The notes below the pieces were generated by a model, which worked only from the letters and a program-made list of their open reading frames with translations, was not told the DNA's origin and did no database searches. The position numbers were made by a program, and so were the translations under genes. From Lachnospiraceae bacterium C1.1 (GTDB lineage Bacteria; Bacillota; Clostridia; Lachnospirales; Lachnospiraceae), in assembly GCA_030434875.1 (NCBI GenBank), contig JAUISW010000001.1, positions 4,028,529-4,092,528 on the forward strand: a stretch of 64,000 nucleotides of DNA, read 5' to 3'. Below, one piece after another: positions 1-64,000 of the stretch. Each line of letters opens with the position of its first letter. Position 1 is the stretch's first letter.

Positions 1-2
1 CG

Positions 3-113
3 GTAAAGATCAATGGAATGCCGGCGGCACATAAAAACTGCAAGCTTATATGCAATTTCGGCGGCGTGATAACGATAAAGATGGCACCTGCCATGAATGT
101 CAAGATAGGTTGA
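3..113 (+). CDS. C-terminal end of a DUF4280 / PAAR-like spike protein (partial at window edge)
   Basis: An open frame enters from the left edge and stops at 111-113, four bases before the next start codon. The 36 visible residues include a Met-Pro-Ala-Ala stretch, a Cys-Lys-Leu-Ile-Cys pair of cysteines, and a Phe-Gly-Gly-Val-Ile-Thr-Ile strand. This matches my memory of the repeated C-terminal unit of the DUF4280 family, PAAR-like proteins that cap the spike of contractile injection systems. Identification comes from motif memory on a short fragment and is therefore moderate. The tight spacing to the AAA+ gene suggests one operon. The main body of the protein lies outside the window. Confidence 0.6.
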   Translation, partial: VKINGMPAAHKNCKLICNFGGVITIKMAPAMNVKIG

Positions 114-117
114 TGCT

Positions 118-2259
118 ATGGATCTTTTAGAGCTTGAGATTGATGACGAGGATATCCGTATAGATAAAGTTGATGAGGCTTATGCAGATCAGGAAGAGTT
201 TCTTCACGATATCGCAGCCGAAATGGATCACCGTCTATACCTCTATTATAAATATCATCAGTGGGTCGGCCCGAAAAATGACATGAAAAACATGCTCGGG
301 CTTGTCATAACAAGACACGAGTTTGAGCATAATCTTTCAAAGGCTTCTGAAGAAAGGCTGGAAGAAAAGTGTGATTCTGAGGAAAAAGCAGAGCTTAAGC
401 TTTACAGGGACGTTGTCGAAAACCGTATCGGACTGACTGACAGTGAAGCATTTCCGGCAGTGAAGCTTGTAAAGCGGTTCGCACTCGATTATCAGGAAAG
501 AGCGGCGGTATTTTTAAGCTTTTTTGCGGAAAATTCTGATAAATACAGAAAGATCATCGCTTATCTTCAGGATGATGTCTCAAAGGGGATGCCGGGGATA
601 TCATTGATATCAGATCTGTTTGGTGACGAAGTTGATATAGCCTCCATGAGAAGGAAATTCATAGAACGTTCCCCTTTCTTAAACCTTTTTTCAAAAGAAA
701 AACTCCAGAAGGGAACGCTCGGACTAAAGAACGAGGTACTGTTTTTCCTTAACGGCAGTGAGGAGACCCGGAACGGTTTTAAACTTATAAAGGCCGATAA
801 AAGTAAAAAGCTCCTTATAAGACAGGATATCGGAAGAAGGCTGGATGCGGTATTTGAAACTGAGGGAACGGCTGTGTTTCTTTCAGGGAGAGACGGGATA
901 GGGCGCAGTTTTATGGCTGAAGCAGTGGCAGCGGCTCATGACAGGGACTGCCTCCTGGCTGACCTGACCTATTCAAGATCCAAGCCGGAAATGATCGAAG
1001 AGGCGGATACATTAAGCCGTCTTTTTGACGCAGTCCTCCTGATAAAGGGAACAGAAGAAAAGACAGATGGAGAAACAGAAGCGCCAAAAAGGGAAGTGGC
1101 GGAAGCCATTGAAAAGCTGGAGCCGTACAGGACGCCTCTGTTTATCATCTCAGAAAAAGTCCTTCACCTTCATCCTGCTTTATCTGCAATAAGTATTGAT
1201 CTGGAGGATACAGATGTAGATGAGAGGATGATCCTGTTTGAACATTACATAAAAGGCGTGGAGCTCGCAGATGAGGTTTCCATTGAGGAAACAGCGGTTA
1301 AATTCCATTTTACGCCTTTACAGATAAAAGGGGCGTGTGACAGACTGCGCGGAATCTACAGTATAGAGCAGAGACCCCTGACAGCGGATACTGTAAGCGA
1401 ATGCTGTTACGGGGAAGTGGTCACAAGGCTCGAAAGGCTTGCAAGGAAGGTAAGGGGAAAATACACATGGGATGATATCGTCATTCCGGATGAGATAAAA
1501 AGACTGGTGCGGCAGGCGATCGCACATGTGCGTTTCCATCATAAGGTTTACAGCGAATGGGGATTCAATAAAAAGCTGACCTATGGAACAGGTCTTTCAG
1601 TCCTTTTTGCCGGGGTACCGGGAACCGGAAAAACCATGTGTGCGCAGATAATAGCCCATGATCTGAAGATGGAGATTTTTAAGGTCAATCTGTCCCAGAT
1701 CGTGAGCAAGTATATAGGTGAAACTGAAAAGAACCTGCAGGAAATATTTGCAGAGGCGAAAAATTCAAACTGTATCCTGTTCTTTGACGAATGTGATTCG
1801 CTTTTTGGAAAGAGAACCAATGAAGTCAAGGATGCAAATGATAAAAATGCAAATGTGGAAAGTGCCTATCTTTTACAGCAGATAGAGGAGTATGACGGGG
1901 TATGTATCCTTGCGACAAATCTGCTGCAGAACATTGATGAGGCATTTTTAAGGCGGATCACGTTTATAGTCCATTTTCCTTTCCCTGATGCAGATGCAAG
2001 GAAAGAAATATACAGAAGGACTTTTCCTGCCGGAATGGAATTGTCAGATGATATAGACTGGGATTTCATATCACGGACTTTTGAGCTTTCGGGAGGATAT
2101 ATAAAAAACATAGTCTTATCGGCGGCTTTTCTTGCAGCAGAGGAAGGCAGCATAGTTTCGATGAAGCATATGGTAAATGCTGCAGTGGATGAGATGAAAA
2201 AGAACGGCATTGTAGTAGTGAGGGAGCTGCTGCAGGAATATGCCGATCTGCTGGAATGA
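118..2259 (+). CDS. Two-domain AAA+ ATPase of the contractile-injection-system type
   Basis: This 713-residue protein has an N-terminal helical region, a degenerate first AAA module and a complete second AAA+ module. In the second, the P-loop GVPGTGKT lies near residues 499-506 and the Walker B Phe-Phe-Asp-Glu has D557 and E558. They are followed by a sensor-1 Ala-Thr-Asn segment and a Leu-Arg-Arg arginine finger. The first module has only a worn P-loop near 257-264 in which the Walker lysine is Arg263. ATPases of about this size and plan occur in most extracellular contractile injection loci (Afp15-like), where they help assembly or turnover of the particle. The preceding PAAR-like tail, only four bases away, supports that role. 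It is inference, because sheath, tube and baseplate genes are not visible. Confidence 0.75.
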   Translation: MDLLELEIDDEDIRIDKVDEAYADQEEFLHDIAAEMDHRLYLYYKYHQWVGPKNDMKNMLGLVITRHEFEHNLSKASEERLEEKCDSEEKAELKLYRDVVENRIGLTDSEAFPAVKLVKRFALDYQERAAVFLSFFAENSDKYRKIIAYLQDDVSKGMPGISLISDLFGDEVDIASMRRKFIERSPFLNLFSKEKLQKGTLGLKNEVLFFLNGSEETRNGFKLIKADKSKKLLIRQDIGRRLDAVFETEGTAVFLSGRDGIGRSFMAEAVAAAHDRDCLLADLTYSRSKPEMIEEADTLSRLFDAVLLIKGTEEKTDGETEAPKREVAEAIEKLEPYRTPLFIISEKVLHLHPALSAISIDLEDTDVDERMILFEHYIKGVELADEVSIEETAVKFHFTPLQIKGACDRLRGIYSIEQRPLTADTVSECCYGEVVTRLERLARKVRGKYTWDDIVIPDEIKRLVRQAIAHVRFHHKVYSEWGFNKKLTYGTGLSVLFAGVPGTGKTMCAQIIAHDLKMEIFKVNLSQIVSKYIGETEKNLQEIFAEAKNSNCILFFDECDSLFGKRTNEVKDANDKNANVESAYLLQQIEEYDGVCILATNLLQNIDEAFLRRITFIVHFPFPDADARKEIYRRTFPAGMELSDDIDWDFISRTFELSGGYIKNIVLSAAFLAAEEGSIVSMKHMVNAAVDEMKKNGIVVVRELLQEYADLLE

Positions 2260-2296
2260 AACATGGAATGTTACAATTCAGTTTTGTGAGGGTGTT

Positions 2297-3139
2297 ATGG
2301 GTGATAGTCTTCATTTGGTAAGGGTAAGAGAAGGGTATGAGAATTATTATTCTTACATACCTGAAAACTTGATATATCTGCTTTCTGATGAAAGCAACCT
2401 TGCCGTATCGGCGGTCTGGCAGGGGAAAATCTGCGGAACGGCCATAGCTGAACGCTTTGAGGACGTTATCGAGCTTCGGAGCATATTTGTTGACCCCGGT
2501 TACAGGAATATCGGTCTTGGAGAATATATATTAAAGGGACTTATAAATACGGCAAGGGAAGAAGGGGTTATCGGTGTAACGGCCCATTATACGGAAAAGT
2601 CGTTTCCAAAGCATACAAGTCTCTTGCAGAGGGCTGGCATGAATGAGTCAAGACCTTCTGCGGGTGGATATATCATAGCACTTGGCGATATACCTCCTAT
2701 CAATATCAGCAGACTTCCCTTCAAGGCATACGCATTTGATAAATGTCCGGAGAATTTGATAGATAATTACAGAAAGATGTGCTCAAGGGGAGAATTCCCT
2801 GATTATGTAAATGTTCTGAAATACAGGGAGCCATTGAAGAACCTGTCTTTTCTCGTGGCTGATGAAAAGAAGATAGCCGGTGTGCTGATCGCGGAAAGGT
2901 CAGCAGCGGGACTCAGGCTCGCCGGTCTTTATTCGCCCAGGGAATATCACGGGAGAGGACCTTCGATACTGCTTTTGAGCCTGGCATTGACAGAGGCACA
3001 GAAACAGTATCCAAAGGAAACTGTCATTACGATCGATGCCATATCCAAAGGAGCAATCAGATTATGTGAAAAGCTTCTTCCCAGAGAATCACTCATTTAT
3101 AAGGGCACGGAATTTTTCAGTTACATGAAACTTACGTGA
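2297..3139 (+). CDS. Tandem GNAT-like N-acetyltransferase
   Basis: The frame is open from 2240, but the ATG at 2297 is preferred: it follows a GAGGG ribosome site and does not overlap the ATPase gene. The 280-residue product contains two GNAT-like halves. The first has a good acetyl-CoA motif (Arg-Asn-Ile-Gly-Leu-Gly near residue 70, after an Ile-Phe-Val-Asp-Pro strand). The second, near residue 215, keeps His-Gly-Arg-Gly in a similar setting but is more diverged. GNAT enzymes transfer acetyl from acetyl-CoA to an amine; the substrate is unknown. It is close behind the AAA+ ATPase and may modify a protein of the same system. The second half could be a binding domain only. Confidence 0.7.
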   Translation: MGDSLHLVRVREGYENYYSYIPENLIYLLSDESNLAVSAVWQGKICGTAIAERFEDVIELRSIFVDPGYRNIGLGEYILKGLINTAREEGVIGVTAHYTEKSFPKHTSLLQRAGMNESRPSAGGYIIALGDIPPINISRLPFKAYAFDKCPENLIDNYRKMCSRGEFPDYVNVLKYREPLKNLSFLVADEKKIAGVLIAERSAAGLRLAGLYSPREYHGRGPSILLLSLALTEAQKQYPKETVITIDAISKGAIRLCEKLLPRESLIYKGTEFFSYMKLT

Positions 3140-3176
3140 CTGGTTATGAACAGATCCTTACCTGAGTTCTGAAAAA

Positions 3177-3217
3177 ACTTTTTGTCGCATAAAGCTTTTC
3201 AAATGCGGCAAAAAAGT
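3177..3217. terminator. Hairpin between the GNAT and repeat-protein genes
   Basis: A stem built from CTTTTTGTCGCAT and ATGCGGCAAAAAAG, with one wobble pair, sits in the 159-base gap. T-tracts flank it on both strands, so it could end transcription in either direction. A shorter outer CCTGAG/CTCAGG pairing surrounds it. This may separate the acetyltransferase transcript from the next gene. Confidence 0.45.
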
Positions 3218-3298
3218 GTTATTAAGGCTCAGGCAGAGGATATTGAGAGTGAACTGTAAAAGATGATAACTGATGTCTTTATTTTGGAGGCAGTCCAT

Positions 3299-5374
3299 AT
3301 GGGAAAAAAATTATTACCTCAGAGAAGTGGCAGCGAGTCAGAAATACTGGAAGCTGTTGTTGAAAATTCGGCAGGAAATTCGGGAGCCGGTGAATCGGCT
3401 CAGACTATCCCGAATTCTGCAAATGACATAGAGGAGCAGGAACCTCAGGGAGAGGAACCGCAGCAGACGGAAGAACAGGCGGCGGAAAGTAATCCCCAAA
3501 ATGTTGAGGAAGGAAATCAGCACGAAGAAAGTGCACCTCAGAATGCTGAAGAAGGAAATCAGACTGAAGAAAATGCACCTCAGAATGCTGAAGAGGGAAC
3601 ACAGACTGAAGAAAATGCACCTCAGAATGCTGAAGAGGGAACACAGACTGAAGAAAATGCTCCGCAGAATGCTGAAGAGGGAACACAGACTGAAGAAAAT
3701 ACTCCTCAGAATGCTGAAGAGGGAACACAGACTGAAGAAAATACTCCCGAAGAAAACGGCGAGATAGATCAGATAATCAAAGAAGAAAAAGAAGCAACAG
3801 AACATGAAAAAAGCGACGAAAAAGAGGTCGAGGCGGTAGAAAAACAGGAAAAAGCTGCAGATGAGGGTGGTGGAAAGTCAGATGCGGATAAGATAAAGGA
3901 AGAGCTGAAAAATGCAAAAGACAGCGCATCGGAAGCCAGCGGAGAGGATAAAGAAGCAAAACCGGCAAGCGATAAAAAAGCAGCTCCCATGATACAGATA
4001 TTCTCAAACAAATTCAGCTTTGAGGGACTGTCGAAGCTGTTTGGCGGAAATTTCGGAAACGGTGGAAATCAGGAAGAAAAGGCTGATGCTAAGAAAGAAT
4101 CAGAAGAAGCAGAAAAACCGTCAGAAACACCGTCAGAAACACCGTCAGAAACACCGGATGAGAAAAAGGGAGACACACCTGCAGAAGAAGCAGAGGAGAA
4201 CCCTGAGGAAGAATCAAAAGAAGGCATAGGCAGTTCGATCGTCAAGGGACTTAAATTCCTTGGAAAGAAAACGGTCAAAGGCAAGGGGGAAGGCTTCCTT
4301 GACGGACTTAAAAAACTGGGAAAGAAAGCTGTAGGAAGCCTTTTGAATAAAGCAGCTGAAAAGATTGAAAAGAGATATTCCGGTGATAAAGGTATGGATA
4401 AGGTTGTAGAAGACCTTACAACAGTCGGAAAAGGTGCGGTTAAGGCAGCAAAATGGGCCGGCAAGGGTATAGTAAAAGGAGCGAAAAAGCTTGGACATGG
4501 TATAGCCACCGGTGCTAAGAAGCTTGGACATGGTATAGCCACAGGCTTTAAGAAGCTTGGACATGGTATAGCCACAGGCTTTAAGAAGCTTGGCAGAGGA
4601 ATAAAAAAAGCATACAGGACAGTACGTTATGGCAGCAAAAAAGCCAAAGAAATGGCGAGACAGGATGTAATTGACAGTGCAAAGAAGCAGCAGGAGAAAG
4701 ATGCCAGGAAAATACAGAAAGAAAAAGAAAAGATAAAGAAATCCAAAGAAAACCGTGGTCTGGATCATATGGAAGAAAATATGGCCAACGGCGGTCTTGA
4801 AAAGCATGAGCAGAGAGCTGAAAGGGCAAAGGAAAGAGAAAAAGATACTGATCCTGTAGATATTTCAGGATTATTTGACCAGGACGAGGAACCGGCACAG
4901 GAGCACGAAGCAGCTCAGGATGAAAACCAGGCTCAGGAAGAGAATCATGAAGATGAAGCAGCTCATGATGAAAATCAGGCGCAGGAAAACCAGCCTGAGG
5001 AAAACCAGGCGCAGGAAAACCAGGCACAGGAAAATCAGGCGCAGGAAAATCAGGCGCAGGAAAACCAGCCTGAGGAAAACCGTGAGCAGGCAGATGCGGA
5101 ACCCGGGCAGAATGGAAATAAGCCGCAGGAAGCTGCAGCTCCGCAGCAGGAGGATAAAAGGACAAAGGCACTTAATAATCTGTTTGGATCCCCTGAACAA
5201 AGAGCAGCTTCGGAAATGGTAAATTCTTATAAAAAAGGTCGGGTTTCCATGCTGGAAAAGCGGATAAAGAGACTTGAAAGAATTTCAAAACTTGAAACTC
5301 CCCAACAAAAGGCAGAAACCAATAAACTGATAGAGAAACTTAAGAAAGAAATAGACAATATACGTAAAAAATAA
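3299..5374 (+). CDS. Repeat-rich low-complexity protein with a cationic amphipathic core
   Basis: The start at 3299 follows a GGAGG site, whereas the upstream ATG at 3263 has none. The 691-residue product shows no signal peptide and no family I recognise. After a short N-terminus come about six copies of an acidic 14-residue unit (PQNAEEGTQTEENA-like, roughly nt 3490-3760), then Lys/Glu-rich coil and SETP repeats. A strongly basic Gly/Ala/Lys region (nt about 4225-4640) contains three near-identical 11-residue KKLGHGIATGF units. Behind it lie a charged coil, a second acidic block of QAQEN repeats (nt about 4975-5085) and a terminal coiled coil. The basic core resembles pore-forming or antimicrobial amphipathic peptides, with acidic flanks that could neutralise it. 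Its position beside injection-system genes suggests cargo or a structural accessory; both ideas are inference. Confidence 0.7.
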   Translation: MGKKLLPQRSGSESEILEAVVENSAGNSGAGESAQTIPNSANDIEEQEPQGEEPQQTEEQAAESNPQNVEEGNQHEESAPQNAEEGNQTEENAPQNAEEGTQTEENAPQNAEEGTQTEENAPQNAEEGTQTEENTPQNAEEGTQTEENTPEENGEIDQIIKEEKEATEHEKSDEKEVEAVEKQEKAADEGGGKSDADKIKEELKNAKDSASEASGEDKEAKPASDKKAAPMIQIFSNKFSFEGLSKLFGGNFGNGGNQEEKADAKKESEEAEKPSETPSETPSETPDEKKGDTPAEEAEENPEEESKEGIGSSIVKGLKFLGKKTVKGKGEGFLDGLKKLGKKAVGSLLNKAAEKIEKRYSGDKGMDKVVEDLTTVGKGAVKAAKWAGKGIVKGAKKLGHGIATGAKKLGHGIATGFKKLGHGIATGFKKLGRGIKKAYRTVRYGSKKAKEMARQDVIDSAKKQQEKDARKIQKEKEKIKKSKENRGLDHMEENMANGGLEKHEQRAERAKEREKDTDPVDISGLFDQDEEPAQEHEAAQDENQAQEENHEDEAAHDENQAQENQPEENQAQENQAQENQAQENQAQENQPEENREQADAEPGQNGNKPQEAAAPQQEDKRTKALNNLFGSPEQRAASEMVNSYKKGRVSMLEKRIKRLERISKLETPQQKAETNKLIEKLKKEIDNIRKK

Positions 5375-5384
5375 GATTTATGCC

Positions 5385-5408
5385 CATGCGCGGCATGAGC
5401 CGCGCATG
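5385..5408. other. GC-rich perfect hairpin without a T-tract
   Basis: CATGCGCGGC and GCCGCGCATG form a perfect 10-bp stem around a four-base loop between the repeat-protein stop and the next ribosome site. No T-run follows on either strand. It is more likely an mRNA stabiliser, processing site or attenuating structure than a simple terminator. Confidence 0.5.
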
Positions 5409-5435
5409 AAAGGTTTATAGAGGAGGCGGCATACG

Positions 5436-7394
5436 ATGGGAAAAAAACGTAAAACAAGAAGAGGAATGATCCATTTAAAATTATTCCTGGTTTTTGCCGC
5501 TTTTACGGTTACGATAAGCCTGATTTTTGGGGTTCTGATTCTTTTCTTCTCTACGGCTTCCATAATTAACCAGTTTATAAGGACTGAGGGGATAATCACC
5601 AGAAATGTTGCCCTGACTATGCTTGAGGAATATAAAGACGAACTCTTAAAGCCTGAACTTTTTACATTGGAGCAGAAAAAAAAGATCACAGAATACATAA
5701 AAGAGGTCAATGGGATAGCCGAGGGCAAGGCAATAGCCATCTATACGGTTGACAGATTTGATAATCCGGTACTCTTATGTGAAGTCGGATATAAAGATGT
5801 GAAAGGAAATTATCAGTTTGGATACAGCCTGTCGAATAACAGTTACGATATTGAGATAAAAAAAGTAGGTGAAAACGGAGATCCGGAGATAATATTCAAA
5901 TGTAATTCAAAAGAGGAGATCAGATATCAGGGCAGCATAATCGGTTATTGCTATGCTTATAGTGAGAATATAGTCTATGATAATATCATCTCGAAAGTGA
6001 TCAACGTTATAGTATCTACAACCGGGACGGTTGCCGGACTTGCTTTTTTTGCCTCTCTTATCGTGAGTCATATGATAGCGCGGCCGATAGGAATATTGAC
6101 AGAGCAGGTTGCCGGTTTTGATATCAGTTCCCCCAATGATTTTTTTAAGAAAAGGATCAGGACGGGGGATGAGATCCAGGTTCTGCAGGAGGTTTTCATA
6201 GAACTGGCATCCAAGTTAAAGTGGGTAACTGAAAACAAGATCGCAGCAGCTGCGGAGAATGAGAGGGAGCTTACACAATACAGTGTTTATAAGAACATGA
6301 AGGAAGGATTTATGCCTAAAAGCTTCGACCTTCCACCTGAATCATTTACAAAAATGGGATGCATGGAGCTGATCACAACAAAACTGAATGCAGACGGATG
6401 TAATTATTTCATAAGAGAAGACGGAAAGATCGTGTTCACGCTTGCCGGCATGGATGAGACAGGGATAATGCCGACGATGCATATGGCAATAATAATGGCT
6501 ATTATAAAAAGCTATATAAATTCTGCCAAAAGCTTTGAAGAATGCATATCTGAGATCAACCGGCAGGCATATGTAAATCAAAACAGCTATTCTTCATGCA
6601 GGGCTTTTTTCGGTATGATAGACAATGAAGAAAACAAGCTTTATTTTATAAACTGTGGTGCACGGCCTGCACTGTTTACAGACCGTAACAGAAACCTGAC
6701 CCATATTACGGGAAAGATATATGATCCCCTGGGATTTTCCGAAAATGTAAATTATAAGGCAGAAGTGATGGATATCAAGGACGGAGACATGATATTTGTC
6801 ACGAACGGCAAGCTGGAGAAGAGCCGTAACATCAACGGAGAGATCTATGATTTTGAAAGATTTTCTGCCGTTGTCGAAGATTATAAAAACAGGGATGCAG
6901 GGGTTGAGGAAATCCTTGCGAAAACCGAGGAAAGCATAATTAATTTCTTTAAGGGCTCACGACTTGACAGCGAGGTTTTAATGCTGGGCTTATCTTATAT
7001 GAAGCCGGATAAGAAAAAGGCTGTAAAAAGGTATCCTCCAACTATGGATCATTCATCAAAGCTTCAGGAATTTGTAATGCTGCAGCTGAAGCAGAACGAT
7101 ATCCCTCCGAAGGTAAATGCCCTGATGAAGGTGATCCTGGAAGAACTATACAGCGTTTTCTGCCATAATACACTTGGAAAAGAAGTAGTTGTTACATGTG
7201 AGATCACGGAAGAGAAAATACTGATAATTGAAATGGAATCAGAAGTCAAAAACGGCAAGAACGCTTTTGACAGCTCGAATTTCCCGGGGATGACATTTAT
7301 AAAACGCAACGTTGACGACTTCAATGCAGAGGAGATCAGAAATCCTAAAGACAACAGGTCAACAACAAAGATCATCATGATAAAGAATCTATGA
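5436..7394 (+). CDS. Membrane sensor with HAMP, degenerate SpoIIE-type phosphatase and RsbW-like ATPase domains
   Basis: The 652-residue protein has a transmembrane helix near residues 14-36, an external sensor domain, a second helix near 185-208 and a HAMP-like linker starting Arg-Pro-Ile-Gly. A PP2C/SpoIIE-type domain (about 300-515) and an RsbW-like HATPase domain (about 535-650) follow. SpoIIE phosphatases normally dephosphorylate STAS anti-anti-sigma proteins, using aspartates in GDxYD, DVSGKG and TDG motifs. Here the matching places read Asp-Gly-Cys-Asn-Tyr, Gly-Met-Asp-Glu-Thr-Gly and Thr-Asn-Gly, so several metal ligands look lost. The ATPase N-box also lacks its Asn. The protein may be a sensory pseudoenzyme. 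It has a GAGGAGG ribosome site and follows the repeat protein closely. Confidence 0.7.
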   Translation: MGKKRKTRRGMIHLKLFLVFAAFTVTISLIFGVLILFFSTASIINQFIRTEGIITRNVALTMLEEYKDELLKPELFTLEQKKKITEYIKEVNGIAEGKAIAIYTVDRFDNPVLLCEVGYKDVKGNYQFGYSLSNNSYDIEIKKVGENGDPEIIFKCNSKEEIRYQGSIIGYCYAYSENIVYDNIISKVINVIVSTTGTVAGLAFFASLIVSHMIARPIGILTEQVAGFDISSPNDFFKKRIRTGDEIQVLQEVFIELASKLKWVTENKIAAAAENERELTQYSVYKNMKEGFMPKSFDLPPESFTKMGCMELITTKLNADGCNYFIREDGKIVFTLAGMDETGIMPTMHMAIIMAIIKSYINSAKSFEECISEINRQAYVNQNSYSSCRAFFGMIDNEENKLYFINCGARPALFTDRNRNLTHITGKIYDPLGFSENVNYKAEVMDIKDGDMIFVTNGKLEKSRNINGEIYDFERFSAVVEDYKNRDAGVEEILAKTEESIINFFKGSRLDSEVLMLGLSYMKPDKKKAVKRYPPTMDHSSKLQEFVMLQLKQNDIPPKVNALMKVILEELYSVFCHNTLGKEVVVTCEITEEKILIIEMESEVKNGKNAFDSSNFPGMTFIKRNVDDFNAEEIRNPKDNRSTTKIIMIKNL

Positions 7395-7613
7395 GACTTA
7401 CAATTTTTGTGGGCTTGTTTGCCACCTGTGTTGTCTTATCACACGGGATCCGCAATTAATGCGCTTTATAAAAAACATCTAAAGAAATTATTGTTAGAAT
7501 ATTTCAGAGGAGGTTATAATAAATTCTGTTGGGGGTTCTTACAGTTTGAGAGGTGCTGTGGAACAAAAAAATTTTTTTTTTTCGGAGGCTTTTCCGAAAG
7601 AAAGGACGGGGTT

Positions 7614-9182
7614 ATGAGGAATAAAAAGGCGCTGGCAATACTGCTGGCGGTATCAATGGTCTTTAGCTTGAATCTGTCTGCCTTTGCCGCAAATGTAAGT
7701 GATGTTGTGGAGGTAACAGAGGAAGACGATTCCCAGAGTGTAAATTCATCGAATTCGAAAAAAGCAACGATCAGCAATAATAATCCAAGTGATAATATAA
7801 TTATTGATACAAAGACACTAAATGCGGTCTCAGGTAATGAAGAAACTGAAATTATATTGAAAAGTGGCTCTGTGACGCTGCCTCAGTCTGTATTGAAAGA
7901 GCTTATCGCAGCTGCTGATGGCGAAAATGTTGTGGTAAATATAGGCACTACCGATCTGGATGAAAATGATGTAAATTCAATAGTAGAAGAGTATAGTGTA
8001 AGCGCAGCAGACATAACCCAGTTAGTCAGCATTCATATTTTTGCAGGTAATAAGATATTTAAGTGGGAAAGTGGAAATATTGATATTTCCATAAATGCAA
8101 ATACTGATACACAGGCATTAAAGACGGCATACATCTACTGCCTGTCAACAGACCCTGTAGAAAAAACCGGTTCTGATGACGTTACGGATGGAACCGCAGA
8201 CTGGTCAACGTCGCATCTTTCATCTTATATCTTTGCATCAGAGGCGGAAGCACTCGGTGAATGGGATGTTACGTTTAGCGGTTATGATGCGCTGGTAGTT
8301 TCCGGCAATGATATGTATATATCAGAGTTTGTACCTATTTATGATGAGAATGACGATGATATTTTGAGTGGAATTGAGTTAACAGCAAATGCTGCAAACG
8401 GTTTCACAATAACAGCTCCTTATGTTCATACTCATGGTTCTGCGAAGATTATTAAGTGGGTTGAATTGGGAAATGGTACTATCTCGGATAATAATGGTGA
8501 TGAGGTGGCATTTATCGATGATGTTGTCAATTCTTTCGATATGGGGGCTTCCGTTACTCTTGATACCATTTATGATGAAGAAAGCTATGCAAAGACATAC
8601 TACCCGGTGGTCGAGCTTCTTAACGAAACCATCGATACAGAAGTTTCAGCCAATGGACACACCATCAATGTTGAAATAGCCAAGACACCAGCCTACACAG
8701 GCAAAAAGATGTCAGGAGGGTATCTTCTTAGGGGCATAACCGTGGATGGCAAGTATATTGATCCAAGTCTTGTAAAACTTAAGGTTAAGGGTAAGAAGGA
8801 TGTCGGCTCATCTGTAACCGTTACATTGCAGAAGATCAACGGTCTCGACAAGGATACAAACAAGGCTCTCAAGGGACAGGCTCTTGGAACAGCCACTATC
8901 CGTGCCATTGAAGCGACTGAGGCTACTCTCTGGACAGGAAAATACAGTCAGGAAGGACAGGTTATTGTAAGCCTTAAGAACGGCGCAGTTAAGAAGATTA
9001 AGGCTGTAGTCCGGAAGGGAAAGTATAAGTTTAATAAAAATACCGGTCTTGCTGATGATAAGGCAAGAAAGCTCTCAATAAAGAAGAACAAGGGATACAC
9101 CTATGATTCTTCAACAGGCTATCTTACATTTGACGGTACACAGCTTAATGGTACCATTAAAGTCAAGATAACTTCCAAATAA
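7614..9182 (+). CDS. Secreted surface protein of unknown function
   Basis: The frame is open from 7407, but the ATG at 7614 has a nearby AAGGACGGGG site and starts a clear signal peptide: Met-Arg-Asn-Lys-Lys, a hydrophobic stretch, then Ala-Phe-Ala-Ala. The mature part of this 522-residue product starts with a Ser/Asn-rich linker. It continues with beta-rich segments and ends in a Lys/Gly-rich region resembling C-terminal Ig-like or carbohydrate-binding folds. No catalytic motif, lipobox or sortase signal is visible. Export is well supported; function is not. It is followed by a strong terminator, so it ends its transcription unit. Whether it belongs functionally with the genes before it is unclear. 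Confidence 0.65.
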   Translation: MRNKKALAILLAVSMVFSLNLSAFAANVSDVVEVTEEDDSQSVNSSNSKKATISNNNPSDNIIIDTKTLNAVSGNEETEIILKSGSVTLPQSVLKELIAAADGENVVVNIGTTDLDENDVNSIVEEYSVSAADITQLVSIHIFAGNKIFKWESGNIDISINANTDTQALKTAYIYCLSTDPVEKTGSDDVTDGTADWSTSHLSSYIFASEAEALGEWDVTFSGYDALVVSGNDMYISEFVPIYDENDDDILSGIELTANAANGFTITAPYVHTHGSAKIIKWVELGNGTISDNNGDEVAFIDDVVNSFDMGASVTLDTIYDEESYAKTYYPVVELLNETIDTEVSANGHTINVEIAKTPAYTGKKMSGGYLLRGITVDGKYIDPSLVKLKVKGKKDVGSSVTVTLQKINGLDKDTNKALKGQALGTATIRAIEATEATLWTGKYSQEGQVIVSLKNGAVKKIKAVVRKGKYKFNKNTGLADDKARKLSIKKNKGYTYDSSTGYLTFDGTQLNGTIKVKITSK

Positions 9183-9224
9183 GATTTTGACGAACCTTAA
9201 AACATTATAAAGCCTCTCTTTCTG

Positions 9225-9260
9225 AAAACGGGTGATGAATACACGCATCACCCGTTTTTC
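9225..9260 (+). terminator. Rho-independent terminator after the secreted protein
   Basis: An 11-bp stem, AACGGGTGATG with CATCACCCGTT, encloses an 8-base loop and is followed by a run of T residues. It lies 45 bases after the stop at 9182. Confidence 0.9.
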
Positions 9261-9302
9261 ATTCCCTTATAGAGTGATTATTAAAAGTTTACATTATGTT
9301 TA

Positions 9303-9331
9303 TTGTTAAATAATTGTATTTGTGGTATAAA
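9303..9331 (+). promoter_or_regulatory. Sigma-A promoter for pckA
   Basis: TTGTTA (9303-9308) and TATAAA (9326-9331) are separated by exactly 17 bases and lie about 100 bases before the pckA start. The leader that follows contains a small GTGAAAAAA/TTTTTTCAC hairpin near 9354-9379. Confidence 0.6.
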
Positions 9332-9433
9332 TTAATATGGATTGTGAAAAAAACATCAGATTTTTTCACTTGGGCAGTTAGGCTTGTTTTGGATAGCTGT
9401 AAAAAATAATTTTAAGAAAAGAGGTTTAATTCT

Positions 9434-11047
9434 ATGGCAAACATTGATTTAACTCAGTATGGCATTACCGGAACAACTGAGATTGTTTACAACCCTTCAT
9501 ACGAGGATCTCTACAAGGCAGAGATGGATCCGTCTCTTGAGGGTTATGATAAGGGCGTTGAGACTGAGCTTGGTGCAGTTAATGTAATGACAGGTATCTA
9601 TACAGGTCGTTCTCCTAAGGATAAATTCATCGTTATGGATGAGAATTCAAAGGACACTGTATGGTGGACATCTGATGAGTATAAAAACGATAACCATCCT
9701 GCATCAGAGGAAACATGGGCTGCTGTTAAGGAAATAGCTAAGAAAGAGCTCTGCAATAAAAAGCTTTATGTTGTAGATGCATTCTGCGGTGCAAACAAGG
9801 ATACACGTATGGCTGTACGTTTCATTGTAGAGGTTGCATGGCAGGCTCATTTCATCAGAAACATGTTTATCAAGCCTACAGCTGAGGAAGAGGCTGATTT
9901 CAAGCCTGATTTCGTTGTTTACAACGCTTCAAAGGCAAAGGTTGAGAATTATAAAGAGCTCGGGCTCAATTCCGAGACAGCTGTAGTATTCAATATTACA
10001 AGCCGTGAGCAGGTTATCATCAATACATGGTACGGCGGAGAAATGAAGAAGGGTATGTTCTCAATGATGAACTATTACCTTCCTCTCAAGGGCATCGCTG
10101 CTATGCACTGCTCTGCAAATACAGATATGGAAGGCAAGAACACAGCAATCTTCTTTGGCCTTTCAGGAACAGGTAAGACAACCCTTTCCACAGATCCTAA
10201 GAGACTTCTCATCGGTGATGATGAGCACGGCTGGGATGACAATGGAGTATTTAACTTTGAGGGCGGCTGCTACGCAAAGGTTATCAATCTTGATAAAGAG
10301 TCTGAGCCTGATATCTACAATGCGATCAAGAGAGATGCTCTTCTTGAGAACGTAACAGTTGACGGCAACGGAAAGATTGATTTCGCAGATAAGTCTGTAA
10401 CGGAGAATACCCGTGTATCTTATCCTATAGATCACATTAAGAACATCGTTCTTAACGTTAATCCTACATCCTCAGGTCCGGCTGCTGAGAACGTTATATT
10501 CCTTTCAGCTGATGCATTTGGAGTACTTCCTCCTGTATCTATCCTTACACCTGAGCAGACACAGTACTATTTCCTTTCTGGCTTTACAGCAAAGCTTGCA
10601 GGTACAGAGAGAGGAATCACTGAGCCTACACCTACATTCTCAGCTTGCTTTGGTCAGGCATTCCTTGAGCTTCATCCTACAAAGTACGGCGAAGAGCTCG
10701 TTAAGAAGATGAAGAAGAGCGGTGCTAAGGCTTACCTCGTAAATACAGGCTGGAACGGCACAGGCAAGAGAATCTCCATCAAGGATACCCGTGGAATCAT
10801 TGACGCTATCCTCAATGGTGATGTAAATAAGGCTCCTACAAAGAAGATCCCGATCTTCGACTTTGAGGTTCCTACAGAGCTTCCCGGCGTTGATACAGGA
10901 ATCCTTGATCCTCGTGATACCTATGCTGATGCTTCTGAATGGGAGACAAAGGCAAAGGATCTTGCTGAGAGATTCATCAAGAACTTCAAGAAGTATGAAG
11001 GCAATGAAGCAGGTAAGGCACTTGTTGCTGCAGGCCCTAAGCTTTGA
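9434..11047 (+). CDS. pckA: Phosphoenolpyruvate carboxykinase (ATP)
   Basis: The 537-residue protein matches the ATP-dependent PEP carboxykinase family over its full usual length. The kinase P-loop GLSGTGKTT lies at residues 242-250, followed by the Gly-Asp-Asp-Glu-His-Gly metal and substrate segment. The N-terminal half carries a Thr-Gly-Arg-Ser-Pro-Lys-Asp-Lys substrate motif. The cytosolic enzyme interconverts oxaloacetate plus ATP with PEP, CO2 and ADP. In fermenting rumen and gut bacteria it often runs toward CO2 fixation into oxaloacetate, making ATP. The gene stands alone between its own promoter and a strong terminator. Codon use is strongly biased, as expected for an abundant enzyme. 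The start follows an AAGAGGT ribosome site. Confidence 0.97.
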
Positions 11048-11079
11048 TCTTGAGCTGAAAAATTTTATAATGACTTTAG

Positions 11080-11111
11080 AAGGAGCATCCTCTTATGGGG
11101 ATGCTCCTTTT
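11080..11111 (+). terminator. Terminator after pckA
   Basis: AGGAGCATCC pairs with GGATGCTCCT around a short loop and is followed by TTT, 33 bases after the pckA stop. Confidence 0.9.
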
Positions 11112-11260
11112 GCACATAAAAAAACATCAATATAATGTTAAAATTGTCCCTATTATTTGATTAATATTTGTGATAACATACTTTTAGTCAACTAATTTGA
11201 TGTAAATAAATGATTAAATTTGGTCAATTAATCTAATAATAAGAGGAAAGAGGTTGGGAC

Positions 11261-13252
11261 ATGTATAATCCGGAAAAGTATCAGATACCATATTTTATGC
11301 CGAAGAAGCCTACATATAACTGGATAAAGCAGGATCATATCACTAAAGCACCGATATGGTGCAGTGTTGATCTTCGTGATGGAAATCAGGCACTTATAGA
11401 GCCCATGAGCCTTGACGAGAAACTTGAGTTTTTCAGAATGCTGGTTGAGATCGGCTTTAAGGAGATCGAGATAGGTTTTCCGGCGGCTTCGGATACAGAA
11501 TACAGGTTTGCGAGAACACTTATTGAAAACAACATGATCCCACAGGACGTGACTGTGCAGGTACTCACACAGGCAAGGGAACATATCATAAAAAAGACCT
11601 TTGAGGCGGTAAAGGGGGCTCCAAGGGCGATAGTACACCTGTATAATTCGACTTCTGTAGCCCAGAGGGAGCAGGTATTTAAGAAAGATAAGAAGGAGAT
11701 AAAGAATATAGCAGTTGAGGGGGCAAAACTTCTGAAAACCCTTGCAGATGAAACAAATGGAGACTTTCTGTTTGAGTATTCTCCCGAAAGCTTCCCCGGA
11801 ACAGAGGTAGAATATGCCATAGATGTCTGCAATGCAGTGCTTGATGTCTGGAAGCCGAAGAAGGAGAGCAAGGCTATCATAAATATTCCTACGACAGTTG
11901 AAAATGCCATGCCGCACGTATTTGCTACCCAGGTTGAGGCAGTAAGCAATTCCCTTAAATACCGTGATGCAGTAACACTTTCGATCCACCCTCATAATGA
12001 CAGGGGAACCGGTGTTGCAACTGCAGAGATGGCAGTTCTTGCAGGTGCTGACAGGATCGAGGGAACACTTTTCGGAAACGGTGAGAGAACCGGTAACGTT
12101 GATATAGTCACACTTGCGATGAACATGTTCTCACATGGAACAGATTCAAAGCTCGATTTCAGAAATATCAGCAGGATCGGAGAGACTTACGAGAGACTTA
12201 CGAGAATGAGGATCTACGAGAGACAGCCCTACGCAGGACAGCTCGTATTCACTGCTTTCTCAGGTTCACATCAGGATGCTATTTCAAAAGGATTTAAGTG
12301 GCATGACGAGCACCCGGATGAACCTTGGTCGGTACCTTATCTTCCTGTTGATCCTCACGATCTCGGAAGAGAGTATGACGGTGATGTTATCCGCATAAAC
12401 AGCCAGTCCGGAAAGGGCGGTGTAAGCTATATCCTTCAGCACAATTTTGGAATGTCCATTCCGAAGGAAATGCAGGAAGATGTCGGATATATGATAAAGG
12501 GCGTATCGGACAAGGAGCATGCAGAGCTTTCACCCGAGAGAGTCTATCATATATTTGAGGATAAATATATAAATAACGATGGAGTATTTTCCATACCGGC
12601 CTGCCATTTTGAGCAGGTAGACGGAATCCTTGCCCGTGTGACAATAAACAGAGGCGGTAAGGAAACAATGGTGGCTGCTAACGGAAACGGACGTCTCGAT
12701 GCCGTAAGTAATGCTATCAAGTCCTTCTTTAATATCAGCTATGAACTCTCGACTTACACAGAGCATGCATTGACAACGGGTTCATCCTCTAAGGCATGCA
12801 CTTATGTAGGAATCTGCTGTGCAGGAAAGCGCTACTGGGGTGTTGGAATTGATGAAGATATCATTAAGTCATCCATCAGCGCACTTACGGTTGCAGTAAA
12901 TCAGATCGACAGTATCAGAGAGACAAACCTTGATAAGGATCAGAGAATAACCGAGATCATTAATTTTATTCAGGAAAAATATCTTTCTGTAACACTTGAT
13001 GATCTTTCAAGGGAATTCTATCTTTCAAAACCGTATCTTTCCAAATATATTAAGGAAAAGTCCGGCGAGACCTTCAGTGAAAATGTCCAGAAGATCAGGC
13101 TTAAAAAAGCCTGCACACTTCTCAAAAACGGAAATATGAAGGTTGAAAAGGTAGCAGAAAATGTCGGATACCCGAGCGTAGAACACTTTAATCGCCAGTT
13201 CAAAAAGCGTTACGGTATGACACCGGTACAATACAGAAATTCATCTAAATAA
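11261..13252 (+). CDS. leuA: 2-isopropylmalate synthase fused to a C-terminal AraC-type HTH domain
   Basis: Residues 1 to about 555 form a class 2 LeuA. It has the Arg-Asp-Gly-Asn-Gln active-site start near residue 38, the metal-binding His-Pro-His-Asn-Asp (H243, H245), an Asn-Gly-Glu-Arg-Thr-Gly-Asn loop, and a C-terminal leucine-sensing regulatory domain. The enzyme condenses acetyl-CoA with 2-oxoisovalerate, the first committed step to leucine. Residues about 560-662 are an AraC/XylS-type DNA-binding domain with two helix-turn-helix units: one around Leu-Ser-Lys-Pro-Tyr-Leu-Ser, one around Val-Gly-Tyr-Pro-Ser-Val-Glu-His-Phe. The frame is continuous, so it is a true fusion in this sequence. 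A leucine-responsive enzyme-regulator is the obvious inference. No other leu genes are adjacent; a terminator follows. Confidence 0.93.
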   Translation: MYNPEKYQIPYFMPKKPTYNWIKQDHITKAPIWCSVDLRDGNQALIEPMSLDEKLEFFRMLVEIGFKEIEIGFPAASDTEYRFARTLIENNMIPQDVTVQVLTQAREHIIKKTFEAVKGAPRAIVHLYNSTSVAQREQVFKKDKKEIKNIAVEGAKLLKTLADETNGDFLFEYSPESFPGTEVEYAIDVCNAVLDVWKPKKESKAIINIPTTVENAMPHVFATQVEAVSNSLKYRDAVTLSIHPHNDRGTGVATAEMAVLAGADRIEGTLFGNGERTGNVDIVTLAMNMFSHGTDSKLDFRNISRIGETYERLTRMRIYERQPYAGQLVFTAFSGSHQDAISKGFKWHDEHPDEPWSVPYLPVDPHDLGREYDGDVIRINSQSGKGGVSYILQHNFGMSIPKEMQEDVGYMIKGVSDKEHAELSPERVYHIFEDKYINNDGVFSIPACHFEQVDGILARVTINRGGKETMVAANGNGRLDAVSNAIKSFFNISYELSTYTEHALTTGSSSKACTYVGICCAGKRYWGVGIDEDIIKSSISALTVAVNQIDSIRETNLDKDQRITEIINFIQEKYLSVTLDDLSREFYLSKPYLSKYIKEKSGETFSENVQKIRLKKACTLLKNGNMKVEKVAENVGYPSVEHFNRQFKKRYGMTPVQYRNSSK

Positions 13253-13276
13253 TTCAGATAAAAACTCCTTTCTTCT

Positions 13277-13315
13277 AAAAATCCCCGATAGTTGGATGAC
13301 TGTCGGGGATTTTTG
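13277..13315 (+). terminator. Terminator after leuA
   Basis: AAATCCCCGATAGT pairs with ACTGTCGGGGATTT, with one wobble pair, around a six-base loop. A T-run follows, about 25 bases after the leuA stop. Confidence 0.92.
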
Positions 13316-13487
13316 TGCTAAGTAACAGAATAAAGAGCTTAAAGCTTATTAATATAAATTGTGTGAAAATAAGTACTAAAATATACATATCGACAGATTG
13401 TATTATATTTTGACCAACGAAAAACGTGCATTATGCCGAAAGTATTAAATTTAGAGCGTATATTTTGTATATTTTTGCAAATTGTTA

Positions 13488-13496
13488 TGCTATAAT
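13488..13496 (+). promoter_or_regulatory. Extended -10 promoter for cheV
   Basis: TGCTATAAT (TG at 13488-13489, TATAAT at 13491-13496) gives a perfect extended -10, 40 bases before the cheV start. The upstream region is very AT-rich and shows no clear -35. No sigma-D pattern was found here. Confidence 0.5.
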
Positions 13497-13536
13497 TATT
13501 TTCAGATAACGACAAGCACTCTTGTGAGGTACGGGG

Positions 13537-14451
13537 ATGGAAACTAATATTTTACTTGAGAACGGCACAAATGAGCTCGAAATATTGGAATTTAAGTTGG
13601 ACGAAGATTCTTACGGCATAAATGTCGCTAAGATAAAGGAGATCATAACTTATCAGCCTGTGACTCCTGTGCCAAATTCACATCCGAGCATAGAAGGAAT
13701 ATTTATGCCGCGTGATACCATGATAACAGCTATTAACCTTAAGAACTGCCTGCAGCGCGGAAGCCAGGAAGGCGGAGGGCTTTTTATAATCACAAACTTT
13801 AATAAGCTCGACATTGCATTCCATGTTGATTCCGTAGTAGGTATTCACAGAGTATCCTGGGGCGATATCATTAAGCCTGATGCTACAGTGAATACGGTAG
13901 AAAGCGGAGTTTCAACAGGTATAGTCAAGTTTGACAACAGGCTGGTCATTATTCTTGACTTTGAGAAGATCGTAACAGATATAAGCCCTGAGACCGGACT
14001 CAAGGTTACAGAAGTTGAAGATTTCGGACAAAGAAGAAGAAGTGATGTACCTATCGTTATGGCAGAGGATTCTGCACTTCTTAATAAGCTTATCTCTGAT
14101 TCGCTTAAGAAGTCCGGATATACAAATCTTGTTAACTGCGTTAACGGTAAAGAAGCCTGGGATTTCATCAGTCAGTGCAGAGACGAAGGTACGCTTGACA
14201 AGAAAGTGGGACTGGTCATCACTGATATTGAGATGCCTATCATGGATGGACATCATCTTACCAAGCTTATAAAAACAGACGATACTACCAAGCACGTTCC
14301 GGTAATTATTTTCTCATCCCTTGTGAATGATGAAATGAGAAGGAAAGGAGAGCAGTTAGGTGCAGATGCACAGCTCTCGAAACCGGAGATAGGAAATCTT
14401 GTAAAAGAGATTGACACACTTCTGGACACTAAGGCATCACAAGCCGGATAA
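13537..14451 (+). CDS. cheV: CheV: CheW-like coupling domain fused to a receiver domain
   Basis: Residues about 10-155 form a CheW-type coupling domain. Residues about 165-300 form a response-regulator receiver with the acidic pair in Met-Ala-Glu-Asp, the phosphoacceptor D230 in Ile-Thr-Asp-Ile-Glu-Met-Pro, and the conserved K282 in Ser-Lys-Pro. This CheW-REC layout and the length of 304 residues are those of CheV. CheV couples chemoreceptors to the CheA kinase and adjusts sensitivity when phosphorylated. The start follows GAGGTACGGGG. The next gene encodes a protein with FliM-like CheY-docking motifs, so the two may act in one chemotaxis branch, although a terminator-like hairpin separates them. 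Confidence 0.93.
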   Translation: METNILLENGTNELEILEFKLDEDSYGINVAKIKEIITYQPVTPVPNSHPSIEGIFMPRDTMITAINLKNCLQRGSQEGGGLFIITNFNKLDIAFHVDSVVGIHRVSWGDIIKPDATVNTVESGVSTGIVKFDNRLVIILDFEKIVTDISPETGLKVTEVEDFGQRRRSDVPIVMAEDSALLNKLISDSLKKSGYTNLVNCVNGKEAWDFISQCRDEGTLDKKVGLVITDIEMPIMDGHHLTKLIKTDDTTKHVPVIIFSSLVNDEMRRKGEQLGADAQLSKPEIGNLVKEIDTLLDTKASQAG

Positions 14452-14467
14452 TTAGAAGACAGAATAT

Positions 14468-14500
14468 AAAACCCGGAATATCAATTTCCGGGTTTTATTT
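14468..14500 (+). terminator. Terminator between cheV and the FliM-motif protein
   Basis: AAAACCCGGAA pairs with TTCCGGGTTTT around a 7-base loop, and T-rich sequence follows. The next ribosome site begins only about 15 bases later, so read-through or attenuation is possible. Confidence 0.85.
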
Positions 14501-14530
14501 TTAACAGATTAATGTGAAGGAGCAAGTGCA

Positions 14531-16768
14531 ATGTCAGACGATCCTAATCATATCATGACGCCGGAAGAAATAGAAGCACTGCTTGCTCAGGTGCCGGAAA
14601 CCAAGGTAGAACCGGTCACAGACGAGGATCTGCATCTTGATGAAGAACCTCTTGCAATGGACAGAGCTGCAGAAAATAAGGAAATTATAGCTGAGGCTGA
14701 CCCCGCAGATGCCGGAGTGAGTCCTGTTTCTGATGATCCAAATCATATAATGACACCGGAAGAAATAGCGGCACTTATAAATGGCGGAGCGGTTGCTGAG
14801 CCCGAACCAGAGCCAGAGCCTGAACCTGAGCCGGAACCCGAACCGGAGCCTGAACCGGAACCAGAACTGGAACTCGAGCCAGAACCGGAGCCCGAACCAG
14901 AGCCAGAGCCGGAACCGGAGCCGGAGCCTGAACCGGAGCCCGAACCGGAGCCCGAACCGGAACCAGAACTGGAACTTGAGCCAGAACCGGAACCAGAGCC
15001 GGAGCCTGAACCCGAACCTGAACCGGAACTTGAAGCCATGCCGGAGTTTGAGGCAGAGCCGGAGCCTGAACCAGAATCTGCTCCGGAGCCGGCAGCAGAA
15101 GCTGCAGCAGCTTCGGGGGATGAAATGTCGGCAGATGAAATAGCGGATCTTTTAGATTCGATACCTGAGCTTGCAGACAGTCCGGAAGAAAAAACTGAGC
15201 CGGAGGCAGAAGCAGAGCCTTCACCGGCGGCTGAAGCGGCTATGGAAATAGCATCTGATGACATCGATATGGGAGTTGGAGACCTTGATCTGTCAGTTGA
15301 CAGCGAGGATAAGGATGTTACAGATATCATCGACAGCATGGGAGCTGATGATGAACTTTCTGAAATAAATGACCTGTTAAAACAGAGCGACAGCAATTCA
15401 ATGGCTGATGATGATGTGCTTGCACTTTTGGACAGCATAGAAGGAGACGGATCTGAAGCAGCTGGCGGAGAAGACAGCGGCGGATCAGATGACAACTCTG
15501 AAGCTGCAGCAGATGCCGGAGGTGGAGACGAGGCAGCCGGGGAAGAGACCGAGAAAAAGGGACTTTTCGGAAAGAAAAAGAAGAAAGAAAAGGATGATAA
15601 AAAGGATGGTGCTGAAAAAGCTCCTAAAAAAGGCGGCATAATCCAGAAAATAATCAGTCTTTTCTTTGATGAGGATGAACCTGAGGAAGATGATGACGGA
15701 GCGAGTGAAGCTACCAAGGAAAACCGCAAGGTCATCAAGGAAGCAGAAGAGAACGACAAGCAGAAAAAGAAAAAGAAGAAAGAAAAGAAACCCAAGGAAA
15801 AGAAAGAAAAGCCGCCGAAAGAGAAGAAGCCCAAAAAGCCTAAAGCTCCGAAGCCGCCAAAACCGGAGGAACCGCCGGGAAAGAAGATCGCGAAAAAGAA
15901 GATCTTTGCAGTTGTACTTTTCTTTGGATCACTGCTCGCCATGATCCTTGTCTGTCTCGCAGTATTTCCTAAGACAACCTACATTAATCTCGGAAAATCG
16001 CTTTACAAGGATGGCAATTATGAAGCGGCTTACGAGACGCTGGCAGGAATAGATGGACTTGACGATGAAACTTCATTGATCTATACAAATTCGGCAATGA
16101 TAATGAGACTTGACCGTAAGTATGATTCTTATGAGGATTATATGGACAGGGATAAGGCTCTCGAGGGACTTGATTCACTTATCCAGGGAGTTGCACTTTA
16201 TAATTATCTTCTTCCGGATGCCGAAGCAAACGGAATTTCTGAGCAGCTTAGCTCAGAGTACAATGAGATAATTACCGCACTCTCAGATAATTTTGGAGTT
16301 AGTGAAGAAAATGCCAATGAGCTTTTGAATATATCAGATAAGGTTGAGTATACATTGGCTCTTATGGATATCACGAATCCTGGCTGGAAGAGCGAAGTTG
16401 CAAAGCAGATCGATGAAGAGACCTATGAGGCTGTGCTGGAAGCCGAGAAGAAGAAGCGTAAGGAAGAAAGGGCAGAAGCGAAAGCTGAAGAACTTCCGTT
16501 CAAATATACGCCGGATGCCGATGCCTTCAGCAGCGGAGATGATGCTGAGACGGTCGATGATTCTGAAAATACAGAGGCTGAGGCAGGACAGGAAAATCCG
16601 GAAAACGGCGAAAATCCTGAGAACCCGGATCAGACAGCGCCTCCTGAAGATCAGGCAGAAGAAGCCGGAGAGAATGCCGACAGCGGAGATTCTGCCGAGG
16701 CAGAAGATGACGGGGATCTTCTTTATGAATTTAATGTAACTAAGGGCGAAGACGGAACATATAAATAA
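14531..16768 (+). CDS. Membrane protein with repeated FliM-like EIxxLL peptides and a long Glu-Pro repeat
   Basis: The 745-residue protein opens with a peptide of the form [10 protein letters not shown] (residues 9-18), repeated almost exactly near 74-83. A third related unit (Ser-Ala-Asp-Glu-Ile-Ala-Asp-Leu-Leu) lies near 200-208, and two looser ones near 275 and 295. FliM and FliY bind phospho-CheY or CheC through an N-terminal peptide of this type. Between units two and three is a Glu-Pro repeat of about 90 residues. Lys-rich segments follow, then a single transmembrane helix near 457-478, a TPR-like C-terminal domain probably outside the membrane, and an acidic tail. The N-terminus should be cytoplasmic. 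The start has a GAAGGAG site. I know no named family for the whole protein. Confidence 0.75.
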
Positions 16769-16779
16769 AATTAATCAAT

Positions 16780-16828
16780 GACAATCACTTTTACCTATGC
16801 TAAGATGTAAAAGTGATTGTCTTTTTTT
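16780..16828 (+). terminator. Terminator after the FliM-motif protein
   Basis: GACAATCACTTTTAC pairs perfectly with GTAAAAGTGATTGTC over 15 bp, followed by seven T residues. Confidence 0.93.
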
Positions 16829-16896
16829 GGGTACAAAACACTAAAAAAGGAATGTCATTGGTTATAAAGTAAATTTTAGCTTAACGTAGGCGAAAA

Positions 16897-16916
16897 CCCA
16901 CAGGCTCGCCTGTGGG
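16897..16916 (+). repeat. Left-end hairpin of the first IS200/IS605 element
   Basis: A 9-bp perfect stem with a TC loop. Subterminal hairpins of this kind are bound by Y1 transposases. A TTGACA/TATAAT promoter lies just downstream, near 16935-16964, and should drive the element genes. Confidence 0.7.
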
Positions 16917-16995
16917 ATGAAGCCGTTTTCTTTTTGACACATACATAGAAATAATATATAATCTATGTAATGAATACATGAGGTACACAAAAATT

Positions 16996-17610
16996 ATGGA
17001 TAAAACCTACAAAGCAATCCAATACAAAGTAACCACAGTTACTGTTCAGTTAGTAGCCAGCACTTTGCTGCTGGCTACGTAAGAACATGAAGCGGGAGTG
17101 AGGGGCACCTTTTTTGCGTAGCAAAAAAATTAAAATGGTGCCCCGAATGTTGCAATTCAGTTGACAGCTTGGCTGACAACTGAATTGTAACTAACCACAC
17201 ATCATGATGCAGTTGTGGACAAGGAAGAACCTTGGAATAATTCTCCCGCATATGACACATTTGAAATGAGATATTGTATAGTGTCAACCGATACCGGTGA
17301 GGTTCTTGATGATGCTCAGGGGTATGGGTATAAAACAGCACAAAAGGCATATGCCGCTTTTGCATATAAAAATAGAGACAAGAATAAAGACAAGGGGCAT
17401 CTTGCAAAAAAGCGACATATTGAACAATGGATGAAAAAGAACAAGCCTTTTGTAAAACTGATGGATTCCTATGCATTTGAGATTGCTAAAGGTACAATGG
17501 CTCCCGACGATAAATTTGATGCAAAGTTTGTGAGGAATCTTTTAAGAGAAGAAAGTTTGGAACCCGATTTTACAGCTGGTGAATTATTGAAAGTATGGAG
17601 GGGCAGATAG
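16996..17610 (+). pseudogene. Small first gene of the IS element, interrupted by a MITE
   Basis: The ATG at 16996 begins Met-Asp-Lys-Thr-Tyr-Lys-Ala and runs into a MITE at 17038, where an in-frame TAA occurs at 17080. Deleting the MITE (17038-17191) and one 8-bp target copy restores one open frame: Lys-Val-Thr-Thr joins His-His-Asp-Ala-Val-Val-Asp-Lys and continues to the stop at 17610, giving 150 residues. The inserted length is 162 bases, a multiple of three. A GTG at 17215 could still start a shortened 131-residue product. The protein is basic and helical, of unrecognised family. It probably served as an accessory of the downstream RHH-tnpA-tnpB genes. Confidence 0.8.
17038..17191. mobile_element. 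154-bp MITE (type A) with 8-bp target duplication
   Basis: Its ends are imperfect inverted repeats, GTTACTGTTCAGTT and AACTGAATTGTAAC. It is flanked on both sides by TAACCACA (17030-17037 and 17192-17199). Internal hairpins include AGCCAGCA/TGCTGGCT and GGGGCACC/GGTGCCCC. It has no coding capacity. Truncated relatives occur at 42286 and 54186. Confidence 0.9.
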
Positions 17611-17793
17611 ATGGCACGACCTAAAAGTAATAACGTACAGATCAATATTTCTATTCCTTCCGAATGGAAAAAGGAACTGGAAAACCTTGCACGTATTTAT
17701 TCCGTTGAGGAAGGTGAAACCATAACATTTCTTGACCTGATGCGTAGGGGGATTCAGGAAAAATATCAGTTAGGAGTTAAGGACAATGAGTGA
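17611..17793 (+). CDS. Small ribbon-helix-helix (CopG/Arc-like) protein of the IS element
   Basis: The 60-residue product begins Met-Ala-Arg-Pro-Lys. It has a short beta strand (Val-Gln-Ile-Asn-Ile-Ser-Ile-Pro) followed by two helices, the layout of a ribbon-helix-helix DNA-binding protein. It starts directly after the stop of the broken gene and overlaps tnpA by eight bases, so the genes are translationally coupled. A role in binding the element's ends or repressing its transcription is plausible but inferred from fold and position only. Confidence 0.65.
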   Translation: MARPKSNNVQINISIPSEWKKELENLARIYSVEEGETITFLDLMRRGIQEKYQLGVKDNE

Positions 17794-18199
17794 GGAGCAA
17801 TATCATAGTGCTTCGCATTGCAAATATCTGATACAGTACCACATTATATGGTGTCCTAAATTTAGATTTTCAGTATTAAAAGGTAATGTTGAAGATACAC
17901 TCAGGCTGATACTTCAAAAAATCTGCAATGATTATAATTATCGTATTAAGGCACTTGAAGTAATGCCTGACCATATACATATTTTCATAGATGTCCCACA
18001 GACTGTTGCACCATGTGATGTTGTCAGAACTCTTAAAAGTATCAGTGCAATAGAACTATTCAGGACATTTCCGCAGCTTAAACAATTCTATGCAAGATGC
18101 GGCGTTTTGTGGTCGAAAGGATATTTTGTATCAACAGTAGGGCATATAAGCGAAGCTACGGTAATTAGATACATTGAGGAGCAGAAAAATCATGATTGA
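17786..18199 (+). CDS. tnpA: IS200-type Y1 HUH transposase TnpA
   Basis: The 137-residue protein has the standard length of an IS200 transposase. The His-hydrophobic-His metal motif is in Met-Pro-Asp-His-Ile-His-Ile-Phe. The catalytic tyrosine is expected in the C-terminal Arg-Tyr-Ile-Glu-Glu-Gln segment, behind the family motif Gly-Tyr-Phe-Val-Ser-Thr-Val-Gly. Such enzymes cut and rejoin single-stranded ends of IS200/IS605 elements. The start overlaps the RHH gene and the stop overlaps tnpB (ATGATTGA). No lesion is seen, so it may be active. Confidence 0.93.
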   Translation: MSEEQYHSASHCKYLIQYHIIWCPKFRFSVLKGNVEDTLRLILQKICNDYNYRIKALEVMPDHIHIFIDVPQTVAPCDVVRTLKSISAIELFRTFPQLKQFYARCGVLWSKGYFVSTVGHISEATVIRYIEEQKNHD

Positions 18200-19802
18200 T
18201 GGAGAATACAAGAAGATTCTGAAACAATATCATAAACTTTCTGACAGGCATATTTTAGTAGCTGAGACTGATATGCCTTATTCTGATATGCTTAAGATCG
18301 TGGTCCTTTCTGATAAAATCCGCAAGGCAGGCAATGAACTTGTTGGTCTTATGAGAAAGAATTATGATCAGCTTTTTCGTACAAAGAGATATCGCAAACT
18401 ATTATCCCTGTATGGTAATACAGGAGATAAAGCTAAACGCAAAATTCTTGCTGATCAGCTTAATGAAATGCAGAAATCCTATAATGTCACATGGGATCAC
18501 TGTAGAAAATCTATGATTCCAATAGGCAAAAAGTATGGTGTCGATGCTGTCTTTGCTCTAACCAAAGCTGAAGATGTTTGGCGAGGCATGGAAAATTGCC
18601 TTTATGGTAATGGTAAAACCATCCATTTTTCAAAATATGGAGAACTGCCTTGTATCCGAGCAAAACAAATAAACCGTGGTATTCCTATATCCGTAAAGGA
18701 TAATAGATTGCAATTCAAACTTGGAAAGACAACTTTCGGGATACAGGCAGATGACAGGTTTCAAACAGACGAAGTAAATGCTGTTTTAGCTTATCTTGCT
18801 GAACCTGAGATTATGGATAAAAAAGCTGTTAATACACTCATTGAAGATGCCTATTGTGTAGATACATACAGACCGTGCTATACCACGCTCGTTTCCAAAA
18901 TGATAAGGGGTAAATACCGAGTATATTTACACTTAACTATTGAAGGTAAGGCGAAACCGAAATACGATAAATATGGCAATCCCCGTCATAAATATGCCAA
19001 AGGTATGATAGGTGCTGATATTGGCACTCAAACCATTGCCTACACTTCTAATATAGAGGTAGGGTTGAAGAACCTTTCGGAGCGTGGCAATAGTATACAG
19101 ACTTCCGAACGGAAAGAACGTCAGCTTTATCGTGCTATGGACAGGTCAAGGAGAGCAACCAACCCACAAAATTACAATGATGATGGTACTGTAAAGAAAG
19201 GTCATAAGACTTGGAAATACTCAGATCATTATAAGAAACTGAGAGCCAGACATTCTGAATTATGTCGTATCAATGCTGTAAACAGAAAGCTTGCAATAAA
19301 CGAGGATGTAAATCACCTGCGGAGTCTTGGAGATGTATTTGTTACTGAACCTAAAAATGCAAGTAAGCTCATGAAGCGAGCCATGGAAACCACTAAGAAC
19401 GACAAGGGTAGATTTAACAGGAAAAAGCGGTTCGGTAAATCCATAAAAAACAGATGTCCCGGAGGTTTTCAGTCAAATGTAGAGAAGAAATTCAAAGCCA
19501 CAGGTGGCACATATATAGAAGTCCCGAACAACTACAGGGCTTCGCAGTATGACCATACAGCAGATGATTATATAAAAAAGAAGCTGTCCGACAGATTGTT
19601 TAAACTACATGATGGAACTGAAGTACAGAGAGACTGGTATTCATCGTTCCTGCTATACTGCTATGATCATATGACACATGATATAGATAAAAATAAATGC
19701 AACGCAAAATTTGAGGAACAATACAACAGAGAAAAAGCCCTGATCACTTGGATTAAGGCTAATAAACTTAAAATATTAAACAGCGGTATTAAAATAGCTT
19801 AA
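18192..19802 (+). CDS. tnpB: TnpB-family RNA-guided nuclease, variant lacking the zinc-ribbon cysteines
   Basis: The ATG at 18192 overlaps the tnpA stop and has a GAGGAG site; an in-frame ATG at 18174 lies within tnpA. The 536-residue product has a RuvC-like core: Gly-Ala-Asp-Ile-Gly-Thr (first Asp), a Val-Thr-Glu-Pro strand (Glu), and Gln-Arg-Asp-Trp-Tyr-Ser-Ser-Phe in the place of the usual Asp-Arg-Asp-x-Asn-Ala-Ala. Where standard TnpB has two CxxC pairs, this protein has a Gln-Tyr-Asp-His segment and no such cysteine pairs. It is also longer than typical TnpB of about 400 residues. The complete copy in the second element, at 30460, is the standard type. Confidence 0.85.
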   Translation: MIDGEYKKILKQYHKLSDRHILVAETDMPYSDMLKIVVLSDKIRKAGNELVGLMRKNYDQLFRTKRYRKLLSLYGNTGDKAKRKILADQLNEMQKSYNVTWDHCRKSMIPIGKKYGVDAVFALTKAEDVWRGMENCLYGNGKTIHFSKYGELPCIRAKQINRGIPISVKDNRLQFKLGKTTFGIQADDRFQTDEVNAVLAYLAEPEIMDKKAVNTLIEDAYCVDTYRPCYTTLVSKMIRGKYRVYLHLTIEGKAKPKYDKYGNPRHKYAKGMIGADIGTQTIAYTSNIEVGLKNLSERGNSIQTSERKERQLYRAMDRSRRATNPQNYNDDGTVKKGHKTWKYSDHYKKLRARHSELCRINAVNRKLAINEDVNHLRSLGDVFVTEPKNASKLMKRAMETTKNDKGRFNRKKRFGKSIKNRCPGGFQSNVEKKFKATGGTYIEVPNNYRASQYDHTADDYIKKKLSDRLFKLHDGTEVQRDWYSSFLLYCYDHMTHDIDKNKCNAKFEEQYNREKALITWIKANKLKILNSGIKIA

Positions 19803-19998
19803 CAACTTAATAATCAGGGAGATTGACTGTACTTCCTTGCTAAAAAGCAAAAATTTACCGCTAATGTGGTCGTTGGACTACTTGGTAATAAAAGTCCTGA
19901 TTCAAACAGATTTACACTTGTAACTCCAAAGTCTGAAAATGATGTACGATTACAAGCTACACTTGCCAATCAGAACCCCACGGGTCTGCCCGTGGGTA
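19803..19998 (+). ncRNA. Probable omega-RNA / right-end region of the first IS element
   Basis: The stretch between the tnpB stop and the right-end hairpin (CCCACGGG/CCCGTGGG, 19977-19996) is non-coding and structured. In this family the guide RNA (omega-RNA) is transcribed from the 3' end of tnpB through the right end. No promoter or expression can be shown here. Confidence 0.45.
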
Positions 19999-20019
19999 CA
20001 GTCAGTAAGGGAGGGAAAA

Positions 20020-20369
20020 ATGAAAAGAAGAGTTTTGTCTTTTTTACTTGCATTTTCGTTAGTTGCGGCTAACGTTAGTGCTTATTCGGTTGCGCCGTTA
20101 AGTGCTTATGCAGGTGAAACGAAAGAGGAAAATTCCGGGGCAGGAGACTCCGGAACGCAATCGGAGATACTGTTGACCTTACAGAATACATAGAGGGAAC
20201 GACATATCTTAAGCCTGATTCTGTGGAAAGCAAGAAAACAAAAGTGGCAGAAGTCAGTGAAAACGGCATTATCAAGGCTGTAGGCAGCGGAAGCTCAAAG
20301 ATAACGATCTACTTTGGACAGGGCAAAAAAGCAAGAAAATTAAAATTGACAATAAAAGTCAAAAAATAA
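20020..20369 (+). pseudogene. Remnant of a secreted Ig-like (BIG2) surface protein
   Basis: An ATG at 20020 with a GGGAGGG site begins a good signal peptide (Met-Lys-Arg-Arg-Val, hydrophobic core, Ala-Tyr-Ala-Gly) but stops after 57 residues at 20193. Shifting frame near 20160 gives a continuous C-terminal stretch to the TAA at 20369. That part reads Gly-Asp-Thr-Val-Asp-Leu, then Ser-Glu-Asn-Gly-Ile-Ile-Lys-Ala-Val-Gly-Ser-Gly, and Lys-Ile-Thr-Ile, the signature of a BIG2 Ig-like repeat. The signal peptide joined to a lone BIG2 end suggests a large internal deletion with a frameshift. It lies immediately after the IS element. Confidence 0.75.
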
Positions 20370-20383
20370 GCAAAATCTTGTAT

Positions 20384-20445
20384 TTGACGCATTTGTCGAA
20401 GGATTGTATAATAAGGTACGTCATGCAGATAGCGTGATGTACCTT
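20384..20445 (+). promoter_or_regulatory. Promoter of the his-pur-lys cluster with an inverted-repeat operator candidate
   Basis: TTGACG (20384-20389) and TATAAT (20407-20412) are spaced by 17 bases. Directly after the -10, AAGGTACGTCATGC and GCGTGATGTACCTT (20413-20426 and 20432-20445) form a 14-bp inverted repeat with two wobble pairs. It straddles the expected transcription start, so a repressor operator is more likely than an RNA hairpin. Confidence 0.65.
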
Positions 20446-20481
20446 ATTTAATACATGATTTTAAATGTCAGGAGCAAATGT

Positions 20482-21093
20482 ATGGTAGCTGTCATTGATT
20501 ATGATGCAGGAAATATTAAGAGCGTAGAAAAGGCTGTGGAAAGCCTTGGCTTTGAGACCGTTCTTACAAGAGACAGAGATATTTTGCTTAATGCGGACCA
20601 CGTTATCCTTCCGGGTGTGGGAGCATTTGGAGATGCTATGAAGCTCCTTAATTCATATGGACTTACAGAGGTCATAAGAGAAGTTGCGGCCAGACAGATT
20701 CCTTTGCTTGGAATTTGTCTCGGTCAGCAACTTCTTTTTGAAATGAGCGAAGAATCTCCTGGAGTAGAAGGTATAGGTTTATTCAAAGGTTCCGTCTTAA
20801 GGATTCCGAGCGGTAACGGACTTAAGGTTCCGAATATAGGCTGGAATTCAGTTAACTTAAAAGGAAAAGGAAGACTTTTTGAAGGAATAGAGGACGGATC
20901 TTTCGTTTACTTTGTCCATTCATTTTACTGCAAGGCAGAGGACAGAGATATCGTAAAGGCAGAGATAGATTATAATGTTACGGTAGATGCCTCTATTGAA
21001 AAGGGCAATGTTTTTGCCTGTCAGTTCCATCCGGAGAAGAGTTCGGATACCGGATTGAGGATATTAAAGAATTTCCTTACTATCAGTAAATAA
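20482..21093 (+). CDS. hisH: Imidazole glycerol phosphate synthase, glutaminase subunit HisH
   Basis: The ATG at 20482 follows CAGGAGC; an upstream in-frame ATG at 20455 lacks such a site and would precede the conserved Val-Ala-Val-Ile-Asp-Tyr-Asp-Ala-Gly-Asn start. The 203-residue class I glutaminase has the oxyanion strand Pro-Gly-Val-Gly-Ala-Phe-Gly, the nucleophile in Gly-Ile-Cys-Leu-Gly-Gln-Gln, and the His-Pro-Glu-Lys end of the triad. It supplies ammonia from glutamine to HisF for imidazole-ring closure in histidine synthesis. The two encoded subunits are adjacent, but no other his genes are present in this window. Confidence 0.96.
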   Translation: MVAVIDYDAGNIKSVEKAVESLGFETVLTRDRDILLNADHVILPGVGAFGDAMKLLNSYGLTEVIREVAARQIPLLGICLGQQLLFEMSEESPGVEGIGLFKGSVLRIPSGNGLKVPNIGWNSVNLKGKGRLFEGIEDGSFVYFVHSFYCKAEDRDIVKAEIDYNVTVDASIEKGNVFACQFHPEKSSDTGLRILKNFLTISK

Positions 21094-21130
21094 GAGCCGA
21101 AAAAGAGAAGAGATTTACGAGGTGGACTGA

Positions 21131-21898
21131 ATGTATACGAAGAGAATTATACCATGTCTGGACGTGGATAACGGGCGTGTAGTAAAGGGAGTAAATTTTG
21201 TAAATTTAAGAGATGCCGGTGATCCTGTTGAAGTTGCATCAATATATGATAAAGAAGGTGCGGATGAGCTGGTATTTTTGGATATCACCGCAACGAGCGA
21301 TAAAAGAAAGACTGTGACTGAGCTGGTAAGAAAAGTTGCAAGTCAGGTATTTATCCCATTTACCGTAGGCGGAGGAATCAGAAGCGTAGATGATTTCAAG
21401 GAGATCTTAAGAGAGGGAGCGGATAAGGTTGCTGTAAACTCTGCAGCGATAAACGATCCTGACCTCATTGCGGGAGCTGCCGATAAGTTCGGAAGCCAGT
21501 GCGTGGTCGTTGCTATCGATGCCAAGAGACGCGCTGACGGCAGCGGCTGGAATGTCTATAAAAACGGCGGACGCCTTGATACGGGAATAGATGCCATAGA
21601 ATGGGCTGAAAAGGCAATAAAGCTAGGTGCAGGAGAGATACTTTTAACGAGTATGGATTGCGATGGCACAAAAAACGGTTATGATATAGAGCTTACCAGG
21701 AGAGTTGCAGATCTTGGAGATGTACCTGTGATCGCTTCAGGCGGTGCAGGAAATAAAGAGCACTTTCTCGAGGCTTTGACAGAGGGACATGCAGAGGCTG
21801 CCCTGGCAGCATCTCTTTTCCATTATAAAGAACTTTCGATATCGGAAGTAAAAGATTATTTAAGAGAAAACGGAGTAAATGTTAGATGCCGGCTATAA
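21131..21898 (+). CDS. hisF: Imidazole glycerol phosphate synthase, cyclase subunit HisF
   Basis: The 255-residue beta/alpha-barrel starts [12 protein letters not shown], with the first catalytic Asp. It carries the Thr-Val-Gly-Gly-Gly-Ile-Arg and Ala-Ser-Gly-Gly-Ala-Gly phosphate-binding loops and a Ser-Met-Asp-Cys-Asp-Gly-Thr segment with the second catalytic Asp. HisF uses ammonia from HisH to convert PRFAR into imidazole glycerol phosphate and AICAR. AICAR feeds purine synthesis, which fits the purine genes downstream. The start follows an ACGAGGTGG site, and the 3' end overlaps ung by 13 bases. Confidence 0.97.
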
Positions 21899-22572
21899 GT
21901 GGAGACTGGCTCGAGGCTGTGGGAGATGAGTTCCATAAGCCTTATTATTCAGAGCTTTATAAATTTGTAAAAGAAGAATATTCAAAATATGTTATATACC
22001 CCCCGTCAGGTGATATTTTCAATGCACTTCACCTGACACCCTTAAAAAAGGTCAAGGCCGTAATACTCGGTCAGGATCCTTACCACAATGAACATCAGGC
22101 TCACGGATTATCATTTTCCGTAATGCCGGATGTGCCGAAAAAAGATATTCCCCCTTCACTTCAGAATATTTATAAGGAACTGAGTGAAGATCTTGGCTGT
22201 TATATACCGGATAACGGTTACTTAAAAAAATGGGCGGAAGAGGGCGTACTTATGCTCAATACCGTACTTACTGTACGTGCCCATGCAGCTGCGTCTCATC
22301 AGGGACACGGCTGGGAACAGTTTACGGATGCGGTGATCCGTGCAGTGGAAGAGCAGGATAGACCTATAGTTTATATGCTTTGGGGCAGACCTGCCAAAAT
22401 GAAGTCATCGATGATCAAAAATCCTAATCATCTGGTGCTCACCGCAGCACATCCAAGTCCATTGTCTGCATACAGAGGATTTTTCGGATGCAGACATTTT
22501 TCAAAATGCAATCAGTTTTTATCGGAGCACGGCTCAACGCCAATTGACTGGCAGATAGAAAATATCAGGTAA
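21886..22572 (+). CDS. ung: Uracil-DNA glycosylase, family 1
   Basis: The 228-residue enzyme carries the water-activating Gly-Gln-Asp-Pro-Tyr-His motif with D64 as catalytic Asp, and the Leu-loop His-Pro-Ser-Pro-Leu-Ser-Ala-Tyr near the C-terminus. It removes uracil from DNA to begin base-excision repair. Its start lies inside the last codons of hisF, so translation is probably coupled. Its presence in a his-pur cluster is likely positional rather than functional. Confidence 0.96.
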
Positions 22573-22592
22573 AGTTTGCAAAGGAGAAAGAA

Positions 22593-23306
22593 ATGCAGAA
22601 AACAAAACTCACTGAAACCGTTAAAACCAATGCTTACCCCGGCAGAGGAATAGTCCTCGGACGCAGTGCTGATGGAAAGAAAGCAGTGATAGCTTATTTC
22701 ATCATGGGCAGATCCGAAAACAGCAGAAACAGAGTATTTGTTGAGGACGGAGAAGGTATCCGTACACAGGCTTTCGATGAGTCCAAGATGGAGGATCCTT
22801 CACTTATCATTTACGCTCCCGTAAGAGTACTTGGAAACAAGACTATTGTTACCAACGGTGATCAGACAGATACCGTTTACGAGAACATGGATAAACAGAT
22901 GACATTTGAGCAGTCTCTCAGAAGTCGTGAGTTTGAGCCTGATGCTCCGAACTACACACCCAGAATTTCCGGTATCGTTCATGTAGAGAACGGAAGCTGC
23001 AATTTTGCTCTTTCTATTCTTAAGAGCGACGATGGAGATCCGTCTTCATGTCTTAGATACAATTATGCTTACAACAATCCGGCAGCAGGTGTCGGAAGAT
23101 TTATTCACACTTATATGTCTGATGGAAATCCCCTTCCGAGTTTTGAAGGTGAGCCTGAAAAGGTAGAGCTTGAGGGCGATATCGATGCATTTACAGCCTC
23201 TCTCTGGGATGCGCTTAATGCAGATAACAAGGTTTCTCTTTTCACAAGATTCATTGACATCGAGACAGGTAAATACGAGAGCAGGATCGTCAATAAAAAT
23301 AAGTAA
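22593..23306 (+). CDS. IMP cyclohydrolase, PurO-like
   Basis: The 237-residue protein has the Tyr-Pro-Gly-Arg-Gly-Ile-Val-Leu-Gly start and the Tyr-Phe-Ile-Met-Gly-Arg-Ser-Glu-Asn-Ser-Arg-Asn-Arg segment typical of the PurO-type IMP cyclohydrolase family (PF07826), known from archaea and many Clostridia. It closes the final ring, converting FAICAR to IMP. In most bacteria this activity is the N-terminal domain of PurH; here it is a separate, unrelated enzyme directly followed by the formyltransferase gene. The start follows AAAGGAGAAAG. Confidence 0.9.
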   Translation: MQKTKLTETVKTNAYPGRGIVLGRSADGKKAVIAYFIMGRSENSRNRVFVEDGEGIRTQAFDESKMEDPSLIIYAPVRVLGNKTIVTNGDQTDTVYENMDKQMTFEQSLRSREFEPDAPNYTPRISGIVHVENGSCNFALSILKSDDGDPSSCLRYNYAYNNPAAGVGRFIHTYMSDGNPLPSFEGEPEKVELEGDIDAFTASLWDALNADNKVSLFTRFIDIETGKYESRIVNKNK

Positions 23307-23354
23307 TTTATAAATACATATCAAGAAATATCAAGTAATTTCAAGGAGATAAAA

Positions 23355-24533
23355 ATGAGCGAACTTTCATTAAAGTATGGATGCAACCCGAACCAGAAGC
23401 CTGCAAGAGTATATCTTGAGAACGGAAATGATCTTCCGATAAAGGTTCTTAACGGAAAACCCGGATATATCAACCTTCTCGATGCCTTAAACGGCTGGCA
23501 GCTTGTAAAAGAGTTAAAGGCAGCTACAGGACTTCCGGCAGCAACTTCCTTTAAGCATGTTTCCCCTGCAGGCGCTGCAGTAGGACTTCCGCTTTCAGAT
23601 GTTGAGGCAAAGATTTACTGGGTTGATGATCTCGGAGAGCTCAGCCCCCTTGCATCTGCTTATGCGAGAGCAAGAGGCGCAGACAGAATGTCATCTTATG
23701 GTGATTTCATTTCTCTTTCCGATGTCTGTGACACAGATACTGCAAATCTTGTAAAGAGAGAGGTTTCAGACGGAATCATAGCTCCGGGCTATACCGATGA
23801 GGCTCTTGAAATCTTAAAGTCAAAGAAGAAGGGCAATTACTGCGTGCTTCAGATCGATGAGAACTATGTTCCCGAAGAGATCGAGCGTAAGCAGGTATTT
23901 GGCATTACCTTCGAGCAGGGCAGAAATAATTTCGTTATCAATAAGGATCTCCTTAACAATATAGTTACAGAAAACCACGATCTTCCGGAGTCAGCAAAGG
24001 TTGACCTTATGCTTTCTCTTATAGTTCTTAAGTATACCCAGTCAAATTCTGTTGCTTATGCAAAGGGTGGACAGGCTATCGGAATCGGTGCAGGACAGCA
24101 GTCCAGAATCCACTGCACAAGACTTGCAGGAAGCAAGGCTGATAACTGGTTCCTTCGTCAGTCACCGCAGGTTCTTGAACTTCCTTTCCTTGATGACATC
24201 AGACGTGCAGACAGGGACAATGCAATTGATGTTTATCTTGGAAATGAATATATGGATCTTCTTTCTGACGGCGCATGGCAGAAGGTATTTAAGACAAAGC
24301 CGGAAGTTTTCACAGAGGAAGACAAGAGAGCATGGCTTAATAAGAACACGGGTGTTGCTTTAGGTTCAGACGCATTCTTCCCATTTGGGGACAATATCGA
24401 GCGTGCTGCAAAGAGTGGTGTTTCTTATATCGCAGAGCCCGGCGGATCTATCCGTGACGACAACGTTATCGAGACCTGCAACAAATATAATATGACCATG
24501 TGCTTTACCGGAATGAGATTATTCCATCATTAA
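23355..24533 (+). CDS. AICAR formyltransferase (stand-alone PurH C-terminal-type domain)
   Basis: The 392-residue protein matches the transformylase part of PurH. It begins [11 protein letters not shown] and contains [11 protein letters not shown], where the Lys-His pair is catalytic. Further on are [14 protein letters not shown] and Ser-Asp-Ala-Phe-Phe-Pro-Phe. It transfers formyl from 10-formyl-THF to AICAR, a side product of HisH/HisF. It lacks the cyclohydrolase domain, which the upstream gene replaces. The start follows a CAAGGAGAT site. Confidence 0.93.
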
Positions 24534-24582
24534 TTTATAGATCAGGGGAGTAGACTGACACCTAACCAGGAGGAAAAAATCA

Positions 24583-25854
24583 ATGGATAAGAAACCTTTT
24601 GTAACTAACGAGAAATTACAGGAGATTACTAAGAAATACCCCACTCCTTTTCATCTTTACGATGAGGCCGGAATCAGACGCAACTGCGAAGCTGTTAAAA
24701 AGGCATTTGCATGGAACAAGGGCTATCGTGAATATTTTGCTGTAAAGGCACTCCCCAATCCTTTTATCTTAAATATATTTAAGGAGTACGGATTTGGATG
24801 TGACTGTGCTTCCGAGACAGAACTTATGATGGCTGATGCACTCGGATTCGCTCCGGATGAGATAATGTTCTCATCGAATGATACACCTGCAGAGGAATTT
24901 AAATATGCCTCAAAGGTTAATGCAATAATCAACTTTGATGACATTACACATATTCCGTTTTTTGAAGAGGCTGTAGGGAGCTTCCCCGAGACTATCTGCT
25001 GCCGTTATAATCCGGGCGGAGTTTACGAAGTAAGTAATGGCATAATGGACAACCCGGGAGATGCAAAATATGGTCTTACCAAGGCTCAGATGTTTGAGGC
25101 CTATAAGATTCTTAAGGAAAAGGGTGTTAAGAATTTCGGAATTCACTCTTTCCTTGTAAGCAATACCGTAACAAATGATTATTATCCGGCTCTTGCACGC
25201 ACACTCTTTGAGCTTGCGGTAGAACTCCAGAAGGAAACCGGATGTCATATTGCGTTCATTAATCTTTCCGGTGGTGTTGGCATCGCCTACAAGCCTGAGC
25301 AGACGCCGAATGACATCATTGCCATAGGTGAAGGCGTGCGTAAGGCTTATGAAGACATCCTTGTTCCGGCAGGAATGGGTGACGTTGCCATTTATACTGA
25401 AATGGGAAGGTTCATGACGGGACCTTATGGCTGCCTTGTAACAAAAGCCATTCACCATAAGGATATCTATAAGAACTACATCGGAGTTGATGCCTGTGCA
25501 GTTGACCTTATGAGACCTGCTATTTATGGTGCTTATCATCATATCACGGTAATGGGTAAGGAGGATCAGCCGGCTGACCACATGTATGATGTGACAGGCT
25601 CCCTTTGCGAAAACAATGATAAATTTGCAATAGACAGGATGCTTCCAAAGATCGATATGGGTGATATCCTCGTGATCCATGACACCGGAGCACATGGTTA
25701 TTCCATGGGTTACAACTACAACGGAAAGCTGAAATCTGCCGAGGTTCTGCTGAAGACTGACGGTTCTACGGAGCTTATACGCCGTGCGGAAACACCAAAA
25801 GACTATTTTTCAACCTTTGACTGCTTTGATTTTTATAAGGATTTTGATATCTGA
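24583..25854 (+). CDS. lysA: Diaminopimelate decarboxylase (PLP, fold III)
   Basis: The 423-residue protein is a fold-type III PLP decarboxylase. The Schiff-base lysine lies in Tyr-Phe-Ala-Val-Lys-Ala-Leu-Pro-Asn. A glycine-rich phosphate loop reads Leu-Ser-Gly-Gly-Val-Gly-Ile, and the C-terminal barrel has Gly-Ser-Leu-Cys-Glu-Asn-Asn-Asp and His-Asp-Thr-Gly-Ala-His-Gly-Tyr. Together these fit meso-diaminopimelate decarboxylase, the last step of lysine synthesis. Ornithine-type decarboxylases of this fold are the alternative. The start follows CAGGAGG, and a terminator closes the cluster. Confidence 0.9.
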   Translation: MDKKPFVTNEKLQEITKKYPTPFHLYDEAGIRRNCEAVKKAFAWNKGYREYFAVKALPNPFILNIFKEYGFGCDCASETELMMADALGFAPDEIMFSSNDTPAEEFKYASKVNAIINFDDITHIPFFEEAVGSFPETICCRYNPGGVYEVSNGIMDNPGDAKYGLTKAQMFEAYKILKEKGVKNFGIHSFLVSNTVTNDYYPALARTLFELAVELQKETGCHIAFINLSGGVGIAYKPEQTPNDIIAIGEGVRKAYEDILVPAGMGDVAIYTEMGRFMTGPYGCLVTKAIHHKDIYKNYIGVDACAVDLMRPAIYGAYHHITVMGKEDQPADHMYDVTGSLCENNDKFAIDRMLPKIDMGDILVIHDTGAHGYSMGYNYNGKLKSAEVLLKTDGSTELIRRAETPKDYFSTFDCFDFYKDFDI

Positions 25855-25861
25855 AAACGGG

Positions 25862-25910
25862 AAGACCTCAAACTCATAAATTTGGGTTTGGGGTTCTTTT
25901 TTTTTGTTTA
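25862..25910 (+). terminator. Terminator after lysA
   Basis: An imperfect stem of AGACCTCAAACTCA with TGGGTTTGGGGTTCT is followed by a run of nine T residues, just after the lysA stop. Confidence 0.85.
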
Positions 25911-25918
25911 AAAGTTAA

Positions 25919-26048
25919 TGGGCAAAACCCAATGTTAAGTCAAGGTTATTGTGGCATAACTGCGCACACATATTTCACTTAGTGCTTCAGCACTTAGTGA
26001 AATAGCGTACAGAGTAGCGGAGTGCGCAGTTTGCCTGTGAACAGTAAC
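25919..26048. repeat. Truncated type-B MITE
   Basis: This copy keeps the GGCAAAACCC centre, the palindrome TTCACTTAGTG/CACTAAGTGAA, and the right end TGTGAACAGTAAC, but has lost its left end. It abuts the complete copy at 26056. Confidence 0.8.
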
Positions 26049-26055
26049 GTCTCCG

Positions 26056-26305
26056 GTTACTGTTCACACCTTACAGGTGCTCACAGTAACTGGATTTGCC
26101 CATCTAAAGATTGCCCCCTCTGTGTGGCATATACTAAGCTCAGCTTTGCTTCGCTAAGTATTATGCGCATTCGGCAATGGGGCAAATCCATATTTCTTGC
26201 TGTATGTTTTCTTACGCTCAGCGCACACATATTTCACTTAGTGCTTCAGCACTTAGTGAAATAGCGTACAGAGTAGCAAGTGCGCAGAGCTGTGTGAACA
26301 GTAAC
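26056..26305. mobile_element. 250-bp MITE (type B, long form) with 8-bp target duplication
   Basis: The ends GTTACTGTTCACA and TGTGAACAGTAAC are exact inverted repeats. CGTCTCCG flanks both sides (26048-26055 and 26306-26313). Several internal palindromes are present. The same long form occurs inverted at 55540-57533, where it is split by an IS4-type element. ORFs here are only palindrome read-through. Confidence 0.93.
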
Positions 26306-26345
26306 CGTCTCCGGTCATTGTTTTGAAAGAAAAGCAAAAAAACTA

Positions 26346-26374
26346 TTAACTTATTCTTATTTTTCGGCGATAAT
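26346..26374 (+). promoter_or_regulatory. Promoter of the CUT1 transporter operon
   Basis: TTAACT (26346-26351) and GATAAT (26369-26374) are 17 bases apart and lie 23 bases before the first transporter gene. The MITE ends 41 bases upstream of the -35. Confidence 0.5.
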
Positions 26375-26396
26375 AGATGCATGAGGGGGAGAGTAA

Positions 26397-27308
26397 ATGA
26401 ATAATTTTGTTAAAGTGGAAGATAGTGCATACTCTAAGGGTATGAACAGAATAGTATCTGTTTTGTTTGTGCTTTTAGCAGTTGTGTTCTTTCTTCCTGT
26501 TTTTTTGGTCATAATAGTGTCAATATCTTCCAAAGACAGCGTGGATGCGGTAGGATACAGTTTCTTTCCGACAGGTTTTTCGTTTGAGGCATACCGTTAT
26601 CTTGCCGGTTCGGGCTTTTATATTGTCAAGTCTGTCCTGAACTCTTTTTTTATTACAGTTACAGGCACAGTTCTCGGGCTGGTCTTTATGTGTCCTTATG
26701 CCTATGTGCTTTCCAGAAAAGAATGTATATACAGGAAGGCTTTGTATGTGTTCATAATTATTCCCATGCTTTTTTCAGGAGGACTGGTATCGAGCTATAT
26801 GGTCAATACCCAGCTTCTTCATCTCAAAAATACATATCTTGCACTTATTCTGCCGGGACTTTGCTCTACCTGGTACATCATGATAATGAGAAACTATTTT
26901 ATTGATGCCATTCATGATTCTATGATCGAAGCGGCAAAGATTGATGGCTGCAGTCATATTCAAATTCTTCTGAAAGTAGTTCTGCCGCTGTCGAAACCTG
27001 TTATCATGACAGTTGCGGTATTTCAGGCTTTCTTTTATTGGAACAGCTGGTATCCTTCACTGCTTTATCTCGACAGCAATCACACGGAGCTTTATCCGCT
27101 CCAGTACGTTCTTGTGAACATGGAGAGAAGTATAGACATCATAACGAGAGATGCCCAGTACTTTTCGGGAATGACAAATGTTTCGCCTCCCTCAGTGACT
27201 ATTCGGATGGCACTGGTGGTCATAGTTATACTGCCCATTATGATACTTTTTCCGTTTTTTCAAAAATTCTTAAAAACAGGAATGACAGTTGGAGCAGTCA
27301 AGGGATAA
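26397..27308 (+). CDS. CUT1 sugar ABC transporter permease, LplC/YtcP type
   Basis: The 303-residue protein has six predicted membrane helices and the permease EAA loop (Glu-Ala-Ala-Lys-Ile-Asp-Gly-Cys) that docks the ATPase. Its plan and C-terminal Lys-Thr-Gly-Met-Thr-Val-Gly-Ala-Val-Lys-Gly match the LplC/YtcP branch of carbohydrate permeases. It pairs with the permease at 28775 and the binding protein between them. No ATPase gene is present; CUT1 systems in Firmicutes commonly share an MsmX-type ATPase encoded elsewhere. The start follows GAGGGGGAG. Confidence 0.93.
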   Translation: MNNFVKVEDSAYSKGMNRIVSVLFVLLAVVFFLPVFLVIIVSISSKDSVDAVGYSFFPTGFSFEAYRYLAGSGFYIVKSVLNSFFITVTGTVLGLVFMCPYAYVLSRKECIYRKALYVFIIIPMLFSGGLVSSYMVNTQLLHLKNTYLALILPGLCSTWYIMIMRNYFIDAIHDSMIEAAKIDGCSHIQILLKVVLPLSKPVIMTVAVFQAFFYWNSWYPSLLYLDSNHTELYPLQYVLVNMERSIDIITRDAQYFSGMTNVSPPSVTIRMALVVIVILPIMILFPFFQKFLKTGMTVGAVKG

Positions 27309-27312
27309 GGAT

Positions 27313-28785
27313 ATGAAGAATATTAAAATTTTGATGGTAATGCTTGTCATCAGCACTGTAATGATTCTGTCTTCCTGTGCTTATCGGTCAGGAGAACAGA
27401 AGGATAAGGCAATAAAACTGAGGATTGTTACCTGTGATGCGGGATTTATGCTTCTTGATGCAAAGGAAATTATAAAGGCGGCAAATGACTACTCTGAAAA
27501 GACCATTGGAGTAACCGTGGATCTGGAATTTCAACCCTCGGACAAGATTAACCTGATGATGGCTTCCGGCGAGTATTATGACATTGTTTTTACCAGTTCA
27601 TGGCTTAATAAATTTGACAATAATGCTTCTGCAGGAATGTTCTATGATATAAGCGATAAGGTCGCCAGTGTAACTCCGGCTCTCTACGAAAGTGTGGGTG
27701 AGTATTGGGATTCGGCAACTCTCAACGGAAGAATTTACGGGATGCCGATATTAAAGGATATGGGGACTGAAAATATGTTTCGACTTAATGCTGATTATTT
27801 CGAAGGAGAGAAGGGGATGACAATCCCGGAAAGTATGAAATTTTCAGATATAGAGCCTTATCTTGCAGCATACAAGGAAGATTATCCCGATAAATACCCC
27901 TTTGCCATGGACAAGGGCGGACTTACAGGTGTTTATAATTCAATTGAAAGAGTTGTATCTCCTATAATTGTGATTCCCTATGACCGGGAAGGCGAATTTC
28001 CGAGAGCCATTCCCCTTTGGGAAGACGAGGGAATAATCGAGCAATTCAGACTCCTTCATAAATGGTATAAAGCCGGATATATACATCCTGATGCAGCAAC
28101 CATTGATTCAACCTCTACGGATAAATCGATTCCCGTAAGGGTAGGAGTGGCCTGGAGGGGATATCAGGGATATTCCAATCCTGACGACTGGGGCTTTCAT
28201 GTTAAAACTTCGATATATCAGGGACCTTATATTTCGAGAACCAGTGAGCAGGGGGCGATGTTTGGAATTTGCGCGGCCTGTGATGAAGAGCATGTGGATG
28301 CAAGCCTTAGATATATCGAGCTTTTGTCTACTGACAGAAAGTTCAGGGATATACTTGCTTATGGTATAGAAGGAAAGCATTTTGAATATCTGCCGAATAA
28401 AACGGTCTTAAGGTTAAAGACAGGTCAGGACAGATATTATACACGGCTTTACCAGACAGGATCCGTGGTAAATGCATCAGTGGAGTCTGCGAGCAGGGAT
28501 TTCCTGGCTGATCCCGACCAATGGAAAAAGGTTTTTGAAGGATATAAGCTTTATGGGATCAGAAGCAGGACAAATGGCTTTGCTTATGACCAGTCGGATA
28601 AAGAAAACCTTATAAGTTCGCTGATCGCGATATATAAAGATTACGAAACAGAACTTAACACGGGAACAAGTGACCCCGATGAGATTATTCCTGTTCTTGA
28701 TGAAAGAATGAGAAGGGCAGGAATAGATGAACTGCTCGAAGATGTACAGACTAAACTAAATGATTGGGTAAAAAATGAAGAATAA
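27313..28785 (+). CDS. Extracellular solute-binding lipoprotein of the CUT1 transporter
   Basis: The ATG at 27313 follows AAGGAT and begins a lipoprotein signal (Met-Lys-Asn-Ile-Lys, hydrophobic core, Leu-Ser-Ser-Cys lipobox). The roughly 490-residue product has the size and layout of LplA-type family 1 solute-binding proteins: an early Ser-Trp-Leu-Asn segment in the sugar cleft, repeated Asp/Tyr-rich motifs, and a helical C-terminus. It should be anchored outside the membrane and deliver an oligosaccharide to the two permeases. The sugar cannot be read from sequence, and no glycoside hydrolase is adjacent. It overlaps the next gene by eleven bases. Confidence 0.92.
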   Translation: MKNIKILMVMLVISTVMILSSCAYRSGEQKDKAIKLRIVTCDAGFMLLDAKEIIKAANDYSEKTIGVTVDLEFQPSDKINLMMASGEYYDIVFTSSWLNKFDNNASAGMFYDISDKVASVTPALYESVGEYWDSATLNGRIYGMPILKDMGTENMFRLNADYFEGEKGMTIPESMKFSDIEPYLAAYKEDYPDKYPFAMDKGGLTGVYNSIERVVSPIIVIPYDREGEFPRAIPLWEDEGIIEQFRLLHKWYKAGYIHPDAATIDSTSTDKSIPVRVGVAWRGYQGYSNPDDWGFHVKTSIYQGPYISRTSEQGAMFGICAACDEEHVDASLRYIELLSTDRKFRDILAYGIEGKHFEYLPNKTVLRLKTGQDRYYTRLYQTGSVVNASVESASRDFLADPDQWKKVFEGYKLYGIRSRTNGFAYDQSDKENLISSLIAIYKDYETELNTGTSDPDEIIPVLDERMRRAGIDELLEDVQTKLNDWVKNEE

Positions 28786-29713
28786 ATACAGCTTAAAAAA
28801 AAGAAAATTTAAGGAAAACATTGACCTGTTGCTTCTTGCTGCACCGGCAGTTCTCTGGTTTCTGATATTCTCCTATCTGCCGATGTTCGGAATCGCATTC
28901 GCGTTTAAGAAATTTACGCCGGTACCGGGAGATAATCTCTTTAGGAATCTTTTCCTTAACAGTAAATGGGTAGGTCTTGATAATTTTACATTTCTGATAC
29001 GTTCATCGGAGATGTCAAAAATCATTTTAAATACCCTGCTTTATAACATGATATTCCTGATTGCGGGAATTGTCATACCGGTTATTCTGGCAATTTTTCT
29101 GACGGAAATTCATAATAAGAATCTGTCCGGTTTAATACAGATGCTGATGCTGCTTCCTTATTTTCTGTCATGGGTAATTGTAGGATATTGTGCGTATGGT
29201 TTTCTTGCAACCAACGAAGGTATGCTCAATCACTTCCTTACAATTATCGGCAGGGATACGGTTCAGTGGTATCAGTCTCCACAGTACTGGAGGACGATCC
29301 TTATATTTACAGGGATATGGAAATCAACAGGCTATGCCATGATAATTTATCTATCGGCAATTACAGGAATAGACAGAAGCCTTTACGAAAGCGCAACTAT
29401 GGATGGTGCAGGCCTTATGGACAAAGTCAGGTTTATTACCATCCCGCAGCTGATACCGACAATTACCACTATATTTATTTTGCAGATAGGAAGTATACTG
29501 ACTTCGGATTTCGGACTTTTCTATCAGGTACCGCTTGATTCAAATTCGCTGCTTGAAGTTACGGAGACTCTGGATGTATATGTTTACAAGGCTTTGATGC
29601 AGCAGGCTAATTTCAGCTTTTCAGCTGCTTCATCATTTTTGCAGAGTGTTGTAGGCTGTGTGCTGCTGATGCTTACGGTTTTAATTCTGAAAAAGGTTCG
29701 TCCGGAAGAATAG
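28775..29713 (+). CDS. CUT1 sugar ABC transporter permease, LplB type
   Basis: The 312-residue membrane protein has about six helices and the Glu-Ser-Ala-Thr-Met-Asp-Gly-Ala-Gly EAA-type loop. Its N-terminal Leu-Leu-Leu-Ala-Ala-Pro-Ala segment and Tyr-Leu-Pro-Met-Phe-Gly-Ile motif are characteristic of LplB-like permeases. Its start overlaps the end of the binding-protein gene, so production is coupled. It forms the heteromeric channel with the 26397 product. The gene order permease-binding protein-permease is slightly unusual; the binding protein more often comes first or last. Confidence 0.93.
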   Translation: MKNKYSLKKRKFKENIDLLLLAAPAVLWFLIFSYLPMFGIAFAFKKFTPVPGDNLFRNLFLNSKWVGLDNFTFLIRSSEMSKIILNTLLYNMIFLIAGIVIPVILAIFLTEIHNKNLSGLIQMLMLLPYFLSWVIVGYCAYGFLATNEGMLNHFLTIIGRDTVQWYQSPQYWRTILIFTGIWKSTGYAMIIYLSAITGIDRSLYESATMDGAGLMDKVRFITIPQLIPTITTIFILQIGSILTSDFGLFYQVPLDSNSLLEVTETLDVYVYKALMQQANFSFSAASSFLQSVVGCVLLMLTVLILKKVRPEE

Positions 29714-29754
29714 CTTATCTATATTTCTTTATATTTGTTTATATCAGGAGGGGA

Positions 29755-29784
29755 AATGAAGAATATCAGAATAATCACTGGGTA
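29755..29784 (+). pseudogene. Nine-codon stub of a truncated gene
   Basis: A strong AGGAGGGG site precedes an ATG at 29755, which opens Met-Lys-Asn-Ile-Arg-Ile-Ile-Thr-Gly and then stops. The good ribosome site in operon position suggests the start of a fourth transporter-operon gene removed by deletion. It opens like the upstream lipoprotein (Met-Lys-Asn-Ile). Confidence 0.4.
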
Positions 29785-29841
29785 AAGGCAGCGGATATCG
29801 CAATCTGCAATAATAAACCTAAGATGCCGCCAAAAGTGACA

Positions 29842-30318
29842 CTATACAACAAAATATAGTAGTTCAGAAGTGATGGCAGCCATAATACTAAGCTCCCTTG
29901 TCATGGCACTGCGGTTGATTGCAAGATAATCAGCTAACTGCGTGCGTGACAGGGGAACTTTTATATATTTGCTGTTTTGCAGCTGTGCCAGAAACGAAAT
30001 ATACGCGAGCAGCTTTTCACGTATAGAATTCTTGGACATTATTTCAAGCTTGTTCATAAATGAAATATTTTTCTGACCAAGCAGATGAAACATATTTTCC
30101 GCAATACGCGCATGAAAGCTGCAGGCATTTTGGCAGGTATGAATGATATTTGATGCAGCAAGAAACAGTACTCTGGTTTTTCTGCGGCAAAAAACGAAAC
30201 AGATGATTCCTGTACTTTGCTCACGGCGAAGTTCTCGCCGAAAAGCCCGCCGGAATTTACATAGGCGATAAGTGAGAAGTTGCTCCACACATCTTCCTTT
30301 AGTATATGCACACTTCCT
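29842..30318 (-). pseudogene. C-terminal part of a broken Crp/Fnr-family regulator
   Basis: One minus-strand frame reads through a Ser-Ile-Arg-Glu-Lys-Leu-Leu-Ala-Tyr-Ile helix and a Crp-type winged HTH (Leu-Ser-Arg-Thr-Gln-Leu-Ala-Asp-Tyr-Leu, then Asn-Arg-Ser-Ala-Met-Thr-Arg-Glu-Leu). A second frame, further upstream, gives the cyclic-nucleotide-type barrel (Gly-Ser-Val-His-Ile-Leu-Lys-Glu-Asp, Gly-Gly-Leu-Phe-Gly-Glu-Asn-Phe-Ala). A frameshift therefore lies between them near 30150. The gene ends abruptly at the right end of the IS200/IS605 element; its N-terminal part is on the far side, near 34325-34420. Confidence 0.8.
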
Positions 30319-30459
30319 TGACACTCCCACAAGCTAAAGCTTGATGGGATTCTTGCTTCAACCACCACGGTTATTGTCACACTCTCCGTAGAGAGTAGTT
30401 TTCCCAACGATGTCCACAAGCGTTTGGTTCGGCATAGCCCATGCCTACCTTGCTATTCG
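30319..30459 (-). ncRNA. Probable omega-RNA region of the second IS element
   Basis: The 3' flank of tnpB holds several hairpins, including ACTCTCTAC/GTAGAGAGT-like pairing and the right-end hairpin, ending in GTGTCAA. In IS605 elements this is the scaffold of the TnpB guide RNA, whose guide would be the flanking crp sequence. Assignment is by position and structure only. Confidence 0.45.
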
Positions 30460-31563
30460 TTAAGCTGTCATGCGAAGTGACAGACCCATTTTAAGTATGT
30501 TTTTTGCAGCGTTAGCATCTCTATCGTGATATGTGCCGCAAACAGGGCATATCCATTCCCTAATACTAAGTTTTTTGATGTTTGGATTCTTATATCCACA
30601 GCAGTTACAAGTCTGACTGCTTGGGTAGAACCTTGGAACTCTGATTATCTCAGCACCATAGAAAATCGCTTTATATTCAAGCATATCAAAGAACTTAGAC
30701 CATGAAACGTCGCTTATTGACTTGGCGAGTTTATGATTGCGTATCATGCCTTTTACATTCAGATCTTCAATACAGATGATTTGGTTTTCTTTCACCAGCT
30801 TTGTAGATTCCTTATGTAAAAAGTCATTACGTTGGTTTGTGATTTTTTCATGCACTCTTGCTACTTTAATACGCTGTATATTCCAATTGGATGAACCTTT
30901 GACCATTCTTGAAAGTTTGCGCTGTTCCTTGACAAGTTTCTTTTCAGATTTAGTAAGGTTTTTCGGATTGGGAAGGGAATTATCATTACTGTCCGTATAG
31001 AAAGTTTTGATACCAACATCCAGCCCTACCATACATCCTTCATTGGAATAGAACACATCTGGCACTTCTACATTAAGAACACAGAAATACTTTCCGCTTG
31101 GAGTCTGCTTAATGGTAGCATTGTTTATCTTTCCATTAACAGACATTGAAATCCTGGCTTTAACATATCCAAGTTTCGGAAGTTTGATATACTTTCCCGC
31201 AACTGAAATATTACCGCCAACATTCTGAGTACGATAGCTCTTGTTATGATTGTGTTTTGATTTGAATTTAGGAAACGATGCTCTTTTTGCAAAGAAGTTT
31301 TTATAAGCCTTATCCAAATCTCTAAGAGATTGTTGTAAAGCAATAGAGTCAACTTCTCTAAGCCATGAATACTCTTCTGTTTTCTTCATGGTGGTGAGCA
31401 TGGAATTAGTTTCTTTGTATCCAACAGATTTACCATTCTTGTATTCTTCTATCCGAAGTGCAAGACCTGAGTTATATACAACTCTTGAACATCCAAAAGT
31501 TTTTTTGATTGTTGTTTCCTGTATTCTGTTGGGATATATTCTAAATTCCATTCCTTTGAGCAT
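30460..31563 (-). CDS. tnpB: TnpB RNA-guided nuclease (standard zinc-ribbon type)
   Basis: The 367-residue protein is a typical TnpB: an N-terminal Glu-Phe-Arg-Ile-Tyr-Pro-Asn start, RuvC motif I in Val-Gly-Leu-Asp-Val-Gly, and Ile-Glu-Asp-Leu-Asn-Val with the catalytic Glu. Two CxxC pairs (Cys-Asn-Cys-Cys-Gly and Cys-Pro-Val-Cys-Gly) precede the final Asp-Arg-Asp-Ala-Asn-Ala-Ala. It would cut DNA at the target and adjacent motif chosen by its omega-RNA. It overlaps the XRE gene upstream. The frame is intact although tnpA is broken, so the nuclease could persist without transposition. Confidence 0.93.
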   Translation of the reverse strand: MLKGMEFRIYPNRIQETTIKKTFGCSRVVYNSGLALRIEEYKNGKSVGYKETNSMLTTMKKTEEYSWLREVDSIALQQSLRDLDKAYKNFFAKRASFPKFKSKHNHNKSYRTQNVGGNISVAGKYIKLPKLGYVKARISMSVNGKINNATIKQTPSGKYFCVLNVEVPDVFYSNEGCMVGLDVGIKTFYTDSNDNSLPNPKNLTKSEKKLVKEQRKLSRMVKGSSNWNIQRIKVARVHEKITNQRNDFLHKESTKLVKENQIICIEDLNVKGMIRNHKLAKSISDVSWSKFFDMLEYKAIFYGAEIIRVPRFYPSSQTCNCCGYKNPNIKKLSIREWICPVCGTYHDRDANAAKNILKMGLSLRMTA

Positions 31564-31732
31564 TTAACATTTCCTCTAATTCCATGACTCTTTCAATGAG
31601 CCATATTACATATTCAGGAGTTTTACGAACACCCTGTTCCCAAGTTTGTACCGTTCGCACATTTAGGTGAAACTTTTTTGCAAATTGACTTTGGGAAAGC
31701 CCTGTTTTTTGACGTAGCTCTAAAATTGTCAT
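31541..31732 (-). CDS. Small XRE-type helix-turn-helix protein between tnpA and tnpB
   Basis: The ATG at 31732 (minus strand) has an AGAGGTGG site. The 63-residue product has a clear HTH: Leu-Ser-Gln-Ser-Gln-Phe-Ala-Lys-Lys-Phe followed by Val-Arg-Thr-Val-Gln-Thr-Trp-Glu-Gln-Gly, then a helical tail. It overlaps tnpB by 23 bases, so it belongs to the element. A regulator of element expression is the likely role. The first element carries a ribbon-helix-helix protein in a similar position before tnpA, so both elements have their own small DNA-binding protein. Confidence 0.8.
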   Translation of the reverse strand: MTILELRQKTGLSQSQFAKKFHLNVRTVQTWEQGVRKTPEYVIWLIERVMELEEMLNAQRNGI

Positions 31733-31776
31733 AATCACCACCTCTGAACACTATTATACTACAATGTTGTATATTG

Positions 31777-32100
31777 TCAAGTATTTTTACCTTGATTTTC
31801 AATGTAATGCTTCAGGGTATCACTACTTACTTCACCTATGCTGCTTATGAAGTAACCGTCCGACCAAAATGTTCTTTCTTTCCAAAAAAACTTACTAAGG
31901 TAGGTCGGGTACTTCTCCCAAATATGGAAGGTAGTGTACGATTTTAGAGTTCTTACATAGTCTGACAAATTGATATTGGGAGTTGTTTCTATCATCATAT
32001 GCAGGTGGTCTTTGTCAGCTTCAATGTAATGTATTTGAACATTATGCTTGTCAGATATAGTTTTTGCAAGAGCCTTCATATCTGAGGAGATATTATTAGC
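31777..32100 (-). pseudogene. tnpA: C-terminal part of tnpA split by the IS1634-type insertion
   Basis: This part encodes the HUH region (Asp-Lys-Asp-His-Leu-His-Met-Met) and the Tyr segment (Gly-Tyr-Phe-Ile-Ser-Ser-Ile-Gly, then His-Tyr-Ile-Glu-Asn-Gln). The N-terminal part (Met-Asn-Lys-Asp-Tyr-Lys-His) is at 34063-34215. Removing the insertion and one 60-base duplicate restores an intact TnpA of ordinary length, so the break is recent. Confidence 0.88.
32041..32100. repeat. 60-bp target-site duplication, left copy
   Basis: These 60 bases are repeated without mismatch at 34063-34122, directly flanking the IS1634-type element. They encode part of tnpA (Met-Lys-Ala-Leu-Ala-Lys-Thr region). 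The flanking bases differ on both sides, so the duplication is exactly 60 bp. Confidence 0.95.
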
Positions 32101-32136
32101 TCGGAAGTTTAACAGTTGAATAACAAAAAAGTACCT

Positions 32137-32165
32137 TGCAGGCCGCTGGTGGCCTGCATTTTTAT
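32137..32165 (+). terminator. Hairpin-terminator inside the left end of the IS1634-type element
   Basis: TGCAGGCC and GGCCTGCA form a perfect stem followed by five T residues, upstream of the transposase gene. It would block read-through transcription from outside into the element. Confidence 0.75.
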
Positions 32166-32240
32166 TGTCAAATTTTGTGTGTTTTTATATAGTATTATCT
32201 GGTATTATATGATATAATCAGATATAGGGAGGGTTATATC

Positions 32241-33977
32241 ATGAAGGTTACTACATCAAAATCAAAAAACTCTGAATCATTTTACATAGCAAAGAGCTAT
32301 ATTAATGACAAAGGCGTTAGTACTTCTGTAAATATCAGAAAACTAGGTACCTTGAATGAACTCATAAAAGAACATGGTCCAACAAGAGATGATGTTATGG
32401 CATGGGCAAAAGAAGAAGCTAAGATAGAAACGAAAAAATATAAAGAAGATAACCAGATGAAATCCGTTCAGATTACTTTCCACGCCGACAGGCAAATTGA
32501 TTATGATCAGCAGGTATTTTATCGGGGAGGCTATCTTTTTCTTCAGCATATCTACTATTCCCTCTGCCTGGATAAAACATGTAGAAAACTCAGGGATAAA
32601 TATAAATTCCAATACGATATAAACTCTATTCTCTCCGATATTATTTTTGCCAGAGTACTTGAACCATGCAGTAAAAAATCATCGTATAAGGTGGCATCTG
32701 AATTTCTTGAAAAGCCATCTTATAAACTTCATGATATTTATCGTTCACTGGATGTTCTCGGAAACGAATGCGATTTTATACAGTCTGAAGTCTATAAGAA
32801 CAGCCATCTGATTGGAAAGAGAAACGATAAGATTCTTTTCTACGACTGCACTAATTACTACTTTGAAATTGAAGAGGAAAACGGAGATAAAAAATACGGC
32901 AAAAGCAAAGAACACCGTCCAAATCCAATCATTCAAATGGGCATGTTTATGGATGGCGACGGCATTCCGCTAGCTTTTTCACTTTTTCCGGGCAATGCTA
33001 ATGAGCAGACTTCACTAAAGCCACTCGAAGAAAAAGTACTTTCAGAGTTCGGATGCCAGAAATTTATATATTGTAGTGATGCCGGTCTTGGTTCTGAAAA
33101 AATCAGAAACTATAATCATATGGGCGAAAGAGCATTTATCGTTACCCAGTCAATAAAAAAGCTGAAGAACGAGGACAAAGAATGGGCACTCGATAAAAAT
33201 GGTTTCAAAAGAGTATCCGATGATAAGCCGGTAGATATAACAAAGCTGTCTGATGATGACTCCGGTCTGTATTATAAAGAAGAGCCCTACACTCCTAAGC
33301 AAATACACCAGAGACTGATCATTACATACTCTCCTAAATTTGCCAGATATCAGAAAGCTATCCGTGATGCCCAGGTAGAACGTGCTCAGAAACTTATTGA
33401 TTCAGGAGCCGCAAAAAGAGGAAGAAGAAACCCTAATGATCCAAGACGTTTCATTGGAAAAATAGCTGTTACAGAAGATGGTGAAAAAGCTACAGTAAAG
33501 AATTATTTAGATACGGATAAGATTGAGCAGGAAGCACTTTATGATGGATTATATGCAGTATCCACAGATTTATTGGATGATCCTGTTGAGGATATCTTAA
33601 AGGTCAGTGAAGGGCGCTGGGAAATCGAAGAATGCTTCAGGATAATGAAAACAGATTTTGAAGCCAGACCTGTATATCTGAAATTGGAAACAAGAATAAA
33701 AGCACATTTTCTATCCTGCTTTTTATCCCTGATAGTTTATAGATATTTAGAAAAAGCCGTAGGTTCCGATTATACATGTGACGAAATACTAACTACACTA
33801 AGAAAAATGAATTTTGTAAATCTTAAAGAGCAGGGATTCATTCCAACTTATAAAAGAACCAAGTTAACAGATGATCTTCACGATGCATGTGGTTTCAGAA
33901 CTGACTATGAATTCATCACCAAAAGCCAAATGAAAACTATTCAAAAAGAAAGTAAGAACAGGGAAAAAATACCATAA
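32241..33977 (+). CDS. IS1634-family DDE transposase
   Basis: The 578-residue protein has the DDE plan of IS1634: first Asp in Phe-Tyr-Asp-Cys-Thr-Asn-Tyr, second Asp in Cys-Ser-Asp-Ala-Gly-Leu-Gly, and the Glu in Gly-Arg-Trp-Glu-Ile-Glu-Glu-Cys-Phe-Arg. The N-terminal strand Phe-Tyr-Ile-Ala-Lys-Ser-Tyr is typical of the family. No frameshift is present and length is normal, so it is probably active, consistent with an identical 60-base duplication and a second near-identical copy in the window. The start follows GGGAGGG. Confidence 0.93.
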   Translation: MKVTTSKSKNSESFYIAKSYINDKGVSTSVNIRKLGTLNELIKEHGPTRDDVMAWAKEEAKIETKKYKEDNQMKSVQITFHADRQIDYDQQVFYRGGYLFLQHIYYSLCLDKTCRKLRDKYKFQYDINSILSDIIFARVLEPCSKKSSYKVASEFLEKPSYKLHDIYRSLDVLGNECDFIQSEVYKNSHLIGKRNDKILFYDCTNYYFEIEEENGDKKYGKSKEHRPNPIIQMGMFMDGDGIPLAFSLFPGNANEQTSLKPLEEKVLSEFGCQKFIYCSDAGLGSEKIRNYNHMGERAFIVTQSIKKLKNEDKEWALDKNGFKRVSDDKPVDITKLSDDDSGLYYKEEPYTPKQIHQRLIITYSPKFARYQKAIRDAQVERAQKLIDSGAAKRGRRNPNDPRRFIGKIAVTEDGEKATVKNYLDTDKIEQEALYDGLYAVSTDLLDDPVEDILKVSEGRWEIEECFRIMKTDFEARPVYLKLETRIKAHFLSCFLSLIVYRYLEKAVGSDYTCDEILTTLRKMNFVNLKEQGFIPTYKRTKLTDDLHDACGFRTDYEFITKSQMKTIQKESKNREKIP

Positions 33978-33984
33978 TTCAAAA

Positions 33985-34040
33985 CGAAGATAAAAGTCTC
34001 GAAACCCCTTGTAAAATATGGGATTCCGAGACTTTCTTTG
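33985..34040. terminator. Hairpin after the IS1634-type transposase gene
   Basis: AAAGTCTCG and CGAGACTTT arms enclose an AT-rich loop with further pairing. The same structure occurs in the second copy near 63800-63852. It can terminate from either strand. Confidence 0.65.
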
Positions 34041-34062
34041 CTCTTGAACTGTCAAACTCAGG

Positions 34063-34215
34063 ATTATGCTTGTCAGATATAGTTTTTGCAAGAGCCTTCA
34101 TATCTGAGGAGATATTATTAGCACTTAACAAATGCCTACGATATTTGCATACTAAAATTAGGTGGTAACGAAGCAGATATTTATTTCGATTTCCATGTTT
34201 ATAATCTTTATTCAT
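34063..34215 (-). pseudogene. tnpA: N-terminal part of the split tnpA, including the right copy of the 60-bp duplication
   Basis: This minus-strand stretch begins Met-Asn-Lys-Asp-Tyr-Lys-His-Gly and includes the first beta-strand (Tyr-His-Leu-Ile-Leu-Val-Cys-Lys-Tyr-Arg-Arg) of an IS200 transposase. The frame runs through the 60-bp repeat (34063-34122) and then into the IS1634-type element, where it is nonsense. Confidence 0.88.
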
Positions 34216-34326
34216 GGAACTATATTATACGCTACCGAACTCGCTTAGGCGAGAAATATGTTAGGGCAGAGCGGCTTTCATCCTCGGAGCTAAAACTCCA
34301 AGGTTTTCAGCCGTAAGCATTATATA

Positions 34327-34470
34327 AAGAACGATGCCGACATAAGGTACTGTCTCCTTCTCCATGATCAGGGGTTCTCCCTTTTCAAATTCCCTCTTTT
34401 TGACATACTGTAGGCAAAAGCTAAAACTTTTGATACTTTTTGCCGATAAATAAAATGAAAACCATCGCAT
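34327..34470 (-). pseudogene. N-terminal part of the broken Crp/Fnr-family regulator
   Basis: A minus-strand frame reads Cys-Leu-Gln-Tyr-Val-Lys-Lys-Arg-Glu-Phe-Glu-Lys-Gly-Glu-Pro-Leu, then Pro-Tyr-Val-Gly-Ile-Val-Leu, the start of a cNMP-binding barrel. It is cut by the left end of the IS200/IS605 element near 34326 and resumes at 30318. The region upstream appears frameshifted, and the flagellin promoter overlaps it on the other strand. Confidence 0.65.
34422..34449 (+). promoter_or_regulatory. Sigma-D (sigma-28) flagellar promoter
   Basis: TAAA at 34422-34425 and GCCGATAA at 34442-34449, spaced by 16 bases, match the flagellar sigma consensus (TAAA, about 15 bases, GCCGATAT). It lies 105 bases before the first flagellin and should drive the flagellin, flagellinolysin and FliK-like genes. 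Confidence 0.85.
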
Positions 34471-34554
34471 GGGATTATTATGCCGGTTTCAAAAGGAAAA
34501 AACTGCTGCAGGTCAGTATGCGGACTGACTGTAAAAATAACATGAGGAAAGAAA

Positions 34555-36699
34555 ATGCCACTTTTTTTGCACAATAACATGTCCGCAAACCTTGCGGAAC
34601 GTTATCTGAAGTTTACAACAAAACAGTCAATGGAGGCTTCGGAGAAGCTTTCATCGGGATATAAGATTAATAAGGCGGCAGACGATGCAGCCGGACTTGC
34701 CATGTCTGAGAAGCTTCGCAGGCGTATAAGGGGACTAAATAAGACACTTGAAAATATCGAGGACGGAATCGGCTATGTCGATGTTGCGGATGGAGCACTT
34801 GCGGAAGTTGATGATATGCTTCATCGCATGAATGAACTTGCCATTAAATCAGCCAACGGAACGCTGACAGATATTGACAGGGGATATATCCAGATGGAGA
34901 TTGGCGGGCTCCGAGACGAGATAGACAGTATTTTTACGGGAACGACCTTTAACGAAAAGTATATATGGCGCCCACTGGACTGGGAGTATACTACTTCGGA
35001 AAGGGTTATCACGCCAACAAGCAGTTACAGGAGTATAGGCGTGACAAACCTAAATTCCGGTGTTATGCCCATCTCCAACAGTACGGCATGTGGATATGGC
35101 TATATATACATGACTGCTACTGTGGATGATGGACTTTCATTTAACTGGACAGGAGAAAACGGAAAAAGCTATACCAGCAAGTCCATTAGCTGGGATGAAC
35201 TTGAAAGCTGCAATTACAGCTTTAATTTATCCGATCTTTTTGACGAGACAGATGATGATACCTATAGTGATCTTGTTGATTCAGACGGAAATCCCGTACT
35301 TGACCTTGCCATGTCATTTTCCGTATCAGACCATGCTGACATTGAGCAGATCGCGGAAAATCTCAATGGTGGAAAAATACAGACCAATATGGGTGTTTCT
35401 TTGAGTGCGGAATGGGAAAATCCTACTACACCCGCTAACATCAGCGGAATCAAAAGTGTGAGTGTCAGTGCTTCAATGAACTATGATGCAGCCTATGCAT
35501 TCAACAGGGATTTTGATGCAAAGGATGATGTCTTTCTTGAACCGCAGCTTAATTCCGAAGGCGGTAACCTGAGCACTTATCCTACTGCTTCAGAGCCTGA
35601 CAACGGATGGACGTTTAAGTTTGAAACGCAAAGTTCAAAGACAAGCTCCGAACCACATGATGAGGGCTCTTCGATAAGCCTTAGTGCAAAATGCAACAGC
35701 CTTTACTATTACGTTTCATATACACCATCAAACTATTCACACCCGACGAGCGAGAATACGGATAATTATTACGGAGAATGGTGGGGTTCAAGTTATTATA
35801 GCTGGTATCAGGAATGGAGACCGGGAATCACCTATAAATATCTTTATAATTCAAATATATCACTGACGGGAATGGAGAAGGGATTTACAGGTCAGACCAA
35901 CACACATGACGGAGGAACATATGATTCGGATGCTTATCCCGGAATACTTAACCAGTCTAACGGGGGTCATAACCCATATGATAACGGCAGCGGAACATTT
36001 GTAATGGGTTTTAACATCACAGCAGATTCTGCCTACAATTATGGGGAGGAGGCAGAAAACGCATCCGATGTCAGGAGCAGTACATCCGTGGGAAGCATGA
36101 CTATTTCCGTAACGCTTGATGCCGCTCAAAGCTATTCTGATGCCGTAAATGCAATAACAAGCCTGTTCAATGGCACGACCGTTCTTGACCTTTATTCGAG
36201 TGGGGCAAGTGATGACAGTTTCGTTATTTATCCACCCATTATCGGTGATGGTCAGGTCAGCTTTGGTGAAATGAGCCACAGTAGTGAGGAATGGTACACT
36301 CTGAACGTCCAGGCCGGCACGGAAAGCAGTCTTAGGGAAAATGTAATTCCCATCAGGTATTATTGTCTTGACATTGACAGGGTAGGACTTTCGGATATTG
36401 ATGTTTCGACGGAGGATAATGCCAGGAAAGCGATCGGAAAGGTCAGGAACGCCCAGAAGATGGTTGACGGGCAGAGGACTTTATTCGGAGCTTATCATAA
36501 CCGCCTGAGCAGCGCAAGACAGGCAAATGAAAACAGTATGATAAACGAGCAGGAAGCCGAGTCAAAGATAAGGGATACGGACATGGCATCGGAAATGGTC
36601 AGGCTTTCCACAGCGAATATCCTTCGCGAAGCCAGTTATTCAATGCTTTCACAGGCAAACAGGAATCCTCAGAAGATAATCGAATTGTTAAACGGGTGA
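34555..36699 (+). CDS. Large flagellin with an extended hypervariable domain
   Basis: The 714-residue protein has full flagellin ends. Residues 1 to about 145 contain Glu-Lys-Leu-Ser-Ser-Gly-Tyr-Lys-Ile-Asn-Lys-Ala-Ala-Asp-Asp-Ala-Ala-Gly-Leu. The last 100 contain the Arg-Asp-Thr-Asp-Met-Ala-Ser-Glu-Met-Val-Arg and Ala-Asn-Ile-Leu-Arg-Glu-Ala helices. Between them is a Ser/Thr/Asn/Tyr-rich surface domain of about 450 residues, with no protease motif seen. Ordinary flagellins have 280-500 residues, so this is a large form, expected to polymerise into the filament with its insert facing outward. The start follows GAGGAAAG. Only nine bases separate it from the next flagellin. Confidence 0.93.
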   Translation: MPLFLHNNMSANLAERYLKFTTKQSMEASEKLSSGYKINKAADDAAGLAMSEKLRRRIRGLNKTLENIEDGIGYVDVADGALAEVDDMLHRMNELAIKSANGTLTDIDRGYIQMEIGGLRDEIDSIFTGTTFNEKYIWRPLDWEYTTSERVITPTSSYRSIGVTNLNSGVMPISNSTACGYGYIYMTATVDDGLSFNWTGENGKSYTSKSISWDELESCNYSFNLSDLFDETDDDTYSDLVDSDGNPVLDLAMSFSVSDHADIEQIAENLNGGKIQTNMGVSLSAEWENPTTPANISGIKSVSVSASMNYDAAYAFNRDFDAKDDVFLEPQLNSEGGNLSTYPTASEPDNGWTFKFETQSSKTSSEPHDEGSSISLSAKCNSLYYYVSYTPSNYSHPTSENTDNYYGEWWGSSYYSWYQEWRPGITYKYLYNSNISLTGMEKGFTGQTNTHDGGTYDSDAYPGILNQSNGGHNPYDNGSGTFVMGFNITADSAYNYGEEAENASDVRSSTSVGSMTISVTLDAAQSYSDAVNAITSLFNGTTVLDLYSSGASDDSFVIYPPIIGDGQVSFGEMSHSSEEWYTLNVQAGTESSLRENVIPIRYYCLDIDRVGLSDIDVSTEDNARKAIGKVRNAQKMVDGQRTLFGAYHNRLSSARQANENSMINEQEAESKIRDTDMASEMVRLSTANILREASYSMLSQANRNPQKIIELLNG

Positions 36700-36708
36700 A
36701 AATGATCT

Positions 36709-38691
36709 ATGGGAATAAGAGTACAGCATAATATTACGGCGTTGAACAGTCAGCGAAATCTTTCCATAACTACGGGAGACCTTTCTAAAAGTTCAGAAAA
36801 ATTGTCGTCAGGCTACAGGATAAATCGTGCGGCAGATGATGCAGCCGGACTCGCCGTATCAGAAAAAATGCGTCGTCTTATAAGGGGATTAACCCAGGCT
36901 TCCAATAATGTTAATGACGGAATTTCATTTATTCAGATTGCTGACGGGGCTTTGACAGAAGTTGATGACATGATACACAGAATAACCGAGCTTTCGGTGA
37001 AGTCGGCAAACGATACCCTGACGGATGATGACAGACAGATGATACAGCTGGAGGTAAATCAGCTTACAGACCAGATAGACAATATTTCAACAAACACGAA
37101 ATTCAATGAGATTCCATGCTTTGCGAATGATGGATATTCTCCAAACGTAACAACTGCCGATATACTTGAAAGGCACAATACGACAGTGACTTACGGTTTT
37201 CTTGATGCATCAGGAGAGATTCAGACAGTTACCGGCCATAGCAATAACAGCGCAAATTCATATACGGGAGATCTTGCAACAATAGCGGATTATGTCGTTA
37301 ATGCTGCAGCTTCAGCCGTTGCAAAGATGTATTCGACTTACAGCAGTTTTTTCAGTTCAGGGGCTTCGGCAGACATACAGGTCGGACTTAATATCGCGAA
37401 TATTGACGGGAGCGGAGGAACCCTTGCCTCGGCTGTTCTTGGATATTCCTCAACGAGTTATTCGGATGGAACAAGCACCGTCAGAATGACCTATAAGATG
37501 AACGTCGATACTTCTGATTTTAATATCAGTAATTATGATAACGGAGAACTTGCAACAACGGTAGCACATGAAATGACACATCTGGTCATGTATGACACCC
37601 TTACAACAGGAATGCTGTCAGGAACTGCCGTATCTTTCCCGTCGTGGTTTGTAGAAGGTATGGCCCAGACTTCAAGCGGTGACAATGGATGGATCTCAGG
37701 TCTCGGAAGCAGTCCGTCCGATTCCGCTGTCAGGAGTTATATGGCCAATTCCTATTACAGGGATTACGGAGCAGGTTATCTTGCCTGTATGTATCTGGGA
37801 TATGTGATAAATAATGTGTCTAACGGAGGAGACGGAACGGTAGAAAGTTCAAACATAACTTCATCATATATTTCTTCCGGACTTGACAAACTGCTTACAT
37901 CATTAACTACAGGTATCGCAACGAGAACCACGAGTCTTTCGGATCAGATTGCAAGCCTGACAGGCGGGAAATACAGTTCTGCATCTGATTTTGCAGCAAA
38001 GGTCTTTACAAGTACGGATGATAATGCGGTTGATTTCATACAGGGGCTTATAACTGCGCGCGGAAGCAGCGGTGCCGGGTCGCTTCTTTCCGAACTGTCA
38101 ACGGCAGATGTAGATGTATTTACAGTTGACGGTTCTGTTACTTCGAATAATTACGATATACTCAAAGCTTACAATAGTGTGACAAATATATTCGGAGATA
38201 TTGATTCGGAGCTCGCCTCGATATCTGACTATACGGCATCCGAGATTTCAGAGGACGGTTTCCCGACACTGCTTTTTGTACAGGCAGGCTCGGAAAAAGG
38301 ACAGATGATCGGGATACGCCGTTATGATGTTTCTGCAAAAACCTTATTCGGAATAGGCTCGGCATCACTTGGTTCCGGCGGTACAACTCTTGTGAATGTT
38401 TCGACTTCTGATTCCGCACGTTCATCATTAGAAGATTGTAAAGATGCAATTAACAGGGTTGCAAATGTCAGGGCTTATCTGGGGTCAACCCAGAACAGGC
38501 TTGAACATACAAAGAAGAATCTGGACAACACCATTGAAAACACAACAGCCGCAGAGTCCGTTATAAGGGATACCGATATGGCTGCTGAAATGGTCAGTTT
38601 TTCCAATAACAATATTTTGGCGCAGGCAGGTCAGTCAATGCTTTCACAGGCAAACAGCCTGAATCAGGGAGTGCTGACGCTTTTGCAGTAG
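36709..38691 (+). CDS. Flagellinolysin: flagellin with an inserted zinc-metalloprotease domain
   Basis: The 660-residue protein has canonical flagellin N- and C-terminal helices (Glu-Lys-Leu-Ser-Ser-Gly-Tyr-Arg-Ile-Asn; Asp-Thr-Asp-Met-Ala-Ala-Glu-Met-Val). The central insert, about residues 150-510, holds a gluzincin site: zinc motif His-Glu-Met-Thr-His at 287-291 and the third ligand E316 in Trp-Phe-Val-Glu-Gly-Met-Ala, 24 residues after H291. Flagellins with such inserts are known as flagellinolysins; in Clostridium they form filaments with thousands of protease sites. Here it is co-transcribed with a second large flagellin under a sigma-D promoter. All catalytic residues are intact. The substrate is unknown. 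Confidence 0.93.
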   Translation: MGIRVQHNITALNSQRNLSITTGDLSKSSEKLSSGYRINRAADDAAGLAVSEKMRRLIRGLTQASNNVNDGISFIQIADGALTEVDDMIHRITELSVKSANDTLTDDDRQMIQLEVNQLTDQIDNISTNTKFNEIPCFANDGYSPNVTTADILERHNTTVTYGFLDASGEIQTVTGHSNNSANSYTGDLATIADYVVNAAASAVAKMYSTYSSFFSSGASADIQVGLNIANIDGSGGTLASAVLGYSSTSYSDGTSTVRMTYKMNVDTSDFNISNYDNGELATTVAHEMTHLVMYDTLTTGMLSGTAVSFPSWFVEGMAQTSSGDNGWISGLGSSPSDSAVRSYMANSYYRDYGAGYLACMYLGYVINNVSNGGDGTVESSNITSSYISSGLDKLLTSLTTGIATRTTSLSDQIASLTGGKYSSASDFAAKVFTSTDDNAVDFIQGLITARGSSGAGSLLSELSTADVDVFTVDGSVTSNNYDILKAYNSVTNIFGDIDSELASISDYTASEISEDGFPTLLFVQAGSEKGQMIGIRRYDVSAKTLFGIGSASLGSGGTTLVNVSTSDSARSSLEDCKDAINRVANVRAYLGSTQNRLEHTKKNLDNTIENTTAAESVIRDTDMAAEMVSFSNNNILAQAGQSMLSQANSLNQGVLTLLQ

Positions 38692-38733
38692 TGACAGAGC
38701 TTTGTAAAGTCAATAATACAAGAGGTAAACGAC

Positions 38734-41700
38734 ATGAAGATAAGATTTGAACAGTACGAGCAACAGACTATAAACGGAAATCCTGCTCCTATAGAGGCGC
38801 TTGAAATTGCGGGAAGCGGAGAACGAGGAAGGGATGAGAAAAATCAGTTCTTAGTTGACCTTAAAAGCAGTGATAATTCAGCTGCTTATGGCTTTAAGGG
38901 AATTAAGAAGGATTCTAAAAAATCCATTGCCGAAATGGTAGAGAATGCCGAAAATTATGATGCGGAAACTGCTTCAAGATTTATGGCAGTCATGTCGAAT
39001 ACCATGTCTGAGAAAGACTTCAATAAAATGATGGAGGAGGGTTATGATCCCGCCTCGATGGAGATTGCTGAAGCCGTTACGAACCTTGACAGGATAAAGG
39101 TCACCCTTGCGGAATCAGGAACGGTTATCACGGGCTTTAATGATAATATTGACAGGAATACGGCAGCGGAGATAACCGGAAGCATTTCTGCCGGAAATAA
39201 GGTTGCTGACGCAGAGGTTACAGACAGTGCAGTAAATATGCTCCCGAAAATCACTGATGAGGAAATAAACCGCGAGATAGAAAATGCTCTTGAAGAGGCC
39301 GATTTACCGCCTGCAAATGAGAATATAGAATCTGTCAGGGAAGCCTTTGACAAAGCCAAGGGCATTAAAGAGCTTTCTGACAATGGCAGACTCTATATGG
39401 TAAATAACGGTCTTGAGCCCACAATAGAGAATGTTTATGAGGCTGAATACAGTTCCGGCAGCGGTCAATACAGGTCTGCAAAGGGTTATTTCAGCGTTGA
39501 CGGTTCTGCCTATATGGCTTCAAAGGCTGAAAATATTGATTTTAATAGCATCGCAGGTCAGATTGATGAGGTTATCGAAGCGGCAGGCTTTCAGACAGAT
39601 GAGAGTCTCAGGAATGATGCCAAATGGCTCGTTGAAAACGGCGTTGCGCTTACAAAGGAATCCTTCACATTATTCGAAGACCTGAAGCTTATGGAGATTC
39701 CGCCTGATGATAATCTGATTTTGGGCGAAATAACCGATGCACTCAGGCAGGGTAAAGACGCGACCGACGCTTATCTTATCTCGGGTTACAGGAAAATAAA
39801 AAACAGCAGGATATTAGAGGAAATCAGGCTGCAGATGACGCACAAGGCTAATGCGGCTATGGCTGAAAGTGATTTTTCCCTTGACACAGAAGAACTCAGC
39901 GATAAGGTTGATCTGCTTAAGGAAAAAGAAAATATTTATTACAGACTTGCTTTCGGAGGCAGGTCTTCCGAGTCAGGCGACGTGGAAGATGACATCGACC
40001 TTTTTAACGAGACTTTAAGGAAGGTCGGTGAAATAAAGGGGATGCCCGTTGACCTCATGGCGCGTTTTTCTTCGGCAGAGGAATTTACGCTGAATGATGT
40101 CTATGACGTTGGAAATTCCCTTAAACAGCGATATGAAAATACCATGAAGAATTATGAGGCTGTAGGAACCGAAGTAAGGACCGACTTGGGAGATAATATA
40201 CAGGATGCCTTCAAAAATGTTGACGAAATCCTTAAAAGCCTCGGCTTTGAGGCGAGTTATGACAATCAGCGGGCTGTAAGAATACTCGGTTATAATAATA
40301 TTGCGATAACAGCCAATAATATCGAAAATGTAAGATATGTTGACAGTCAGGTACGTTCACTCATCGACAAAATGAATCCTGCCACGACGGTAAGGCTTAT
40401 TCAGATGAGAATTGACCCGATGGAAATAGACGTTGGAACGCTTTCGGATATTGTAGATACATTCTCGGAAGAAGATGATACTAATGCAAATAATTATGCT
40501 AAATTCTTATTGAATCTTGAACACAACAATGAGATAAGCGATGAGGAGGCGACCTCATATATTGGAATTTACCGCCTTTTTGACAAGATAGTTAAGTCAG
40601 ATGGTGCCATCATTGGAAGTCTGATAAGTTCAGGCAAAGACCTTACCTTAAAAAATCTTCTTACGGAAAGCAGGAATCAGAAGAAGTATGGTAAGATTGA
40701 TGAACTGATCGATGATGAGCATATAAAGACCGAAGCGCAGGAAAACAGCGAGAACCTGAAAATCGATACACAGATAGATACGGCTTTCAGAGACGATTAC
40801 CTCAGGCATTCCACTAAGGAAATACTGCGCAGGATGACTCCTGATGCATTAAAGCACTCGGACATTAACGAGGAATCTTCATTAAACGACATACTGAAAA
40901 GCATAGAAGAGTATTCTGAGAAGAATGAAGAAGCGGCAAAGGTAGAATACGAACTGACCGCAAATGAACTGAGGGAGGCTGCCAAAGCCGACGTGGAAAT
41001 CTTCAACATATTAAGGCAGCTTGACGTAAAGGTTTCCGCAGAGAATATCAATGCGGCAGCAGAAATTTTCAGGAACAGGGGCTCGATATTTTCGAAGCTT
41101 TTCGATGAAGCAGATGATGAAGAAAAGGAAGATATCGAAGAGAACGCCGAAGATCTGGCAGAATCTTTTGATGATGAAGAAAGTGCAAAAAAAGCCTATG
41201 CAGACTTTATGAAAAAGTCAGCGGATATTCTTCGTGAGAAGGAAATGCAAAAGGATAAAAGTATTGACCTTAAGGCATTGCAGCTTGTAGGAAAAGAGCT
41301 TTCCGTAGCAAAATCCTTATCAGATCATGAAGATTATGAGATGCCCGTATTTATCGACGGAAAGCTTACCTCCGTAAACTTAAGGATAGTTCATGGTGAC
41401 GGGGAAGGCAGGGTTGATGTGAGGATTGAAACCGAAAGCCTCGGAAATGTTTCGGCATCTTTTACAGTCAGGGATGGAAATGTTGACGGAACAATCATTT
41501 CGGATAAAATGGCTGCCTCTCTTAAATGGAGAAACGGAACAGAGGAGTTTGGCGAATCGTTGAAAAACAACGGACTAAGCTTAAAGAATCTGAATATTGT
41601 TACCGAGATGAATGTCAGGAACACGAGGATTCTTAAAGAAAACGGTTCGGCTGCAGGCAGGAAGCTTCAAAAGACGGACAGTGCAGCATTATACAAAACG

Positions 41701-41736
41701 GCAAAATGCTTTATAGCTGTTATAAGAAAAATCTGA
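38734..41736 (+). CDS. Very long FliK-like / flagellar-associated protein
   Basis: The 1000-residue acidic protein has no signal peptide or membrane segment. It is mostly helical with internal similarity among several segments of about 100 residues. Its last 150 residues resemble the FliK hook-length domain: a Val-Asn-Leu-Arg-Ile-Val strand, Leu-Gly-Asn-Val-Ser-Ala-Ser-Phe-Thr-Val, then Gly-Asn-Val-Asp-Gly-Thr-Ile and a helix ending Leu-Lys-Asn-Asn-Gly-Leu-Ser-Leu-Lys-Asn-Leu. It follows the flagellinolysin by 42 bases with an AAGAGGT site, so it probably belongs to the flagellar regulon. A hook-length or filament-associated ruler role is inferred from C-terminal pattern and context only. Confidence 0.6.
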   Translation: MKIRFEQYEQQTINGNPAPIEALEIAGSGERGRDEKNQFLVDLKSSDNSAAYGFKGIKKDSKKSIAEMVENAENYDAETASRFMAVMSNTMSEKDFNKMMEEGYDPASMEIAEAVTNLDRIKVTLAESGTVITGFNDNIDRNTAAEITGSISAGNKVADAEVTDSAVNMLPKITDEEINREIENALEEADLPPANENIESVREAFDKAKGIKELSDNGRLYMVNNGLEPTIENVYEAEYSSGSGQYRSAKGYFSVDGSAYMASKAENIDFNSIAGQIDEVIEAAGFQTDESLRNDAKWLVENGVALTKESFTLFEDLKLMEIPPDDNLILGEITDALRQGKDATDAYLISGYRKIKNSRILEEIRLQMTHKANAAMAESDFSLDTEELSDKVDLLKEKENIYYRLAFGGRSSESGDVEDDIDLFNETLRKVGEIKGMPVDLMARFSSAEEFTLNDVYDVGNSLKQRYENTMKNYEAVGTEVRTDLGDNIQDAFKNVDEILKSLGFEASYDNQRAVRILGYNNIAITANNIENVRYVDSQVRSLIDKMNPATTVRLIQMRIDPMEIDVGTLSDIVDTFSEEDDTNANNYAKFLLNLEHNNEISDEEATSYIGIYRLFDKIVKSDGAIIGSLISSGKDLTLKNLLTESRNQKKYGKIDELIDDEHIKTEAQENSENLKIDTQIDTAFRDDYLRHSTKEILRRMTPDALKHSDINEESSLNDILKSIEEYSEKNEEAAKVEYELTANELREAAKADVEIFNILRQLDVKVSAENINAAAEIFRNRGSIFSKLFDEADDEEKEDIEENAEDLAESFDDEESAKKAYADFMKKSADILREKEMQKDKSIDLKALQLVGKELSVAKSLSDHEDYEMPVFIDGKLTSVNLRIVHGDGEGRVDVRIETESLGNVSASFTVRDGNVDGTIISDKMAASLKWRNGTEEFGESLKNNGLSLKNLNIVTEMNVRNTRILKENGSAAGRKLQKTDSAALYKTAKCFIAVIRKI

Positions 41737-41760
41737 ATAGCAATAAAAGGGTGACCGCTG

Positions 41761-42171
41761 ATGGCAAGTGAAATGCAACTGCCCACCCCAGCTCAAAGTG
41801 GCTCTGTGGATGTGAGAGCACCCGGACTATTTATGTCACTGGTAAAGATTATATCATCCTGCAAAACTGTGAGGGATTATTTAATGAACCCTGAAATAGA
41901 AAAAGCCAGGGGAAAGGCTGGATATGTTCCAACCTTCCCCGTCAAATTTAAAATATTTTTTTTAAAGGCTTTTTTACGCTGCCTAAGTATGCACTTGCCA
42001 GAAAAAAGTGATTGTGGTAAAATATATTTGTTGTGCCGGTGTGTCGGAATTGGTAGACGAGACAGACTCAAAATCTGTTATCAGCAATGGTGTGCGGGTT
42101 CGAGTCCCGCCACCGGCATCAGATTTAAGGAACTGTTCAATTTATTTTGTAACAGTTCCTTTTTTTTATAG
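41761..42171 (+). CDS. Doubtful ORF overlapping tRNA-Leu
   Basis: The start (Met-Ala-Ser-Glu-Met-Gln-Leu-Pro-Thr-Pro) has an AAGGGTGA site and follows the FliK-like gene by 24 bases, so a small real or truncated gene may begin here. The frame, however, runs through tRNA-Leu and its terminator, so the last third cannot be a normal coding region. No family is recognised. Probably the remnant of a small gene whose true end has been lost. Confidence 0.25.
   Translation: MASEMQLPTPAQSGSVDVRAPGLFMSLVKIISSCKTVRDYLMNPEIEKARGKAGYVPTFPVKFKIFFLKAFLRCLSMHLPEKSDCGKIYLLCRCVGIGRRDRLKICYQQWCAGSSPATGIRFKELFNLFCNSSFFL
42035..42118 (+). tRNA. tRNA-Leu (anticodon CAA)
   Basis: Acceptor arms GCCGGTG and CACCGGC with discriminator A, a D-loop with GGTAGAC, an anticodon arm ACAGA-CTCAAAA-TCTGT giving anticodon CAA, a long variable arm and a T arm GCGGGTTCGAGTCCCGC. 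The class II variable arm and the CAA anticodon identify it as tRNA-Leu reading UUG. No CCA is encoded. Confidence 0.96.
42127..42168 (+). terminator. Terminator after tRNA-Leu
   Basis: AAGGAACTGTT pairs with AACAGTTCCTT, followed by a long T-run. Confidence 0.93.
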
Positions 42172-42203
42172 TGAACGTCAAAAATAATTTGACGTTCACT
42201 ATA
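42167..42203. repeat. Perfect 16-bp inverted repeat downstream of tRNA-Leu
   Basis: TATAGTGAACGTCAAA and TTTGACGTTCACTATA are exact inverted copies around a 5-base loop, immediately after the tRNA terminator. A second stem, CGGATTTGCA/TGCAAATCCG, lies near 42220-42265. These may be remnants of mobile-element ends beside a tRNA. Confidence 0.75.
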
Positions 42204-42285
42204 AAGCCTCCGGCAGGATGTGCACGGATTTGCAGCGGAAATTAATGCTTCGCATTGCAAATCCGGCACAGCAAACCATTCCGTG

Positions 42286-42358
42286 GTTACTGTTCAGTTA
42301 GCAGCCAGCACTTTGCTGCTGGCTGCGTAGGAATATGAAGTGGGAGTGAGTGGTACCA
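42286..42358. repeat. Truncated type-A MITE
   Basis: It begins GTTACTGTTCAGTTAGCAGCC, has the AGCCAGCA/TGCTGGCT hairpin like the copy at 17038, and ends without its right terminus at the stop of the carboxyltransferase gene. No target duplication is visible. Confidence 0.8.
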
Positions 42359-42360
42359 TT

Positions 42361-43905
42361 TTATAAAGGTATATTGCCATGCCTGCGTCTTGGATTTTCC
42401 GTTACTTTATTTCTAAAAGCGTGAATAGCCTGCAATATCCTCTTTCTCGTCTCTTCAGGAAGTATGACCTCATCTATCATTCCTATGGAAGCTGAATAAT
42501 AAGGATTATAGTACTCTTCCTCGTACTCCTTTTTATACTCTTCCATAAGTTCTTCCGGATCCTCCGCGGTTTTAAGTTCCCTGCGCTTAATTACACCGAC
42601 TGCCGCTTCTGCGCTCATTATGGCAATCTGTGCCGTAGGCCATGCAAATACATAATCTGCACCAAGGCTTTTTGAATTCATTGCAAGATAAGCCCCGCCA
42701 TGTGCCTTTCGCAATATAAGCGTTATTTTAGGCACTGTTGCTTCCGAGAAAGCATAGAGCAGCTTAGCACCCCTTCGGATCACACCGCCATGTTCCTGCT
42801 CAATTCCCGGCATATATCCCGGCACGTCTACCATTGCAATAAGCGGTATGCTGAAAGCATCGCAGAAACGGATAAAGCGTGCTGCTTTTTCCGATGCTTT
42901 TGCATCCAGGCTTCCCGCCAGTTCCTTTGGCTGATTTGCAACTATACCTACAGATTCTCCTCCGATACGCATAAATCCTATAACGATGTTTTTTGCATAT
43001 TCTCTCTGTACTTCAAGGAATAATCCACCATCAGCAATTGAAAGTATCACCGGTCGCATATCGTAGGGTTTTCTTGTATTATCGGGAACCAGATTCTCAA
43101 GCTGGTCTGAATAATCTATGTCCGGATATTCCTTCCAATAAGGCTGCTCATCATAGCTCTGCGGCAGATAATCAAGGAGTTCCCTGACCTTTGCAATACA
43201 GTTTGCATCATCCTTATAGCAGAAATGTGCAAGCCCGGACTCTGCCATGTGCACTTTGGCACCGCCAAGCTCTCCCGCCGTTGTCGTCTGACCTATTGCC
43301 GACTTCACAACTTCCGGTCCTGTAAGATACATCTGCCCGTTATCTTCCTGCATGATCACAAAGTCCATAAGTGCCGGAGAATAGCTTGATACACCGGCGC
43401 AGGGTCCCAAAATGACTGCAATCTGCGGTATTACTCCTGATGCCATCACATTTGCATGAAGTATAGCCGAGCAGGCATCCAGAGCATATATTCCTTCGTC
43501 AATCCTGGCACCTCCGCTGTCATTCAGCGATATATACGGAGCCTTATGATCTATTGCCAGCTTTATAAGCTGGCATATTTTATGTGAATTTCCCTTACTT
43601 ATCGTTCCACCCATGACTGTAAAATCCTGGGATGAAATAAAAACCTGACGTCCGTTGATAAGACCATAGCCTGTAACAACACCGTCTCCCGGAAAGTCTT
43701 TATTGTGGACTCCCTCCACGGGCACATCGGATATCTGGAAGCCTGCAATTTCTACAAATGTATCCCTGTCAACCAGAAGCTCTATTCTCTCTCTTGCAGT
43801 GAGTTTGCCCTTGGCGTGCTGCTTCTCTACCCTTTCCTTTCCGCCGGGGTTATATGCCTTTTCCCTTCTTTTTTTCAATTCATCCCTAAATGACTTATCC
43901 CACAT
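42361..43905 (-). CDS. Acyl-CoA carboxylase carboxyltransferase (propionyl/methylmalonyl-CoA type)
   Basis: The start at 43905 (minus strand) has a CGGAGG site; an upstream in-frame ATG adds six residues. The 514-residue product matches the carboxyltransferase subunit of biotin-dependent acyl-CoA carboxylases and sodium-pumping decarboxylases: Gly-Lys-Leu-Thr-Ala-Arg-Glu-Arg at the N-terminus, Ser-Gly-Gly-Ala-Arg-Ile-Asp-Glu-Gly for CoA binding, and Val-Pro-Gly-Tyr-Met-Pro-Gly. It moves CO2 between biotin and an acyl-CoA. No biotin-carrier or biotin-carboxylase gene is nearby. It is the last gene of the NRPS operon and might supply a malonyl-type extender, or it may be an unrelated housekeeping gene. 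Confidence 0.9.
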   Translation of the reverse strand: MWDKSFRDELKKRREKAYNPGGKERVEKQHAKGKLTARERIELLVDRDTFVEIAGFQISDVPVEGVHNKDFPGDGVVTGYGLINGRQVFISSQDFTVMGGTISKGNSHKICQLIKLAIDHKAPYISLNDSGGARIDEGIYALDACSAILHANVMASGVIPQIAVILGPCAGVSSYSPALMDFVIMQEDNGQMYLTGPEVVKSAIGQTTTAGELGGAKVHMAESGLAHFCYKDDANCIAKVRELLDYLPQSYDEQPYWKEYPDIDYSDQLENLVPDNTRKPYDMRPVILSIADGGLFLEVQREYAKNIVIGFMRIGGESVGIVANQPKELAGSLDAKASEKAARFIRFCDAFSIPLIAMVDVPGYMPGIEQEHGGVIRRGAKLLYAFSEATVPKITLILRKAHGGAYLAMNSKSLGADYVFAWPTAQIAIMSAEAAVGVIKRRELKTAEDPEELMEEYKKEYEEEYYNPYYSASIGMIDEVILPEETRKRILQAIHAFRNKVTENPRRRHGNIPL

Positions 43906-43919
43906 AAAAATACCTCCGT

Positions 43920-45296
43920 TCAAAAATTGATTTTATTATAGATTTCCTTATAATCATTTGAAAGCCTTACAACTATTACACACATGATTGCTGACAAAAG
44001 CCACGAAAAGGGCTCCGACCACCATACTCCGTCCATTCCGAAGAATACAGGAAGGATAAGCACTGATATCACAGGAAATACCAGTATTTCAAACAGCGAT
44101 AAAAGTGCAGACAGCCAGCCGTTATTAAGACCGGTATAGAGTGACGGAAAGAACATTGCACATCCCTTCAGCAATAGAGATATCCCACAGATTCTGAAAC
44201 CTGTAACCCCCAGTTCATAGATTACTTTATTGCCATCGGAAAATATTGCAGAAAGCTGATTTGCAAAGCCTATTGAAATGACAGCAAAAAGCAGTGAATA
44301 GCCAAAAAGTATCAAAAAGCACTTTTTTATCAGACCTTTAAGTTCAGTAAGATTCCTTGCACCATAATGGTAGCCGATCATAGGAACCAGGCTCTCATTA
44401 AAGCCGACAAATAAAACGGTAAAGATTATGAAAACATACATAACTGAACCATAAGAATCTACTCCGGCCTCTCCTGCTATCGCCATAAGTTTATAATTGT
44501 AGACAAAGCCTGCAATGCTCTCCGCTATATTTTCGATCATCTCTGAAAGTCCGTTAATGCATGAATCGGCAATAGGCTTAAATTCGCATTTTGTCCATCT
44601 GAAAAAAAGAATGGCTTCGTCTTTTTTCCTGCTCCTTATATAGTATATGAAGGGTAGAAGGCTTCCGACAAACTGTGCGGTAATTGTACCTATTGCAGCT
44701 CCCCTGACTCCCATTCCAACCACAAGGATCAGGAAAGCATCCAGTCCGATATTTGTTATTCCGGCAATCAGTGTATATACAAAAGTCAGTTCTTCTTTAC
44801 CTGAGGTTATCATAAAAAGCTGAAGTTCATACTGCAGAGCCAGAAATACAGTTCCCAGCATTACAATTTTCCCATACGAAAGAGCTTCCGAAAGAAGCTC
44901 TCCCGAAGCCCCCTGCATAGTCAGGAAGCTTTTCATAAATAAAGCTCCAATAGTTGTCGTCACAATAACAGCTATCAGTGTAAACTCAACCAGCATCGAA
45001 AAGACGTCAACTGCCCTTTCACGCTCATTCTCTCCCAACAGCTTGCCCAGAAGCGCATTTCCTCCGCCTCCTACCATAAAGCCTATCGCAGGAAATATCA
45101 TTACATATGGTGTAACGAGGATACAACCTGCATAGGACGTTTCTGACGTGAAATTAGCTATGAACAGCCCGTCCACGACCATATATATCGAGACAAGCAG
45201 CATCGTGAGCATGGGAACGGCTGCATATCTGATAAGTCCCGGTATCGTATAATGTCTCGAAAGCTCTATATCATCATCTTTTTCTATATCATTCAT
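43920..45296 (-). CDS. MATE-family multidrug/metabolite exporter
   Basis: The start at 45296 overlaps the stop of the NRPS gene (ATGAATGA), so translation is coupled. The 458-residue product has about twelve transmembrane helices and MATE-family features in both halves, such as Ser-Ile-Tyr-Met-Val-Val-Asp-Gly-Leu-Phe-Ile and the Gly-Gly-Gly-Gly-Asn-Ala loop in the first half. MATE pumps export cationic drugs or metabolites using sodium or proton gradients. Placement directly after the NRPS makes export of its product, or self-resistance to it, likely. Confidence 0.92.
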   Translation of the reverse strand: MNDIEKDDDIELSRHYTIPGLIRYAAVPMLTMLLVSIYMVVDGLFIANFTSETSYAGCILVTPYVMIFPAIGFMVGGGGNALLGKLLGENERERAVDVFSMLVEFTLIAVIVTTTIGALFMKSFLTMQGASGELLSEALSYGKIVMLGTVFLALQYELQLFMITSGKEELTFVYTLIAGITNIGLDAFLILVVGMGVRGAAIGTITAQFVGSLLPFIYYIRSRKKDEAILFFRWTKCEFKPIADSCINGLSEMIENIAESIAGFVYNYKLMAIAGEAGVDSYGSVMYVFIIFTVLFVGFNESLVPMIGYHYGARNLTELKGLIKKCFLILFGYSLLFAVISIGFANQLSAIFSDGNKVIYELGVTGFRICGISLLLKGCAMFFPSLYTGLNNGWLSALLSLFEILVFPVISVLILPVFFGMDGVWWSEPFSWLLSAIMCVIVVRLSNDYKEIYNKINF

Positions 45297-48200
45297 CAAA
45301 TAAGTCTCCAATATGGATATTATCCGGATTTTCCCTAATCTTTGCGCAGATTCGGATCATATCCTCCAGCATGGCAGTTGGCACAGCTTTATCAAATTTT
45401 CCAAGCGGCAGAGTGATATTGCAGGCATAGCCGTCCTCATCTTCAAATATCTGGAATTTTGACTGATCAGAAGCCCAACGTTCAGCCGTAATTGTCAGAA
45501 TGTCCGGCTCGGTTTCTTCTTCATTATCCACCATGTTTTCAAATATCTCATCCTCTTCTCCCTCTGTCATGTTTGAAAGCCATTCTTCCCTGACAGTTTC
45601 TCCGTAAAGCGTATGTTCCGAATTATCGGCAGACTGGTATATAAACAGGAAATCCGTCCATCCCGGATATAATTCATGCATTTTTTCCGGTTCCAGAGGT
45701 TCCGATACTCCTTCAAAAAACTGTCTGCTTATATTTCTCATGTATTCTTTTAAGCTTAAGGATTTATCGGCATCCACAGCTACCAGAACCGGACTCACCA
45801 GAATTCCAAAAGTGTTTTTAACACGGTAATCGTCTCTTCCGTTATAAACGATCAGCAGAGGAAACGTGCTGCAGTTGAAAAAGTGTCCAAGTATAAGTGC
45901 CGTGATTCCTGCAAAAAATATATTTTCGGATATGGACAGTATATCAGTTATTTTTTCAAGCTCCTGTCCCGAAATCCTTAGATTTAATGCAGTATCGTTG
46001 AAGCCGATTTCTTCTGTATCTTCTGCATCAGGTATTGAAGGAAACTCATGCAGCTTTCCTAAGAGTTTATCATAGTAAGTTTCCACCCCTGATGTTCTTA
46101 AACTTTCCATCATAAGATTATTTTCAGCTGCATATTGGACAATGTTAACTGACTCCTCCACTATCGTCCTGCCGTCAAGTATTCTTAAAATATCATCTAT
46201 AAAGATGCTTACTGAGTCCCCGTCACCAAGGACATGGGAAAAACGCATTACAAGATATTTATATTGCTCAGTCTCAATGATCCGGAAGTCATAGTAATCC
46301 TTATCCGGATAGATAAGTTCCTTCCCTACATCAGACAGCAGTGAAGACAGTTCCGTTTCCTGAATCCTGATGACCTTTACAGGTATGTTCCGGGCAAGCT
46401 TTTCCATCTCTGAAGTCTCCGGAATAGACACCATCAGCTTTTCGTCATCGTCATCAAACTTCAGGAAAAGCCCCGGATGAATAAGCGAAGCCCTGCGTAC
46501 TGCATCCGTCAGTTTTTCCGCAGGGAGACTTCTGTTAAGCCTTATCATCACCGGCATCACATTCTCCGTAGAATTATACATGTGCCAGAGCCTGTAATAC
46601 ATTCCCTGCGTTATCATTGCAGGAGTTCTTCTTATATCGTCCGTATCTTCCGCGTTCTGTTTTCCAATGATCTTCCTTTCCAGATCCTCGATATTTCCGC
46701 TGCTGCTTATATCGGAGATCCTGAGCGGGATCTTATATTTTTCTCCCAATGCCGCAGTTATTTTCATGAAATCAAGAGAAGTGATCCCCAGTTCAAGTAA
46801 ATCTGTATCTATTCCACCGATCGGGCGTTTAATGATATCGGATATGAGCTTCAATATCATCTTCTGCATATCCGTCTCTGCAGGCTTTCCTTCTTCCGTT
46901 TTGATTTCCGGACGGGGAAGCTTCTTTCTGTCAATTTTCCAGTTCGCCGTCAGCGGCATTTCTTCAAGCCGCACATAAATATCGGGAATCATGTAATGGG
47001 CAAGCTTATCTTTTGCAAATTCGCGTATCCTTCCTCTGGCTTCATCTTCTGAAAGCGCAGGATCATTTAAGGTATAGTAAAAGCAGAGATATCGGTTATC
47101 GACTGCCGTTGCGGCGCATTTCCCTATCAGCGGGCAGTTTGACATGATGCTCTCGATTTCCTGCAGTTCTATACGAAGCCCCCTAAGCTTGACCTGGCTG
47201 TCCATCCTGCCTCTGAAGTCAATCTCCCCATTATCGTCCAGCCTCGCAAGGTCTCCGCTTCTATATGCCCTCATTCCCCGGAAGCTGACGAAAGCTTTCT
47301 TTGTCTGCTCTTCAAGCTTGATATATCCACGTCCGACTCCCCTGCCGCAGATCAGGAGTTCTCCAAGTTCGCCTTTTTCGACTTCATTTAGCTCATCATC
47401 CACTATGTAGCAGGATACATTTGAGGCAGGCTTGCCTATGGTGATATTTTCAGCCGAGGTTATTATCTTTGATATACAGCTTATGGTCGTTTCTGTCGGT
47501 CCGTATCCGTTTATGATGATAACGTCCTGATTTACCTTCCTGATATTGTTGTACAGATCAGGAGGAAATGCTTCTGCACCCATGTCCAATGCCTTAAGCT
47601 TTCCCAAAGCCTCACGCAGCGCCGGTACGGAAAGAAGCATATCAAGAAAGCTCGGAGTACACATCAGAGTATCCACATTATTTTTCAGCATCTGTTCATT
47701 GAAAAGCAGTGGATTCATTATCTGTTCATCCGATGCCATTACAACAGTCATTCCGCTTGTCAGCGGTATGAATTCCTCCATGAGGGAAAAGTCAAAGGTT
47801 AAGGCTGCACAGGCTATGACAGTGTTTCCATGATCTATTATTTCCATTACTTCCCTGTTCTCAGGATCATGCTCCAGGAAATTATATAAATTTCCATGCT
47901 CGATCATGACTCCCTTTGGTCTTCCCGTTGAGCCGGAAGTATAGATACAATAGGCAAGATCATTAGAAGCAATTTCCCTGTCCGGGTTATTCGGCCATTG
48001 TGAAGTGAGAAGGTTTTCAAGGAAAAGCGGTCTCACTCCGAGACTGTCAAAAAGCTCACGTCTCTCTCTGTATATCTTTGTTGAACTTATGATATATCTG
48101 CATCCGGAATCTTCACAGATAAATTTTATCCGCTCGTCAGGATATGCAGTATTTACTGTTGTAAACGCAGCGCCGGATTTAAGTACTCCGATATTGACCG

Positions 48201-48414
48201 CATAGTAGATAAAATTGCGCGGGAGAAATATCATGACGATATCATCCCTTTCAATCCCGTGACAGATTAGTGCATTTGCCAGTCTGTTTGCATACTCGTT
48301 CAGTTCCTGATATGTTAATGAAGCAGTATTCCCTGTCACAGCCGTTTTCTGAGGAACTGTCTCCACCTGTTCCTCAAACATTTTTACTACATTATCAGAG
48401 TTTGATTTATTCAT
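45289..48414 (-). CDS. Nonribosomal peptide synthetase: A-PCP-C
   Basis: The 1041-residue protein contains one adenylation domain (about 15-505), a carrier domain (about 515-590) and a C-terminal condensation-like domain (about 600-940). Adenylation motifs include Tyr-Thr-Ser-Gly-Ser-Thr-Gly-Arg-Pro-Lys-Gly, Asn-Gly-Tyr-Gly-Pro-Thr-Glu-Thr, Tyr-Arg-Ser-Gly-Asp-Leu and the final Lys in Trp-Lys-Ile-Asp-Arg-Lys. The Phe-Asp-Phe-Ser segment keeps the Asp that binds the substrate amino group. The phosphopantetheine serine is in Leu-Gly-Ile-Thr-Ser-Leu-Asp-Phe. The condensation motif reads Ser-His-Val-Leu-Gly-Asp-Gly, lacking the first His. There is no thioesterase. It partners with the STAS-condensation protein encoded just upstream. 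Confidence 0.93.
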   Translation of the reverse strand: MNKSNSDNVVKMFEEQVETVPQKTAVTGNTASLTYQELNEYANRLANALICHGIERDDIVMIFLPRNFIYYAVNIGVLKSGAAFTTVNTAYPDERIKFICEDSGCRYIISSTKIYRERRELFDSLGVRPLFLENLLTSQWPNNPDREIASNDLAYCIYTSGSTGRPKGVMIEHGNLYNFLEHDPENREVMEIIDHGNTVIACAALTFDFSLMEEFIPLTSGMTVVMASDEQIMNPLLFNEQMLKNNVDTLMCTPSFLDMLLSVPALREALGKLKALDMGAEAFPPDLYNNIRKVNQDVIIINGYGPTETTISCISKIITSAENITIGKPASNVSCYIVDDELNEVEKGELGELLICGRGVGRGYIKLEEQTKKAFVSFRGMRAYRSGDLARLDDNGEIDFRGRMDSQVKLRGLRIELQEIESIMSNCPLIGKCAATAVDNRYLCFYYTLNDPALSEDEARGRIREFAKDKLAHYMIPDIYVRLEEMPLTANWKIDRKKLPRPEIKTEEGKPAETDMQKMILKLISDIIKRPIGGIDTDLLELGITSLDFMKITAALGEKYKIPLRISDISSSGNIEDLERKIIGKQNAEDTDDIRRTPAMITQGMYYRLWHMYNSTENVMPVMIRLNRSLPAEKLTDAVRRASLIHPGLFLKFDDDDEKLMVSIPETSEMEKLARNIPVKVIRIQETELSSLLSDVGKELIYPDKDYYDFRIIETEQYKYLVMRFSHVLGDGDSVSIFIDDILRILDGRTIVEESVNIVQYAAENNLMMESLRTSGVETYYDKLLGKLHEFPSIPDAEDTEEIGFNDTALNLRISGQELEKITDILSISENIFFAGITALILGHFFNCSTFPLLIVYNGRDDYRVKNTFGILVSPVLVAVDADKSLSLKEYMRNISRQFFEGVSEPLEPEKMHELYPGWTDFLFIYQSADNSEHTLYGETVREEWLSNMTEGEEDEIFENMVDNEEETEPDILTITAERWASDQSKFQIFEDEDGYACNITLPLGKFDKAVPTAMLEDMIRICAKIRENPDNIHIGDLFDE

Positions 48415-48419
48415 AAAAT

Positions 48420-50036
48420 TTATTTTCCTTCTTTAATTATCTCAAAAACACTCTTGCCCTGTTGCATTTTTATGATGACGTTCCTGAATGTTTTTGCGAA
48501 ATCATCTATTGCCGGTTTCGAATAGCTACCGGGATCATAGCATATAACTACCGAATAACTGCCGTCGTCATGTGCATTCAGCTCAATTTTAACAGTACTG
48601 TCATTGACATTATTCTCATCTTCAGGCAGTGGAACCATCACGGCTTTTGTATCTCCGTAGGTTAATTCACCCCTTCTTCCTATAGCGCCCTTCTGAAATA
48701 TAAATTCCGGACATTCCAAGCCTGCCATCCTTTCATAAACTGTTTCCAGTCCTTTTCTGTTTTTCAGATCCTCCTTAGCAGTAGTTTCTATTTCAGCAAT
48801 ATAATCATTTACGCTCATATCCTTATTAAAGTCAAAGCACATTACCATATCCTCAAGCATAAGCCCCATAATACCGAATTCCTTTGCAGAAGTTCTTCCA
48901 CTATGAACATAGGTCATTATAATGTCCTTTCTGCCAATAGCTATGGAAAGTGCCAGCATTGCTGCTCCCATGAAAAATTCGTTTTCATGGTAAGGAACAG
49001 TATGGAAGAAATCCTTTCTTATCATATCAAGCGGATATTCAGCCTCCTCTTCGCCACTTTTTTCATCCAGGTCGGCAGGCAGTGTATATCCCTCATCTGT
49101 ATAACCTGCCAGTTTTTCTTCCCAATATTTTTTGGCTTCATCTGTATTGTCATTACCGGAAGCCATTTCGCTCCGTATAAGCCCTGCATAGCTTGATCGT
49201 ATCCGCCGAAGCTCTGACACAGTCTTTCCCTTTGATAATTCCTTGTAATATCTGTCAATCTGACGGTAGAAAAGAGCTACCGATGACACCCCATCCATAA
49301 TTGCATGGTAGCAGTCATAATAAAAATACTGTTCGGTTCCTGAGCGCAGGAGTCGGAAATGCCATAATGGACATTCGCTGATCTTGTACGGTTGACTTAA
49401 ATTTCTTAAAGTCTTATTAAGTTCTTCTTCCGTCAGATCTTCTATTTCTATTTCGGCGAATTTTCCGTCAAACCGCTGCTTTATGTCTCCGGTCTCGGTA
49501 TCAATAACAAAATGGCATCTGAAAATATCATGATCCTGAACTGCGGCATTTATTGCATCCCTGAACAGTTCCAGATTCAAAGACGGATCCAGACGTAAAA
49601 GCGTTCTCATATTCATCATTGTCGAACTTGCTTTAATGAAATGAAGATCCATCATCATACGCTGATTAGGCCTCAGAGGATATAGATTATGGTCTTCCTT
49701 AAGCGGGATGTCCGTCCTTTCATATTCGATAGGTATCAGGTTATCAAAGCCTGTCATTGATAACACTTCCATGACAGGCTCTGAGGGTCTTACCACTGTC
49801 AGGTTTCCTCCGGCAGCTGTCATACGCTTATAATTTGACAGAAGAAACCTGAGTCCTGCTGATGAGATATATTCCAGATCCTCCATGTTAATAAAAACTT
49901 CGCTGATTCCTTCGTTTTCAGAAATGGCTTCCTCAAACTTTTTCTCAAGTTCTCTCAATGACAGTGCATCCAACCTTCCTGAAAGACTGATGGTCATTTC
50001 TCTGTTTTCCGTTTCTTTTCTGATATCGATATCCAT
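48420..50036 (-). CDS. STAS domain fused to an NRPS condensation domain
   Basis: Residues 1 to about 105 form a STAS anti-sigma-antagonist domain with the phosphorylatable serine region Ile-Ser-Ser-Ala-Gly-Leu-Arg. Residues about 115-530 form a condensation/acyltransferase-type domain with the HxxxDG core Tyr-His-Ala-Ile-Met-Asp-Gly. STAS domains with this Ser motif are normally phosphorylated by RsbW-type kinases and dephosphorylated by PP2C phosphatases. Their fusion to a condensation domain suggests that peptide bond formation or complex assembly is switched by a phosphorylation relay. The gene leads the operon (AAGGGGGAA site) and ends six bases before the NRPS gene. Confidence 0.88.
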   Translation of the reverse strand: MDIDIRKETENREMTISLSGRLDALSLRELEKKFEEAISENEGISEVFINMEDLEYISSAGLRFLLSNYKRMTAAGGNLTVVRPSEPVMEVLSMTGFDNLIPIEYERTDIPLKEDHNLYPLRPNQRMMMDLHFIKASSTMMNMRTLLRLDPSLNLELFRDAINAAVQDHDIFRCHFVIDTETGDIKQRFDGKFAEIEIEDLTEEELNKTLRNLSQPYKISECPLWHFRLLRSGTEQYFYYDCYHAIMDGVSSVALFYRQIDRYYKELSKGKTVSELRRIRSSYAGLIRSEMASGNDNTDEAKKYWEEKLAGYTDEGYTLPADLDEKSGEEEAEYPLDMIRKDFFHTVPYHENEFFMGAAMLALSIAIGRKDIIMTYVHSGRTSAKEFGIMGLMLEDMVMCFDFNKDMSVNDYIAEIETTAKEDLKNRKGLETVYERMAGLECPEFIFQKGAIGRRGELTYGDTKAVMVPLPEDENNVNDSTVKIELNAHDDGSYSVVICYDPGSYSKPAIDDFAKTFRNVIIKMQQGKSVFEIIKEGK

Positions 50037-50491
50037 AAATTCCCCCTTAGATATTTTTTTACCGCTCTACGAATTGTTTATCGGCACGCTCCCCATTTTT
50101 TACAAGTTTTTTTCTTGTATTTTTTTTATTTTATTTTATAGGAAATTTCACCAGAATTTCTGACCTCATAATTTTGTTACTGTTCACACGCTTTCAGCGT
50201 GCTCCAGTAACGGGTTTTGCCATTTAAGATTGCCTACGGCAATGGGCAAAACCCAGTGTTCAGTCAAAGTTATTGTGGCATAACTGCGCAGCGGAGTGCG
50301 CAGTTTGCCTGTGAACAGTAACATAATTTTGACTAAAAAATGTTATAATATTAACTATTATTTATATAAAACTAACAATATGATATACTTTTACTTAAGA
50401 TGTATCTGGAAAATGGCTTATGAATTGTGCATATGCTTTTTAAGCATAATGCAAAATGTACAGAAAGGTGTTACAAGAGGAGGAATCGGGT
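50037..50491. other. 455-base divergent intergenic region
   Basis: This separates the NRPS operon (minus) from the hydrogenase operon (plus). It holds T-rich sequence with an ACAAG/CTTGT hairpin near 50100, a complete type-B MITE (50176-50322), and an extended -10 promoter candidate (TGTTATAAT, 50341-50349) about 140 bases before the hydrogenase genes. No gene was found in it. Confidence 0.6.
50176..50322. mobile_element. 147-bp MITE (type B, short form) with 8-bp target duplication
   Basis: The ends GTTACTGTTCACA and TGTGAACAGTAAC are exact inverted repeats. ATAATTTT flanks it at 50168-50175 and 50323-50330. It is nearly identical to the copy at 61244-61390. Confidence 0.95.
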
Positions 50492-52324
50492 ATGAGTCGT
50501 TTAACTATTGAATCTGACAGGATTCAACAGCATATGGACGGGTTATACAGGGATGTGTCACGCAGGATCAGCGCGAGTCCGCCCGGAACCTGCCCCGTCG
50601 ATATGTCTTTAAGCTTTCTCAGGATGAGCCATGCTCAGACATGTGGAAAATGCACACCCTGCCGGGTAGGTCTCGGAAGGCTTGCCGAAATGATCGAGGA
50701 TGTTTTGGAGGGAGAAGCAGATTTAAGCATCATTGACAAGATAAGCGAAACTGCAAAATCAATTGCAGCTACAGCTGACTGTGCAATAGGATTTGAAACA
50801 GCAAGAGTGATACTGCTGGGAATAACGGGTTTCCATGATGATTATGTGGAGCATATCACGAAAGGGAGATGCATATGCGGACAGAAGCAGCCTGTTCCAT
50901 GTGTGTCCCAGTGTCCGGCTCATGTTGATATTCCGGGCTATATTGCTCTGGTTAAGGCAGGAAGAAACGGCGATGCGGTGAAACTTATCAGGAGGGACAA
51001 TCCTTTTCCGTCTGTATGTGCCTATGTATGTGAGCATCCCTGTGAGGAACGCTGCCGCCGGTCGATGATGGATGACGCGGTAAATATATGCGGTATCAAA
51101 CGGTATGCGGTAGATCATGCAGAAAAGGCGGATATTCCCATCTGTGCAGAAAAGAGTGGAAAGAAGATCGCTGTTGCAGGCGGAGGTCCGGGAGGACTGA
51201 CGGCAGCATATTATCTGACACTCATGGGTCATACGGTCACGGTCTATGAACAGAGACACAAGCCGGGTGGAATGCTCAGATACGGTATACCTGATTACAG
51301 GCTGCCACAGGAGGTACTTGACAGGGATATTAAACATATTCTGGATACAGGTGTCAGGATGGTACTGGATACATCTGTCGGAAAAGACATAACAGTAGAG
51401 GAGCTGAAAAAAGAATATGATGCCGTATATCTTTCGGTAGGTGCCCATGGTGACAGGAAGCTCGGGATAGAGGGCGAAGATGCGGATAACCTGGTCAGTG
51501 CAGTAGAAATGCTCCGCAGGATCGGGGAAGGCGAAAAAATGGATCTGCATGGGAAAAATGTCGTGGTCGTGGGCGGCGGAAATGTAGCCATGGATGCGAC
51601 CAGGACCAGCCTGAGGCTTGGCGCAAAGCATGTGACGTGTGTTTACAGGCGACGTATTGACGATATGACGGCGCTTATGGAGGAAATAGAGGAGGCACAG
51701 TCGGAAGGCGTGGAAATTATGCCGCTTCATGCTCCGGCCCGTATAGAAAAGGATAAAAAGGGAAAAGCAACGGCTCTCTGGACAAAACCCCAGATAATAT
51801 CAAGGATCGGGTCTGACGGACGGCCGACCATAAGGAATTCCGGTGAAGAGGAGGTAAGGATACCGGCAGATTATATAATTGTTGCCATAGGACAGCAGTC
51901 AGAACTCAGACCCTTCGAGGATAATGGGATATCCATCCACAGGGGACGTATTAAGGCTGAAAATTCGAGTTACGTAGAAGGAAGCGGTAATGTATTCGCG
52001 GGAGGCGATGCGGTGTCGGGTCCGGCAACGGTCATTCTTGCAGTTGCGGCAGGAAAGGTTGCAGCAGCAAATATAGATGAGTTTCTGGGATTTAACCATA
52101 AGATATCGGTTGATGTCGATATACCTCTGCCCCAGCTCACAAACAGCCCCGCCTGCGGACGTGTAAATATAAAAGCCGGACATATTTCGGAAATAGAGGG
52201 GAATTTCGACCTGGTAAGCATAGGGATGACTGACGAGGAATGTGCACAGGAATGCAGCCGCTGTCTGAGATGCGATCATTTCGGCTATGGCGGATTCAGA
52301 GGGGGGAGGCTTGCAGAATGGTAA
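50492..52324 (+). CDS. NuoF-tail/GltD-type NAD(P)H-FAD iron-sulfur oxidoreductase, hydrogenase partner
   Basis: The ATG at 50492 has a GAGGAGG site. The 610-residue protein opens with the iron-sulfur part of NuoF (Thr-Cys-Gly-Lys-Cys-Thr-Pro-Cys with a distal Cys). A GltD-like module follows: two further cysteine clusters (Cys-Val-Ser-Gln-Cys-Pro; Cys-Ala-Tyr-Val-Cys-Glu-His-Pro-Cys), an FAD loop (Gly-Gly-Gly-Pro-Gly-Gly) and an NAD(P) loop (Gly-Gly-Gly-Asn-Val-Ala). The last residues add another Cys pattern. It should pass electrons between NAD(P)H and the adjacent [FeFe]-hydrogenase, possibly in an electron-bifurcating complex. No thioredoxin-like HydC subunit is adjacent. Its stop overlaps the hydrogenase start (ATGGTAA). 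Confidence 0.9.
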   Translation: MSRLTIESDRIQQHMDGLYRDVSRRISASPPGTCPVDMSLSFLRMSHAQTCGKCTPCRVGLGRLAEMIEDVLEGEADLSIIDKISETAKSIAATADCAIGFETARVILLGITGFHDDYVEHITKGRCICGQKQPVPCVSQCPAHVDIPGYIALVKAGRNGDAVKLIRRDNPFPSVCAYVCEHPCEERCRRSMMDDAVNICGIKRYAVDHAEKADIPICAEKSGKKIAVAGGGPGGLTAAYYLTLMGHTVTVYEQRHKPGGMLRYGIPDYRLPQEVLDRDIKHILDTGVRMVLDTSVGKDITVEELKKEYDAVYLSVGAHGDRKLGIEGEDADNLVSAVEMLRRIGEGEKMDLHGKNVVVVGGGNVAMDATRTSLRLGAKHVTCVYRRRIDDMTALMEEIEEAQSEGVEIMPLHAPARIEKDKKGKATALWTKPQIISRIGSDGRPTIRNSGEEEVRIPADYIIVAIGQQSELRPFEDNGISIHRGRIKAENSSYVEGSGNVFAGGDAVSGPATVILAVAAGKVAAANIDEFLGFNHKISVDVDIPLPQLTNSPACGRVNIKAGHISEIEGNFDLVSIGMTDEECAQECSRCLRCDHFGYGGFRGGRLAEW

Positions 52325-54048
52325 ATCTGACAATAAACAACAGGAAGGCAAGTGTCCCGGAAGGAACTACCATATTAAATGCAGCCCGTTCCGTCGGAGT
52401 ACATGTTCCGCATCTGTGTTATCTCAAGGATATCAATGAGATAGGGGCATGCAGGCTCTGCTGTGTAGATGTAGAGGGAGAGGAAAATCTGGTGCCGGCC
52501 TGCAATAACCACGTAAGGGAAGGCATGGTCATAAATACCAATTCCGCAAGGGCGAGGGCATCGAGAAAGATGAACCTGCAGCTGATCCTTTCGGAGCACG
52601 ACTGCAAATGTGCCATATGTTCAAGGAGCGGAAACTGTCAGCTCCAGAAGCTTGCAAATGATTATGGGATAATTGATAATCCATATGGAGAGCACCTTCT
52701 CCCTAAGAAGCTTACTGAGTGGAATAGCGAATTTCCACTGATAAGGGATGCCAACAAATGTATTAAGTGCATGAGATGCATCCAGATCTGTGATAAAGTC
52801 CAGAACATGAGCATATGGGATCTGGAATCCATAGGAAGCCGTACAAGAGTAAACGTCTCCAACAATCAGAAAATAGAAGAATCTGACTGTACACTCTGCG
52901 GGCAGTGCATAACACACTGTCCTGTGGGAGCGCTGCGTGAGAGAAATGATATAGACAGGGTCATGAGTGCCGTGGAAGATCCTGAGATCATCACAGCTGT
53001 CCAGATAGCACCTGCTGTCAGAACTGCCGTGGGAGAGGCACTTGGCATTCCGGCTGAGAAGGCATCAGTAAACAGGATAGCAGCGATGCTGAAGATAATC
53101 GGATTTGATCATGTTTTTGACACAAGCTATGCGGCAGACCTGACGATAATGGAGGAGGGAACGGAATTCCTGCACCGTCTTAAAGAAGGAGAGCTTGCAA
53201 AATATCCGATGTTTACAAGCTGCTGTCCCGGCTGGGTAAGCTTTGTAAACAGCCAGTATCCGGAACTTTCAGGACAGCTCTCCACTGCGAAGAGTCCGCA
53301 GCAGATGTTTGGTGCTGTCTTAAAAACGTATTTTGCAAAGAAGCATTCGATACCGGCAGACAAAATATGCAGTGTTTCGATAATGCCATGCGTGGCAAAA
53401 AAGCGTGAGGCAGACCGCCCGGAGATGTGCAGGGATGACGGTACGCGCGACGTGGATTATGTGCTTACGACAAGGGAGCTTCTGCGGCTTATCAAATCTG
53501 AAAGGATATCAGCGCGACGTGTTGAGGGAGTGGCCTTTGATGAAATAATGGATGATTACACGGGAGCGGGAGTGATTTTTGGCACGACCGGCGGTGTAAT
53601 GGAAGCAGCACTTCGTTCCGCATATTATATCGTGACAGGCCGCAATCCTGAAGCTGACGCTTTTCAGGAGGTTCGCAAAAACCCTAATGAAAAAGATGTT
53701 CCATGGAGAGCCAAAACCTTTAATCTGGCAGGGACAAAGATTGACATTGCAGTTACGAGCGGTCTTGGAAATGCAGGTAAGCTTTGCGAGGCAATCCTGT
53801 CAGGAGAGGTCAGGTTTGATTTTGTGGAGGTGATGGCATGTCCCGGTGGCTGTGCAGGCGGAGGAGGCCAGCCTATCCACTGTGATGATATCGAAAGGGC
53901 TGATGAAAGGGGAAGGATACTCTATGAGATCGACAGGAACATGCCCATGAGATTCAGTCATGAAAATCCGGCAGTAAAAAAGCTCTATGAGGAAGAACTT
54001 GGAACTCCATTGAGTGAAAAGGCAGAAAAGCTTCTTCATGTGCAGTAA
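52318..54048 (+). CDS. [FeFe]-hydrogenase, catalytic subunit
   Basis: The ATG at 52318 follows GGGGGGAGG and overlaps the upstream stop; an open frame from 52240 is an artefact. The 576-residue protein has an N-terminal 2Fe-2S domain, a His-Cys3 cluster (His-Asp-Cys-Lys-Cys-Ala-Ile-Cys) and two 4Fe-4S motifs (Cys-Ile-Lys-Cys-Met-Arg-Cys; Cys-Thr-Leu-Cys-Gly-Gln-Cys). All three H-cluster signatures are present: Thr-Ser-Cys-Cys-Pro-Gly-Trp at 300-306, Met-Pro-Cys at 356-358, and Glu-Val-Met-Ala-Cys-Pro-Gly-Gly-Cys at 504-512. It makes or consumes H2 in the cytoplasm, re-oxidising fermentation cofactors with its partner. Maturation genes are not in the window. Confidence 0.96.
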   Translation: MVNLTINNRKASVPEGTTILNAARSVGVHVPHLCYLKDINEIGACRLCCVDVEGEENLVPACNNHVREGMVINTNSARARASRKMNLQLILSEHDCKCAICSRSGNCQLQKLANDYGIIDNPYGEHLLPKKLTEWNSEFPLIRDANKCIKCMRCIQICDKVQNMSIWDLESIGSRTRVNVSNNQKIEESDCTLCGQCITHCPVGALRERNDIDRVMSAVEDPEIITAVQIAPAVRTAVGEALGIPAEKASVNRIAAMLKIIGFDHVFDTSYAADLTIMEEGTEFLHRLKEGELAKYPMFTSCCPGWVSFVNSQYPELSGQLSTAKSPQQMFGAVLKTYFAKKHSIPADKICSVSIMPCVAKKREADRPEMCRDDGTRDVDYVLTTRELLRLIKSERISARRVEGVAFDEIMDDYTGAGVIFGTTGGVMEAALRSAYYIVTGRNPEADAFQEVRKNPNEKDVPWRAKTFNLAGTKIDIAVTSGLGNAGKLCEAILSGEVRFDFVEVMACPGGCAGGGGQPIHCDDIERADERGRILYEIDRNMPMRFSHENPAVKKLYEEELGTPLSEKAEKLLHVQ

Positions 54049-54074
54049 CTGTTCAGGCTGCCTGAACAGTTACT
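54044..54074 (+). terminator. 15-bp palindrome covering the hydrogenase stop codon
   Basis: AGTAACTGTTCAGGC and GCCTGAACAGTTACT form a perfect stem with a one-base loop, and the TAA stop lies inside it. The arms resemble MITE termini back to back (GTAACTGTTCAG). It may act as a terminator although only a short T-rich stretch follows. Confidence 0.7.
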
Positions 54075-54185
54075 TATCTCTGCTCCGGACTGATGTCTTG
54101 CATCAAAATATAAACAGATTTAATGTTAGGCAATCCAATATTCCTGCCGATATAAAGAAATGGGAAGACCCATAGGAAGGAATTG

Positions 54186-54247
54186 GTTACTATTCAGTTA
54201 GCAGCCAGCACCTTGCTGCTGGCTGCGTAAGAACATGAAGTGGGAAT
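54186..54247. repeat. Truncated type-A MITE
   Basis: GTTACTATTCAGTTAGCAGCC and the AGCCAGCA/TGCTGGCT hairpin are retained; the right end is lost just before the ribosome site of the HAD phosphatase gene. Confidence 0.75.
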
Positions 54248-54271
54248 TGTTTTAGAGGAGGTATGCAAGGC

Positions 54272-55540
54272 ATGGATAAAGCATTCGGGGTTCAAAAATA
54301 TCGAAAATGTAAAAGCATATTATCGTTGATAGTTGCCGTTGTATTGCTGTTTGGATCTATCGGATTTACAGGCTGTGGAAAGACATCCGCCAAACCTCTG
54401 TCCGAATACTGGGCAGCCGACTCTGAGGCGGCAGAGAGTCTTAGAAGCTATGTTTCAAAGGTTACGGATAAAAAAGATACGGAAAACTATATTCCGGAAG
54501 AGGATCGTATAGTTACGTTTGATATGGACGGAACCCTGACCTGCGAAACCTATTATACTTATTATGATACGATGATGTTCATCAATTACTGTCTTGTTGA
54601 TCATCCTGAAAGGGTATCTGATGAATTGAAGGCAGCGGCTGCTGAGATCAGACCGGGGTATACGGCAGGTGAAGAACTGGCAAGAAACTTCGCAAAGGCT
54701 TATGCGGGAATGACCGTTCAGGAACTTTATGATTATGCGGTGGAATTTGGTCAGAAAGAAACGGCCAGCTTTAAGAACATGCGCTATATTGACGGCTTCT
54801 ATCTGCCTATGGTCGAGCTTGTTAAGTATCTCCATGACAATGGCTTTACCATTTATGTTGTGAGCGGAACTGAACGCACGACTACAAGAGCCATCGTTGC
54901 GAACTCACCCATAAGCGAATATGTATCCCCGTCCCATGTTATCGGCACGGAGTTCGAGGTAAAGGTAAAGGGAAATGAGGATATCCCTTCAAATATGGAT
55001 TATAAATATGCCGATGGTGATGAGCTTGTATTCACAGGAGGCTTCGTACAGAAAAATCTGAATGCCAACAAGACGATCTGGATTGAAAGGGAGATAGGAA
55101 AAAGACCTGTCCTTGCCTTTGGAAACAGCGGCAGCGATACTAGCATGATGAACTATGCAACGGATGGCAGAAATCAATATCCTTCAGCTGCATATATGCT
55201 CGTGGCAGATGACGATGTACGGGAATGGGGAACTCAGGATTGGGAGGAAAAGTCAGCAGGATACAGGGAACAGGGTTATGTACCGATATCCATGAAAAAT
55301 GATTTCCTGAAAATCTATAATGATAATATCGAGAAAGCGGCCGAACAGTATGTGGAATCTGATGAGGAGCTTAAGGAGGTTGCTGAGACCAATAATATTA
55401 TCCAGTTCAGCGGCAGTTCTGGAAATACAGCTGATGAAAACGGAATGTACAAGGCTGAGGATCTGATGGGGAGATTGTCTGAGGCGATAACAGCCTATGA
55501 CGATATGATAGAAGAGTATGAGCAGGAAGAAGCTGCTTAG
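54272..55540 (+). CDS. HAD-superfamily phosphatase, exported lipoprotein
   Basis: The ATG at 54272 is nine bases after a GAGGAGG site; an earlier ATG at 54263 is too close to it. A signal peptide ends in the lipobox Gly-Phe-Thr-Gly-Cys. The HAD nucleophile motif Phe-Asp-Met-Asp-Gly-Thr-Leu has D84 and D86. Motif II is the Val-Ser-Gly-Thr stretch, and motif III/IV is Gly-Asn-Ser-Gly-Ser-Asp-Thr. The domain resembles phosphoserine-phosphatase-like HADs; as a surface lipoprotein it probably releases phosphate from external organic phosphates. The esterase after it was probably in the same operon before a MITE and an IS4-type element separated them. Confidence 0.88.
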   Translation: MDKAFGVQKYRKCKSILSLIVAVVLLFGSIGFTGCGKTSAKPLSEYWAADSEAAESLRSYVSKVTDKKDTENYIPEEDRIVTFDMDGTLTCETYYTYYDTMMFINYCLVDHPERVSDELKAAAAEIRPGYTAGEELARNFAKAYAGMTVQELYDYAVEFGQKETASFKNMRYIDGFYLPMVELVKYLHDNGFTIYVVSGTERTTTRAIVANSPISEYVSPSHVIGTEFEVKVKGNEDIPSNMDYKYADGDELVFTGGFVQKNLNANKTIWIEREIGKRPVLAFGNSGSDTSMMNYATDGRNQYPSAAYMLVADDDVREWGTQDWEEKSAGYREQGYVPISMKNDFLKIYNDNIEKAAEQYVESDEELKEVAETNNIIQFSGSSGNTADENGMYKAEDLMGRLSEAITAYDDMIEEYEQEEAA

Positions 55541-55555
55541 TTACAGTTCACACAG

Positions 55556-57289
55556 CAATGTCAGTAAGTTAAGAGATATGGATTTAATGAAATAACTACA
55601 GCCAGCATCATATGCTCGCTACAATAAGACAGAAATACTGCTCTCAGCAAAAGAAGCAGGAGCAGTGGTCAAGAAATAGGAATTCAGAGCATGACAAACA
55701 GACAGATTTATATCTGCCTCAAAGAGATGTATTATATTAGTTGATGGCTAGTCTGTATCTATGCGGCACGATAAATAAAATATCGCGGTTTTCGGAAATG
55801 CGCAGTTTGCAGACGGCTGTATTTCCTGTCCTCCCGTATGGGTATCAGTTCTCTTGCGAGAAGCGCCATCACATCAATTGGGTTTTCCTCCGCGGAGAGG
55901 CGGAGGAAGACCCTGCATATGTGGGCAGCAACGCTGAAATTCACCTTGTAGGAATGTTTCCTCTTGGCTTTCCTGATGACAGTGCTGTTTATCATCGCCT
56001 CAGTCAGGTTATAAGCTATAAGACGGCTCCAGATTTCCTGCATAATAAGTTCTGGTTTGTATGAATGGAAATTGCTCAGCCCGATGGTGTATTTCAGCTT
56101 CCTGAAGGAGGATTCTATGCCCCATCTGGCATAATAAAGATTTTTTAGACGTTTGGGAGGAAACTCATCAGCAGGCAGGTTAGTGACAAGGCATTCATAA
56201 CTATCATCCGAGAGTTTGATTCTAACCACACGGAATGAGATCGGGTATGTGTCTTTTGAACCATACTCAAGGTAATCAAATGAAGTTGCGGCATCAATGA
56301 AGCGTCGATAAGTATCACCGCAGTCGACTTTCGAGGACTGACTCCTCACAAGAGTGACATTTACGGTGATATCAAATGTCTCATCATCAGGAAAGTCAAA
56401 CTTCCCCACGAGGCCTTTTTGGTGGATGTCCTTTGCCCTGAACAGAAAATACTGCTCATTCTGGATGACATGGGCCATGTTGTTATAAGAGCAGTAGCCC
56501 CTGTCGCCTATATAGATATTTTTAGAGCCGGGTACAACGGGATGACGGTCAACGATGGTGCAGAAAGCACGGAACTCATCTTTATGGCGGATCGGCTGCA
56601 GGAGGGCATCCGTATATAGATTGGAGTCCAGGTCCTGAAAAGCATTGATATGGATGCTGTATGCTCCCTTGATTGATTTGCCAGGAGAGATGAAATATTC
56701 ATCCGGAGGAGAATACTTGTCGTGGCTGAAATAAGATGCGGTGGAACCGTCTGCAGCAATAATCCGGTATCCCGGGTAACTGCCATTGCACGATGGAATT
56801 GATCCAGTGAAACTGTCAAATATTTTCTTCATTGCTTCTGGTTTGAGTTTTTCACGTTGCTGGAAGAACGCGGAAGAAGACGGTGATTGCGTATCCATAC
56901 CAAAGAAGTCAAGCAGCTCGTTTTTTGTAGCCGAAGAACCTTCGGCAATCAAGAAGCGCATCAGCTTCCCGGGCGGAAGTTTTCGATCACGTGAAAAATC
57001 CTTGGCAGGGTTCTTAGCGTAATCAGAAACAGAAGATGAGACAGAGTCGATTGCAGAATTTAAAAGATTTTTGATTTTGTCGTGGGTCATAAGAACCTCC
57101 TTGAAATTGGAACAACGGTTATATTTCCAATTTCAAGGGCCGCTCTCGCTACCTCTTATAATTCAATCAGTAGCGAGAGCGGCCGCACAATTTCGGTTCT
57201 ATGTCAACCCCTTTAGGGGAATTTTTTCAAAAAAACTGGGTTAGACCCCCTATGGAATCTAACCCTTTGAACTTAACTTACTGACATTG
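55556..57289 (-). mobile_element. IS4-type insertion sequence with 18-bp ends and 10-bp target duplication
   Basis: Exact inverted repeats CAATGTCAGTAAGTTAAG (55556-55573) and CTTAACTTACTGACATTG (57272-57289) bound the element. GTTCACACAG is repeated at 55546-55555 and 57290-57299. A strong hairpin near 57136-57184 (GGCCGCTCTCGCTAC arms) and another near 57237-57265 lie upstream of the transposase and may limit read-through. Confidence 0.95.
55759..57090 (-). CDS. IS4-family DDE transposase
   Basis: The 443-residue protein carries the IS4 signatures: first Asp in Ala-Ala-Asp-Gly-Ser-Thr, second Asp in Ile-Gly-Asp-Arg-Gly-Tyr, and the YREK motif in Tyr-Tyr-Ala-Arg-Trp-Gly-Ile-Glu-Ser-Ser-Phe-Arg-Lys-Leu-Lys. 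Length is normal for the family and the frame is intact. Start follows a GGAGG site on the minus strand. The fresh, exact 10-bp duplication suggests recent movement. Confidence 0.93.
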   Translation of the reverse strand: MTHDKIKNLLNSAIDSVSSSVSDYAKNPAKDFSRDRKLPPGKLMRFLIAEGSSATKNELLDFFGMDTQSPSSSAFFQQREKLKPEAMKKIFDSFTGSIPSCNGSYPGYRIIAADGSTASYFSHDKYSPPDEYFISPGKSIKGAYSIHINAFQDLDSNLYTDALLQPIRHKDEFRAFCTIVDRHPVVPGSKNIYIGDRGYCSYNNMAHVIQNEQYFLFRAKDIHQKGLVGKFDFPDDETFDITVNVTLVRSQSSKVDCGDTYRRFIDAATSFDYLEYGSKDTYPISFRVVRIKLSDDSYECLVTNLPADEFPPKRLKNLYYARWGIESSFRKLKYTIGLSNFHSYKPELIMQEIWSRLIAYNLTEAMINSTVIRKAKRKHSYKVNFSVAAHICRVFLRLSAEENPIDVMALLARELIPIREDRKYSRLQTAHFRKPRYFIYRAA

Positions 57290-57549
57290 GTTCACACAGC
57301 TCTGCGCACTTGCTACTCTGTACGCTATTTCACTAAGTGCTGAAGCACTAAGTGAAATATGTGTGTGCTGAGCGTAAGAATACATAAAGCAGGAAACTGG
57401 GATTTGCCCCATTGCCGAATGCGCATAATACTTAGCGAAGCAAAGCTGAGCTTAGTATATGCCACACAGAGGGGGCAATCTTAAAATGGGCAAATCCCGT
57501 AACTGTGAGCACCTGCAAGGTGTGAACAGTTACGCTGCTTAGGAAGAAG

Positions 57550-58809
57550 TTGGGCAAGATTGTGAGATTAATGGTATTTCTTCTGCTGTGTCTGATCCTG
57601 ACAAATTCTTTTTCGGCGTCTGCCGCGGATATGACAGGAGCATATGGCAGCAAAAAGGCATCTGATTATGAAAAACATATAGATATCTGGGGAGAGGACG
57701 TTCCGGGGAACTGCTCTGATAATAAACTCTCGCGGATGAATATCGATATGGAGGCACAAAGCTCTGTGGCAGCGGAATTTTCTGAGGCGATCGCGGCAGA
57801 GGATATAGTGGAAGCCGAGCGCGTGATAGATACCATGACGTATTTTACAGAGATAAAGCCCGGGTATGAATCAGACAAATTTGATGACAGGCCATATCTC
57901 ATACCTTATCCCGCTGACGGACGGTCGGTGTCTTTAAGTAAAGTTCCGTCAAAAGTCGAATTTTTTTTTAAAGGCCATAAGAGAAGGGGCATCAGCACAA
58001 ACAATGTAAGTACGAATAAAGTCAGTGAAAATAACAGTGTTAGTGATGATAAGGACGGAAACATAAATGAGAGCATCAGCGAGGATGAGATTGCAGGGGA
58101 TGACGGAGCTCCGGCAGTCATAATTCTTCCGGGCGGAGCTTATGCTTATAAATCCATGGATGGCTCGGATTTTGAGGCAAAAGATCTGGCTCTTGCCCTG
58201 AATAAGGCGGGAATCAGTGCCTTTGTGCTTCATTACAGGTCGAATCCGTATGAGTATCCTTACCCCTGGCTCGATCTGCAGCGCGCGGTAAGGCATCTGC
58301 GCTATTATTCTGATGAATATGGGATAAATCCAGACAAGATAAGCCTGATCGGTTGTTCAGCCGGTGGAAATCTTGCGGGTGTATATGTAAATATGAGGGG
58401 ATGGAGGCATTCTTTCCCGGAAAATTACCTTCGGGATGAAATCGACCTTGTAGGCGATGAGGTTGCTTCTCTTGCGCTGATATATCCGGTTACGACTTTT
58501 GAGTACAACAGCTCCATGCTTTTTGCCCTCTTTCCGGCGGAAATGGTAAGGGATGAATACGAGAGGGAAAAGCTTATGTGGAAGGTGGATTTTTCCAATA
58601 ATTTCCGGTCGCCGGAGGTTCCCCAGTTTGTCTGCTATGGAACCGGGGACAGACTTGTGGACTGTACGGGGACGGAGGACTACGTTTATGAGGCTGAAGA
58701 TATGGGAATCGACATAGAAGAGTATCCGCTCGAAGGAGCAGATCATTCCTTCAGATCTGAAAACTACATAGAGGGATACATAAGCTGGCTCGATCGAAAG
58801 CTGGATTGA
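57550..58809 (+). CDS. Secreted alpha/beta-hydrolase, acetyl-xylan-esterase-like
   Basis: The best start is TTG at 57550 after AGGAAGAAG; it gives a signal peptide ending near Ala-Ser-Ala-Ala. An ATG at 57571 is the alternative. The 419-residue product has a Gly-Gly-Ala-Tyr oxyanion loop after Ile-Leu-Pro, the nucleophile S270 in Gly-Cys-Ser-Ala-Gly-Gly, an Asp in Gly-Thr-Gly-Asp-Arg, and the His in Gly-Ala-Asp-His-Ser. This is the BD-FAE/carbohydrate-esterase type of hydrolase. A role in removing acyl groups from plant polysaccharide is likely. An Asn/Ser/Val linker lies before the catalytic domain. The ribosome site touches the MITE target duplication. Confidence 0.85.
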   Translation: MGKIVRLMVFLLLCLILTNSFSASAADMTGAYGSKKASDYEKHIDIWGEDVPGNCSDNKLSRMNIDMEAQSSVAAEFSEAIAAEDIVEAERVIDTMTYFTEIKPGYESDKFDDRPYLIPYPADGRSVSLSKVPSKVEFFFKGHKRRGISTNNVSTNKVSENNSVSDDKDGNINESISEDEIAGDDGAPAVIILPGGAYAYKSMDGSDFEAKDLALALNKAGISAFVLHYRSNPYEYPYPWLDLQRAVRHLRYYSDEYGINPDKISLIGCSAGGNLAGVYVNMRGWRHSFPENYLRDEIDLVGDEVASLALIYPVTTFEYNSSMLFALFPAEMVRDEYEREKLMWKVDFSNNFRSPEVPQFVCYGTGDRLVDCTGTEDYVYEAEDMGIDIEEYPLEGADHSFRSENYIEGYISWLDRKLD

Positions 58810-59223
58810 TTCTGCACAGCCCGTTAGCGTAAAATTTTCCTCGGAAAAATGAATAGCAAAGAAAAGAGAACATCCTTTCATGTGGTATGATATTAGTTCA
58901 TGACAAAAATATCATTAAGTAAGTCAAAAAATAACATTTCAGTCAGTGCAGTATCAGAATGTGGGACTCCATCGGAAAAGTGTTTCCGCTCAATAGATGA
59001 ACAGCTCCTAACAGTGAGTCAGCTGTGACAAAAACTTTCAATGAAAAAGTTTTTTGTCACGGCTTTTTTATTATTTTTTTCTGTATAATGGAAATTGATA
59101 CAGGATTAAAAGTTCTTATCCACAGCAGGTCATTGAAACGCTGCACTAGCTGCACTAGCCTGCCGGCAGGTAAATGACCTTAACATCATATCTGTATGTT
59201 TTTGCAGGAAAAAGGAGGTTGCC
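58810..59223. other. 414-base intergenic region
   Basis: No gene is seen. The stretch holds a terminator (59021-59070), an AT-rich segment with TATAAT near 59085 and a 12-base palindrome CCTGCCGGCAGG at 59159-59170. Ribosome site AAAGGAGG for the next gene lies at its end. Confidence 0.5.
59021..59070 (+). terminator. Terminator upstream of the DUF3592 gene
   Basis: AGCTGTGACAAAAACTTT pairs with AAGTTTTTTGTCACGGCT, with wobble pairs, around a short loop and is followed by seven T residues. Confidence 0.85.
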
Positions 59224-59682
59224 ATGGAACAGGAGAATAAGATGAATAAAAAAATAAGGTTAATCTTTGGGCTGATCGGTCTTTTGCTTTTTATGGCAGG
59301 TCTGGCAATCATTCCTGCCTGTATGCAGATTCCACGTTATTCAGCTACTATTACTGAGATAACTTCTACGGGAACATATCATTCAAGCGGGAAAAGAAGA
59401 TATAAGGAAAGCGTGAATGTTGAATACACGGATGAAAACGGAGAAGCAAAGACGCTAAACGCTCTGACGATCAAGCGAAGAAGAGAGACTGACCTTCCGG
59501 CTGTCGGGGATAGTATCAGCATTTTCAGGCTGGGTATGCTTAGCGGTGAATTCAGCATGACAACACCGGTTGCATGTAGTATAGTATTTGTTTTTATGGG
59601 AATAATTTTTATCATAGTGGCAGTAAAGGTAAAAAATCTTAAAGCAAAAAAACACGTGCCGGAAGATTCACTGGCCGGCTAA
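59224..59682 (+). CDS. DUF3592-type small membrane protein
   Basis: The ATG at 59224 follows AAAGGAGG. The 152-residue protein has a transmembrane helix near residues 12-34, an external beta-rich domain with the Tyr-x-Val-x-Tyr-Thr-Asp-Glu-Asn-Gly strand typical of DUF3592, a Val-Gly-Asp-Ser-Ile turn, and a second helix near 113-135. Function of the family is not established. Its 3' end overlaps the convergent regulator gene by 15 bases. Confidence 0.7.
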   Translation: MEQENKMNKKIRLIFGLIGLLLFMAGLAIIPACMQIPRYSATITEITSTGTYHSSGKRRYKESVNVEYTDENGEAKTLNALTIKRRRETDLPAVGDSISIFRLGMLSGEFSMTTPVACSIVFVFMGIIFIIVAVKVKNLKAKKHVPEDSLAG

Positions 59683-61140
59683 ATATGAACAGAACGCCTG
59701 ACACATCAGAGGATGTGTAAAGATAATGTCGGCCTCCGGTATTAAATTGTGGGATATACGTACATATTCATGTTGTGCGCGAATCTTAATATTTTTGAAA
59801 GGGATGGAAGGGAACTCTTTGCAAACTCCGGATGAAGACACAAGATCAGATTTATTATCCAGGCCGGATTGCGCAAAGTACACGAGAGGTCTTGTGTTTT
59901 CCATAAATTTAAGGTATGAATTTTCAAAATGCTTAACTGTATCCGGGTTTGTGTGATAATTATAAAACCCGTTTTCTTCTGTGCCGATAACGTGAACACT
60001 GTCGATACAGCAATGTGTAGGATTGACAAAAAGTGTATGTGAAAATCGTTCGCCGGCTGCTTTCAGACAGTAATAGGATTCGATCATTCCGGACATATAA
60101 AGAGGAAGCCAGCTCAATATTGCAGTTGACATTTCAGATAGATCCCGGTCTATATTGTGGATTATCTTTATCATGATGCCTTTTTTTACCAGCATGCTCA
60201 TAAGTGAAGCCCATTTATTGCGGAATCCGGTATCTGCCACCAACCAGTCCATTTTCTGGTCAGAGTAAAGAAAAAGTGTATCCCCTTTTTTGTTTTCCAT
60301 AACTGCGCTGCCCAAAAAACGAAGGACAGCTTCTCTTAAACCTTCGTAACCGAAATATTCAGAAGTTTTATTTTTTAGAATTTCCTCACTCACCGATTCT
60401 TCAAATGACGGCAGGATTATCCCTGTTTCGGCTGAAAAAGAGTCGAAAGCCCCGAGAAACTTCCCGATGACTGCAGTTTCAGTATCAGAAACGGACTCGT
60501 AATCACACAGCCAGCCGTAAAAATGTCTTTCATCCAATAAGTCCGGAGACAAATGCATCAGACTGGCAAGCTCATTAAGTTTGCCGGATTTTGTGATAAT
60601 ATCCCAAAGCATAGCTGCAAGTTTTTGGGAAAGTTCGGGATTTGAACGGGGAGTTACGCTGCCATTTCTGTAACGGCTTATGAGTGAAGCGTCAACATGT
60701 AACATGCGGCTCAAGGTCACGTTCATAAGACAGGTAATGTTCATGATGAGGTCTAATTTATAGGCAAAATTGCTGTAGCCTTTTCTGACAGTTTGAGAAT
60801 TTGAGGATGCACAGCCACGCTCCTGAGCATGTCTTGCAGAATGAAGCTCCGGACACTCTTCAGGAAAAAGGTAGTCCTTTAATGCGATTTTTATGGAGTT
60901 TTTATCAGAATCAGGCTCAAGTTTTAAAAGTGAGCATAGACCGCTGTTCAGGTTATGTTCATTAGAGAAAATAACAATACCATCAACAAGTTTCCTTGCG
61001 GCGGAGCTGTCACGAGGAATCTTTCTGGCACCGGTTCTAAGACGGCTTACATTACTTCTGTCAAAGCCGGCTGCTTCTGCTATATCAACACTGCTAAGCT
61101 TAAGCGCAACCATAAGGTTATCAAATTTATCATTAAGCAT
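59668..61140 (-). CDS. Regulator-like protein with two N-terminal XRE-type helix-turn-helix units
   Basis: The 490-residue protein has one HTH near residues 17-42 (Ser-Val-Asp-Ile-Ala-Glu-Ala-Ala, then Asp-Arg-Ser-Asn-Val-Ser-Arg-Leu-Arg) and a second near 140-165 (Leu-Ser-Arg-Met-Leu-His-Val, then Ser-Leu-Ile-Ser-Arg-Tyr-Arg-Asn-Gly). Both keep the Ser-Arg-hydrophobic-Arg recognition helix. The C-terminal 300 residues form a soluble domain I do not recognise, with several Cys and His. It has no membrane segment. A transcription regulator with a large sensor domain is the likely role. Target unknown; it is divergent from the repeat-rich region upstream. Confidence 0.65.
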   Translation of the reverse strand: MLNDKFDNLMVALKLSSVDIAEAAGFDRSNVSRLRTGARKIPRDSSAARKLVDGIVIFSNEHNLNSGLCSLLKLEPDSDKNSIKIALKDYLFPEECPELHSARHAQERGCASSNSQTVRKGYSNFAYKLDLIMNITCLMNVTLSRMLHVDASLISRYRNGSVTPRSNPELSQKLAAMLWDIITKSGKLNELASLMHLSPDLLDERHFYGWLCDYESVSDTETAVIGKFLGAFDSFSAETGIILPSFEESVSEEILKNKTSEYFGYEGLREAVLRFLGSAVMENKKGDTLFLYSDQKMDWLVADTGFRNKWASLMSMLVKKGIMIKIIHNIDRDLSEMSTAILSWLPLYMSGMIESYYCLKAAGERFSHTLFVNPTHCCIDSVHVIGTEENGFYNYHTNPDTVKHFENSYLKFMENTRPLVYFAQSGLDNKSDLVSSSGVCKEFPSIPFKNIKIRAQHEYVRISHNLIPEADIIFTHPLMCQAFCSYLAGQ

Positions 61141-61243
61141 AGAATATCCCCCTCATATACATTACGTTATAGCTGTATTCTAGCATGTATACACGGGACT
61201 GACAAATCTGTAATATTGACAGTTATTATTCAGTCAGCAATGT

Positions 61244-61390
61244 GTTACTGTTCACACGCTTTCAGCGTGCTCCAGTAACGGGTTTTGCCATTTAAGATTG
61301 CCTATGGCAATGGGCAAAACCCAGTGTTCAGTCAGAGTTATTGTGGCATAACTGCGCAGCGGAGTGCGCAGTTTGCCTGTGAACAGTAAC
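61244..61390. mobile_element. 147-bp MITE (type B, short form) with 8-bp target duplication
   Basis: Exact ends GTTACTGTTCACA and TGTGAACAGTAAC; AGCAATGT flanks it at 61236-61243 and 61391-61398. Nearly identical to the 50176 copy. It has inserted into the left end of the small IS4-related element that follows. Confidence 0.95.
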
Positions 61391-61392
61391 AG

Positions 61393-61489
61393 CAATGTCA
61401 TTAAGTTAAGCCTGATGAAATATTTTTTCCACATAAAGCGTTTTTTAATGTGGTCAAAAATTTATTTAAAGTTTAATTTAATGACATTG
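61393..61489. mobile_element. 97-bp non-autonomous element with IS4-type ends
   Basis: CAATGTCATTAAGTTAAG at the left and TTTAATTTAATGACATTG at the right are near-inverted repeats and differ little from the ends of the IS4-type element at 55556. Flanking ATTCAGTCAG (61228-61237, before the MITE) and ATTCAGTCTG (61490-61499) look like a 10-bp duplication with one mismatch. No coding capacity. Confidence 0.8.
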
Positions 61490-61660
61490 ATTCAGTCTGC
61501 TTTCAGTGTGCTCCAGTAAAGTGTTTTGCCATTTGAGATTGCCCCCTCTGTGTGGCATATACTAAGCTCAGCTTTGCTTCGCTAAGTATTATGCGCATAT
61601 GGCAATGGGCAAAACTAATATTAATCCAAGGTTATTGAGGCATAACTGTGCACTGTAGCA
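61490..61660. repeat. Degenerate type-B MITE without intact ends
   Basis: It keeps the CCCCCTCTGTGTGGCATATAC centre, the AAGCTCAGC/GCTTCGCTAAG palindromes and GGCATAACTG, but both terminal repeats are eroded. It appears to be the oldest copy here. Confidence 0.75.
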
Positions 61661-61710
61661 TCAGTTCTTAACTAAATATAAAAATAGTTGTAACCAAGGA
61701 GAACTTAAGT

Positions 61711-61758
61711 ATGATCTTAGTACTTGAATGTATTGTTATTTGTTTTATTCTTATGTGA
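61711..61758 (+). CDS. Possible 15-residue hydrophobic small ORF
   Basis: AAGGAG at 61696-61701 lies nine bases before an ATG that encodes Met-Ile-Leu-Val-Leu-Glu-Cys-Ile-Val-Ile-Cys-Phe-Ile-Leu-Met and a stop. The strong ribosome site and a nearly all-hydrophobic product are suggestive of a small membrane peptide, but chance is possible at this length. Confidence 0.3.
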   Translation: MILVLECIVICFILM

Positions 61759-61778
61759 AAAAGAATGAATTCAGCTGT

Positions 61779-61784
61779 TATAAT
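61779..61784 (+). promoter_or_regulatory. -10 element for the lipoprotein gene
   Basis: TATAAT lies 46 bases before the lipoprotein start. No convincing -35 is present (a weak TGAAAA at 17 bases). Confidence 0.4.
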
Positions 61785-61830
61785 CATACATGGAATGCAT
61801 TTTTTAAATTATTTCGAGGAGGAAAGTGTT

Positions 61831-62328
61831 ATGAAAAGAAAATTAATATTAGCAATAGCTTGCTGTATGGTACTTGGTCTTGGAGGCTGCAGTTCTGAGA
61901 ACAGCACAGAAAGCGAGGCTCAGAGCGGACTTCAGGTTGAGGAAATCCCTGCTGCTGAAATAATTGAGACAGCAGAATCAACAGAAAAGGCTGAGACAGC
62001 ACAGGATATAGACAAGACTGAAAACACAGAGAAATCAGGCCTCATCACAGAGGATCAGGCGTGTGAAGCAATTAAGAAATACTGTATTGAAGGCTCTCCT
62101 GATCTTGCTGATATGGTTGATTCGGACGACTACACCATTTACTGGGAAGCATCTACAACCGAGGATGGCGAAATCTGCGTTCTTTACAGAGCATATACCG
62201 GTGCTCTTATCCGTTACTATGTAAATCCTGAAACCGGTGAGACCTATGTGACAGAGCAGGTTCCGGGCATTATCGATGACGAACAGAAAACGGATGAAAC
62301 TCTTAATGTAAAAGACTATATCGAATAA
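61831..62328 (+). CDS. Small surface lipoprotein, unknown function
   Basis: The ATG at 61831 follows GAGGAGGAAAG; an earlier in-frame ATG at 61765 lacks a site. The signal peptide ends in a Leu-Gly-Gly-Cys lipobox. The 165-residue product has a Glu/Thr/Ala-rich linker to about residue 65. A compact C-terminal domain with Tyr-Thr-Ile-Tyr-Trp and Tyr-Tyr-Val-Asn-Pro-Glu-Thr-Gly-Glu-Thr-Tyr strands follows, resembling PepSY-like or small beta-grasp domains. Function unknown. The IS-like element begins three bases after its stop. Confidence 0.75.
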   Translation: MKRKLILAIACCMVLGLGGCSSENSTESEAQSGLQVEEIPAAEIIETAESTEKAETAQDIDKTENTEKSGLITEDQACEAIKKYCIEGSPDLADMVDSDDYTIYWEASTTEDGEICVLYRAYTGALIRYYVNPETGETYVTEQVPGIIDDEQKTDETLNVKDYIE

Positions 62329-62357
62329 CGGTTACTGTTCAGACCCTAACTTGAGAT

Positions 62358-62405
62358 AAAAATACCGGTGATCTAGACTTTTATCAGTCGGACCACCGGT
62401 ATTTT
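62358..62405. terminator. Bidirectional hairpin in the IS-like element
   Basis: AAAATACCGGTG and CACCGGTATTTT form a 12-bp perfect stem with a 23-24-base loop. T-rich flanks allow termination of the lipoprotein gene from one side and of the small ORFs from the other. Confidence 0.75.
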
Positions 62406-62408
62406 CTA

Positions 62409-62612
62409 TCAAATATCAATAGTCTGTGCGTGAGCCCTGGACAGGTCAACCTTAAGTTTGTGGATACGAGACTCCTCGGTACGAAGGAGGCTTTTATATT
62501 CAGCCTCCATCTGTAGATATTTATTGCCACTTCTGAAAGCCTCAAGCTGAGCCTGAAGACTTTTTACGCGGTACTGTAAAGTTATAATAAATTCATACTG
62601 AGAGTCGTACAT
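62409..62612 (-). CDS. Small coiled-coil protein of the IS-like element
   Basis: The 67-residue product is almost entirely helical, with heptad-like leucines (Leu-Gln-Tyr-Arg-Val-Lys-Ser-Leu-Gln-Ala-Gln-Leu). It starts five bases after the stop of the neighbouring ORF, so the two are one unit. It is enclosed by the element's inverted repeats. Probably an accessory or truncated transposition protein; no family recognised. Confidence 0.55.
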   Translation of the reverse strand: MYDSQYEFIITLQYRVKSLQAQLEAFRSGNKYLQMEAEYKSLLRTEESRIHKLKVDLSRAHAQTIDI

Positions 62613-62617
62613 AATGA

Positions 62618-62917
62618 TTATTGGCCTGCCTTTAGCTGCTTGATTTCTTCCTTGAGAGATTTGATGAGTATTTCCTGTGCTTCATACTTTTTCTGAAGCT
62701 TTTCATATAGCTTTTTGTAATCAGGTTCTTTTTCCTGTGTGGCTTCAGTTTTTCTGTGTCTCCCATCTGTCGGAATCATCTCACCCGTCTCAGGGTCTAT
62801 CTTTCCGATAAGAGTACGCCTGGCCCGGCTCTGCTGTTTTTCTTTGTTCCAGTATGCCTTGGACTCGTAGACATAGGTTATTCCTGTTCGTTTATCAAGT
62901 TGTTTTATTATTCCCAT
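62618..62917 (-). CDS. Small IS-associated protein with C-terminal coiled coil
   Basis: The start at 62917 (Met-Gly-Ile-Ile-Lys-Gln) has an AAAGGAG site; an earlier ATG adds six residues. The 99-residue protein has a beta-rich N-terminal half (Thr-Tyr-Val-Tyr-Glu-Ser, then Arg-Thr-Leu-Ile-Gly-Lys-Ile-Asp-Pro-Glu-Thr-Gly), like the first domain of some clostridial transposases, and a Lys/Glu coiled-coil tail. No catalytic residues are visible. It lies inside an element with MITE-like ends, suggesting a DNA-binding or accessory function. Confidence 0.6.
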   Translation of the reverse strand: MGIIKQLDKRTGITYVYESKAYWNKEKQQSRARRTLIGKIDPETGEMIPTDGRHRKTEATQEKEPDYKKLYEKLQKKYEAQEILIKSLKEEIKQLKAGQ

Positions 62918-63136
62918 GGGGGTGCTCCTTTCCACAACATCGTTACGTTTATATTATATATCATAACGATGCAAAATGCAATAGAAAAGCCCAAAAAAGT
63001 TAGAATTTTCTGGGTTTTCTCAAATTTTCATATGTATTTTTATCGTTAGGTTAGAATGTCAAGTTGGGGGCTGAACAGTAACCATATAAATGGTTAATAT
63101 GGAAAAATTCACAGATATTTCTGCATTTTTAGTAAC

Positions 63137-63165
63137 TTACAGCCTATTTTGTGATATTGTATAAA
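63137..63165 (+). promoter_or_regulatory. Sigma-A promoter for the Nif11-leader peptide
   Basis: TTACAG (63137-63142) and TATAAA (63160-63165) are 17 bases apart, 89 bases before the start codon and outside the IS-like element. Confidence 0.6.
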
Positions 63166-63253
63166 ATAGACGTTTGCGAATAAGAGCAATTGTGCAGAAA
63201 TAACAATTTCCATATTGTGATTTAAAATATTCAGACTCAGGAGGAACATTATA

Positions 63254-63748
63254 ATGGCAAAAGAAGCAGCATCAAAATTCGTACAGGCTATACTTAACGA
63301 TGAAGAACTCAGACAACGCACAGAAAAAATGAAGCCCGAGGATGCTGTGCCGCTCGGTAAGGAAATGGGCTACGACTTCACACTTGAAGAGTTCACAGAC
63401 GTTATGAACGAGGATCGGGAGCTTTACCGGGAGCTTTCCCCGGACGAGCTTGAAGCGGTAGCGGGGGGAGACTCAAAGACGAGATACAGTATGGGGTGGT
63501 ATGCTTCGGGACTGGGTTACAATAAGAAGTATCAGAACTCTGACGCATCTCATAAAAACAAAGCAAACTTTTGTAATGGTGATCCTAACGGTCCAAGACA
63601 TCAATTTGTTTTATCTATTGAGGACAGAGCACAATTTTTCGGTGCTTGGACAAATACTTATGCAGTATATAAGTGTTCACTTTGCAACTATAAGACGGAA
63701 ATCCATATAAAGTTCGGAGAGGGAGGAGAAATAATAAGAGTCGATTGA
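63254..63748 (+). CDS. Nif11-type leader peptide fused to a 92-residue core (RiPP-type precursor)
   Basis: The ATG at 63254 follows CAGGAGG. Residues 1-72 form a Nif11-like leader: an N-terminal helix, a Met-Gly-Tyr-Asp-Phe-Thr-Leu-Glu-Glu-Phe segment, and the ending Glu-Leu-Ser-Pro-Asp-Glu-Leu-Glu-Ala-Val-Ala-Gly-Gly. The double glycine is the expected cleavage point for a C39-type peptidase exporter. The 92-residue core is rich in Tyr, Gly, Asn and Lys. It has three Cys (one in Phe-Cys-Asn-Gly, two in Lys-Cys-Ser-Leu-Cys), longer than most RiPP cores and without the Ser/Thr-Cys density of lanthipeptides. No modifying enzyme is visible; an IS1634-type copy begins 26 bases after the stop. Confidence 0.88.
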   Translation: MAKEAASKFVQAILNDEELRQRTEKMKPEDAVPLGKEMGYDFTLEEFTDVMNEDRELYRELSPDELEAVAGGDSKTRYSMGWYASGLGYNKKYQNSDASHKNKANFCNGDPNGPRHQFVLSIEDRAQFFGAWTNTYAVYKCSLCNYKTEIHIKFGEGGEIIRVD

Positions 63749-63773
63749 TTTGCAGCTTTTGTGTAATTATACT

Positions 63774-64000
63774 CCTGAGTTTGACAGTTCAATAGCAAAG
63801 AAAGTCTCGGAATCCCATATTTTACAAGGGGTTTCGAGACTTTTATCTTCGTTTTGAATTATGGTATTTTTTTCCTGTTCTTACTTTCTTTTTGAATAGT
63901 TTTCATTTGGCTTTTGGTGATGAATTCATAGTCAGTTCTGAAACCACATGCATCGTGAAGATCATCTGTTAACTTGGTTCTTTTATAAGTTGGAATGAAT
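63774..64000 (-). mobile_element. Second IS1634-type copy (right end, runs off the window)
   Basis: From CCTGAGTTTGACAG at 63774 onward the sequence is the reverse complement of the right end of the element at 32101-34062, including the hairpin and the transposase tail, with only a few differences. The far end is outside the window. Confidence 0.95.
63859..64000 (-). CDS. IS1634-family transposase, C-terminal part (partial at window edge)
   Basis: The minus-strand frame ends Lys-Lys-Ile-Pro-stop at 63859 and matches the last 47 codons of the transposase at 32241, with one Glu-to-Lys change near the end. No frameshift is seen in the visible part, so the gene is probably intact beyond the edge. 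Confidence 0.92.
   Translation of the reverse strand, partial: FIPTYKRTKLTDDLHDACGFRTDYEFITKSQMKTIQKESKNRKKIP

Follow-up and report, generated by a model that had tools for sequence, protein, structure and literature searches.

A STAS-condensation fusion leads a nonribosomal peptide synthetase operon in a Lachnospiraceae bacterium and suggests partner-switch control of peptide synthesis

Results

Architecture of the operon

The window, a stretch of 64,000 nucleotides from the genome of the gut-type Lachnospiraceae bacterium C1.1, contains on its minus strand a tightly packed four-gene unit (50036-42361) composed of a STAS-condensation fusion, an A-PCP-C synthetase, a MATE exporter and a carboxyltransferase, in this order. 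The lead gene (48420..50036, minus strand) encodes the 538 aa of the fusion in one frame, and the divergent upstream region (50037..50455) shows the ribosome-binding-like sequence AGGGGG directly 5' of it. Only 5 bp separate it from the second gene (45289..48414, minus strand), whose product of 1041 aa contains AMP-binding, PP-binding and Condensation domains, all above the Pfam cut-off and seen with NCBIfam as well, with a second C motif that reads SHVLGDG and a carrier serine located by eye in ELGITSLDF. The MATE exporter (43920..45311, minus strand; 463 aa from a TTG start, MatE 81.1 bits) and the carboxyltransferase (42361..43923, minus strand; PF01039, 570 bits) also exceed their Pfam cut-offs. 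The latter is an operon-specific form of the MmdA type, which scores 662.1 bits against the MmdA model TIGR01117, below its curated cut-off of 998.8, and reaches the wider Carboxyl_trans family. With the TTG starts as called, the overlap amounts to 23 bp between genes 2 and 3 and to 4 bp between genes 3 and 4, and in genes 3 and 4 a later in-frame ATG may be the true start (for gene 3, the one at 45296). No thioesterase was matched in the four genes by Pfam, or by NCBIfam among the best 25 of 97 families in the case of the A-PCP-C. The layout, the overlapping start of the MATE gene and the lack of a thioesterase agree with the initial annotation of this locus. Profiles detected no HATPase-like or RsbW-like C-terminal tail on the window exporter, which is a MATE only. 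Nor did they reveal a kinase or phosphatase gene within the operon or close to it.

The STAS domain and its serine

The STAS domain spans residues 1-105 of the lead protein (49722..50036, minus strand). It is recognised at residues 6-104 by PF01740 (59 bits, cut-off 22.6), matches the NCBIfam ant_ant_sig model TIGR00377 (76.2 bits, cut-off 53.45) and the sequences of SpoIIAA structures, and stays below the SpoIIAA equivalog TIGR02886 (53.3 bits, cut-off 114.75). These scores place it in the RsbV/SpoIIAA type, and it resembles free antagonists paired with kinases, with the best identity (46%) to one that adjoins a kinase frame of 145 aa. The motif Ile-Ser-Ser-Ala-Gly corresponds to residues 57-61, and its second serine, Ser59 (codon TCA, 49862-49860, minus strand), is presumably the phosphosite, as judged from alignment to SpoIIAA/RsbV. 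This position is conserved in all 83 STAS sequences gathered by a profile of our own, and the loss of the serine in homologs, set beforehand as a refuting test, was not seen, as all three known fusions retain it together with the GxLD and TGF motifs at about 40% identity. In the AlphaFold model, Ser59 is predicted to begin a helix (59-74). By eye, a SulP-like STAS of the same genome lacks the serine.

In a STAS tree, the three fusion domains cluster with free STAS proteins, which account for the rest of the group, with a support (88/82) that is not strong. They lie on long branches (an end branch of 1.79 and a stem of 1.84 for the other pair, with a median end branch of 0.46), as if their partner differed or the constraint on their sequence were looser. 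The tree is ambiguous about independent origins of the STAS-condensation lineages, and a single origin is not rejected (p-AU 0.459).

The condensation domain

The rest of the lead protein (residues 110-538; 48423..49709, minus strand) is a Condensation domain, detected at 117-523 by PF00668 (127.9 bits, cut-off 30.6). Its HHxxxDG motif reads YHAIMDG, with the first histidine changed to tyrosine and the second one (His244) and the DG pair retained; the same holds for the three fusions, one of which shows YHAVMDG (L057). An AlphaFold model built on an alignment of 52 rows (pLDDT 90.9), which superseded an earlier run on three rows (pLDDT 40.5), predicts an intact condensation fold. Structural comparison left the starter C of RzmA and SrfA-C within 1 Z unit of each other, and therefore no C-domain subtype is claimed; both entries, as described, lack the STAS domain of the window enzyme, and the match list barely tested the STAS part.

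Distribution of the fusion and the operon

The search for other STAS-condensation fusions and their operon partners, suggested with the initial annotation, retrieved two more fusions. The fusion is rare: it was found in 2 of 397 genomes of the family, plus a third case through a contig scan (L057, a metagenome-assembled genome), and no further one appeared among 391 genomes of the class at the thresholds used. In these searches 3 to 5 candidates were scored per genome under strict E-values, and therefore diverged fusions could be missed. Full-length relatives (40-42% identity) in the two other genomes rule out an assembly artefact. Both the fusion and the four-gene order recur in a second genus (G052), and profiles found no kinase or phosphatase genes in the 19 kb around that operon. 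The identity between the two operons is 78% for the carboxyltransferase, 40% for the fusion, 29% for the MATE and 26% for the A-PCP-C. The next best carboxyltransferase among 250 genomes reaches 53%, and the operon form of this enzyme and the fusion co-occur in the same 2 of these 250 genomes.

Partner-switch genes beside other synthetases

Complete partner switches, formed by a STAS protein, a SpoIIE phosphatase and an RsbW-type kinase, adjoin nonribosomal peptide synthetases (NRPSs) in independent layouts within the same family. In one genome (G114), a STAS gene is followed head to tail by a C-A-PCP-reductase, a SpoIIE gene and a kinase gene, an arrangement that is a split form of the STAS-then-C order of the fusion. 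Another one (G056) shows, on one strand, a tailed MATE, a trimodular NRPS, a PPTase, a STAS, a SpoIIE and a kinase gene. Besides these two sets, a third genome (G135) contains an A-PCP-C, an LPG_synthase_C-STAS protein and a MATE-like frame. A C domain adjoins 3 of the 53 STAS loci examined, and most of them have no NRPS nearby. The association is thus broader than the window operon, yet a minority use of the switch. That some relatives have switch genes as neighbours of peptide synthetases and exporters suggests that their peptide synthesis is controlled by a reversible phosphate switch acting on the proteins themselves.

MATE exporters with RsbW-like tails

The genome of the window also encodes a MATE with an RsbW-like tail (C1:3899803-3901626), which adjoins a second A-PCP-C. 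Such exporters were followed in a sample of 33 long-MATE loci, namely 31 listed frames of at least 560 aa (the query locus L049 included) and two shorter picks (G137 and contig 2 of G080) already known to adjoin a STAS gene and an A-PCP-C. By profile, 26 of the 33 were tailed, and the 7 untailed ones were set aside (C domain beside 3/7, partner-switch genes beside 0/7); the 30 plain MATEs used for comparison are some, though not all, of the shorter frames in that list. Partner-switch genes adjoin 13/26 tailed loci versus 0/30 plain MATEs (p 5.5e-6), or 12/23 versus 0/30 (p 5.1e-6) when the query and the two picks are removed, in a sample where some genomes contribute several loci, part of the contigs stop short and custom profiles were used. 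C domains adjoin 5/26 tailed versus 0/30 plain MATEs (p 0.017); under the same exclusion, the figures are 3/23 versus 0/30 for tailed MATEs (p 0.076) and 6/30 versus 0/30 for all long MATEs (p 0.024).

Profile comparison aligns the MATE tail with true kinases (probability 91, E 1e-6). Pfam detects the tail of the G056 exporter (38.6 bits, cut-off 27.4) but misses that of the MATE in the window's genome, which was recognised by an iterated profile and profile comparison. The GGLG motif is present in 7/7 kinases and in 0/21 aligned MATE tails. The N-box asparagine of the kinases occurs in 5/6 tails beside NRPSs versus 1/15 of the other aligned tails, a contrast drawn post hoc, and the tail in the window's genome lacks it. 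The co-occurrence of the fusion with a close tailed MATE (G000, G052) is only suggestive, because it was not seen in L057; this metagenome-assembled genome has five HATPase-like matches, two of them of kinase size, and no tailed MATE was recognised among the four looked at.

Kinase and phosphatase candidates

A free RsbW-type kinase with intact catalytic motifs is encoded at C1:337 kb (C1:337325-337720), next to its own free STAS gene. Its reading as part of a SpoIIAB/SpoIIAA pair was dropped, as the sequence resembles the family's free kinases of the RsbW type. The genome also gives six matches to SpoIIE-type phosphatases, and the sole SpoIIE-like gene within the window lies 35 kb from the operon (53.3 bits, cut-off 25).

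Discussion

NRPS output is usually seen as set by transcription and precursor supply, and the STAS-type switch domain is known above all as an on/off control of sigma factors. The best reading of the window enzyme, although unproven, is that a switch of this kind controls it, as the initial annotation proposed. The conserved Ser59, the switch sets beside NRPSs in relatives and the kinase and SpoIIE candidates of the genome are consistent with this proposal, whereas direct control is still inferred and a phosphorylation-free docking role is a serious competitor. Against the proposal speak the lack of kinase and phosphatase genes around the operon, the tailless window MATE, the tailed MATE of this genome that lacks the N-box asparagine, the failure to recognise a tailed MATE in L057, the long branches of the fusion STASs, the small share of STAS loci beside a C domain and the weakening of the C-domain excess (p 0.076) once the query and the picks are removed. 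We give about even odds to an operon for the synthesis and export of a short acylated amino acid or amide, with its lead condensation enzyme under partner-switch control. The N-terminal STAS would be a docking module toggled through Ser59, to which an RsbW-type kinase would add a phosphate and from which a SpoIIE-type phosphatase would remove it. In its unphosphorylated form, the domain would bind a partner with the HATPase fold, which would be the kinase or else the RsbW-like tail carried by the MATE at C1:3899803-3901626, and this binding could gate the first condensation step or keep the enzyme at the exporter. The carboxyltransferase and the fusion, as the more conserved pair, would provide one constant acyl group and couple it, while the fast-changing A-PCP-C would pick the amino acid and free the product through its terminal C domain.

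The strongest competitor, which we consider rather unlikely, is a constitutive docking domain that, in the place taken elsewhere by an upstream carrier or communication domain, tethers the condensation enzyme to a partner such as a HATPase-tailed MATE, with phosphorylation unused. An operon with neither kinase nor phosphatase and the long branches of the fusion STASs fit such a tether, and the tails without GGLG, of which the one in this genome also lacks the N-box asparagine, may therefore bind without catalysing. However, a plain docking domain has no need of the serine found in every STAS examined, full kinase-phosphatase sets adjoin NRPSs in G114 and G056, and the N-box asparagine is kept in five of the six tails beside NRPSs. 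Information could also flow the opposite way, the fusion acting as an anti-sigma-factor antagonist that sequesters an RsbW-type kinase, through which gene expression would follow the state of the synthetase. The resemblance of the domain to free antagonists paired with kinases (46% at best) and the one intact free kinase of the genome, which has a STAS gene of its own, are in line with this idea, but that kinase already has a free STAS gene at its side and the layouts seen place switch domains on transporters and enzymes; we tentatively regard it as improbable. Least credible of all is an inert or solubilising passenger left by a chance fusion: the rarity of the fusion and the long branches of its STAS part would suit it, but the fusion has been maintained down to about 40% identity, Ser59, GxLD and TGF included, and STAS genes stand beside NRPSs in other layouts.

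In comparison with RsbV/SpoIIAA antagonists and RsbW/SpoIIAB kinases, the STAS family, the position of the phosphosite and the types of kinase and phosphatase in the genome are the same, whereas the STAS is here fused to an NRPS condensation enzyme in an operon without a kinase. In the case of SiaABCD, HsbA/HsbD and BgrV/BgrR, as far as covered in part of one source, partner switches also target enzymes and not sigma factors, namely diguanylate cyclases, with the phosphorylation state of the STAS-type protein being decisive (PMC8457831); those systems have a free switch protein and an enzyme that produces c-di-GMP, whereas here the switch would lie within an enzyme of peptide assembly. TciR of Vogesella indigofera, a REC protein with an RsbW-like domain, affects the NRPS pigment indigoidine, and its authors suggest a possible target other than a sigma factor (PMC12826045, in the part available); as in the present proposal, an RsbW-like protein influences NRPS output, but the authors state that an RsbV homolog is absent, and no STAS partner or synthetase fusion is described in that part. 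The STAS-glycosyltransferase all4160 of Anabaena shares an N-terminal STAS on an enzyme outside the SulP family and differs in the enzyme, with no NRPS named in the part of the source available (PMC8256260). Searches of the literature, mostly without subscription journals, found nothing that treats STAS, nonribosomal peptide synthetase and condensation domain together, nor SpoIIE, STAS and nonribosomal peptide together; in the accessible part of PMC8465540, STAS occurs in a reference title only.

If partner-switch control holds, peptide synthesis would be turned on and off after translation by a phospho-switch inside a condensation enzyme, sister lineages would tie the switch to tailed exporters, and engineered assembly lines might be regulated with such a device. 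The recurrent STAS, SpoIIE and HATPase genes of Lachnospiraceae would gain a role as well, and a single kinase, phosphatase and serine suffice to test the question.

A wider and more doubtful extension is a cell-wide post-translational partner-switch network in Lachnospiraceae, in which free or fused STAS domains would bind RsbW-like domains on exporters and importers, so that phosphatase signals switch on small-molecule synthesis and transport together without a sigma factor, the window operon being the branch with the STAS welded to an NRPS. STAS domains are carried by a condensation enzyme, an AMP-ligase and an LPG_synthase_C-type transferase and, by eye, by a methyltransferase and an APH-like kinase. 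RsbW-like domains, often probably degenerate in catalysis, are found on MATE proteins and, by eye, on SDF symporters and an ABC ATPase.

The operon and its relatives

Four genes on the minus strand, from position 50036 to 42361 of the window, follow the order that the initial annotation had given for a STAS-gated NRPS operon, with all main Pfam matches over cut-off: the STAS-condensation fusion (STAS-C, 538 aa), an A-PCP-C protein (1041 aa), a MATE exporter (463 aa) and a carboxyltransferase (520 aa). As called, the junctions between them are a 5 bp gap or overlaps, and AGGGGG lies directly upstream of the first ATG; the promoter and terminator scan, barely above shuffles (26 versus a mean of 19.8; 8 versus a mean of 5.6), was left unused. 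Family searches (250 and 397 genomes, overlapping draws) returned the full-length fusion only from this genome (3 contigs, 4.23 Mb) and from G052, taken as MAG RGIG2871; the two remaining genus members within the 397-genome draw gave no match at threshold, and among 391 class genomes the fusion occurred in no other genome, seven more genomes matching in the C domain only. A contig scan of named genomes added one more fusion, in MAG Tb.RUG.8, where the contig ends inside A-PCP-C. The proposed search for other fusions and their operon partners was thereby rewarded in two genomes, and a Pfam run on the G052 locus recovered all four genes in unchanged order.

Between the two complete operons, identity falls from 78% in the carboxyltransferase to 40% in STAS-C, 29% in MATE and 26% in A-PCP-C, and the best match of the window A-PCP-C in the set (own copies excluded) is part of an NRPS of genome G056 (38%), not the G052 A-PCP-C. 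The carboxyltransferase was found at E 1e-100 in 15 of the 250 genomes, own genome counted, with only G052 reaching 78% (next best 53%). At the loci fetched, a MATE adjoins it only in the two operon copies; the other 14 showed none inside short flanks, some ended by contig ends. From this pattern of identity and co-occurrence, the carboxyltransferase and STAS-C would be a constant pair, and the amino-acid-selecting module would be the part that changes.

The STAS domain

The window STAS scores above cut-off with the anti-sigma factor antagonist profile TIGR00377, has no match at cut-off to the SpoIIAA equivalog, and matches SpoIIAA structures by sequence comparison. Its nearest relative in the collected set (own copies excluded) is a free STAS (46% identity) adjoining a 145-aa kinase frame, the other fusions being 39% identical across the STAS part. 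Loss of the STAS serine in homologs had been named as evidence against gating; when this was looked for, Ser59, the predicted phosphosite (motif YISSAGL), proved invariant in the 3 fusions and was kept in all 83 distinct STAS sequences (63 short and 20 longer frames) of a set collected by similarity, in which one G135 gene supplies two rows. The STAS of a SulP-like transporter in the own genome has, by eye, no corresponding serine, and retention of Ser59 therefore does not come automatically. A poorly resolved tree of 82 STAS domains puts the three fusion STASs, on long branches, into a group whose other members are all free STAS proteins (support 88/82), separate from STAS joined to APH-like or AMP-ligase parts and from the remaining fused kinds; the topology test does not reject one common origin for STAS-C (p-AU 0.459).

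Partner-switch genes and RsbW-like tails beside NRPSs

Partner-switch genes lie beside NRPSs in some other genomes. G114 carries, head to tail on one strand, a STAS gene (108 aa), a C-A-PCP-reductase (1365 aa) starting 3 bases past the STAS stop, a SpoIIE phosphatase and a HATPase_c_2 kinase, and G056 has on one strand a MATE exporter (598 aa) with a C-terminal RsbW-like tail, a trimodular NRPS (2994 aa), a 4′-phosphopantetheinyl transferase and STAS, SpoIIE and kinase genes, these last three assigned by profiles built for this analysis. In G057 and G225 an NRPS is grouped with STAS genes and tailed MATEs, and in G233 all of these are on a single contig, divided between two segments separated by about 14 kb; G135 combines A-PCP-C, an LPG_synthase_C-STAS fusion and a MATE-like frame, and STAS-AMP-ligase fusions occur in G168 and, by custom profiles, G041. 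Among the first 53 STAS matches listed, all fetched, a kinase-like frame or SpoIIE adjoins 37. Since a C domain adjoins only 3 of these 53 and an A domain 5, NRPS control would be one use of the partner switch among several.

The tailed MATE of the own genome (608 aa, C1:3899803-3901626) adjoins an A-PCP-C of its own. Its tail, unmatched by Pfam, was joined to RsbW-type kinases by an iterated profile built for this analysis; seven MATE tails set against seven kinases by profile comparison gave probability 91 and E 1e-6, and HATPase_c_2 is above cut-off in the G056 MATE. In a 28-row alignment, the N-box Asn is present in 6/21 tails versus 7/7 kinases, and GGLG in 0/21 versus 7/7. Of the 6 NRPS-adjoining tails, 5 have the Asn (G056, G057, G225, G233 and G135, the own-genome tail lacking it) versus 1/15 of the remainder (p 0.0017, post hoc), which speaks for putative working kinase-like tails beside NRPSs; a G080 contig 2 tail beside A-PCP-C, outside the alignment, lacks it by eye. 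Within 7 kb, a STAS, SpoIIE or kinase-like gene accompanies 13/26 tailed versus 0/30 plain MATEs (Fisher p 5.5e-6), and a C domain 5/26 versus 0/30 (p 0.017). Removing the query locus and two loci picked for their neighbours leaves 12/23 (p 5.1e-6) and weakens the NRPS tie to 3/23 (p 0.076), so that tailed MATEs are, in this sample, firmly associated with partner-switch genes, their association with NRPSs being, by count, only suggestive.

A putative switch and its main rival

The own genome encodes the enzymes for a Ser59 switch: a single clear case of a free RsbW-type kinase, accompanied by its STAS gene (C1:337 kb), and six SpoIIE-type matches. A threshold of E 0.01 gave eight HATPase-like matches altogether, a total that includes tailed MATEs and others. 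In the simplest reading, the phosphorylation state of Ser59 would determine STAS-C binding to a HATPase-fold partner, and this binding would gate or place the condensation step; phosphorylation, partner and effect on the product are putative only. The chief point against this reading is that the window operon has no kinase, phosphatase or MATE tail. The main rival is that the STAS docks without phosphorylation.

In published work, diguanylate cyclases are enzymes known as partner-switch targets (PMC8457831), and a review names a STAS-glycosyltransferase (PMC8256260). TciR, an RsbW-like response regulator of Vogesella, affects output of the NRPS pigment indigoidine, and its authors report that an RsbV homolog is absent and that the target may be a non-sigma-factor protein (PMC12826045). 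No STAS-NRPS link was found described in the literature searched, with subscription journals mostly outside it, which does not establish absence from print.

Other fusions and neighbouring genes

Switch domains are fused to other proteins as well. A 428-aa own-genome protein (L117 6724-8010, about C1:3.02 Mb) has a C-terminal STAS, its only Pfam match, and a remainder methyltransferase-like by eye. Proteins resembling symporters begin with a HATPase-like part at L139 (own genome, C1:3387388), L148 and L149, matched by HATPase alignment and SDF symporters by eye, and at L102 8919-10514, the only one given a Pfam SDF test, its HATPase-like part being judged by eye. L138 (own genome, C1:3198638) is by eye an ABC transporter ATPase, apparently in two frames, with a HATPase-like C-terminal extension. 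A STAS domain occurs at L109, L110, L112, L114, L116, L163 and L178; in several of these it leads into an APH-like kinase region (judged by eye, for the sequences displayed), and some have a further HATPase domain. At L119 6371-11048 (own genome), a free STAS gene adjoins an ABC exporter gene and a C39-peptidase ABC exporter gene, with a SpoIIE gene close by.

In the window, a SpoIIE-type phosphatase (5436-7394, 53.3 bits), with a degenerate HATPase-like C-terminus by custom profile, lies 35 kb off the operon, and 11261-13252 encodes an AraC-type DNA-binding domain fused to an isopropylmalate-synthase-like protein. A long flagellin (34555-36699, 714 aa) has a large central insert; another (36709-38691), matched by Pfam at its flagellin ends only, carries a long central insert with the HExxH-type motif VAHEMTHLV, an arrangement akin to that of flagellinolysin.
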